Assembly (NCBI GenBank): GCA_019116245.1 | Contig: DXCC01000012.1 | Span: 1-32,114 of the forward strand | DNA from: Candidatus Tidjanibacter faecipullorum | Lineage (GTDB): Bacteria; Bacteroidota; Bacteroidia; Bacteroidales; Rikenellaceae | Direction of reading: 5' to 3' | Length of the DNA: 32,114 nucleotides | Shown: positions 1 through 32,114 of the stretch, one piece after another | Layout: every line of letters starts with the position of its first letter | Numbering within the stretch: the stretch's first letter is position 1 | Notes under the pieces: model-generated | Database searches by the model: none | The model's input: the letters and a program-made list of their open reading frames with translations, nothing else | Told to the model about the DNA's origin: nothing | Position numbers and translations under genes: made by a program

Positions 1-338
1 TATTTTAAGAGGAGATTTGAAATTTTATGATAATAAAGCATGTTTAAGGAAGAGGACAGCATAATCGTTGTAATGAGTGGGAAAATTTCATTATGAAATG
101 TATGTTTGGTGGAGTTTGTGTGTGAATTTAGCCTGTGGCCTTTGGTTATGTAGTAATGAGGGCTATGTGTGATACATGAAATGAATATCGTTTGTTGTGA
201 TGGTAGTTGGGGGATTGTTCTGATATGAGGATGAGGACGATGTTAATTCTAAGTTCGGATATTAGAGGTGTTCCTCTCAAACAATAACGGTATCCAGAAA
301 ATGGATGCCGCTGTTGCTGTTGAGGTAGTCAGGCGTCA
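1..338. other. gene-free AT-rich stretch
   Basis: I see no convincing gene here. The + strand is rich in G and T, so the minus strand has few stops, but the open stretch there lacks a sensible start and has skewed composition. Two small inverted repeats lie near the right end: 264-277 (AGAGG/CCTCT) and 289-309 (GGTATCC/GGATGCC with a G-U pair). The second could terminate the leftward yeiH-like transcript, since on the minus strand it is followed by a T-rich run. Confidence 0.5.
289..309 (-). terminator. possible terminator of the yeiH-like gene
   Basis: On the minus strand GGCATCC and GGATACC can pair around a 7-base loop and are followed by GTTATTGTTT. The hairpin sits about 30 bases after the yeiH-like stop codon. 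The stem is short and the T-run interrupted, so this is only a candidate. Confidence 0.3.
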
Positions 339-1619
339 TTAACTGATCATGGGTTTCAGTACGCCGAAGAGCAGCGAGGCAATGATCAGCGTTGCTACGA
401 TATTGAATGCCTGTGCGGCAATGAATGCGGAGAGAATATTGCGGTTCTCACGCGAGATGATCTCCTTGAGTCGCGTGTCCAGACCGATGCACACGAAGGC
501 CAGCGAGAAGAACAGCGTCGAGAAGGTTTTGGCAGCACCGGTTGCGGCCAGCCGACCCGATGCGTCGGGGACAAAGACGCCGCTCGACTGCAGCAGGCTG
601 AACACCAGCGAGGCAGCCACAAAGCCGAGGATGAATTTCGGGAACTTCTCCCATACGATGCCCAGCGAAGGAGCCTGACCGCCGCGTTCGCCCCGTGTTG
701 AAAGATAGAGGGCAATGAAGAAGGCAACAAAACCGATCAGTACGTTCTGGGTGGCCTTGATGATGACGGCGTGGCTGTTGGCGATTCCGCCGATCATTTC
801 GCTCGAGGCTACAACACCCGATGTGGTGTCAATCGTACCGCCGATCCAGGCACCGGCAACCTCGCGAGCTACCTCGGGTTCCAAGAGGTGGGGGAGGATC
901 AAGTTGGCCAGCCAGGGCATGAGATAAATCATCGGTACAACGACAATCAATACAAGGGAGACGATGTAGGAGAGTTTGCGGTCGTCGCCGCCAACGACAC
1001 GGGCGGCGGTGATGCAGGCCGATACACCGCAGATCGATACACCGCTCGAGAGAATCATGGCCGATCGCTGATCAACTCCCGTTCGGCGAGCGCAGCGGTA
1101 GGCAAAGAACCAAACGACGGCCACCACGAGGCACGCTTGGATCAAACTGAAGACACCCGACTTCATCACGTCGCCGATCAGGATCGTGGCACCGAGGCAG
1201 ACGACACCGATCTTGATGAAGAACTCACCCTGAATGGCGGGTTTCATCCATGCGGGTACTTTTCAGAGGTTGCGGACCAGTAGACCGAACAGCACGGAGA
1301 AGAACACCGACTCGAAACCGTAATGGGCAACGATGGGGATCTTGGCTACGACCTGTGCGAGGAGTGAGATAATGAACAGAACAATCAGTGAAGTGATCAT
1401 TCCTTTTGTCGGGCGTCGCAACATCAGGCTGCCGGCATACAATACCACCAGCACGATGGCGAAGATGAGCAGGATGTTGTACCATGCTGTTTCGCCGACC
1501 AGCGACGACGGAACCTTGGGCAGTAGTTGAGGAATGACAGCTGCGAGGATCAGCAGAGGTATGGATACCCACACCACCACCCAGTCCTCGGTTCGGAATT
1601 GTTCGAGACGTTGTTTCAT
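339..1619 (-). pseudogene. YeiH-family putative sulfate exporter, interrupted by an in-frame TGA
   Basis: The two halves read in the same frame. The upstream part (1263-1619; possible earlier starts at 1643 ATG and 1655 GTG) ends in FGLLVRNL followed by TGA. The frame then continues without shift as KVPAW and MKPAIQGEFFIKIGVVCLGATIL down to 339. The joined protein would be about 430 residues with roughly ten membrane segments, the usual size of this UPF0324/YeiH family, whose members are predicted inner-membrane exporters; YeiH itself is only putatively linked to sulfate. The break falls in the conserved N-x-x-x-x-P-x-W-M-K-P region, so neither half is likely to work alone. A C-to-T change of CGA to TGA would explain it, as would a sequencing error. 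I start at 1619 because the upstream CAAACACAACACACACG looks like an untranslated leader. It is probably host DNA beside the prophage. Confidence 0.8.
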
Positions 1620-1913
1620 CGTGTGTGTTGTGTTTGGTTGCATGATGGAACGCACAGCAAACCGCCGGTCAACCGCATGGCGTGGGGCTACCTGGCTACA
1701 TTGTTACTGTCGGCTCTGGCTTCGGTCGAACTGGTTATCCGAAGAGAGGAAAAAGGTCAAGCAGCGCAACAGCAGAAACGGTGGGGCATGGCTGTCGTTT
1801 CCGGATGCAAATGTCGCCATTTCGATCAGGCGATCAATGCGCAGAAATACCTAAAAAACGGCATGGGCAGATGGTTGTAGATTGGGTAATGTAGTGCTCA
1901 ATGAATGATGGGA
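1620..1913. other. intergenic boundary region, candidate location of the left attachment site
   Basis: No gene is convincing here. Composition changes inside the stretch: it is GC-rich and host-like until about 1860, then becomes AT-rich like the next gene. The integrase module begins immediately to the right, so the left host-phage junction is most simply placed here. The core att repeat cannot be identified because the right end of the element is outside the window. No tRNA is visible. Confidence 0.35.
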
Positions 1914-2759
1914 TTATTGTTCTGAGAAAGAGTGATTGGCATCATATATTTTGAGAATCGTAGGAGAAAAGCAATTGTGTGATACGATATAGATTTTATT
2001 GTATGGAGATGTGAATTGTTTAGGTAATTGATAGTTAGTGTGGTCGTGTATGGAGTAGGATGGCATTGCTATGCATAACCACCATTCTTGTATGTCAGAG
2101 TTCTTGGGTTTAGCTTCGTAGTTTAAGTATTGATCGTGTTTGTCTTTTATGCGACACATGATGTAGTCTTGACCCCATGATGGTAAATGATTAATGAGGA
2201 AGCTTCTTGATGGATTGATTGTAATCCGAGGTAATGGCTGATTGTCATTAGGCGTTTTAAAATCCAGCCAAGCTGAATGGGTAGCTATGACATCTTGAAT
2301 ATATGACATCTTGGGACGAGTTCCTTTGTGGTATAGATGTTTTATAAAGTCTTGAAACTCTTGGCAAATGGCGTCGTTATAACTTCGGTGTTTCTGTGTG
2401 AATACATCAGCATTAATTGTGATTGTATAATCATTAGGAATGGGTGTTCCTATAGGAATTAATGAGTTGATGTCGAGATTTGTAAGTGTGCTACGGAATA
2501 GGCCTTCTAAATGATTGAGACTGGCGACGTAGTCCTGCTCATTTGGCGCAAAACAAAATGTGTGTTCAATGCCAATAGTTTTGTTATTGATGTTTATTGT
2601 GCAATCTGGGGCATCATCATGGTATATGTCAACGGGAGTCTTTGGATCTATGATAGAGTGTAGTAAGAGGCAAATGTCCTGTAGTTCTTCAGGTTTTTTT
2701 TTAGCGCGTTCCGTTTGTTGTATGTTAAATCGATTCATGTTTTGTTGGTTGTAAATCAA
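1914..2759 (-). CDS. hypothetical protein beside the integrase, possible PD-(D/E)XK-like fold
   Basis: The product is a 281-residue soluble protein that I do not recognise as a named family. Residues 51-67 read PD..., a short strand, then GIEHT. This PD-x(12)-E-x-T spacing is reminiscent of PD-(D/E)XK nuclease-like proteins in which the lysine is replaced, but the similarity is weak. The gene starts inside the 3' end of the integrase gene (35 bases shared), suggesting coupled expression; a second ATG at 2738 is also possible. It is clearly more AT-rich than the phage structural genes and rich in Asn, His, Thr and Ile, which marks it as cargo of different origin. Function unknown. Confidence 0.6.
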   Translation of the reverse strand: MIYNQQNMNRFNIQQTERAKKKPEELQDICLLLHSIIDPKTPVDIYHDDAPDCTININNKTIGIEHTFCFAPNEQDYVASLNHLEGLFRSTLTNLDINSLIPIGTPIPNDYTITINADVFTQKHRSYNDAICQEFQDFIKHLYHKGTRPKMSYIQDVIATHSAWLDFKTPNDNQPLPRITINPSRSFLINHLPSWGQDYIMCRIKDKHDQYLNYEAKPKNSDIQEWWLCIAMPSYSIHDHTNYQLPKQFTSPYNKIYIVSHNCFSPTILKIYDANHSFSEQ

Positions 2760-4080
2760 TTAGTTGTGTTAATTCTTGTTTCATGGAGTGATCAATCTCC
2801 CGATAGCGGGCGAATGCCTTGGAGCCTTCCACGTGACCGGACAATACGCCGATCAGGTTCGGATCCTTGACGCGCTTGTAGAGGTTGCCGACGAAGGTGC
2901 GGCGTGCGAGGTGGCTGCTGGCAACGGTGTTGAGGGGGACGGACTCCTCGATGCCGGAAACTGGATTGATGATGATAATGTTCCGCGTGAGTCCCGCTTT
3001 GGTAAAGATGGTTTTGATGGCATCGTTGTACCGCTGCTGGGAGATGAGCGGAAACAAGGTGTTGCGCTCCGGATGGTGATAGCGTGCCAGAATCTCCCGG
3101 GCCGTATTGTTGAGAGGAACCTGAACGGTACGTTGGCTTTCACCTTTGGTCTTGTAGGGGACATATTCCAATGTGTCCCCGATGATGTTGTTGTCGGAGA
3201 AACGGTACAGGTCGCCGATGCGGCAGCCAATCAGGCATTGGAATACGAAGATGTCGCGTTGTACGGCGAGGGTAGGCGTGTCCGATAGATCGCATTCGTA
3301 AAGCTGGCGTACCTCGTCGAGAGACAGATAGTAGGGTGTGCCGTAAATCTCTTTGGGTGGCGAGTAGTCGCGGAACTTGTGGTTGTCGGTCCAGCCTTTG
3401 TCGAGTGCATGATTCAGGACGGCAAACACCTTGGTAAAGGTGGCTGCGATGGTGTTGTTGCCGCGAGCTGTCGGCGGTCGGTTCTCCGGTGTGTTGGCGT
3501 ACAGATGTTGGTATTGTGCCTTGCATACCCGATGTCCATCGTCGGTGGTTTGGAAGAAGGTGTGCTCGTCGCGCAGGAATTGTTCGAAACGGCGCAGATC
3601 CTCGGCCTGCAGCGTGTTGAGTATCCATGTGTGACGGACGTACAGCTGGTAGCGTTCGACGGATCTCCGGAGTACGGCATAGGATTGCAGACGAATGCGT
3701 GATAGTCGTTGTGTGTGGATGTATTCGTCCAAGGCTTCTAGAAATGTCGCCACTTGTTCGGTTGGGGTATCGTCTGCAGAGTCTTTGTAGAAGTTGCGAT
3801 CAAGGGTAGTGAAGAAATCCGCGGTTGAGGGTGGGGTGTAATATTCCTTGAATTCGGCGACGGTTTTCATGGCAGCCACTTCCCATTTGTCCAGCATGGT
3901 GTTGATGTCATTGGCTATGGGAAATTCCCGCGTTGCCTTGGCGCGTTTCTTGCTTTTGTTCCAGTATTTGACGGGGAGGGACTCTTTGGTTGTACGGCGA
4001 TACTTTTTGCCTCGAAACGAGACAAGGATATCAATTGTGGAGCGTTCTCGGGTAGGGCTGGCAAGCAAGAAGGTGGTCAT
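2725..4080 (-). CDS. int: tyrosine site-specific integrase
   Basis: This is a 451-residue phage-type tyrosine recombinase of the Bacteroidetes kind that would integrate and excise the prophage. The N-terminal part carries an arm-binding segment (about 1-60) and a SAM-like core-binding domain (about 105-230). The catalytic domain shows the full set of residues: Arg287 in GCRIGDL, a lysine in the beta-hairpin (YKTKG, about 310-312), His390-x-x-Arg393 in SSHLARRTF, His416 in LSGH, and the nucleophile Tyr426 in ARYREI. All key residues are present, so it should be active. It is transcribed leftward at the left end of the element, with the repressor region further right, the usual temperate-phage layout. 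The gene diverges from the small gene at 4184. Confidence 0.93.
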   Translation of the reverse strand: MTTFLLASPTRERSTIDILVSFRGKKYRRTTKESLPVKYWNKSKKRAKATREFPIANDINTMLDKWEVAAMKTVAEFKEYYTPPSTADFFTTLDRNFYKDSADDTPTEQVATFLEALDEYIHTQRLSRIRLQSYAVLRRSVERYQLYVRHTWILNTLQAEDLRRFEQFLRDEHTFFQTTDDGHRVCKAQYQHLYANTPENRPPTARGNNTIAATFTKVFAVLNHALDKGWTDNHKFRDYSPPKEIYGTPYYLSLDEVRQLYECDLSDTPTLAVQRDIFVFQCLIGCRIGDLYRFSDNNIIGDTLEYVPYKTKGESQRTVQVPLNNTAREILARYHHPERNTLFPLISQQRYNDAIKTIFTKAGLTRNIIIINPVSGIEESVPLNTVASSHLARRTFVGNLYKRVKDPNLIGVLSGHVEGSKAFARYREIDHSMKQELTQLIDLQPTKHESI

Positions 4081-4122
4081 GTGGGTTGAATATTTTACGT
4101 TTTCGGGTGATTTGGTTGAAAA

Positions 4123-4154
4123 TTTGGATATATGATTTAATGTGTATATATTTA
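4123..4154 (+). promoter_or_regulatory. candidate promoter for the small rightward gene
   Basis: TTTG at 4123-4126 is followed after 20 bases by TATATTTA at 4147-4154, one mismatch from the Bacteroidetes consensus TTTG-N19-21-TAnnTTTG. It lies about 30 bases before the ATG at 4184. Confidence 0.45.
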
Positions 4155-4183
4155 CGCTGTATAATTATAAAAATGTAATAAAA

Positions 4184-4548
4184 ATGGAAAAGCTAAAGAT
4201 TGTTGGGACCTTATAGAAAAATATGAGACCCTCGCTTCAGTTCAAGAATTAAGGACGGAAGTTCGTCAGGATTTTTTGGAGCTACATGCATTGTGTGGCG
4301 ATAAATGTGAAAGTTGGCGGTTGTTGATGTGTTATGAGTTTGTGAAAGCGTTTGATGTGTTTTTGTCTAATCCCGATTATTATGATGTGTCCCATAGGAT
4401 CGGTGTGTTGGAGTCTTGTGTGGATCAAGATGGATGGGATTTGTTTCCAAGGATGGTTAAGTTGTATCGGCAAGCCGGAGGGGGGCTGAGGATGTGTTTT
4501 GATGTTTCTTGTGTCGGAACGAGATGTGTATATTTTGTTCCTGTGTGA
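4184..4548 (+). pseudogene. small hypothetical gene, apparently frameshifted just after its start
   Basis: An open frame runs from 4171 to 4548 with well-balanced protein-like composition (it begins GKAKDCWDLIEKYETLASVQ), but it contains no ATG or GTG before a TTG at 4276. The ATG at 4184 is well placed behind a candidate promoter, yet reads only MEKLKIVGTL before TAG. Adding one A to the AAAA run at 4188-4191 would join that ATG to the long frame and give about 121 residues. The long frame is soluble, with several cysteines and tryptophans. I do not recognise the family. It meets the HEPN-like gene tail to tail with 16 bases between the stop codons. Alternatives are initiation at TTG 4276 (90 residues) or a sequencing error in the A-run. 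Confidence 0.5.
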
Positions 4549-4564
4549 GGCGGTAGGATGGTGA

Positions 4565-5230
4565 TTATGGGGGAAATTGAATGTTGAATTTGCGCTTATA
4601 TGCATTATCCATGTTGCGCATTATGTAGTGTACGGTTTTAAAGTATCGAGGGGCTAATGTGGTGGCTATCTGGGCTTGGTTTCGCTGGGCAAAAACATAG
4701 TTGGATATTTGTACAGGTGTTCCTGTAGGGGGTTGATGATTGCGTATCGCTGCTTTTGTTGCTTCGAAGTTGAATAAGTAGCCTCGAGAGGTCTGGGTTG
4801 TGTTAGGGGCAATTTTTGCGATTGTAGCGTGGGAATATGGATTGCGAATATGTTTTCGTAATGTGTTTAATAGGCTTTGGTCTTGTTCTGAAATGAGTTC
4901 GTACTCTTTGGCAGATTGGATTGATTGGCTTAGGGTGAGATTGTCAAAGCGCTGGATTGCTTCAATGGATTTAATAGTTGCTTTGGGGTGTCCAATGGGA
5001 TAATCGTGGGTGTAGTGGATGATTAAAGCATGTTTTAAGGCTCGTTCTAATAAGTGATTGGTGGTGCAAATGCAGGCTTGATGTAGTTCTAAAACCAAGC
5101 AGTCTATGCATTCGTTAATTAGAGTTGATAACTCTGTGAAGAGGTAGAATTTGTGCTGGTAGTAAGGAGCGTAATGTGTAGCGTTTGTCTCGAACTTGTT
5201 GGTGGGGTGTGTGTTTGTGTCGTGTAGCAT
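4565..5230 (-). CDS. HEPN-like protein, possible ribonuclease or abortive-infection factor
   Basis: The protein has 221 residues. Its first 140 look all-helical, and they end in LRKHIRNPYSHA, giving R129-N130-x-x-x-H134, the R-x4-H motif of HEPN proteins. That motif is the metal-independent RNase active site in toxins and abortive-infection proteins such as RnlA, AbiF/D and the MntA-HepT type; non-catalytic HEPN proteins also exist. The C-terminal 80 residues have no recognised domain. There is no partner nucleotidyltransferase next door, so this is not an obvious HEPN-MNT pair. The gene is AT-rich compared with the phage core, which points to recent acquisition. It lies immediately downstream of a strong hairpin that ends the repressor operon, so it may be transcribed by read-through. 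RNase activity is inferred from the motif only. Confidence 0.6.
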   Translation of the reverse strand: MLHDTNTHPTNKFETNATHYAPYYQHKFYLFTELSTLINECIDCLVLELHQACICTTNHLLERALKHALIIHYTHDYPIGHPKATIKSIEAIQRFDNLTLSQSIQSAKEYELISEQDQSLLNTLRKHIRNPYSHATIAKIAPNTTQTSRGYLFNFEATKAAIRNHQPPTGTPVQISNYVFAQRNQAQIATTLAPRYFKTVHYIMRNMDNAYKRKFNIQFPP

Positions 5231-5235
5231 CTGAT

Positions 5236-5279
5236 AAAAAGGAGGGCACGGCCGATGCGGGGATCTTCCGCATCGGCCG
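5236..5279 (-). terminator. hairpin ending the repressor-nuclease operon
   Basis: A perfect 12-bp stem, CGGCCGATGCGG at 5249-5260 and CCGCATCGGCCG at 5268-5279, encloses a 7-base loop. On the minus strand it is followed 8 bases later by TTTTT (5240-5236). It starts only 6 bases after the stop of the nuclease gene and just before the HEPN-like start at 5230. The gap before the T-run may make it leaky. Confidence 0.7.
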
Positions 5280-5285
5280 CGTTCG

Positions 5286-6356
5286 TTAGAGGTAGCTTTT
5301 GACCGTTGCGATGATCTCGTCGGAGAGTTTGTAGATGTCGTTCAGCGAGGTGATCTGGTGTTTGGTGCCGACCTTGTTCTCGTCGAACGTCTCGACGTAT
5401 TTCTTGCCGCCGTTGAAGTGCAGACGGCAGATGGGCTTGCGATTGTTGTTGTCGAACAGGATGGCGCAGTAGGATTGCGCATCGCGCAGGGTGACGCGTT
5501 CGATGTCGACCGTGTTGCACAAGATGGCCCGCACAATGTAGAAGCCCTGGTACTCTTCCTCCGTCGTGACGATCAGCTTGTCTTTGGCCGATGCTTCGTC
5601 CTCCGACTGCGGTGCGTCGGCGGCCGGTTTGTCGATCGAGGGAACCTCCGGCGTGATGGCCGATTTCAGCCGTTCGTTGACGTAGTCGTTCGTGTATTGC
5701 TGGAAGGCGCGCTGCACCATCGGGCGGAAGTCCTCCAGAACGTTTTTCGTCACCATGCCGTCGAACACCTGTTTGGTGAGGAACTTGACGAACTCGTCGG
5801 AGGGCTCCTGGGTTTGGTGGATGATGTAGTTCCGGATGGCGTTGATGTATTTCATCTCGTTGGCCGAGTTCAGAATGACGTCCGTGTTGTACTGGTCATG
5901 GCAGAACTGCTTCAGCTTCTCGATGTGGCTGTCCTTGAGGTTGAGGAGGTCGATCTCGAAGAAGGGGCGCTCGTCCATTTTGTTGGGCGCCTCGAGGTCG
6001 GTGTAGAAGCGGTAGACGATACCGTTGGTCAGTACGCCGAATTTGGCCGGCGAAACATGGTAATAGCGGAACAGCTGGGCGGTGTGTTTGTTGAGGTCGG
6101 CGCTCCAATGCTTGCATTCGATCAGCATGATCGGCTCGCCGTTCAGGCATACGGTATAGTCGATTTTCTCGCCCTTTTTCGTGCCGTAGTCGCAGTCGCA
6201 TTCGGGGGTTACCTCTTCGGGGTTGAAGATGTCGTAACCGAGCGTCTGCAGGAACGGCAGTACGAACGATGTTTTGGTGGCTTCCTCGGTCTTGACGTTG
6301 TCTTTCAGTTTGACGATACGGGCCGCCAATACTTGTAATGATTCTTTGAAGTCCAT
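5286..6356 (-). CDS. HsdR N-terminal / COG4748-like restriction nuclease-type protein
   Basis: The product has 356 residues. The N-terminal half matches the type I restriction HsdR_N / COG4748 pattern: a helix with TEEATKTSFVLPFLQTLGYD, then Asp66 in EKIDY, a strand, and Glu80-x-Lys82 in LIECKHW, which together form a PD-(D/E)XK active site. There is no helicase domain and no methylase or specificity subunit nearby, so it is a stand-alone protein rather than a restriction system. The C-terminal part (about 255-356) is a separate small domain after an Ala/Glu/Asp-rich linker. It starts 24 bases after the repressor stop, so it should be made in the lysogen with the repressor. A role in blocking incoming DNA is an inference from the active site and this position. 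Confidence 0.75.
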   Translation of the reverse strand: MDFKESLQVLAARIVKLKDNVKTEEATKTSFVLPFLQTLGYDIFNPEEVTPECDCDYGTKKGEKIDYTVCLNGEPIMLIECKHWSADLNKHTAQLFRYYHVSPAKFGVLTNGIVYRFYTDLEAPNKMDERPFFEIDLLNLKDSHIEKLKQFCHDQYNTDVILNSANEMKYINAIRNYIIHQTQEPSDEFVKFLTKQVFDGMVTKNVLEDFRPMVQRAFQQYTNDYVNERLKSAITPEVPSIDKPAADAPQSEDEASAKDKLIVTTEEEYQGFYIVRAILCNTVDIERVTLRDAQSYCAILFDNNNRKPICRLHFNGGKKYVETFDENKVGTKHQITSLNDIYKLSDEIIATVKSYL

Positions 6357-6380
6357 GGGGGTGAGGTTGATTTATGTTGG

Positions 6381-7049
6381 TTATTTGATGGCCATGACGA
6401 GCATGACGCGGTAGATGCCGTAGACGTCGTGGAGGTTGACCTCGAAGGGCGGGTAGGCCGGGTTGATCGAAACACATTTGACCAGGGCGCTGTCGCCGCT
6501 GTCGGACGGCATCAGCTTCTTGATGACCGTGCCGTTGCAGGTATCCAATACATAGGTGCGGCCCCAGTCGATGAAAGCCCGCTCGTTGATCTTCTTGATG
6601 AGCACCTGTGAGCCGGACGGAAATTCGGGCGCCATACTGTCGCCGGAGACGGTGATGGCGAAGTCCACCTTGCCGATGGGGGAGATGATCTTTTCGCAGT
6701 TCCGTTCGTTTACCGCGAGCACGAAGTCATGCAATGTGCCGCCCTGGGCGGAGATTGGAAGCAGGGGAACAAGCGTGACCTTGTCGTTGGTCAGGGTCAG
6801 GGCGGATGTCGATTCGGTGTTCAGCATGTCGCCTTCTCCGGTCAGTAGCCAATTGATATCGACGTTGTATGCATTGCATACATCACGTAAAACACGTTCT
6901 CCTACGGCCCGTTTGCCATTCTCAATTGATGAGTAGTTGCGTGGGTCGATCCCTGCACCACGCGCAAAATCACCCGTCCCAAGATTAGTAGTCTGGCGAA
7001 TTTGTTTCAATCTACCGATTATGGCGATTTTGTCGGCGTTGTCTTTCAT
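6381..7049 (-). CDS. prophage repressor, XRE HTH plus S24 LexA-like domain
   Basis: This 222-residue protein is the likely lysogeny repressor of the phage. Residues 8-72 form an XRE helix-turn-helix (IGRLKQIRQTTN to VDINWLLTGEG). Residues about 92-220 form a LexA/CI-like S24 domain with nucleophile Ser138 in VSGDSMAPEF and general base Lys177 or Lys178 in TVIKKLM. The candidate self-cleavage site lies in the linker near ISAQGGT (99-105). RecA-stimulated cleavage would connect induction to DNA damage. It is transcribed leftward, diverges from the early genes across a palindromic operator, and shares an operon with the downstream nuclease gene. Confidence 0.9.
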   Translation of the reverse strand: MKDNADKIAIIGRLKQIRQTTNLGTGDFARGAGIDPRNYSSIENGKRAVGERVLRDVCNAYNVDINWLLTGEGDMLNTESTSALTLTNDKVTLVPLLPISAQGGTLHDFVLAVNERNCEKIISPIGKVDFAITVSGDSMAPEFPSGSQVLIKKINERAFIDWGRTYVLDTCNGTVIKKLMPSDSGDSALVKCVSINPAYPPFEVNLHDVYGIYRVMLVMAIK

Positions 7050-7075
7050 TTAGTTATGTGCTTTTGTGATTTTTT

Positions 7076-7103
7076 AATCATCAATAATTTGCTATTGATG
7101 ATT
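7076..7103. promoter_or_regulatory. 28-bp palindromic operator between repressor and early genes
   Basis: AATCATCAATA (7076-7086) and TATTGATGATT (7093-7103) are a perfect 11-bp inverted repeat around ATTTGC. It lies in the divergent intergenic region of the repressor and its spacer contains the -33 box of the rightward promoter. This is what a repressor operator should look like. Binding by the product of 6381-7049 is inferred. Confidence 0.7.
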
Positions 7104-7118
7104 TTTGATGTATATTTG
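7088..7118 (+). promoter_or_regulatory. rightward early promoter
   Basis: TTTG at 7088-7091 and TATATTTG at 7111-7118 are separated by exactly 19 bases, matching the Bacteroidetes housekeeping promoter (TTTG-N19-TAnnTTTG) without mismatch. It overlaps the operator palindrome and would drive the early genes from 7157 on. Confidence 0.75.
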
Positions 7119-7156
7119 CCTTTGTAAACAAACACACAAACAAATATATAAAAATT

Positions 7157-7354
7157 ATGGATAAGACGGAAAGGATCAATGTGCGTGGGGCCATCAAAGC
7201 GCTGGAGGTCGGCGGAACCCCTTTGGTATTGCCTCGGCCGGATTATGTCCCCAGTATGGTGCGCAGCACGGCCGGGTCGGTCACGGTAGACACCGGCCGC
7301 CGGTTCAAGATCGAGGTGGGGGAAGAGGCCATTCGCGTGACCCGCAAATCGTAA
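7157..7354 (+). CDS. small early protein, hypothetical
   Basis: This is the first gene behind the early promoter and encodes 65 residues. The sequence is basic at both ends and contains two predicted beta-hairpins (TPLVLPRPDY and SVTVDTGRRFKIEVGEEAIRVTRK). I do not recognise a family. The position, where lambda-like phages put cro-like or excision functions, suggests a regulatory role, but there is no visible helix-turn-helix. The start codon follows an A-rich leader about 38 bases after the -7 box. Confidence 0.6.
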   Translation: MDKTERINVRGAIKALEVGGTPLVLPRPDYVPSMVRSTAGSVTVDTGRRFKIEVGEEAIRVTRKS

Positions 7355-7380
7355 ATCAGTCAAAAATCAATAATAGAGCC

Positions 7381-7692
7381 ATGGAAGAGAAGAAGATCAT
7401 TACGCCGCGCGAGGTGTATCTGTATTACGATGCTCTCGAGATGGAAAACCGGCAACTGCGCGATCGGGTGGCGTACCTGGAAGAGCATTGCGTGATTGCG
7501 GACAAGTTCTACAACTCGGCGCTCGGCGTGGGTGTCGTAGCGGAGCTGCACGGGGTGGACCCCAATACGGTGCGGTCGTATATCGGCAAGGGGTTGATCC
7601 CGTGTCATCCGAGGAGTATGGATGCGAAGTTTTTGATTCGGGGATCCGACGCGTTGCGTCTCGATTTCCAAAAGTTGAGGAGGATGCGATGA
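7381..7692 (+). CDS. helix-turn-helix DNA-binding protein, excisionase/MerR-like
   Basis: The protein has 103 residues. Residues 12-40 are a heptad-rich helix (YYDALEMENRQLRDRVAYLEEH), probably a coiled coil for dimer formation. Residues 50-80 (GVGVVAELHGVDPNTVRSYIGKGLIPCHPR) read as a MerR/excisionase-type helix-turn-helix with a short wing. Such proteins act as transcription factors or recombination directionality factors in temperate phages. With the integrase on the opposite strand, an excisionase role is plausible but not shown. Its TGA overlaps the next start codon in ATGA. Confidence 0.6.
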   Translation: MEEKKIITPREVYLYYDALEMENRQLRDRVAYLEEHCVIADKFYNSALGVGVVAELHGVDPNTVRSYIGKGLIPCHPRSMDAKFLIRGSDALRLDFQKLRRMR

Positions 7693-7835
7693 TGAAAGCG
7701 GTGTATCGATTCAATCGGAAGGGACGGCTGGTGCTGACCACCGGTGAGGGTTCCTGCCACGTGTTCGCGTGTGTCAGCGCGGCGGTGAGGTGGTGTGAGC
7801 GTAACGGCGTGACGGCGTTGTGTGAAATGCGATAG
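7689..7835 (+). CDS. small hypothetical protein (48 residues)
   Basis: The start overlaps the previous stop as ATGA, which supports translation by coupling. The product is short and basic with a tyrosine/arginine-rich start (MMKAVYRFNRKGRLVLTTG) and three cysteines. No family is recognised. Confidence 0.45.
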   Translation: MMKAVYRFNRKGRLVLTTGEGSCHVFACVSAAVRWCERNGVTALCEMR

Positions 7836-7956
7836 CTGGTAAGTATGCCGGTCCGGAAGACGGGGATTGCCGAATGATTTTGTGTGAGAATTAGTTGGTT
7901 GATGTTGAGGCAGTCTGCGGGGGTCGGGCTCCGCACCGGCGCAAAATTCGAGATGT

Positions 7957-8799
7957 ATGGAAGGTTGGGTTTGCATACACAGGCAGATTATGGAGCATCC
8001 GGACTATTTCGCGGAACCTTTTACGCGGATGGGGGCGTGGATTGATATGCTCCTGATGGCCAGGCACAAAGCGGAGTATGTTCGGGTGCGTGGCGTGAGT
8101 TTAAAGATTGAACGCGGGCAACTTGCTGTTTCTCAAGCTGGTTTGTCAGATCGCTGGAAGTGGTCGCGCGGAAAGGTACTACGGTTCTTACACGAATTGG
8201 AACAACAGAAGCAGATACGGATAGAACAACAAAACGGCAAGTTAATTAGCTGTATATCAATTCTTAATTTCGACAAGTATCAAAATGACGGTACAACAGA
8301 CGGAACAATAGACGATACTGCGGACGGTACAGCAGATGAGACGACAAACGGGACGTCAAAAAAACATCAAATGGACACAAACAACAAAGATAACAAATCA
8401 CACACACAGAGTAATACTTACCAGGTAACAGACCAAACGCGCGCACGCGCGAGGGAGATGCTGGACTGGGTGGCTCGCCGGTTCCCGGAGGTGGCGGCCA
8501 TGCCGAAGCCCTTCACCGAGGAACAGGCCGTGTGGCTGGTGCGCCGCTACAGCGAGGAGGACATCATGCGAATCGTGGCGGACATGGACAACAAGCAGGC
8601 CACGCGCAACACCAGCGCTTACGCCACCTTCTGCTCGTTTGCGGCCCGCGATACGGTGCTCAAGGAGCGGCGCGAGGCGCAGGAGAAGCTCTACAGCTAC
8701 GAGGAGGTTTGCACGGCGGTCTCCGGCGGGTTGAGGTTCGACGATTTCGAGATCACGGCGGTTCGCCGGAACGGCCAGAACCTGTGGCGGCGCAAATGA
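7957..8799 (+). CDS. phage replication initiator / replisome organiser-like protein
   Basis: The 280-residue product starts with the pattern GW(V/I)xIxRxIxxHPxY that is typical of phage replication-organiser N-terminal winged helices (residues 1-110; WKWSRGKVLRFLHELEQQKQI contains the recognition region). A low-complexity Asp/Gly/Thr linker follows (111-134, six four-residue repeats, then Lys/Asn-rich sequence). The C-terminal domain (about 150-280) contains SEEDIMRIVADMDNKQ and AYATFCSFAARD, as in DnaD-like or helicase-loader-binding regions. By analogy with lambda O, the N-terminus would bind the origin and the C-terminus recruit the replicative helicase. The linker is encoded by tandem 12-bp repeats that may themselves be the origin. 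Confidence 0.7.
   Translation: MEGWVCIHRQIMEHPDYFAEPFTRMGAWIDMLLMARHKAEYVRVRGVSLKIERGQLAVSQAGLSDRWKWSRGKVLRFLHELEQQKQIRIEQQNGKLISCISILNFDKYQNDGTTDGTIDDTADGTADETTNGTSKKHQMDTNNKDNKSHTQSNTYQVTDQTRARAREMLDWVARRFPEVAAMPKPFTEEQAVWLVRRYSEEDIMRIVADMDNKQATRNTSAYATFCSFAARDTVLKERREAQEKLYSYEEVCTAVSGGLRFDDFEITAVRRNGQNLWRRK
8287..8358 (+). repeat. six tandem 12-bp repeats, candidate origin iterons
   Basis: Units start at 8287, 8299, 8311, 8323, 8335 and 8347, with best unit GACGGTACAACA. Units 1 and 4 differ at one base and unit 2 at two; the others are more degenerate. They are followed by an A-rich stretch (8359-8420) that could unwind. They lie inside the initiator gene, as the iterons of lambda do. 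Confidence 0.55.
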
Positions 8800-8876
8800 G
8801 GGATGGACGGCAGGCGGAAAGTTGGCGGCGGATGACGCGGAAATGGCCCGAATTTCAATCGGGGCTTTTGAGATGA
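8796..8876 (+). CDS. possible tiny coupled gene (26 residues)
   Basis: The ATG overlaps the stop of the initiator gene (ATGA) and its own TGA overlaps the next ATG in the same way. The product is Arg/Trp-rich. Only the chain of overlaps supports it. Confidence 0.3.
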   Translation: MRDGRQAESWRRMTRKWPEFQSGLLR

Positions 8877-8968
8877 TAGGTTTATTGACCGGAGAACTGA
8901 AAGCGAAAAAAACGGCAAAAAATGGGAGGGTGGAAGATGAGAGACAGGCAGGATGTGATGAGCGTTGA
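8873..8968 (+). CDS. possible tiny coupled gene (31 residues)
   Basis: It starts in an ATGA overlap with the preceding tiny frame and ends 32 bases inside the nuclease gene that starts at 8937. The Lys-rich sequence (MIGLLTGELKAKKTAKN) is not recognised. Confidence 0.3.
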   Translation: MIGLLTGELKAKKTAKNGRVEDERQAGCDER

Positions 8969-9422
8969 GGAGTTCCGGGCGATTTTGCGGGGCGAACGGC
9001 CTGCGGGCGGCGGTGGGGTACCGTCGGGCAACCGGAAGGTGCGGAATGCCGAGAAAACGGCCGGCGAGGATGGGGTGGTGTTCGACAGCCGCCTCGAGAA
9101 GTACATGCACGACCTGCTCGTGCGGCACGGGATCGGGTTTCTGTTCCAGAAGCGCTACACGGTGCAGGAGCCGTTCCGCTACAACGGCGAGCTGGTGCGG
9201 GCGATCACCTACACGGTGGACTTTTACCTGCCGGACTACGACGTGGCCATCGACACGAAGGGGTGGGCCACCCAGCAGGGGCAGCTCCGGATCAAGATGC
9301 TCAAGAAGTTATACGCCGACCTGGGGCGTCGGACACGGGTCGAGGTGCCGCGGACGCAGGCGGAATGCGATGCCCTGGTGGTGCGGCTGACCAGCGAAGG
9401 CGAAAGGCATGGCGAGGAGTGA
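8937..9422 (+). CDS. DUF1064-like PD-(D/E)XK endonuclease
   Basis: The product has 161 residues. The visible active-site layout is FDSRLEKYMHDLL with Glu54, then VDFYLPD with Asp95, then AIDTKGW with Asp106-x-Lys108. This is the PD-(D/E)XK order found in DUF1064 phage nucleases and related resolvase-like enzymes. In phage replication modules these proteins process branched or recombining DNA; the exact substrate here is unknown. I chose ATG 8937 because GGGAGGGTGG lies just upstream; an earlier ATG at 8922 would add five residues. The stop region overlaps the next gene by 14 bases. Confidence 0.7.
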   Translation: MRDRQDVMSVEEFRAILRGERPAGGGGVPSGNRKVRNAEKTAGEDGVVFDSRLEKYMHDLLVRHGIGFLFQKRYTVQEPFRYNGELVRAITYTVDFYLPDYDVAIDTKGWATQQGQLRIKMLKKLYADLGRRTRVEVPRTQAECDALVVRLTSEGERHGEE

Positions 9423-9648
9423 GGTACGGGAGGCGATCGTGGCGGCGGTGGTCGAGGTGCAGCAGGCGCGCCGTGCGGCGAGGCAGTTGCCGGACCACGC
9501 GCAGGTGATTGCCGACGGTTTGGTCGAACGGGTGGCCGGGGTGTGCAGCCGGCCGGAGTTTTACGAAGCCCTCGAGGAGCTGGCCGGGGCCGGCGTGGTG
9601 CAGGTGGGGCGGACGATACGGGATACTTACGTGAGAATGGCGGAATGA
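9409..9648 (+). CDS. small hypothetical early protein (79 residues)
   Basis: The protein is helical and Ala/Arg/Glu-rich. Its second half (FYEALEELAGAGVVQVGRTIRDTYVRM) has the helix-strand-strand look of a small winged helix, but no family is recognised. It overlaps the gene on each side (14 bases upstream, ATGA downstream), so it is part of the coupled early operon. Confidence 0.55.
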   Translation: MARSEVREAIVAAVVEVQQARRAARQLPDHAQVIADGLVERVAGVCSRPEFYEALEELAGAGVVQVGRTIRDTYVRMAE

Positions 9649-9935
9649 TGGAAACGAGGATGGAAAACGGAACGGGCAGCGTGGAGCTGGACGAGGCGAC
9701 GGCAACCCTGGTGCAGGGTGCGGTGATCGACATGGTCGAACAGGTTGAGGCCGGACGGGCGTCGGCCCGGTTGCGCCGGATGGCCATGGAGCTGGATCGG
9801 ACGCCCCGCACGGTGGGCGCCCTCGACGAGGAGGGGAGAGCCCTGCTGCGCGAGGCGGTGGAACGGTTTACGGAACAGTTGCGGGAAGCGGCCCATGTCG
9901 CCCTGCTGCGGAAGGTTGAGGAGGAGTTGCGATGA
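9645..9935 (+). CDS. small hypothetical early protein (96 residues)
   Basis: It starts as ATGATG in an ATGA overlap with the preceding gene. The sequence is helical, with many Glu, Arg and Ala residues (VIDMVEQVEAGRASARLRRM, ALLREAVERFTEQLREA), and probably forms a coiled coil. No family is recognised. Its stop overlaps the next start in ATGA. Confidence 0.5.
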   Translation: MMETRMENGTGSVELDEATATLVQGAVIDMVEQVEAGRASARLRRMAMELDRTPRTVGALDEEGRALLREAVERFTEQLREAAHVALLRKVEEELR

Positions 9936-10144
9936 GACGGGACAAAGGTTTGGCGCAGACGATCGTACGCCGTGCGAATGCGGCGGGAGTCTCCATCTCG
10001 CGGCTGTGTCGCGAGGCAGGGGTGTCGCGCCGGTGGTTCGAGGACCTGAAACGTCGGGTTCCGCAGCCGATCGAACTCTACCTGAAGATCGACGACAAGC
10101 TGAAAGAATACGAAAACGGAAAAGTTGAGGTGAACCATGAGTGA
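9932..10144 (+). CDS. small helix-turn-helix protein (70 residues)
   Basis: Residues 7-40 (LAQTIVRRANAAGVSISRLCREAGVSRRWFEDLKR) form a clear helix-turn-helix of the kind that reads DNA by its second helix (VSRRWFEDLK). A lysine/glutamate-rich tail follows. It is likely an early transcription regulator or a replication accessory protein. It overlaps both neighbours, so it belongs to the coupled early block. Confidence 0.6.
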   Translation: MRRDKGLAQTIVRRANAAGVSISRLCREAGVSRRWFEDLKRRVPQPIELYLKIDDKLKEYENGKVEVNHE

Positions 10145-10880
10145 AGAGTTGAGCAACCTGCGGCGGGACGAAACCATGACGTCCCTGCAGATCGCAGAGA
10201 TTACGGGCAAGCAGCACAAGGACGTGCTGGAGGCCATTCGTAAAATGGAGCCGGCATGGGAGGCGATACGTGGGCGGAAATTTCCGCTGACGTTCAGAAT
10301 GACGAAGTTGCCGAACGGCGCAGAGCGGAAAGACCCGCTCTATGTGCTGACCAAGACCGAGTGTCTGTACGTGGCCACGAAGTTCAACGACGAGGCGCGG
10401 GCAAAGCTGGTGATCCGCTGGGAGGAGCTGGAGCGCGAACGGCAGGCGGGCGGCTTTCGTGTGCCGCAAAATCTGGCCGAAGCGTTGAGGTTGGCCGCCG
10501 ATCAGGCCGAACGTGCCGAGGCGCAGCAACGTCAGATTGAGGCCATGAAGCCCAAGGCGCTCTTTGCCGATGCGGTGGCGACGTCCGACCGGTCGTGTCT
10601 GGTGGCCGAGCTGGCGAAGATCCTCCAGCAGAACGGGGTTAACATCGGGCAGAACCGCCTGTTCGCCTGGCTGCGGGAGCACGGCTACCTCGGCACGCGG
10701 GGTGAGTATTACAACCAGCCCACCCAGCGTGCGATGGGCATGGGCCTGTTCGAGATCAAGAAAACGAGCATCACCAAACCCGACGGCTCCGTACTGGTGA
10801 CGACCACCACGAAGGTGACCGGTAAAGGGCAGATTTATTTTGTGAACAAGGTGATGTCCGGAATGCGTGAGCCAAAGTAA
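10137..10880 (+). CDS. Rha-family antirepressor with ANT/KilA-C domain
   Basis: The product has 247 residues in two domains. Residues 1-100 match the Rha family: TSLQIAEITGKQHKDVLEAIRKM, LYVLTKTECLYVATKFN, and EARAKLVIRWEELER. Residues about 120-240 match the phage antirepressor C-terminal (ANT/KilA-C) domain: LVAELAKILQQNGVNIGQNRLFAWLREHGYL and the TTTTKVTGKGQIYFVN end. Such proteins inactivate or bypass the repressor and promote lytic development, or interfere with superinfecting phages. It overlaps the preceding small HTH gene by 8 bases. Confidence 0.85.
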   Translation: MSEELSNLRRDETMTSLQIAEITGKQHKDVLEAIRKMEPAWEAIRGRKFPLTFRMTKLPNGAERKDPLYVLTKTECLYVATKFNDEARAKLVIRWEELERERQAGGFRVPQNLAEALRLAADQAERAEAQQRQIEAMKPKALFADAVATSDRSCLVAELAKILQQNGVNIGQNRLFAWLREHGYLGTRGEYYNQPTQRAMGMGLFEIKKTSITKPDGSVLVTTTTKVTGKGQIYFVNKVMSGMREPK

Positions 10881-10886
10881 GGAAAT

Positions 10887-11132
10887 ATGCGACCAGTTGG
10901 TAATGGAATTGTTGAGTTGATTGACGACAATACAGACAAGCACAGCGGTTTCTTCTGTATGGATTTGGTTGTGTTTATGTGGAATGATGAGCATGTGAAA
11001 GGGTGGAATGAATGGCACGGCAGATTTGAGCAGGCTCGATCGGGACAATGCCCATATCGAGATCAATGCCAGCGCTATAAGAAGACAATTGGACGGTTAG
11101 GTAATAGCCCCGTCCAACTGAATCTGTTTTGA
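10887..11132 (+). CDS. small protein ending in a clamp-binding-like QLNLF peptide
   Basis: This 81-residue protein is not a family I recognise. The middle contains CPYRDQC, a compact Cys-x5-Cys pair that might bind a metal. The final five residues are QLNLF, which fit the bacterial beta sliding-clamp binding consensus QL(S/D)LF except for the third position. A C-terminal clamp peptide would tether the protein to the host or phage replication fork. It lies six bases after the antirepressor, with the next gene three bases on. Confidence 0.55.
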   Translation: MRPVGNGIVELIDDNTDKHSGFFCMDLVVFMWNDEHVKGWNEWHGRFEQARSGQCPYRDQCQRYKKTIGRLGNSPVQLNLF

Positions 11133-11135
11133 GGA

Positions 11136-11366
11136 ATGAATATGTACGAGAGAACCTACTGCGCCACGTGCGCATATTTCAGAGACAAGGGCGCTATGGG
11201 ATTGGGGTGCTGCGAGAGGCATCGACACGTCGTGTTTGGCGGCGCTCCGGCCTGCGATGACGCCATCAAGCCGGCGGAAACCTTTGGGAGGGACAGCTAT
11301 AGGGTTAAGACCATCTTCAAGACCTTGCGAAAATGGTTTGGCAAATCAAACCGTGACAAATTGTAA
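11136..11366 (+). CDS. small cysteine-rich hypothetical protein
   Basis: The product has 76 residues. The first half holds CATC, a GCC pair and a further cysteine (PACDD), together with histidines in ERHRHVV, which suggests a small zinc-binding fold. The C-terminal 20 residues are strongly basic (TIFKTLRKWFGKSNRDK). The start could also be the ATG two codons later. GAGG lies just before the ATG. No family is recognised. Confidence 0.5.
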   Translation: MNMYERTYCATCAYFRDKGAMGLGCCERHRHVVFGGAPACDDAIKPAETFGRDSYRVKTIFKTLRKWFGKSNRDKL

Positions 11367-11480
11367 CGGTTTGAAATGTGAGATGTGGGTTGAGTAAATG
11401 TGCAGCTGCTACCGCCACCATTTTCTTAACGTCACGAAAAAGGTGCAAAATACATACGACAATACAATCAGTCAGCGATT

Positions 11481-12131
11481 ATGCAAAAGATAATGTTCGA
11501 TGACCGCTACGGTCTCACTCAGGCGGTGATCGATGGCCGGAAGACGGTGACGAGGAGAACCGAACTTGAAGACGATGCTAATTATGTAGCCCGTCATTGG
11601 AATCAGATTTATCACCCACAGCATTGTTATTATCGGGATGCAAGAGGTTTATGCCAATTGGTAAATCGTCAAACAGATAAAGTGTTTGTTCCGCGTTACA
11701 AACTCGGAGAGATCGTGGCTGTAGCGCAGAGCTATCGGGATGCAGGATATGAGTGTCTGCCATATAGGGATACGGATGAGTATGTCTATTTAAAGCGGGA
11801 TGGAGTTGTGATTCCCGATCTTTCGGTGGCTGCAGCAGGGGTGACCAACAAGATGTTCGCGTCGGCCAAGCAGATGCCGTATCGTGTCTGGATCACCGGA
11901 ATCCGAATTGAGCGGCTACAGGATATTAGCGATGAGGATTGTTTGCGGGAAGGTGTGTGTTATCTTCCGGAGATAGATCGGTATTACTTTGAACGTAAGG
12001 ACAAAGAACAGGGCTTTTATTTCAACTCACCTCGCGAAGCCTTTGCCGCGCTGATCGACAAGGTGTCCGGCAAAGGGACGTGGAATAGTAATCCGTTTGT
12101 CGTGGTGTATGAATTTGAGGTGATGCAGTAA
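11481..12131 (+). CDS. ASCH-domain-like phage protein
   Basis: The product has 216 residues and follows the layout of phage ASCH-like proteins: an N-terminal (F/L)xDxYGLTQAVxDGRKTVTRR motif, then a barrel with YKLGEIVAVAQSY and MPYRVWITGIRIERLQDISDEDCLREGV, and the end block PREAFAALIDKVSGKGTWNSNPFVVVYEFEV. ASCH folds are related to PUA domains and are expected to bind RNA or modified bases; the role in phages is unknown. The gene follows a 114-base gap in which no clear promoter was found and precedes a tail-type gene. Confidence 0.7.
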   Translation: MQKIMFDDRYGLTQAVIDGRKTVTRRTELEDDANYVARHWNQIYHPQHCYYRDARGLCQLVNRQTDKVFVPRYKLGEIVAVAQSYRDAGYECLPYRDTDEYVYLKRDGVVIPDLSVAAAGVTNKMFASAKQMPYRVWITGIRIERLQDISDEDCLREGVCYLPEIDRYYFERKDKEQGFYFNSPREAFAALIDKVSGKGTWNSNPFVVVYEFEVMQ

Positions 12132-12143
12132 CTTGAGGATATT

Positions 12144-12749
12144 ATGCAACTGACCATAACCACCGAGAAGCGCGAGGAGATCGAACGGATCCAGCAGGAG
12201 TTCCGTCGGTATCTGTCGCCGGAGGAGATCCTGCGTGGAACCGCGCAAGGTGTGAACAGTACGTTGGCGCGGGCAATTCCGCGCATCAACAAGGCGATCA
12301 AGGCCGAGTACAACATCACGCAGAAATACCTCTCGCGGCAGGCTGTTGTATCGCCCAAGGCCAGTATCTACCGATTGTACGGTGGCATCCGGATCAATGA
12401 GAGCCGGTTGCCCATCGTTGCGTTTCGGCCGAAACAGAAGGGCGGATCGATTGCGGTGGCCATTCACAAGGGCAAGACCGTGATGGTGCGGAGTGCCTTC
12501 ATTGCCACCATGGCCAGCGGCCATACGGGGGTGTTCTCACGTGGACGGTATGTGCGCTCCGGTTTCCAGTACGGGCGGGAGCGTACGGCCAGCGGTAAGG
12601 TACGTATTACCGAGCGTGTGACGACCTCGCCGTTGAGGATGGCCATATCGCCCGAAGTGCGCGCGGATGTGGCGGCGTTCATTGAGCGGGAGGCCGCGGC
12701 CCGTGTGCAGGGTATTCTGACCAGTCGGGTGAAGAAGATCCGCGGTTGA
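12144..12749 (+). CDS. minor tail protein Z-like (GpZ family)
   Basis: The 201-residue sequence resembles the prophage minor tail protein Z family: an N-terminal helix (EEIERIQQEFRRYLSPEEILRGTAQGVNSTLARAIPRINKAIKAEYNI), a central beta-rich region with RPKQKGGSIAVAIHKGKTVMV and AFIATMASGHTGVF, and a basic C-terminal helix that ends in SRVKKIRG. In lambda gpZ connects tail to head. The gene is unusual in lying upstream of the terminase genes, away from the tail operon. The identification is by pattern and not certain. Confidence 0.65.
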   Translation: MQLTITTEKREEIERIQQEFRRYLSPEEILRGTAQGVNSTLARAIPRINKAIKAEYNITQKYLSRQAVVSPKASIYRLYGGIRINESRLPIVAFRPKQKGGSIAVAIHKGKTVMVRSAFIATMASGHTGVFSRGRYVRSGFQYGRERTASGKVRITERVTTSPLRMAISPEVRADVAAFIEREAAARVQGILTSRVKKIRG

Positions 12750-13199
12750 GGTGTGTAATATTGTGATGAACATACAAAATGCGGCGATTAGTTGAGGTAC
12801 AGCACAAGGTCGAGGCAAGGGGCGAGGCCGCCCGTCCTCGCGCGCGGGTCCTGTCCGGCTTCCTGCGGAGGGGGTGGACGGCAGCGCATTATAGCGCCAG
12901 TCAGCGTGAAAAAATGTCATAGCAAGTAGCAAGCTGTTTTCGGCCGTTTTTCGTGTCGAAAATGTTTTGTTTAATAGCTTGTTTTTGAAGATTTAACATT
13001 GCATTACGTGGAGTTGATTTTTGCATTGGTTCCGATGCAATTTCAATATAGCAAGCTGGCGACGTTTTTTGAGGCCGGAAATGGCCTCGACATATCGAAG
13101 TAAATGGTTGATTCAATGTGCGTAACGTGTCGAGCCGTGGGGGCGGAAAAACGGGGTTTCGGCGTGCAGTTTCAATATAGCAAGTAGCAAGCTGGGAAA
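12750..13199. other. 450-base gene-free stretch before the small terminase gene, with repeats
   Basis: No gene is visible on either strand. The left third is GC-rich; the rest is AT-rich. It contains three copies of an AGCAAG-type repeat (12919-12936, 13041-13059, 13170-13196), an inverted repeat TTGCAT/ATGCAA at 13021-13040 immediately before the middle copy, and GAGGCC/GGCCTC at about 13071-13088. The position next to the small terminase gene makes this the best candidate for the packaging-start (pac/cos) region. Confidence 0.5.
12919..13196 (+). repeat. three interspersed copies of an ATAGCAAG(TAGCAAG)CTG repeat
   Basis: Copy 1 is ATAGCAAGTAGCAAGCTG at 12919. Copy 2 is TTTCAATATAGCAAGCTGG at 13041. 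Copy 3 at 13170-13196 combines the TTTCAATATAGCAAG start of copy 2 with the GTAGCAAGCTG of copy 1. The copies are about 120-130 bases apart and the last ends right at the small terminase start codon. Confidence 0.65.
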
Positions 13200-13799
13200 A
13201 TGAAGAAAAGGGTTCCCAAGGGATGGGTTAAAATTTCCGATTTCGAGCAACTGGTCGGGGTCAGTACGAAGACCGTTATGTCGGCCATCAAGCGTGGATA
13301 TATTCCCTCCGAGTTGGCGGATGTCGTCGGTACCTCCGCAACGGCGCCCTATTATCTTGATCCGAAAAAGGCGGCGGTGAGCTGGTATCACTCGCTGAAC
13401 TCCGGCCATCCTAACCAGCGAAAGGTACGCATAGCCCTGGGCGCCTATATCCGCACGTTCGATGCGGCGGTTGTTGAGCCGGCTGTTCCGGAAGCGGAGG
13501 CGGCCGCCCCGCCGAATATGTCCTACGAGGAGGCGCAGCTTCGGGAGAAGGTGGCCAAGGCCAAGTTTGCCGAACTGGAGTTGCAGGAGAAGGAGGGCGC
13601 CCTGGTGGAGCGGGCGCTGGTGGAGGCCCAGCTGTTCGCGGCCGGCAAGGAGTTGCGCGATGCGCTGCTGGCCATCCCGGACCGGATCGCGGACATTGTC
13701 ATGGCGGCCGGTGACCGCACGACCGTCTACAATACGATCTACGATGCCATTGCCGCCGAGCTGCAGAAGCTGGCGGATATTCAGCTATCTGGGCAGTAG
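13200..13799 (+). CDS. terminase small subunit, Nu1-like
   Basis: The 199-residue protein begins with a winged-helix-like DNA-binding part (GWVKISDFEQLVGVSTKTVMSAIKRGYIP, residues 8-37), as Nu1-type small terminases do. A long charged helix (about 105-145, MSYEEAQLREKVAKAKFAELELQEKEGALVE) leads to the typical block ALVEAQLFAAGKELRDALLAIPDRIADIVMAA. It should recognise the packaging site and hand DNA to the large subunit. The large subunit gene lies downstream but is separated from it by DUF5053 and hicAB genes. Repeats upstream of the start may be its target. Confidence 0.75.
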   Translation: MKKRVPKGWVKISDFEQLVGVSTKTVMSAIKRGYIPSELADVVGTSATAPYYLDPKKAAVSWYHSLNSGHPNQRKVRIALGAYIRTFDAAVVEPAVPEAEAAAPPNMSYEEAQLREKVAKAKFAELELQEKEGALVERALVEAQLFAAGKELRDALLAIPDRIADIVMAAGDRTTVYNTIYDAIAAELQKLADIQLSGQ

Positions 13800-13867
13800 A
13801 AAATCGGGATGCGGTTTGGATGCTATGCGGTTTCGCCGTATAATTGGCTGGTATATTTGGATCAGTC

Positions 13868-14104
13868 ATGGAGAAGCACACAAGACTTTCAACCCGTCAG
13901 CAGTTGGCAGACATCGCATTGGATGTGACATGGGCCAAGATAGCGAACCGTTATTTCGGCAAATCGGCCTCGTGGATCTACAGCAAGTTGAACGAAACGG
14001 ACGGCAACCCGGGCGGCTTTACCGAGGAGGAGAAGGAGCAGTTCCGCGGTGCGCTGTACGATCTGGCCGATCGGATCCGCCGCACCGCCGACCGGCTGGA
14101 ATAG
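13868..14104 (+). CDS. DUF5053-like small phage protein
   Basis: The 78-residue product contains WAKIANRYFGKSASWIYSKLNETDGNPGGFTEEEKEQFRGALYDLADRIRRTADRLE. I recognise this as the Bacteroidetes prophage DUF5053 type: a helix-turn-helix-like IANRYFGKSASWIYSKL, then a long helix. The function is unknown, though DNA binding is plausible. I start at ATG 13868; an in-frame ATG at 13844 lies upstream. A TATATTTG box at 13852-13859 precedes it, with no clear -33 partner. Confidence 0.7.
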   Translation: MEKHTRLSTRQQLADIALDVTWAKIANRYFGKSASWIYSKLNETDGNPGGFTEEEKEQFRGALYDLADRIRRTADRLE

Positions 14105-14140
14105 TAAAGTTCAAGGGGTACAAAAAACAGGTGAAAACTA

Positions 14141-14171
14141 TTGTTTGTATTGCAAAAATGTTATATATTTG
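14141..14171 (+). promoter_or_regulatory. candidate promoter of hicAB
   Basis: TTG at 14141-14143 is followed after 20 bases by TATATTTG at 14164-14171, an exact TAnnTTTG box; a TTTG at 14144 gives a shorter 16-base spacing. A small inverted repeat TTGT-CAA-ACAA (14174-14184) lies between box and hicA and could be a HicB site. Confidence 0.6.
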
Positions 14172-14192
14172 TGTTGTCAAACAAGAACAAGC

Positions 14193-14375
14193 ATGAAATG
14201 GAACGAACTACGTAGACTTGCAGAAAAGCACGGTTGGTACCTATGGCGGTCGGGAGCAAACCATGACATTTATCGTCACAAGGAGAAAAAGTTTGAAATA
14301 CAGATAGGGCGCCACGGCAGTCAGGAGATACCGAAAGGAACATTCGCAAAATTGAAACGGCAGATAGGTTTTTAG
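14193..14375 (+). CDS. hicA: HicA toxin, mRNA interferase
   Basis: The 60-residue protein has the HicA layout: MKWNELRRLAEKHGWYLWRSGANHDIYRH, where G21-x-x-H24 holds the catalytic histidine, followed by IPKGTFAKLKRQIGF at the end. HicA folds like a double-stranded-RNA-binding domain and cleaves mRNA to stop growth until HicB neutralises it. The antitoxin gene follows 29 bases later. The pair has its own promoter and terminator and lies between the small and large terminase genes, so it is a moron-like insertion that may stabilise the prophage or act against other phages. Confidence 0.88.
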   Translation: MKWNELRRLAEKHGWYLWRSGANHDIYRHKEKKFEIQIGRHGSQEIPKGTFAKLKRQIGF

Positions 14376-14404
14376 CCTATCTGCCTTAATCAAACCCCAC
14401 AAAA

Positions 14405-14809
14405 ATGAAAACCATTGCATTGATTGAGAAAAGCCCTGACGGGACCTATGGCATTTATACCCCGGACATTGATACGACCATCATCGGATCGGGGGAGACC
14501 GTGGCGGAGGCAAAGCAGGATTTTGAAAACTCGGTTGCGGAGATTATGGCCAGTTATGACGGCGAGGAGTTGCCGGACGAACTGAAAGGCATTACGTTTG
14601 AGTATAAATTTGATTTGGCGTCGCTGTTTAATTATTTTGACTGGATCAATATCTCGAAAGTGGCTGCGCGCATCGGCATCAATCCGTCGTTGATGCGGCA
14701 GTATGCGGCCGGCAATACGTACATTTCGGAAAAACAAGCTGCCAAAATCGAAAGAGGGTTGCATGAGCTGGGTGCCGAATTGACTAACATTTCATTGATT
14801 TGTTCTTAG
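14405..14809 (+). CDS. hicB: HicB antitoxin with helix-turn-helix
   Basis: The 134-residue protein has the HicB N-terminal partial RNase-H-like fold: MKTIALIEKSPDGTYGIYTPDI, GSGETVAEAKQDFENSVAEIM. It binds and blocks HicA. The C-terminal part (about 75-125: DWINISKVAARIGINPSLMRQYAAGNTYISEKQAAKIERGLHELG) is an XRE-type helix-turn-helix, so the protein should repress the hicAB promoter. It follows hicA directly and is closed by a strong terminator. Confidence 0.9.
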   Translation: MKTIALIEKSPDGTYGIYTPDIDTTIIGSGETVAEAKQDFENSVAEIMASYDGEELPDELKGITFEYKFDLASLFNYFDWINISKVAARIGINPSLMRQYAAGNTYISEKQAAKIERGLHELGAELTNISLICS

Positions 14810-14839
14810 TTTGACAGCAGAGAAACAGGTGAAATGTGT

Positions 14840-14865
14840 GGGAGGACATGTGTCCTCCCTTTTTT
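14840..14865 (+). terminator. intrinsic terminator behind hicAB
   Basis: GGGAGGACA (14840-14848) pairs with TGTCCTCCC (14851-14859) and is followed directly by TTTTTT. This is a textbook intrinsic terminator 31 bases after the hicB stop. Confidence 0.85.
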
Positions 14866-14877
14866 ATAGTTTTTGCT

Positions 14878-14885
14878 TATATTTG
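14878..14885 (+). promoter_or_regulatory. possible late-gene -7 box before the large terminase
   Basis: TATATTTG matches TAnnTTTG exactly, sits just behind the hicAB terminator and 17 bases before the terminase start. No TTTG lies at the normal distance upstream, so activity would need another factor or be weak. Confidence 0.4.
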
Positions 14886-14901
14886 CGGGCGGGGGACAAT
14901 C

Positions 14902-16752
14902 ATGGAGCAATATTCGCAGATAGTCAGTTTCTTTCGAGGGTTGAGGCCGATCGAACGGGTGACGGTGTCGCAATGGGCGGACCGTTACCGGTTCCTGGCA
15001 CCGGTCAGCTCGGCCGAACCGGGCCGCTACCGCACCGCCCGCACGCCCTATCTGCGCAAGATCATGGACTGCCTCAGCGTCCACGACCCGCACCGCAAGG
15101 TGGTCTTTGTCAAGGCCGCCCAGATCGGCGGCACGGAGGCGGGCAGCAACTTCCTGGGCTACTGCATGCACATCGCCCCCGGGCCGGTGATGTTCGTGCA
15201 GCCGACCGACGACATGGTCAAGCGTCTCTCCAAGGGACGTATCGACCCGCTGATCGAGAACTGTCCGGAGCTGCTGCAGCGGGTGGCGCCGTCGAAAAGT
15301 CGCGACAGCAACAACACGATCAACCAGAAGAACTTCAACGGCGGCGTGCTGATCATGGCCGGTGCCAACAGCGCGGCCGGTCTGCGTTCGGTGCCGATCC
15401 GTTACCTGATCCTCGACGAGGTGGATGCCTATCCGCAGGATCTGGACGGCGAGGGTTCGCCGATCGATCTGGCCATTGCCCGTACCCGTACCTTCCCGAA
15501 CCGCAAGATCTTCATGTTGAGTACGCCGACCATCGAGGGACTGTCGGCCATCGAGCGGGAGTTTCTGGAGACCGATCAGAACTACTACCACGTGCCGTGT
15601 CCCTTCTGCGGGGGCATGCAGCGGCTTGTCTTTTCCAACCTCAAGTGGGAGCAGGGCCATCCGGAGAGCGTGCGCTACCGGTGCGAGCATTGCGGCGAGC
15701 TGATCGCCGAGCGCTACAAGGTGGAGATGCTGGCGGCGGGGGAGTGGCTGCCGGAGCGGCCGGAGAAGGTCAGCTCCGACGTGATCGGGTTCCATCTCAA
15801 CAGCCTCTATTCGCCCTACGGCTGGCACAGCTGGGAGCAGATCGTGCGCGACTTCCTGGCCGCACGGGATAATCAGAGCAAACTGAAGGTGTTTGTCAAT
15901 ACGACGTTGGGGCAGACGTGGGCCGAGCGGGGTGAGGCGCCGCCCTTCAAAAACCTCTACAACCGGCGCGAGACCTACCGGACGAATACCGTGCCGGACG
16001 ATGTCTGTTTCCTCACGGCCGGCGTGGATGTCCAGCGCGACCGTCTGGAGTTGGAGATCGTGGGGTGGTGTGCCGACAAGCGGAGCTACTCGATCGACTA
16101 CCGCGTGCTGGAGGGGGACACGGCCGGCACCAAGGTGTGGGACGATCTGGCCGGTGTGGTCGGCGAACGGTGGCCGCGCCGCGACGGCATGGAGTTCCCG
16201 ATCCGGCTGATGGCCGTCGATACGGGTTACAACACCACGCACGTCTATGCCTTCTGCCGGCGCTTCTCGGCCGACAAGGTGGTGCCGGTCAAGGGACAGG
16301 ACCATCTGGGCGTGTCGTTCGCGCCGCCCAAGACGGTGGACGTGACCCGCTCGGGCAAGAAGGTCGGGTCGATGCGTCTGTATAACGTCGGCGTGTCGTT
16401 CCTCAAGTCCGAGTTGTACGCCTGCCTGCGGCTCGAGAAGGATTCCAACGGCGTGCCGCCGCCCAACTACTGCCATTTCCCCGAATACGATGAGCACTAT
16501 TTCCGCGGGCTTACAGCCGAGGAGCAGGTGGTGAAAGTCGTGCGCGGCTACCGTCGCCCGCAATGGGTCAAGCGCTACGAGCGAAACGAGCCGCTCGACT
16601 GCCGCATCTATGCCCGTGCGGCGGCTGCGATCATCGGTCTCGACCGTCTCGATCCGGCGCGTCTGGCCAAGCTCGGAGGGGCCGTCCGGAAGGAGCCGCG
16701 CCGCGTCGTCCGGCGCTCCGACGAGGACGATTTCGGAAATTTCTGGGAGTAA
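14902..16752 (+). CDS. terminase large subunit, GpA type
   Basis: This is a 616-residue packaging ATPase-nuclease of the lambda GpA family. The ATPase part shows a Walker A-like KAAQIGGTEAG (71-81), Walker B YLILDEVDAY (168-177) with Asp172-Glu173, and the coupling motif MLSTPT (205-210). A zinc-finger-like insertion follows: CPFC (Cys233, Cys236) and CEHC (Cys261, Cys264). The C-terminal nuclease region contains AGVDVQRDRLELEIVGW and LMAVDTGYNTTHVYAF, typical acidic positions of the RNase-H-like fold. It cuts and pumps DNA into the prohead. I start at 14902, because an upstream in-frame ATG (14836) would run through the terminator stem. Confidence 0.93.
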   Translation: MEQYSQIVSFFRGLRPIERVTVSQWADRYRFLAPVSSAEPGRYRTARTPYLRKIMDCLSVHDPHRKVVFVKAAQIGGTEAGSNFLGYCMHIAPGPVMFVQPTDDMVKRLSKGRIDPLIENCPELLQRVAPSKSRDSNNTINQKNFNGGVLIMAGANSAAGLRSVPIRYLILDEVDAYPQDLDGEGSPIDLAIARTRTFPNRKIFMLSTPTIEGLSAIEREFLETDQNYYHVPCPFCGGMQRLVFSNLKWEQGHPESVRYRCEHCGELIAERYKVEMLAAGEWLPERPEKVSSDVIGFHLNSLYSPYGWHSWEQIVRDFLAARDNQSKLKVFVNTTLGQTWAERGEAPPFKNLYNRRETYRTNTVPDDVCFLTAGVDVQRDRLELEIVGWCADKRSYSIDYRVLEGDTAGTKVWDDLAGVVGERWPRRDGMEFPIRLMAVDTGYNTTHVYAFCRRFSADKVVPVKGQDHLGVSFAPPKTVDVTRSGKKVGSMRLYNVGVSFLKSELYACLRLEKDSNGVPPPNYCHFPEYDEHYFRGLTAEEQVVKVVRGYRRPQWVKRYERNEPLDCRIYARAAAAIIGLDRLDPARLAKLGGAVRKEPRRVVRRSDEDDFGNFWE

Positions 16753-16812
16753 AGTTTGGCGAGAATTTGCCAAATTTTTCCAAAGTTTGGCGAGATCTCG
16801 CCAAATTTTCAC
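16751..16812. repeat. tandem 31-bp repeat, each with a 20-bp palindrome
   Basis: The two copies start at 16751 and 16782. The first contains an imperfect palindrome (16755-16774) followed by TTTTT; the second contains the perfect TTTGGCGAGATCTCGCCAAA (16786-16805) followed by TTTT. The spacing of 31 bases is about three helical turns. It can be read as two operator sites or two weak hairpin terminators between the terminase and head genes. Confidence 0.75.
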
Positions 16813-16868
16813 ATCGCCTGTTTCAAACCGTTTTTTGATTCCATACATTGGCGTAAAAAATAACGCCG

Positions 16869-17081
16869 ATGTCATTCACTCTTGAACAGTATCAAGCCCT
16901 CAAGGAGGCCATCGCCAGCGGCGTGACTACCGTCACGTATGGCGATAAAACCGTCAGCTATCGTTCGCTGTCGGAGATGAAGGATCTGGTCAAAATGATG
17001 GAGTCCGAGCTGTTCCCCGAACGGCTCTCCCGTCGTCGGCGTTTGGCAGAAATTGAACGCGGTTATTTCTCCAAGCGATGA
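16869..17081 (+). CDS. head-tail joining protein, gpW-like
   Basis: The 70-residue protein follows lambda gpW: a helix (FTLEQYQALKEAIASGVTTVTY), a short beta-hairpin (GDKTVSYRS), a second helix (LSEMKDLVKMMESEL) and a basic tail. gpW plugs the portal after packaging and starts tail docking. Position between large terminase and portal is the same as in lambda. A small A-rich-loop hairpin (GGCGT/ACGCC, 16850-16867) covers the start region. It overlaps the portal gene in ATGA. Confidence 0.85.
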   Translation: MSFTLEQYQALKEAIASGVTTVTYGDKTVSYRSLSEMKDLVKMMESELFPERLSRRRRLAEIERGYFSKR

Positions 17082-18475
17082 AGATCTCGATCGAAATATC
17101 ACGTCGCCGTCGGCGCTCGTTCGAGGCGGCCGACAAGGGGCGCCGGGGCCGGTCGTTCCGCAACGTCCGTTCGACGGGCGTCAACAGCGAGCTGGCCGGT
17201 GCGCTGGTCACCCTGCGCGACCGCTCGCGGGAGATGGTGCGCAACAACGGATGGGCGCGCCGTGCCGTCGAGGCCGTCACGCGCAATGCCGTGGGCGAGG
17301 GCATCCAGCCCGCGCCGGAGGTGGAGAGCCTCGACCAGATGCAGCACATCAAGCGTCTGTGGGAGTGCTGGGCCTGCACGACCGCCTGCGACTGGTACGG
17401 CAAGATGACCTTCTACGGGCTGCAGGAGCTGGCCATGCGCTCCATTGTCGAGGGCGGAGACGTGCTGATCCTACGCCATTGGGTCGTGCCTTCGGCCGAG
17501 AATCCGCTGCCCCTGCAGCTGCAGGTCATCGAGGGCGACCAGCTCGACCACACCCGCAACGGCGCCAACGAGTACGGCTACGCCCGTCTGGGCGTTCAGT
17601 TTGACAAGCAGGGGCGGCTGATCGGCTACTGGCTCTACGACTACCATCCGGGCGACAACTACATCTTCGCCAACTTCATCGAGAGCCGCTTCTACCCGAA
17701 GGAGGACGTGCTGCACGCCTACGAGATCCTGCGCCCCGGTCAGGTGCGCGGCCTGCCGTTTGGCGTGGCCGGCTTCATGAAGATGCGCGACTTCTCCGAT
17801 TACGAAGATGCCCAGTTGATGAAGCAGAAGGTGGCGGCCTGTTTCTCGGCCTTTGTCACCGGCTCGGAGGATGATGACTCCGACGATGCGCGCCAAGGCA
17901 TCGAGCGGCTCCAGCCCGGCGTCATCGAGCACCTCGGAAGGGATGAGTCGGTGATCTTTGCCGATCCGCCTGCCGTATCGGACTATCTGCCTTATTCGTC
18001 CGGCATCCTGCAGGGCATTGCTGCCGCCTACGGCATCACCTACGAGATGCTGACGATGGACTACTCCAAGGTAAACTTCACTTCGGGCCGCATGGCCAAA
18101 ATCGACGTGACGGCCAACTTCCGCAGCTGGCAGTACAACATGCTCGTGCCGCAGATCTGCGCGCCCGTGTGGCGGTGGTTCAACACGGCGTGTATCGTGG
18201 CCGGACTGCTCGACCGTCCCGTGCCGGCCGACTGGACGGCGCCGCGCATCCAGCAGCTCGATCCCGTCAAGGAGACCGACGCTCAGGTGAAGCGGATCCA
18301 GGCGGGGTTGGCGACCATCAGCGAGACCCTGCGCGAAATGGGACGTGAGCCGGAGGAGTTCTTCCGCGAGTACCGGCAGGATCTCGACCGCCTGCGCACC
18401 GAGGGCATCTCGGTCAATAGTGTCATTCTGTCGGAGGGATCCGGCAACAATCAACAGAATCATGCCGCAGTCTAA
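17078..18475 (+). CDS. portal protein, lambda family
   Basis: The 465-residue protein matches the lambda-type portal family: RDRSREMVRNNGWARRAVEAVTRNAVGEGIQP, LWECWACTTACDWYGKMTFYGLQELAMRSIVEGGDVLILRH, the EVIHAYEILRPGQVRGLP-like block and KVNFTSGRMAKIDVTANFRSWQ. It forms the dodecameric ring at one capsid vertex through which DNA enters and to which the tail attaches. It overlaps gpW by four bases and the next gene by 14, so translation is coupled. Confidence 0.92.
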   Translation: MKISIEISRRRRRSFEAADKGRRGRSFRNVRSTGVNSELAGALVTLRDRSREMVRNNGWARRAVEAVTRNAVGEGIQPAPEVESLDQMQHIKRLWECWACTTACDWYGKMTFYGLQELAMRSIVEGGDVLILRHWVVPSAENPLPLQLQVIEGDQLDHTRNGANEYGYARLGVQFDKQGRLIGYWLYDYHPGDNYIFANFIESRFYPKEDVLHAYEILRPGQVRGLPFGVAGFMKMRDFSDYEDAQLMKQKVAACFSAFVTGSEDDDSDDARQGIERLQPGVIEHLGRDESVIFADPPAVSDYLPYSSGILQGIAAAYGITYEMLTMDYSKVNFTSGRMAKIDVTANFRSWQYNMLVPQICAPVWRWFNTACIVAGLLDRPVPADWTAPRIQQLDPVKETDAQVKRIQAGLATISETLREMGREPEEFFREYRQDLDRLRTEGISVNSVILSEGSGNNQQNHAAV

Positions 18476-20624
18476 TATCAAAAACCGCATGATGGGCGTC
18501 GTGCACGGCCGGGCGCTGATCCAGCCCTCGACGCTCGACGAGAAGGCGCGCGAGTTCGACGTGGTGTTCCTTACCGAGGCGCTGGTTACGCGCTTCGGCT
18601 GGGAGGAGGACTACGACGAGCTGCTGGTCTGCGAGCCGCAGGCCATCCGCATGGATCGGGCCGAGAGGGGATTGCCCGTGCTCGACTGCCATCGGAGCGA
18701 CTCCGTGTTCCACCAGGTGGGCCGCACCGTGCGGGTGTGGATCGACGACCGGAAGCAGCTTTGCGCCCGGGTCCGCTTCTCGCAGCGGCCGGAGGTGGAG
18801 GGGCTGTTCCGCGACATCGTGGACGGCATCGTCAAGGACATCTCGGGCGGCTACGAGGTCTATCGCTACGAGCGGGAGGAGCGGCCCAACGGCCAGCGCC
18901 CCATCTACCGGGCGACGGACTGGATGCCCACCGAGTTGTCGCTGGCACCCGTGCAGGCCGACATTCACAGCGAAATACGGACAGGAGAACCCCAGCATCC
19001 TGTCACCATCAGTTACACTTCAAACTTTACAGACATGAGCAAACGAACGACAATGCAGTACACCGTCGAGGGGAACCCCGTGAAAGCTGGGGAGACTATC
19101 ACCGTGAACGGTGCAACCGGGGTTGCCCTGACCGACGGTGCTCCGGGCGACACGATTACGCTGACGCTGGTCGACGAGGACGGTGATCCCGCGCCGGACG
19201 ACGATCCCGAAGGCGCTGCCCGCACCGACGGGGACCCCGACGAGGATCCCCAGCGCACGGAAGATCCCGACGAGGATCCCGATGCCGCCACGCGTCAGGC
19301 AGCCATCGAGGCGGCCAACGCGGCAGCCCGTCAGGTAGCCGCCGAGAGCGGCATCCCCGCAGGCGAAGCTGGAGCCGATTCCCGCGCCCGCCTCGATGCC
19401 ATCCTGCAATCGACCCGCGCGGCCGGATTGTCGGACACTTTCGCAATCACCCTTTTCCAGAACGACAAGCTTTCGGTGGCACAATGCCGCCAGGCAATCA
19501 TCAACCACATGGTACGCAACAGTAAGAATGTCCACGGCTCGCACGGCATTGAGGTCGGCCTGGACGGCGACTCCAAGAAACGCATGGCGATCACCAACGC
19601 CCTGCTGCACCGCATCGCACCGCGTCAGTTCCGGCTCGATCCCGGCGCACGCGAGTATCGCAACATGACCATGATGGAGATCGGCAAGGTCATGCTGGCC
19701 GAGCGCGGCATCCGCACCGCCCACATGTCCAAGCCGGAGATCGCCTCCGCCTTCTTCAAGCGTTCGCACAGCACGAGCGATTTCCCGGAACTCTTCGGCG
19801 GCATCATCGACCGCTTGCTGCGGGCGCAATACGACTACGTGCCCGAGTATTGGGATAAGATCGCCCGTCAAACTACCGTCTCCGACTTCCGCGCGAGGGG
19901 CCTCTACAAGGCCGGTGTCGCCAACGGCATGAAGGAGATCAAGGAGGGCGGCGAGATCCAGTACACGAATCTGGAGATGAGCGCCGAGACGATCCAGGTG
20001 GCCACCTTCGGTGAGGGCATCCGCTACACCCGTCAGGCGTTCATCAACGACGATCTCGGCGTGTTCGAAACCATCCCGCAGGCTTTCGTGCGCCATTGGT
20101 CCACGCTGCGCGGCAACATCGTGTGGGCGCTGCTGACGGCCAACGGCAAGATGTCGGACGGCAAGGCGCTCTTCCATGCCGACCACAAGAACCTCGTTTC
20201 GGGCGCCCTCAGCGAGACGGCGCTGGCTGCTGCCAAGACCGCGCTGATGACCCAGCGCGACATCAACGGCGAGATCATCCGCGCCCAGCCGCGCTACCTG
20301 ATCGTCGCCCCCGAGAACGAGATGATGGCCAAGAAACTCGTGACGCAGACCACACCCACCAAGATCGAGGACGTCAACGTCTTTGCCGGCGCCTTCGACA
20401 TCATCGTGGAGCCGCGTCTGAGCAACTCGCCGGAGGAGTGGTATCTGGCGGCCGATCCGAACGCCGTCGATTCGCTCTACTACGCCTACCTGAACGGCAG
20501 CGAGGGGCTGCGCGTGGAGAGCACCGAGGAGTTCCGGACCGATTCGATGGACTACGCCGTGCGCGGCGACTTCGGTGCGGCAGCCATTGACTGGCGCGGC
20601 ATCGTCAAGTCGAGCGGTAAATAA
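18462..20624 (+). CDS. prohead protease / major capsid protein fusion
   Basis: The 720-residue protein joins two normally separate head genes. Residues 1-170 read as an HK97/U35-type prohead protease with likely His77 (LPVLDCHRSD) and Ser128 (VKDISGGYEV), then TELSLAPVQAD. Residues 192-245 begin at an internal Met and match the first half of the decoration protein encoded at 20649 (YTVEGNPVKAGE, VALTDGAPGDTI). A very acidic Asp/Pro repeat (246-285) and an Ala-rich helix follow, probably scaffold. Residues about 400-720 are a Mu gpT-like major capsid domain (YDYVPEYWDKIARQTTVSDFRARGL, GEGIRYTRQAFINDD, LFHADHKNL). The protease would cut off the scaffold region during maturation. ATG 18462 is chosen because the longer upstream frame is a shadow of the portal gene. 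Confidence 0.88.
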   Translation: MPQSNIKNRMMGVVHGRALIQPSTLDEKAREFDVVFLTEALVTRFGWEEDYDELLVCEPQAIRMDRAERGLPVLDCHRSDSVFHQVGRTVRVWIDDRKQLCARVRFSQRPEVEGLFRDIVDGIVKDISGGYEVYRYEREERPNGQRPIYRATDWMPTELSLAPVQADIHSEIRTGEPQHPVTISYTSNFTDMSKRTTMQYTVEGNPVKAGETITVNGATGVALTDGAPGDTITLTLVDEDGDPAPDDDPEGAARTDGDPDEDPQRTEDPDEDPDAATRQAAIEAANAAARQVAAESGIPAGEAGADSRARLDAILQSTRAAGLSDTFAITLFQNDKLSVAQCRQAIINHMVRNSKNVHGSHGIEVGLDGDSKKRMAITNALLHRIAPRQFRLDPGAREYRNMTMMEIGKVMLAERGIRTAHMSKPEIASAFFKRSHSTSDFPELFGGIIDRLLRAQYDYVPEYWDKIARQTTVSDFRARGLYKAGVANGMKEIKEGGEIQYTNLEMSAETIQVATFGEGIRYTRQAFINDDLGVFETIPQAFVRHWSTLRGNIVWALLTANGKMSDGKALFHADHKNLVSGALSETALAAAKTALMTQRDINGEIIRAQPRYLIVAPENEMMAKKLVTQTTPTKIEDVNVFAGAFDIIVEPRLSNSPEEWYLAADPNAVDSLYYAYLNGSEGLRVESTEEFRTDSMDYAVRGDFGAAAIDWRGIVKSSGK
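19035..20624 (+). other. possible internal start giving a separate scaffold-capsid product
   Basis: An in-frame ATG at codon 192 follows an AT-rich stretch (about 19010-19034, ACTTCAAACTTTACAGAC) that contrasts with the GC-rich gene and looks like a Bacteroidetes leader. Initiation here would give a 529-residue product without the protease, as lambda makes Nu3 inside C. It could instead be a relic of the gene border from before fusion. Confidence 0.35.
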
Positions 20625-20648
20625 CCAACCCTAAACCAATCTACGACA

Positions 20649-20999
20649 ATGAAAAACTTTATTCAGGACGGCAACACGATCAACTACACCGTCGCCGGGA
20701 CGCCCGTCAAGGGCGGCGAGCTGCGCATGGTGGGCGACGTGGCGGCCGTGGCCGTTACGGACGGTGCGGTGGGCGAGACGATCGCCATGCATGTGACGGG
20801 CGTCTATGAACTGCCCAAGGGAGCCGGTGCGATCACCCAGGGCGCAGCGGTCTATGCCGACGCCGGCGGCACCGGCATCGTGGCCACCGCCGAGGGCAAC
20901 AAGTTTGCCGGCTATGCCTGGGAGGAGGCCGCCGCCGAAGCGGCCACCGTACTGGTCAAGATCAACGGGGCGGCTGTCATCACCCAACCGGCAGCATAG
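20649..20999 (+). CDS. capsid decoration/cement protein, DUF2190-like
   Basis: The 116-residue beta-rich protein has the DUF2190 look: FIQDGNTINYTVAGTPVKGGELRMVGDVAAVAVTDGAVGETIAMHVTGVYELPKGAGAITQGAAVYAD and the closing GYAWEEAAAEAATVLVKING. Proteins of this type bind outside the capsid and stabilise it. The first 45 residues are clearly similar to residues 198-240 of the upstream fusion protein. It follows that gene by 24 bases behind the leader CCAACCCTAAACCAATCTACG. Confidence 0.8.
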   Translation: MKNFIQDGNTINYTVAGTPVKGGELRMVGDVAAVAVTDGAVGETIAMHVTGVYELPKGAGAITQGAAVYADAGGTGIVATAEGNKFAGYAWEEAAAEAATVLVKINGAAVITQPAA

Positions 21000-21003
21000 C
21001 CCC

Positions 21004-21384
21004 ATGGACCCGAAGTTTGACAGGATTGCCCGGATGGCGGTCGGCTCAGTTACCAACCTTATGGGCGAGACCGCCGTCTGGCAATCCTCTCAACGGGGCG
21101 AGGTCACCGGCCGCGTGCTCTTCAAGGATCCCACGGAACCCGTGCAGATCGGCGACTCGGAGGGGTACGAATACCGCCCCGGGGAGGCGACGGCCGAGTT
21201 CTACCGCGATCAGCTGGTCGGCCTCAAGCAGGCGGTGGACGAGGAGCGCACCGAGTACCTGACCATCCGCGGCCGCACCTGGCTGGTGGTCGGGGTGGAC
21301 CGCAAGTTCGACGGCGGCATGTATGTCGCCCACCTGACCCCGCACGAGGAGGAAAACGATGGAGACGACGGAACGAAACTTTGA
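21004..21384 (+). CDS. head-tail adaptor/attachment protein
   Basis: The 126-residue protein occupies the place of lambda FII-like head-tail connectors. It has a short N-terminal helix (FDRIARMAVGSVTNLMGETAVW) and a beta-rich body (GEVTGRVLFKDPTEPVQIGD, YLTIRGRTWLVVGVDRKFDGG), as in phage head-completion proteins. It should sit between portal and tail terminator. The identification rests on gene order and secondary-structure pattern. The start is ATG 21004, five bases after the previous stop, and it overlaps the next gene by 26 bases. Confidence 0.65.
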   Translation: MDPKFDRIARMAVGSVTNLMGETAVWQSSQRGEVTGRVLFKDPTEPVQIGDSEGYEYRPGEATAEFYRDQLVGLKQAVDEERTEYLTIRGRTWLVVGVDRKFDGGMYVAHLTPHEEENDGDDGTKL

Positions 21385-21862
21385 GCCGACCCCCTACGAA
21401 CGCTACGAGGACGAACTGGTCGCCCTGCTGCAGATGGAGGGGGTGGAGGTGCGCCCGCTGCCCCGCGTAGCCGATCTGGAGGCGCCTCGACCCACGCAGA
21501 TCCCGCAGGTCTTCGTGCTGATCAACGGCGGCCAGTTTGCCGACCGCGAGGAGTTGGCCGTGGTGGCCCAGCTGGAGACGGTGCAGGGCGAGCTGTTCAT
21601 CCGGGCGCGGAACCGGCGCGGGCCGGACGGACTGTTCGCCGTCTACGAGGAGATCCGTCGCCGCCTGCTGGGCTATCGGCTGCGGGGGGCCAAGACGCCG
21701 GTCTATTTCAACTCGTTCGGCTACGTCGACGGCCTGCACAACTCCTGGCAGTATGCCCTCACGTTCTCCTTCGCGGCCTACTGTGTGGCCGCCGATCGGG
21801 ACGGAGAGCGTCCGCCGGAGCCGCCCATCAAACGCATAACGCATGAAATACAGACAGTATGA
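21359..21862 (+). CDS. tail completion/terminator protein, Gp37/DUF1834-like
   Basis: The 167-residue protein has the alpha/beta look of tail-terminator proteins: YEDELVALLQMEGVEVRPLPRVADLE, a central PQVFVLINGGQFADRE and VAQLETVQGELFIRARNRRG, then YEEIRRRLLGYRL and SWQYALTFSFAAYC. These cap the tail tube and dock it to the head. It resembles the Gp37/DUF1834 group found just upstream of sheath genes in contractile phages. It overlaps the next gene by four bases. Confidence 0.65.
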   Translation: METTERNFEPTPYERYEDELVALLQMEGVEVRPLPRVADLEAPRPTQIPQVFVLINGGQFADREELAVVAQLETVQGELFIRARNRRGPDGLFAVYEEIRRRLLGYRLRGAKTPVYFNSFGYVDGLHNSWQYALTFSFAAYCVAADRDGERPPEPPIKRITHEIQTV

Positions 21863-22068
21863 AAACCTACGAAGTCATCAACCCCTACATCGTGTGCAGC
21901 ATTCGTGACGGCAAGACCCGCCGCGAGTATGCGCTGCGCCGGGGCGAGCGGGTCGAGCTGCCGGAGGAGGACGTGGCCGTGCGGGCCATGGTCGCGCGCC
22001 GCCAGATCCGCGAGGTGACCGAGCCGGAGGAACCGGCCGGGACACCAGAAACAAACGTTGAATCTTAA
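21859..22068 (+). CDS. small protein before the tail sheath (DUF2635-like position)
   Basis: The 69-residue product (MKTYEVINPYIVCSIRDGKT, YALRRGERVELPEEDVAVRAMVARRQI) is short and beta-rich. Mu-like phages carry a small DUF2635 protein in the same place, between tail terminator and sheath, with a similar LP-x-x-x-V-...-RR pattern. The match is positional and weak in sequence. Function unknown. Confidence 0.55.
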   Translation: MKTYEVINPYIVCSIRDGKTRREYALRRGERVELPEEDVAVRAMVARRQIREVTEPEEPAGTPETNVES

Positions 22069-22080
22069 CACATCGCCAAT

Positions 22081-23283
22081 ATGGATTTTCTTCATGGAAT
22101 CGAACACGTCAACCTGGCCACCGATCTGGTGGCGGTAAACGACGTGATGACGGCCGTCATCGGACTGGTGGGCACGGCCGACCAGGGCGAGGAGAACGTG
22201 CTGACGCTCTGCGCAAGCGAGCAGGACGACGCGGCCTTCGGAACGAAAGGCACCATTCCCGAAGCCCTGCGCGCCATCCGGCAGCAGGAGGGTACGGGCG
22301 GCAGCGCCCAGGTGTTCGTGGTCAAGGTCAAGGGCGACGCCGAGGAGGTGACGCCGAAGGAGATCGTGGGCACCGTCGCCGAGACGGGCGAGCGCACCGG
22401 CCTCAAACTGTTCGAGACGGCGCTGGGGCGTTACGGTTACGAGCCGATGATCTACATCGCGCCCCGCTACTCGGCGCTGGCTGCTGTCCGCACGGAGCTG
22501 ATCGCCATCACCGAGCGCACCGAAGCGATGGCCTACTACGATACGCCCGACGGCTGGAGCGTGACGCAGGCCATCGAGGCGCGCGGCACCGAGGGCGAGA
22601 TGGCCACGCTGGGGGCGGGCGGCAAGCTGCTCTTTCCGCACGCGCTGGTGGCCAATCCCGACTATGACCCCAACGGTGAGGAACCCGTTGCGCAGTACAT
22701 CTCCGTGCCGCTGTCGGCCTATGCGGCCGGCCTGCGCGCCCGGATCGACCTCTCGGAGGGGTGGCATGTCTCCTCCTCGAATCACCGCTACACGGGCATC
22801 GAGGGCGGCGACGTGGACATCACCTTCTCGCTGGGCGACCGCTCGTGCGAGGCCAACCGGCTCAATGCCGTGGGCATCACCACGATGGTGAACATGTACG
22901 GCAACAGCATCGTGGAGTGGGGCAACTACACCACGGCTTTCCCCGGCACGACGACGCCCGAGGCGTTCGAGTGCGTGCGCCGCTCGCGGATGATCATGAA
23001 ACGTTCGCTCGATATGGCCTGCGCACAGTTCATCGACGTGAAACACGTGCGGCAGGCCGACATCGACCTGGTGCGCAACACGGTGAACCAGTATTACAAC
23101 CGGCTGGTGGCCGAGGGCAAGATCGTCTACGGGCAATGTTTCTTCCGCCCGGAGAAGAACCCGACCAGCGAGCTGGCACAGGGTCACGTGACCTTCACCT
23201 GCGAGTTCACGCCGGCCATCCCCATGCAATGCCTGACCTTCGAGCACCAGATCGACCTTACCCAATTAACGACAATCGCATAA
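22081..23283 (+). CDS. contractile tail sheath protein
   Basis: The 400-residue protein follows the P2 FI-type sheath: an N-terminal HGIEHVNLATDLVAVNDVMTAVIGLVGTAD that reads as the first sheath strand, and a C-terminal core domain (AFECVRRSRMIMKRSLDMACAQFIDVKHVRQADIDLVRNTVNQYYNRLVAEGKIVYGQCFF). Sheath subunits surround the tube and contract to drive it into the cell. Its presence shows that the phage is a myovirus despite lambda-like head genes. The tube gene follows four bases later. Confidence 0.9.
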   Translation: MDFLHGIEHVNLATDLVAVNDVMTAVIGLVGTADQGEENVLTLCASEQDDAAFGTKGTIPEALRAIRQQEGTGGSAQVFVVKVKGDAEEVTPKEIVGTVAETGERTGLKLFETALGRYGYEPMIYIAPRYSALAAVRTELIAITERTEAMAYYDTPDGWSVTQAIEARGTEGEMATLGAGGKLLFPHALVANPDYDPNGEEPVAQYISVPLSAYAAGLRARIDLSEGWHVSSSNHRYTGIEGGDVDITFSLGDRSCEANRLNAVGITTMVNMYGNSIVEWGNYTTAFPGTTTPEAFECVRRSRMIMKRSLDMACAQFIDVKHVRQADIDLVRNTVNQYYNRLVAEGKIVYGQCFFRPEKNPTSELAQGHVTFTCEFTPAIPMQCLTFEHQIDLTQLTTIA

Positions 23284-23287
23284 CGCT

Positions 23288-23797
23288 ATGAAAGTTACGA
23301 AGGTTTACGACGCCAACATTTTCGTGAACAACACCAGTACGCACGGTCAGGCGTCAGAGGTCACGCCGCCGACGCTGACGGCCGTCATGGCGGACTACAA
23401 GGCCATGGGCATGGCCGGTTCGCTCGAGCTGTTCAACGGCTTTGACAAGATGGAGACCACGATCAAGTGGACCTATCCCGACAGCGACACGCAGAAGGTG
23501 TTTGCCAACTTCCGCAAGCCCATCGATCTGATGATCCGCTCCAGCAAGGCGGAGTGCGAGACGGGCGAAATTGTCGAGGTGCCCATCGTCATGTACGTGA
23601 AGGGCTACTCGAAAACCCATCCCGCCGGCACCTTCAAGGCCAAGGAGGACACGGAGCTGGAGAGTTCGCTCGCCGTGAACTACTACCGGCTGGAGATCGA
23701 CGGCGACCCCATCGTCGAGGTCGACGTGCTGAACAACATCTACAAGGTGGGCGGCGAGGACCTGCTGGCCGAACGTCGCCAGAACCTGGGCATCTAA
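23288..23797 (+). CDS. tail tube protein, P2 FII-like
   Basis: The 169-residue protein matches the P2-type major tail tube: NIFVNNTSTHGQASEVTPPTLTAVMADYKAMGMAGSLELFNGFDKMETTIKWTY, then beta-strands and a C-terminal YRLEIDGDPIVEVDVLNNIYKVGGEDLLAERRQNLGI. It forms hexameric rings stacked into the inner tube. Its place directly after the sheath is standard. Confidence 0.9.
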   Translation: MKVTKVYDANIFVNNTSTHGQASEVTPPTLTAVMADYKAMGMAGSLELFNGFDKMETTIKWTYPDSDTQKVFANFRKPIDLMIRSSKAECETGEIVEVPIVMYVKGYSKTHPAGTFKAKEDTELESSLAVNYYRLEIDGDPIVEVDVLNNIYKVGGEDLLAERRQNLGI

Positions 23798-23812
23798 CAC
23801 ACACAACCGACT

Positions 23813-24106
23813 ATGGAAGCATTGAATCGAAAACCCGACCTCTCCCCGCGTCGCAGCATGATGCTCGACGAGCAGACCCGCATCGAGGAGATCGGCATGA
23901 CCGTCCGCGAGCAGCGGCGCATCGCCTGCGACAAACACTTGAGCGACGAGGACAAGGGGCTCTGCGTCATCGCCGCCAAGATCCTCGTGAACGGTCAGCG
24001 CATCGTCTTTGACGATCTGATGGATTGTTTCACGACCGAGGAGCTGGAGAAGATCACCGCCTTCCTCTTCCCGGACAAGGCGGAGGACGGCGAAAAAAAG
24101 GCGTAA
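23813..24106 (+). CDS. tail assembly chaperone, zero-frame product (gpE-like)
   Basis: The 97-residue short form is helical and charged, as P2 gpE or Mu gp41 are. It ends just after a slippery sequence. Tail chaperones of this kind coat the tape measure protein before the tube grows, and the short and long forms are made in a fixed ratio. Position between tube and tape measure fits. The start follows an AC-rich leader 15 bases after the tube stop. Confidence 0.82.
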   Translation: MEALNRKPDLSPRRSMMLDEQTRIEEIGMTVREQRRIACDKHLSDEDKGLCVIAAKILVNGQRIVFDDLMDCFTTEELEKITAFLFPDKAEDGEKKA

Positions 24107-24285
24107 CGATCCCCGCCGACTCGGACATCGTCTTCCTGGCTCACTGGGTCGGCGGCGGTCTCGACGCCGTGCTGGATCTGTCGGTGGAGGATTTCCACCG
24201 CTACTTCGAGGCGGCGCTGGAGTTCTACCGTCAGGAGCGCACCTTGCCGCAGCGCGTGGTGCTGGCGGGGATTGAACGGAAATGA
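23813..24285 (+). CDS. tail assembly chaperone, -1 frameshift product (gpE+E'-like)
   Basis: A-AAA-AAG at 24094-24100 lies in the zero frame as codons AAA-AAG, so tRNAs can slip back one base and continue in the frame that is open to 24285. The long form would be 157 residues, adding VTIPADSDIVFLAHWVGGGL and a helical tail ending in GIERK. The second frame has no good start of its own near the border. This follows the known -1 frameshift in the P2 E and lambda G-T genes. Downstream GC-rich sequence could form a stimulating hairpin, which I did not fold. Confidence 0.8.
24094..24100 (+). promoter_or_regulatory. slippery heptamer A-AAA-AAG for -1 frameshifting
   Basis: Seven A residues at 24093-24099 and G at 24100 give A-AAA-AAG in register with the zero frame, five bases before its TAA. 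This heptamer is among the most efficient known in bacteria (as in dnaX). Confidence 0.85.
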
Positions 24286-24297
24286 TCGGGGGGAAGG

Positions 24298-24513
24298 CTA
24301 CGCCAGAGCGACGATCAGCAGGATCAGCAGGGCGCAGCCGGCTACGATCAGGGCAGCCTGAGCCAGCGCACCCAGCAGGGTGGCGGCCGCTGCCGCTACT
24401 TTGAGCAGCTGCGTGCAAAGTGCCGGAAGCCCCACCGTAAAGAGTTGGAGAATTTTCCCACCCAATCTGCCGATGGCCCTTGCGGCCGATATGTCCTTTG
24501 ATGGCGTAGTCAT
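24298..24513 (-). CDS. small membrane protein on the opposite strand inside the tail operon
   Basis: The 71-residue protein has a short polar start (MTTPSKDISAARAIGRLGGK) and two hydrophobic stretches: ILQLFTVGLPALCTQLLKVA, a weaker one, and LVAGCALLILLIVALA-like sequence at the C-terminus. It fills the only large gap (255 bases) of the late tail region and runs against its neighbours. On the minus strand TATCTTTG, an exact TAnnTTTG box, lies just upstream of the ATG, so it may have its own promoter and be expressed in the lysogen. A TTG start at 24528 would add five residues. It could be a superinfection-exclusion or holin-like protein; no family is recognised. Confidence 0.55.
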   Translation of the reverse strand: MTTPSKDISAARAIGRLGGKILQLFTVGLPALCTQLLKVAAAAATLLGALAQAALIVAGCALLILLIVALA

Positions 24514-24540
24514 ATTCCAAAGATACAAAAAACAGATAAC

Positions 24541-26508
24541 ATGGCTTTAGCTGCGAAAGCATTTACCCTCGCTTTTGTCCTGACCGCTACCGACAAGATG
24601 AGTCAGGTGATCGACCGTGCCGTGAGCAAGTCGCTGGGCAGCCTGTCGTCCTTTGAGCGCAATGCCGGCAAGATCGGCGGTGCGCTGATGAAGGGCGGCA
24701 TGCAGATGCTGAATGCCGGAGCGGCTGCTGCCGGCGGCCTGGTGTCCATGTCGAAAGCGGCGGCGGACTATGCCGGCGACATGAAGGATATGGCGCGCGC
24801 GACGGGTGTCGGGTTTGAGGAGATCCAGGAACTGGCCTATGCGGCCAAGATGTCCGGCATCGAGGCCGACAAGCTCAAGGCGGCCTTCGTGAAGCTGGAC
24901 AAGGCGATGACGGAGGCGGCCTCCGGCAACAAGACCTATTTGCAGACCTTCAGCGACCTCGGCATCCAGCTGCGGGACAGCGAGGGTAACCTGCGCAAGC
25001 CGAACGAGATCTTCGAGGAGGTGGCCGAGCTGTTCAGCAAGACGGAGGACAGCGCAGCCAAGACGGCCCTGGCTTACGAACTGTTCGGCAAGTCGGGCGC
25101 CGATCTGATCCCGATGCTCAACGACGGTAAGGCAGGCATGGAGGAGTGGTTTCGGATGGCGCGCGAGGCCGGTCTCGTGATGGGCGACGAGATGGGTACA
25201 GCAGCCGAGACGGCCGGCGATCAGATGGACGGGCTGATGAACAAGCTGCGCGGCACGAGTCTGCAGCTGGGCACCCGACTGATCCCCACCGTGACCGCCT
25301 TTGTGGAAAAGCTCGACGCGACCCTCTCCCGTGTGCTGGAGTGGATCGACCGCAACCCCAAGCTGGTCGAGAGCATCGGTCAGATTGCCCTGCAGGGGGC
25401 CAAGTGGCTGGTGATCCTCGGCGGAGGTAGCGTGGCGCTGGGCGGGCTGAGTGTGGCGATCGGCAAGGTCGGCACCGCCTTCCGGGTCGTGCAGGGGGTC
25501 TTCAAGGCGGGCAGTCTGGCCAAGGGCATCGCCTCCATGCTGACCCCGATGGGGTGGGTCAAGGCGGCGGTGATGGTCATCGTGGCGCTGGCCTATCTGG
25601 TCATCCGAAACTGGGAGGCGATCTCCGGCTTCTTCGTGCGGCTGTGGGGCAAGGTCAAGGAGATCTTCTCGGCCGCGTGGGCGTGGATCAAGAACCTCTT
25701 TCTGAACTACACGCCGCAGGGGCTGATCATCCAGCATTGGGACACGATCGTGGCCTTCTTCGCCGGTCTGTGGGCCAAGGTCAAGACGGCCTTTTCGGCC
25801 GCGTGGGCGTGGATCAAAAACCTGCTGCTCAACTACACGCCGCAGGGACTGATTATCCGCCATTGGGATACGATCGTCGCCTTCTTTGCCGGTCTGTGGA
25901 GCCGCGTGGTGGCGGGTATTTCGGATTCGTGGAATCGGATCCGTGACTGGTTCGCTAATTTGCAGCCCGTCGAGTGGATCCGCGGCGCGTGGGAGAGCGT
26001 GGGTAACTTCTTCGCCACGCTCGGTACCCGCTTCTTCGAGTGGGGACGCAACCTGCTCGAGAGCCTGTGGCGGGGGATCACCTCCGTGGTGTCGCGCGTG
26101 GTGGAGGGGGTCCGCAAGGTGGGGCGCAAGATCGCCGACGGTTTCCGCTCCTTCTTCGGCATCAACTCGCCCTCGCGGCTCTTTGCCGAGTATGGCCTGA
26201 ACATCACGCAGGGGCTGGTCGTGGGACTCGACCGCGGCGGCAATGCCGTTGAGGCGGCCACCGGCGGCGTGGCAGCCCGCACGATGGCCGGCATGGAGGA
26301 GGGCATGACCTACGGCGGTGCCACCTTCAACGCTCTCACGGGCGGCAGCGTGACGGTTCACTACGCTCCGCAGATTACCATCAACGGCGCCTCTTCGGAG
26401 CAGACCCGCGACGAGTTCTCGGCGCTGCTGCGCAAGCACGCCGCCGAGATTCTGGACATCATCCGGCGCGATGCGGCCAACACCGCGCGCTTGTCATTCA
26501 CCGCATAG
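24541..26508 (+). CDS. tail tape measure protein
   Basis: The 655-residue protein sets tail length and passes through the tube. The N-terminal 250 residues match phage tail tape measure proteins: MLNAGAAAAGG, MKDMARATGVGFEEIQELAYAAKMSGIE, FSDLGIQLRDSEGNLRKPNEIFEEVAELF and ALAYELFGKSGADLIPML. A hydrophobic part follows (about 280-355). Residues 357-482 are three 42-residue repeats with a HWDTIVAFFAGLW start, and a fourth degenerate unit comes after. The end contains FRSFFGINSPSRLFAEYGLNITQGLVVGLDRGG, the usual conserved C-terminal block. At about 1.5 angstrom per residue it would predict a tail near 100 nm. Confidence 0.93.
   Translation: MALAAKAFTLAFVLTATDKMSQVIDRAVSKSLGSLSSFERNAGKIGGALMKGGMQMLNAGAAAAGGLVSMSKAAADYAGDMKDMARATGVGFEEIQELAYAAKMSGIEADKLKAAFVKLDKAMTEAASGNKTYLQTFSDLGIQLRDSEGNLRKPNEIFEEVAELFSKTEDSAAKTALAYELFGKSGADLIPMLNDGKAGMEEWFRMAREAGLVMGDEMGTAAETAGDQMDGLMNKLRGTSLQLGTRLIPTVTAFVEKLDATLSRVLEWIDRNPKLVESIGQIALQGAKWLVILGGGSVALGGLSVAIGKVGTAFRVVQGVFKAGSLAKGIASMLTPMGWVKAAVMVIVALAYLVIRNWEAISGFFVRLWGKVKEIFSAAWAWIKNLFLNYTPQGLIIQHWDTIVAFFAGLWAKVKTAFSAAWAWIKNLLLNYTPQGLIIRHWDTIVAFFAGLWSRVVAGISDSWNRIRDWFANLQPVEWIRGAWESVGNFFATLGTRFFEWGRNLLESLWRGITSVVSRVVEGVRKVGRKIADGFRSFFGINSPSRLFAEYGLNITQGLVVGLDRGGNAVEAATGGVAARTMAGMEEGMTYGGATFNALTGGSVTVHYAPQITINGASSEQTRDEFSALLRKHAAEILDIIRRDAANTARLSFTA
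25609..25986 (+). repeat. 126-bp tandem repeats inside the tape measure gene
   Basis: Units start at 25609, 25735 and 25861. Units 1 and 2 are nearly identical over their second half (GCGTGGATCAA, AACTACACGCCGCAGGG), and units 2 and 3 over their first. Each encodes 42 residues rich in Trp, Phe and Ile. Confidence 0.8.
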
Positions 26509-26511
26509 GCT

Positions 26512-27357
26512 ATGTTCGCACAACTGGGAGATCATCGTTTCGAGGGACTGAAAACCCCCGCGTCGTTCAGCGGCTCGGAGGCGGTACAGTTCGGGCAGAT
26601 TGCGCGCATCAACCGCAAGCCGGTGGTGCAGCCGACCGGCCGCGAGCTGGCGGAGCTGTCGCTGACGCTCCGCTTCACGACCGACTTCTGCGAACCCTCC
26701 GAGGAGATCGAGGCGCTGCGCGGCTCCATGCAGCGCTTCGAGGTGCTGCCCTACATCACCGGCGAGGGGCGCATCGTGGGGAAGTTTGTCATCACCTCCC
26801 TCGACGTGACGGCCGAGCGGTGCGGTGCGGACGGCCGCGTGGAGATGGCCACCGTGACCCTCGGCCTGCTGGAGAGCGTGGGCGAGAACGAACCGGCCGC
26901 CGCGACGGGAACCGCCCTGTCGAGCCGTAACCCCGTGGCGCAGCCGGCCGCTTCGCCGGTACCGGCTGCGGCCGCCTCCATCACGGCCGACCTGGCAACG
27001 GCCCGCAACGGGGTGGCGGGTATCGGCCGGACGGTGGCGTCGATCCGCCAGCGTACCACCAGTTTCAAGCGTGGCGTGCGTCAGGTGCGCCAGCTGGCTG
27101 ACGGGGTGCAGGAGGCTTATGCGACGGCCAAGACCAAGGTGACCGCCACCCGCAAAATTATCGCCCGCGCCTCCCAGCTGCCCACGTCGCTCGACGAGGC
27201 CATTGCGTGGGCCGAGAACCTCGCCCGTCTGGACGATACGGCCGACCTCACCGTGCTGGAGATGCAGGTCGGACAGCTGACCGCCAGCGCGGCACAGGTG
27301 ACGGCCGATGCGGCGCCCGTGGTCGGCTTTGTGGCAACGAAGGAAGGAGGTGAGTGA
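26512..27357 (+). CDS. tail protein U-like
   Basis: The 281-residue protein starts like P2 gpU: MFAQLGDHRFEGLKTPASFSGSEAVQFGQIARINRKPVVQPTG, LSLTLRFTTDFCEPSEEIEALRGSMQRFEVLPYITGEGRIVGKFVITSLDVT and EMATVTLGLLE. P2 gpU is a tail-end protein of about 160 residues; here a long Ala/Thr/Val-rich helical C-terminal extension follows (about 130-281), which might be a coiled coil. It follows the tape measure by three bases and ends by sharing one base with the next ATG. GpU identification is by N-terminal pattern and gene order. Confidence 0.75.
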   Translation: MFAQLGDHRFEGLKTPASFSGSEAVQFGQIARINRKPVVQPTGRELAELSLTLRFTTDFCEPSEEIEALRGSMQRFEVLPYITGEGRIVGKFVITSLDVTAERCGADGRVEMATVTLGLLESVGENEPAAATGTALSSRNPVAQPAASPVPAAAASITADLATARNGVAGIGRTVASIRQRTTSFKRGVRQVRQLADGVQEAYATAKTKVTATRKIIARASQLPTSLDEAIAWAENLARLDDTADLTVLEMQVGQLTASAAQVTADAAPVVGFVATKEGGE

Positions 27358-27572
27358 TGGCGAGCTTCAACTATACGACCATCGAGGGGGACCGCATCGA
27401 CACGCTGGCCGCCCGCTTCTACGGGAGTAACCGGGGCATTGCCATCCTGGCGGATGCCAACCCGTCGGTTCCCATCACCGCCGTCTATCCGGTGGGCACG
27501 GTGCTGATTGTGCCGATCATCGACGATGCTACGGTCACCGATAATGCCGATCTGCCGCCATGGAAACGCTGA
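27357..27572 (+). CDS. tail protein X, LysM-like
   Basis: The 71-residue protein is a P2 gpX-like LysM domain: EGDRIDTLAARFYGSNRGIAILADANPSV, then VYPVGTVLIVPII. LysM domains bind peptidoglycan or serve as structural adapters in the baseplate hub. The ATG at 27357 follows AAGGAGGTGAG, one of the few clear ribosome sites in the window; a GTG one codon upstream is an alternative. It overlaps the next gene by 13 bases. Confidence 0.87.
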   Translation: MASFNYTTIEGDRIDTLAARFYGSNRGIAILADANPSVPITAVYPVGTVLIVPIIDDATVTDNADLPPWKR

Positions 27573-28570
27573 AACAACACCTCGTGCAGGTCACGATTGC
27601 CGGGCGCAACGTCACGGCCGACGTGACGCCCTACCTCTCGCAGGTGGGCTACAACGACAAGGAGGAGGCCGAGAGCGACGACATTGCTCTGATCTTCGAC
27701 GATGCCGAGGGACGTTGGCAGCAGGGGTGGTATCCCCAGCAGGGCGACACGCTGACGGTGACGATCGGTTCGCCGGAGGCGCCGCTGGCCTGCGGGCTGT
27801 TCGAGATCGACGAGATCGAGCTGGAGCTGGCTCCCGATCAGGTTACCGTCAAGGGCATTGCGGCCGCCGTCACCCGGGCGCTGCGCACACGCAACAGCAA
27901 GGCGTTCGAGAAACAGACCCTGCGGCAGATTGCCCAGTATTTCGCCACCAAGCACGGCCTGCGGCTGACGGGCGACGAGACGGAGCTGCAGCGCATCGAG
28001 GTGGACCGCAAGACGCAGGAGCGGCAGACGGACCTCTCGTTTCTCGCCGGACTGGGAAGCGAGTACGACATCGTCTTCTCCGTGCGGGGCGATCAGCTGA
28101 TCTTCATCGACCGCGACGCGCTCGATGCGCAGCCGGAGGTGCTGACCTTCGCCCGCGAGGAGTTGAGCAAGGGGCGCTTCATCGACAAGACCAGCCAAAC
28201 CTACGGCGAGGCGTCGGTGGCCAGTCGGGAGATGAAGACCAACAGCGTCCACCGCTGGACCTACACCCCGGCGGTGGTTGAGAATCAGAAGGGCACCCTG
28301 TCGAAAGAGGTGTGGCAGGGCGAGACGACGGCCACCACCTCGGCGCAGGCGCAGGCACAGGCTCGGGCCGGCCTGCGGAACAACAATCGGGACAAGGTGA
28401 CCGGGTCGATCACCGTGCCGGGCAACGTCCGTCTGGTGGCCGGCATCAACATCCGGCTGACGGGCGTGGGTGCCTTCTCGGGCAAGTGGCACGTCATCTC
28501 CTCGTCCCACACGGTAAACAACGCGGACGGCTACGTCACCACGGCCACCATCCGCAGAATCGGAGCTTGA
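27560..28570 (+). CDS. baseplate hub protein, GpD (late control D) family
   Basis: The 336-residue protein matches the GpD/T4 gp27-like hub: DVTPYLSQVGYNDKEEAESDDIALIFDDAEGRWQQGWYPQQGDTLTVTIG, ELELAPDQVTVKGIAAA, then LAGLGSEYDIVFSVRGDQLIFIDRDALD and FIDKTSQTYGEASV. The C-terminal region ends in WHVISSSHTVNNADGYVTTATIRRIGA, as in other late-control D proteins. It joins the tube to the central spike. Confidence 0.9.
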   Translation: METLKQHLVQVTIAGRNVTADVTPYLSQVGYNDKEEAESDDIALIFDDAEGRWQQGWYPQQGDTLTVTIGSPEAPLACGLFEIDEIELELAPDQVTVKGIAAAVTRALRTRNSKAFEKQTLRQIAQYFATKHGLRLTGDETELQRIEVDRKTQERQTDLSFLAGLGSEYDIVFSVRGDQLIFIDRDALDAQPEVLTFAREELSKGRFIDKTSQTYGEASVASREMKTNSVHRWTYTPAVVENQKGTLSKEVWQGETTATTSAQAQAQARAGLRNNNRDKVTGSITVPGNVRLVAGINIRLTGVGAFSGKWHVISSSHTVNNADGYVTTATIRRIGA

Positions 28571-28573
28571 GGC

Positions 28574-29107
28574 ATGATGCGACTGGGAATCATATCGGAA
28601 CTGGGCAGCGGGGAGAACCTCGGCTATGCCCGCGTGTCGTTCGACGAGGTGGGCATCGTCTCCGGCTGGCTGGCCCTGCCGTCGGCTGGCACCCGCCGCA
28701 CGAAGCAATGGACGCCGCTGGAGGTCAATACGCAGGTGGCCTGCCTGATGGACGACCGTTGCGAACAGGGGGTGATCGTCATGGCGCTCTGGAGCAGCGC
28801 GGACATGCCGCCGGAGTGGGCCGGAGCGGAGACCATCGGCACGCAGTATGCCGACGGTACACGGATTGTGTACGACGCCGGCGCACACCGGCTCACGGTC
28901 GATGCCCCCGATGCGGAGCTGACCCTCACGTGCCGCAAGCTCACCGTGACGGGCGAGGTGGCCATCACGGGCGACGCCTCGGTATCGGGAACGCTCGATG
29001 CCTCGGAGGTGACGGCCGGCGACCTGCTCAAGGTCTCCCTCACGGGACACAAACACAACACGCTCGCCGTCGGTTCGCCGACTTCCGAGCCTTTGCCGAT
29101 ACCGTAA
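28574..29107 (+). CDS. baseplate spike protein, GpV-like
   Basis: The 177-residue protein starts with the OB-like domain of P2 gpV (GIISELGSGENLGYARVSFDEVGIVSGWLALP, ALWSSADMPPEWAG) and continues into repeated strands of a triple beta-helix. It has His159-x-His161 in LTGHKHN, the metal-binding signature of spike tips. It pierces the outer membrane on contraction. It follows the hub gene by three bases. Confidence 0.87.
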   Translation: MMRLGIISELGSGENLGYARVSFDEVGIVSGWLALPSAGTRRTKQWTPLEVNTQVACLMDDRCEQGVIVMALWSSADMPPEWAGAETIGTQYADGTRIVYDAGAHRLTVDAPDAELTLTCRKLTVTGEVAITGDASVSGTLDASEVTAGDLLKVSLTGHKHNTLAVGSPTSEPLPIP

Positions 29108-29109
29108 CC

Positions 29110-29463
29110 ATGGAGAGAATAAGCACCGACAACTGGCAGGTGAGCCTGTCCGATCCCGCGCTCACGGTGCAGGATGCGGAGGACATTGCGCAGAGCATCT
29201 ACCTGCTGATCGCCACCATTCCCGGCAGCGATCCGCTGCGGCCGACCTTCGGTAGCGGGGTGTACCGCTATCTGGACCGTCCGCTGCAGGAGGTGGCGCC
29301 CCGCATCGTGTATGAGGTCACCGAGGCGATCGGCCGCTGGGAGCCGCGCATCGAGGTCACCGGCTGTACGGTCACCCGTTCGGCGGCCGACCGCGCCGTC
29401 ATCACCGTCCGGGGCAACCTCGTCGGCACGGCGCAGTCGCTGACGGTAAAAACCACATTGTAG
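29110..29463 (+). CDS. baseplate wedge protein, GpW/gp25-like
   Basis: The 117-residue protein has the gp25 pattern: QDAEDIAQSIYLLIATIPGSDPLRPTFGSGVYRYLDRPLQEVAPRIVYEVTEAIGRWEPRIEVTGCTV. It belongs to the wedge that surrounds the hub, next to gpJ. The start at 29110 is set by the two-base gap after the spike gene and by the conserved frame; longer upstream reading in this frame is a shadow. Confidence 0.9.
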   Translation: MERISTDNWQVSLSDPALTVQDAEDIAQSIYLLIATIPGSDPLRPTFGSGVYRYLDRPLQEVAPRIVYEVTEAIGRWEPRIEVTGCTVTRSAADRAVITVRGNLVGTAQSLTVKTTL

Positions 29464-29466
29464 CCT

Positions 29467-30573
29467 ATGGAAACGAACACACTACCCGAATTTGTCGAGC
29501 GCGATCCCGACGTCATCATGGCCGAGAGCAAGGCACGGCTGGAGGAACTGCTGGGGCGGGAGATCCGTCCCGCCCAGTTCGAGCAGCTGATGCTGAACCT
29601 CGTGGTCTATGCCGAGGTGCGCCTGCTCAACCGCTTCAACGCGGGCATGGCGCAGATGCTCTACCAGTTCAGCACGGCGCCGGTGCTCGACTACCTCGCT
29701 GCTCTGGTGGCCATCGAGCGTCTGCCGGCCTCCGCGGCGGGCTGCACGCTGCGCTTTACGCTGGTGGAGGGGCACGGCACGGTGCTGATCCCGGAGGGCA
29801 CGCGCGTGGCGAGCCGCGACGGGGCGGCCGTGTTCCGGGTGGACGACGACGTGATCGTGGAGCCGGAGACGCTCTCGGTGACGGTCGGCGCCACGGCCGA
29901 AGAGGCTGGAGAGGCGGACAACGGTTACGCCGCCGGCGACATCTGCGTGATCCTCGACCCGCTGGCCTTTGTTTCCGAGGCGGCCAACACCGACCTCACG
30001 GGCGGCGGCTCGGACGTGGAGAGCGACGAACAGCTGCGGGAACGCATCCGGCTGGCCCCTTCGCAATACTCCTCGGCCGGTTCGCGCGCCAGCTACGAGT
30101 TCTACGCCAAGAGTGCCAACGCGCTGGTCACGGACGTCTCGGTCACCTCGCCGCTGCCCGGTACGGTGCAGATCGTGCCGCTGACGGCCGGGGAGACCAC
30201 GCCCGAGCAGGTCATCGAGGACATCTATGCGGCTTGCAGCGCGGAGCGTGTGCGTCCGCTCACCGATACGGTGATCGTCGCCTCGCCCGAGCGGCAGGAC
30301 TACACCATTGCGGTGGACGTCACCCTCTACGAGAACGCCTCGGCTGCCGAACAGCGGGCGGAGATCGAGGCCCGGCTGACGGCCTATGCCGCCGAGAAAC
30401 GGGCCGCGCTGGGGCTGGACATCATCCGCTCGCACATCGCCCAGCGGTGCCGCCTGGAGAGCGTGTACGATGTCTCGGTCACCTCGCCGGCCGGCAACAT
30501 CGTCATCGACGAGGGACAGTTTCCCTACTGCACGGGCATTACGGTCAACATAATCGGATTCAATCGTGGATAA
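29467..30573 (+). CDS. baseplate assembly protein, GpJ family
   Basis: The 368-residue protein matches Baseplate_J: LPEFVERDPDVIMAESKARLEELLGREIRPAQFEQLMLNLVVYAEVRLLNRFN at the start, then LDYLAALVAIERLPASAAGCTLRF, PEGTRVASRDGAAVFRVDDDVIV and the typical ESDEQLRERIRLAPSQYSSAGSRASYEFYAKSA. It forms the wedge triangle with the next protein. Three bases separate it from the wedge gene and it overlaps gpI by eight. Confidence 0.92.
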   Translation: METNTLPEFVERDPDVIMAESKARLEELLGREIRPAQFEQLMLNLVVYAEVRLLNRFNAGMAQMLYQFSTAPVLDYLAALVAIERLPASAAGCTLRFTLVEGHGTVLIPEGTRVASRDGAAVFRVDDDVIVEPETLSVTVGATAEEAGEADNGYAAGDICVILDPLAFVSEAANTDLTGGGSDVESDEQLRERIRLAPSQYSSAGSRASYEFYAKSANALVTDVSVTSPLPGTVQIVPLTAGETTPEQVIEDIYAACSAERVRPLTDTVIVASPERQDYTIAVDVTLYENASAAEQRAEIEARLTAYAAEKRAALGLDIIRSHIAQRCRLESVYDVSVTSPAGNIVIDEGQFPYCTGITVNIIGFNRG

Positions 30574-31639
30574 ACGTTGCGTCATAGCCAGCGCGATCAG
30601 CGACAATGCCCTGGCGCGGGCCTTCTCCGAGCTGGTGGCCGAGCGGTGGGACGACCGGGATCTGACCCCGCTGCTGCCTTATCTGGTGGACAGCTGCACG
30701 CCTGCGGTGTTGCCCTATCTGGCCGATCAGTTCGACGTGGCCGGTCTGCAGGGCTTTGCCGTGGCCGAGACCGAGGCCCAGCAGCGCGACCTGATCAAAC
30801 GCTCCATTGCCCTGCACAAGTACCTCGGTACGCCCTGGGCGATCCGCGAGGCGTGCCGTACGGTCGGCTTTCCCGTCGTCCTGCTCGAGGAGGGCGTCAC
30901 GGCCACCCCCGACGGCCCGGCCGATCCGGACGATTGGGCGCGCTTCCGGGTGCTCGTGGAGGGCGACACGACCCGCTACATCACCGCCGAGGCGGCGTGC
31001 CGTCTGCGCCGCTTTGTGGAGAGCTACAAGAACGAACGGTCGCACCTCGTGGATCTCGGCTTCTGGCACACCTTCTCCGACCGGCTCCTGCGTGAGGAGA
31101 GTGCGCCGCACGAAGAGCTGGAGGTGCTCCACCTGTCGATGGTGCCCAATCCGGTGATCCTGACCCCGAAGGGCACGGCCGTCACCGTGGCCGTTGAGGC
31201 CAATGCGCCCTGGGCGATCGGGGCTACCTCCTGCGACTGGGGCGACGGTTCGGGCGACCGGCTGACCCTCGACTTCACGGGCGAGGCGGGGAGCAGCCGG
31301 CTCGTCGTCACCTCCGATCCCTACGTTGCCTCGCCGACGGGCTGGGGCAGGGCCTACAGCGCCGCCTACGGCCCGGCCTACCACCTGCCGGAGGGGCTCT
31401 ACGACCGCGAGCTGCGCGTTGACATCCTCACGACGGACGGCCGCCGCTTCGGCCGTCTGACCATCCGGCAGCGCGCCGGGCGCAACAATGCCTACAGCCG
31501 TGCCTACTCGAATGCCTACAACCTGTTCGACCACGCGCCCTATGTGCGGGTCGATGCGCCCGATATCGCCCTGGGAGCTTCGGGCGAGGAGAGCGTTGAG
31601 GTGCAGGTCTCCTCGAACACGGCCTGGAAAATCGAATAA
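30566..31639 (+). CDS. tail protein I with C-terminal BACON-like extension
   Basis: The first 175 residues match P2 gpI: LVDSCTPAVLPYLADQFDVAGLQGFAVAETEAQQRDLIKRSIALHKYLGTPWAIREACRTVGF. P2 gpI ends near 176 residues; this protein goes on to 357. Residues about 186-250 resemble a BACON/Ig-like domain (LTPKGTAVTVAVEANAPWAI). A Tyr/Ala/Asn-rich middle follows (GRAYSAAYGPAY, NNAYSRAYSNAYN). The last 32 residues (326-357) are only the first strands of another BACON domain, cut off after SSNTAWKIE. gpI attaches fibres to the baseplate wedge, so these parts probably form a docking point. Confidence 0.83.
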   Translation: MDKRCVIASAISDNALARAFSELVAERWDDRDLTPLLPYLVDSCTPAVLPYLADQFDVAGLQGFAVAETEAQQRDLIKRSIALHKYLGTPWAIREACRTVGFPVVLLEEGVTATPDGPADPDDWARFRVLVEGDTTRYITAEAACRLRRFVESYKNERSHLVDLGFWHTFSDRLLREESAPHEELEVLHLSMVPNPVILTPKGTAVTVAVEANAPWAIGATSCDWGDGSGDRLTLDFTGEAGSSRLVVTSDPYVASPTGWGRAYSAAYGPAYHLPEGLYDRELRVDILTTDGRRFGRLTIRQRAGRNNAYSRAYSNAYNLFDHAPYVRVDAPDIALGASGEESVEVQVSSNTAWKIE

Positions 31640-31833
31640 CCAACCCTTCAAAAGCAAACAGCATCATGGCAAAACCATCGTGGGTAACCACCCAACCCTC
31701 CTCCGGAACCGGCAACGGCTCCGTGAAAGTGAGCGCAAGCGCCTACACGGGGCGCACGCAGCGCTCCGGCAGTCTCACCTATACGGCCGAGGGCGCCGAA
31801 GAGGTCGTCCAGACGGTCAGTCAGCAGGGCAAG
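31544..31833 (+). other. BACON-like domain apparently split across two genes
   Basis: The end of gpI (31544-31636) encodes the front half of a BACON domain ending in SNTAWKIE. The next gene begins at 31666 with its back half (KPSWVTTQPSSGTGNGSVKV through VVQTVSQQGK). The two halves are in different frames and separated by a normal-looking leader. Confidence 0.5.
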
Positions 31834-32114
31834 GCGGAGTTCGTCACCGTCCAGAACGCCTCGGCCACCAAGGCCGGCGGTTCGGTCACCATCACCGGCA
31901 AGTCGAACTCCAGCAAGCTGACCTTTGCCCTCGGTACGGGCGACCTCACCATCTCTCTGCCGGGCACCTACACGGCGGCCGGTAAGTCGGCCACCAGCGG
32001 CACGGCCATCTCCGGCGACCCGGGCGGCAGCGCCGAGTTTGACTTCTCGATCACGATCAGCGTACCGGCCAACGGTACGATCGCCGCGCGCAGCCGTCAG
32101 ATCACCGTGACGAC
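31666..32114 (+). CDS. BACON-containing tail fibre or fibre-attachment protein (partial)
   Basis: The frame is open to the end of the window (149 complete codons). It starts with BACON-like sequence (MAKPSWVTTQPSSGTGNGSV, TGRTQRSGSLTYTAEG, VVQTVSQQGK) and continues with Thr/Ser/Gly-rich Ig-like sequence. BACON domains occur in Bacteroidetes glycoside hydrolases and in gut phage tail proteins, where binding to mucin or glycans has been proposed. The position behind gpI is where fibre genes lie. The leader CAACCCTTCAAAAGCAAAC resembles the one before the decoration gene. The C-terminus, and with it the receptor-binding part, is not visible. Confidence 0.72.
   Translation, partial: MAKPSWVTTQPSSGTGNGSVKVSASAYTGRTQRSGSLTYTAEGAEEVVQTVSQQGKAEFVTVQNASATKAGGSVTITGKSNSSKLTFALGTGDLTISLPGTYTAAGKSATSGTAISGDPGGSAEFDFSITISVPANGTIAARSRQITVT

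What the first reader, a model, noticed from the sequence alone, without database searches (positions are those of the whole stretch)
31544..31833. A BACON domain seems divided between the baseplate protein gpI and the next fibre gene
The last 32 residues of gpI have the front strands of a BACON domain (APDIALGASGEESVEV, SSNTAWKIE) and then stop. The next gene starts with the matching back half: an SW after a few residues, SGTGNGSVKVSA, TGRTQRSG, VVQTVSQQ. Neither gene has the missing half. The intergenic leader looks normal, so this is not simply a frameshift. The two proteins could complete one Ig-like domain between them, a docking of fibre to baseplate by strand complementation.
Basis: partly seen in the sequence, partly recalled or inferred. 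Interest (0 to 1): 0.78.

Follow-up and report, generated by a model that had tools for sequence, protein, structure and literature searches.

The report
Split BACON domain links phage tail proteins
In phages of gut bacteria, neighbouring tail genes each encode one half of the same small protein domain, so the separate proteins probably click together by completing each other's fold; the arrangement recurs in many divergent phages and may be an undescribed way of building virus tails.

Summary
The window's gpI (30566-31639) ends in the first strands of a BACON domain (...SSNTAWKIE*) and the next gene starts at the missing remainder (MAKPSWVTTQPSSGTG...). In 55 intact host BACON junctions only 2-6 residues separate those points. 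The fibre protein also ends in a front half, and a third, 78-aa protein on another contig of the genome begins with a back half. The unit is carrier | fibre | cap, with two split domains. It recurs in about 70 loci: P2-like prophages, Crassvirales and other viral contigs. The fibre is never fused to its carrier (0 of 69). A front half ends the adjacent carrier in 58 of 69 (by motif, two by eye) and lies elsewhere on the contig in 7 more. Spacer frames vary, so this is no frameshift. Carriers are dissimilar proteins sharing this C-terminal tag; gpI homologues not directly followed by the fibre lack it. Best reading: strand complementation docks fibre to baseplate. Binding is untested, and which half pairs with which is unresolved: the fibre could close on itself, leaving carrier to pair with cap.

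The parts
30566..31639 (+). gpI-type baseplate protein (357 aa), the carrier of the first half-domain
   Evidence: Pfam Tail_P2_I E 1.6e-19, PHROG tail proteins
31124..31477 (+). complete internal BACON-like domain of gpI (BACON1), the natural fused comparator of the junction
   Evidence: AF2 pLDDT 79-90 over residues 191-250 and 84-87 over 281-300, with A, A', B and later strands; its back part scores 35.7 bits with the p3 back-half model; 87 nt are 76% identical to C20:300-386
31484..31537 (+). NNAYSRAYSNAYNLFDHA tyrosine-repeat segment before the half-domain; a like segment ends p3
   Evidence: sequence
31541..31636 (+). BACON front half (strands A-B) at the C-terminus of gpI, then TAA
   Evidence: the close homologue L023 scores 18.4 bits with the front-half model; gpI model pLDDT 50-65 here
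31640..31665 (+). 26-nt leader between gpI and the fibre gene (ATG in the -1 frame relative to gpI)
   Evidence: G019 and G266 have 30 nt and 18 nt, in frame but with stops
31666..32114 (+). fibre gene (fib1), first 149 codons; runs off the window and, by a 131-nt exact overlap, continues on contig C20 to ...TSNTSWSVE*
31666..31833 (+). BACON back half (strands C onward) at the N-terminus of fib1
   Evidence: Pfam BACON profile 8-61 of 61, E 1.7e-9
31834..32114 (+). central Ig-like domain of fib1 (cut by the window end)

Best explanation
A three-protein tail-fibre joint built by split Ig-like domains. A carrier protein (here baseplate gpI) ends in strands A-B of a BACON domain. The fibre protein (fib1) begins with strands C onward, has one whole BACON-like domain, and ends in strands A-B of the next one. 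The cap protein (p3) begins with strands C onward. After translation as separate chains, each front half docks into the back half of the following protein, so baseplate, fibre and cap are joined in gene order by strand complementation. Shown: the halves, their exact cut point, conservation, and linkage of the gpI tag with fib1. Inferred: physical docking, that it happens in this order, and that the chain is an adhesive fibre.
For: Exact cut at a 2-6 residue loop of intact domains. Same three-part order in the window genome, G019, G266 and L024, L025, L029, L030, L021, in cr111_1 (Crassvirales) and three other phage records, with carrier and fib1 also in cr127_1 (Crassvirales), and in three more genomes of the window's family. 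fib1 never has 25 or more open codons upstream in frame: 0 of 69 loci. 62 of 67 complete fib1 ORFs end in a front half. Carrier half adjacent in 58 of 69, 56 by motif and two by eye, and elsewhere on the contig in 7 more. gpI bears the half in 8 of 8 homologues directly followed by fib1 and in 0 of 9 distinct ones that are not. Carrier and fib1 front halves are two separable classes, 39 of 39 each in leave-one-out, as different partners would predict (L139 and L022 left out). gpI's half is low confidence alone (pLDDT 50-65) while its whole BACON is predicted well. The gpI whole BACON has a p3-type back in 10 of 10 and a fronts score higher as fib1-type than as carrier-type in 7 of 10, in line with the fib1 front pairing with p3.
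Against: No complex was modelled or measured. fib1 alone was predicted with high confidence at both ends (mean pLDDT 95.2), so its two halves may close on each other. Two fib1-like genes (L074 csAssE-Sib, L130) have neither carrier nor p3 found, and L120 has no carrier found; all three have a C-terminal extension. Host BACONs combine a fib1-C-like front with a fib1-N-like back. The carrier profile found nothing in the contigs of L139 and L022, whose carriers instead score with the fib1-type front model (14.5 and 28.6 bits), so the two front classes do not hold there. Distance-matrix coevolution did not decide the pairing. L137 has no carrier on its 22-kb fragment. In cr127_1 the third protein's start is not recognisable as a back half (-2.1 bits).
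Confidence: 0.57

Rival explanations
1. Same split domains, other pairing: fib1's C-terminal front half fills its own (or, by swapping, a neighbouring fib1's) N-terminal back half, and the carrier's front half pairs with p3's back half, so fib1 is held beside a carrier-p3 joint, or polymerises.
For: High-confidence fib1 monomer model including both ends; fib1-only loci L074 and L130; host BACONs join the same front and back types.
Against: Gene order and frequent fib1 stop/start overlap (26 of 67) favour neighbours as partners; the gpI whole BACON joins a p3-type back with, in 7 of 10, a front scoring higher as fib1-type; the fib1 model's short strands at 169-172 and 188-191 resemble the free half of gpI (327-330, 347-350) more than the whole domain (190-193, 197-199, 206-212).
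Confidence: 0.25
2. The halves are relics of gene fission in a tandem BACON array; each folds or dangles without function and proteins attach by other surfaces.
For: Tandem BACON arrays are common in the hosts, so fission of one is easy to imagine.
Against: The same cut, never fused to a carrier, in 69 of 69 loci across divergent phages; dissimilar carriers share the tag; the gpI tag is seen only where fib1 directly follows; the gpI half is not predicted to fold alone (a weak model).
Confidence: 0.1
3. One gene read as one protein by programmed frameshift or readthrough, or an assembly or sequencing error.
For: fib1 starts where gpI's domain breaks off.
Against: Carrier-fib1 gaps fall in all three frames (31, 14, 13 of 58), 1-103 nt; in G019 and G266, where the start is in frame, stops intervene; in 7 contigs the halves are not adjacent.
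Confidence: 0.02

Closest known systems
Donor-strand complementation/exchange in pili (chaperone-usher and Bacteroidales type V pili, recalled) and TasA fibres (PMC9674648, seen only as title and start of abstract in a search listing)
   Same: An incomplete Ig-like domain of one subunit is completed by strands of another; subunits chain in a set order.
   Different: Here two strands (A-B) at a C-terminus would be donated, the acceptor lacks its N-terminal part, donor and acceptor are halves of one BACON domain cut at one loop, and the proteins are phage tail proteins. No chaperone, usher or protease was sought.
BACON domain (Pfam PF13004) and BACON tandem repeats of crAssphage (PMC6949934, passages by word search)
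   Same: fib1 is built of BACON-type domains; phages of Bacteroidota.
   Different: The arrays described there are domain repeats; no split between genes appears in the four passages seen. Here domains are cut between genes.
Tail fibre hubs of phiCrAss001 (PMC10172136, passages by word search)
   Same: Adaptor proteins join fibres to the tail of a crassvirus.
   Different: There gp22's N-terminus sits in a gp38/gp39 hub; further tail fibre proteins were less well resolved; no split domain in the passages seen.
BACON adhesins of gut phages (PMC13370021, 12 of 40 passages by word search)
   Same: BACON proteins near structural genes of gut phages, including Crassvirales and myoviruses.
   Different: Concerns epithelial binding; none of the passages seen describes split domains (the paper's two uses of 'split' were not among them as far as I could tell).

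Membership tests
BACON domain (PF13004) | profile match above the curated cut-off | tested here: met
   window part of fib1, 38 bits against 25, best stretch profile 8-61 at residues 3-54
BACON domain (PF13004) | profile match for the gpI C-terminal half | tested here: inconclusive
   No Pfam match; the Pfam profile is only 61 long; the close homologue L023 scores 18.4 bits with the fib1-derived front-half model
Phage P2 gpI family (PF09684) | profile match over the N-terminal part | tested here: met
   E 1.6e-19, residues 14-158
Donor-strand complementation systems | acceptor domain lacks strands that another polypeptide carries | tested here: met
   At sequence level only; fib1's own C-terminus carries such strands too
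Donor-strand complementation systems | donated strands occupy the acceptor groove in the assembled fibre | not testable with these tools
   No multimer prediction or structure available
Donor-strand complementation systems | acceptor unstable without donor or chaperone | tested here: inconclusive
   gpI half low confidence alone, but fib1 alone is high confidence
Donor-strand complementation systems | dedicated chaperone, usher or activating protease | not tested
   not sought
Programmed frameshift or readthrough fusion | constant frame relation between the two ORFs | tested here: not met
   31, 14 and 13 of 58 gaps in the three frame classes

The most novel reading that the evidence does not exclude
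A general connector system of Bacteroidota phages: a C-terminal half-BACON works as a portable docking tag that dissimilar tail proteins (gpI, small repeat proteins, short adaptors) wear to recruit a conserved fibre-cap pair through matched split domains. Because the two junction types are mostly distinct, the phage writes the order of a multi-protein fibre into split Ig domains, and chains can be lengthened or moved to new carriers.
Probability: 0.5. Interest if true: 0.85.

Novelty: new variant of a known kind. Interest (0 to 1): 0.74.

Why it matters
Strand complementation is classic for pili (recalled), but nine searches of an open-access library found no description of it between phage tail proteins. 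If true it explains how BACON fibres of gut phages, including some Crassvirales, are attached, gives a sequence rule for finding fibre-carrier partners in unannotated phage genomes, and offers a natural, possibly orthogonal, pair of split-domain connectors.

Tried and rejected
Frameshift, readthrough and assembly error were tested and rejected. The search with gpI alone in genome contigs found nothing; alignment A1 gave 7 loci, four of which match G019, G246, G248 and G266 in contig length and identity. p3 as a viral-contig query found nothing. A phylum sample of 395 genomes gave only the window's own genome at E 1e-25 or better. No PDB chain is a close relative of fib1 by sequence (best 3zmr, E 0.0088). 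The phage collection gave only records named uncultured or without a named host strain. Distance-matrix coevolution was inconclusive: C-N minus C-F above 0 in 81% of subsamples, F-P minus N-P in 33%. The gpI model as a whole is poor (mean pLDDT 59.9, pTM 0.35, 12 sequences), so only the contrast between its whole BACON and its terminal half is used.

Dropped rows: of 80 fib1 loci (79 plus L023), 9 were duplicates of others and 2 (L099, L132) gave no fib1 start, leaving 69; some near-identical pairs remain (for example L089/L093, L117/L119, L079/L110). One of 69 had no upstream candidate (68 scored) and 63 had a downstream candidate. Of the four controls above 5 bits downstream, all are BACON back halves by sequence and one is L135's own fib1, reached through its carrier; of the two above 5 bits upstream, one (L105) is a BACON front half and one (L138) is not clearly so. 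L039 (28% identity to gpI) was not examined. L035 and L036 are near identical and counted once. L005 is a distant gpI-like protein without the half and is not counted. L021 entered the gpI count through a fib1 search, not a gpI search.

Literature: the nine searches listed under Why it matters; 'donor strand' with 'phage tail' gave 0 papers. Subscription papers are not covered. Three papers were opened, by word search only: PMC13370021, PMC6949934, PMC10172136.

Full report
What is there. The window is the whole contig C8 of a 1.86-Mb genome. A relative of the same genus, G019, matches L023, an uncultured Tidjanibacter MAG, in contig length and gpI identity. The contig carries a P2-like prophage: integrase, lambda-family portal, capsid, a tape-measure-like protein (below the curated cut-off), gpU, gpD and gpI. 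gpI ends at 31639; the next gene starts at 31666 and runs off the window. Contig C20 overlaps the window end by exactly 131 nt and continues that gene, which ends ...LTVTVTSNTSWSVE*. The last A of its TAA stop is the first base of the ATG of a 78-aa gene, MATKTIMWGDGTADTLTV.... gpI's tail is a BACON front half; fib1 starts with a back half, has a whole domain and ends with a front half; the small protein p3 starts with a back half.

The cut is exact. In host proteins with intact BACON arrays, the fib1 profile's end and its beginning lie in one chain 2-6 residues apart: 55 junctions in 23 of 82 ORFs. The two gene boundaries therefore fall in one loop of the domain. gpI itself holds a fused counterpart, ANAPWAI-GATSCDWGDG, against SNTSWSVE* / MATKTIMWGDG in fib1/p3; 87 nt there are 76% identical.

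Relatives of gpI. A family-level search of 268 genomes gave five with gpI, the window's included; further ones came from genome and viral contigs, and L021 through fib1. In G000, G019, G266, L024, L025, L029, L030 and L021 gpI is directly followed by fib1 and ends in the half: 8 of 8. In G246, G248, L031, L032, L034, L035 (near-identical to L036), L037, L038 and L033 gpI is not directly followed by fib1 and lacks it: 0 of 9. In L029 the inner BACON of gpI is missing yet the half is there. In L033 gpI has no half, but another protein between gpI and fib1 bears it. So the half goes with fib1, not with gpI.

Wider distribution. fib1 is found at 38-46% identity in cr111_1 (Steigviridae) and cr127_1 (Crevaviridae) of Crassvirales and in four other distinct phage records. 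In five of these six a carrier and fib1 adjoin; in four a p3 follows as well, while in cr127_1 the next protein does not start recognisably with a back half; csAssE-Sib has fib1 alone. A viral-contig scan gave 65 loci. Of 69 non-duplicate fib1 loci, none has 25 or more open codons upstream in frame, and 62 of 67 complete ones end in a front half. The upstream ORF scores 5 bits or more with a front-half model made only from fib1 C-termini in 41 of 68, against 2 of 311 control genes, one of which (L105) itself ends in a BACON front half. The downstream ORF scores 5 bits or more with the back-half model in 47 of 63 against 4 of 262, those four being BACON back halves by sequence, one of them L135's own fib1. 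With a looser motif (56 of 68; 18 of 311 controls) plus two cases by eye (L105, L135), 58 loci have an adjacent carrier. For eight of the others that are not fib1-only, a search of the whole contig with the carrier profile found a terminal front half in seven, up to about 8 kb away, each ending 0-1 residues before a stop. Halves that are not adjacent can only meet as separate proteins. Six of 268 family genomes have fib1 at E 1e-25 or better; all six have a carrier and, by eye, p3.

Carriers are diverse. 61 carriers without their last 36 residues fall into 25 BLAST groups. Many are too short for a firm statement, but gpI, the L033 type, the 198-aa type (L071), the 297-aa type (L105) and the small repeat proteins are clearly dissimilar. 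Carriers in L105, L135 and L139 show two front halves in tandem. Two large contigs (L022, L139) have longer chain members of 580, 868 and 534 aa with the same joints.

Which half pairs with which. Pairing in gene order (carrier-fib1, fib1-p3) is favoured by adjacency, by the two separable classes of front halves (39 of 39 and 39 of 39; L139 and L022 are outside this set and their carriers look fib1-type) and, weakly, by the gpI whole BACON (p3-type back in 10 of 10, front scoring higher as fib1-type in 7 of 10). The other pairing (fib1 with itself, carrier with p3) is favoured by host BACONs, by the fib1 model and by fib1-only loci. A coevolution test did not decide. In both cases gpI's half needs a partner on another protein.

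Verdict. A split Ig-like joint between phage tail proteins, widespread and, as far as nine searches of an open-access library show, undescribed. The sequence facts are firm; docking and pairing are inferred.

Noticed in passing
window 31979-32114; L006 (C25) 9839-9974; L007 (C20) 1-131: The window's last 131 nt are identical to the start of C20 and to the end of C25, whose preceding sequence is host-like: an assembly-graph overlap, or a stray fibre fragment joined to host DNA on C25.
   Followed up: partly
window 31484-31537; L007 474-512; L033; L070: A tyrosine-rich motif just before the carrier's half-domain resembles the C-terminal tail of p3 in the same phage (AYSRAYSNAYN and SRAYSMSYNTNY; DYNNDYNDDY in both in L033). 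In cr111_1 the carrier has YNDTVATFDGVKAGYW and p3 ends in YNGIVSTFNDTKAGF.
   Followed up: partly
window about 31322-31390: gpI's inner BACON has an insertion with AYSAAYGPAYH in the window (a like one in G019) that G266, G246 and G248 lack.
   Followed up: no
L105 1541-2434, L135 1519-2397, L139 2222-2491: Carriers that end in two tandem BACON front halves, perhaps docking two partners.
   Followed up: no
L105 3612-5228, L135 3664-5629: A second split BACON chain in the same contig (a protein ending in a front half followed by one starting with a back half).
   Followed up: no
L074 4480-5136 (csAssE-Sib), L130, L120: fib1-like genes with a C-terminal extension and no carrier found; the first is annotated as a glycosyl hydrolase, probably only through its BACON similarity. 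L120 has a p3-like gene downstream.
   Followed up: partly
window 5292-6356 (-): Protein with a type I restriction HSDR_N domain near the integrase end of the prophage.
   Followed up: no
L022 2019-2174: A 51-aa gene that is little more than a BACON front half, followed by a 580-aa protein starting with a back half.
   Followed up: no
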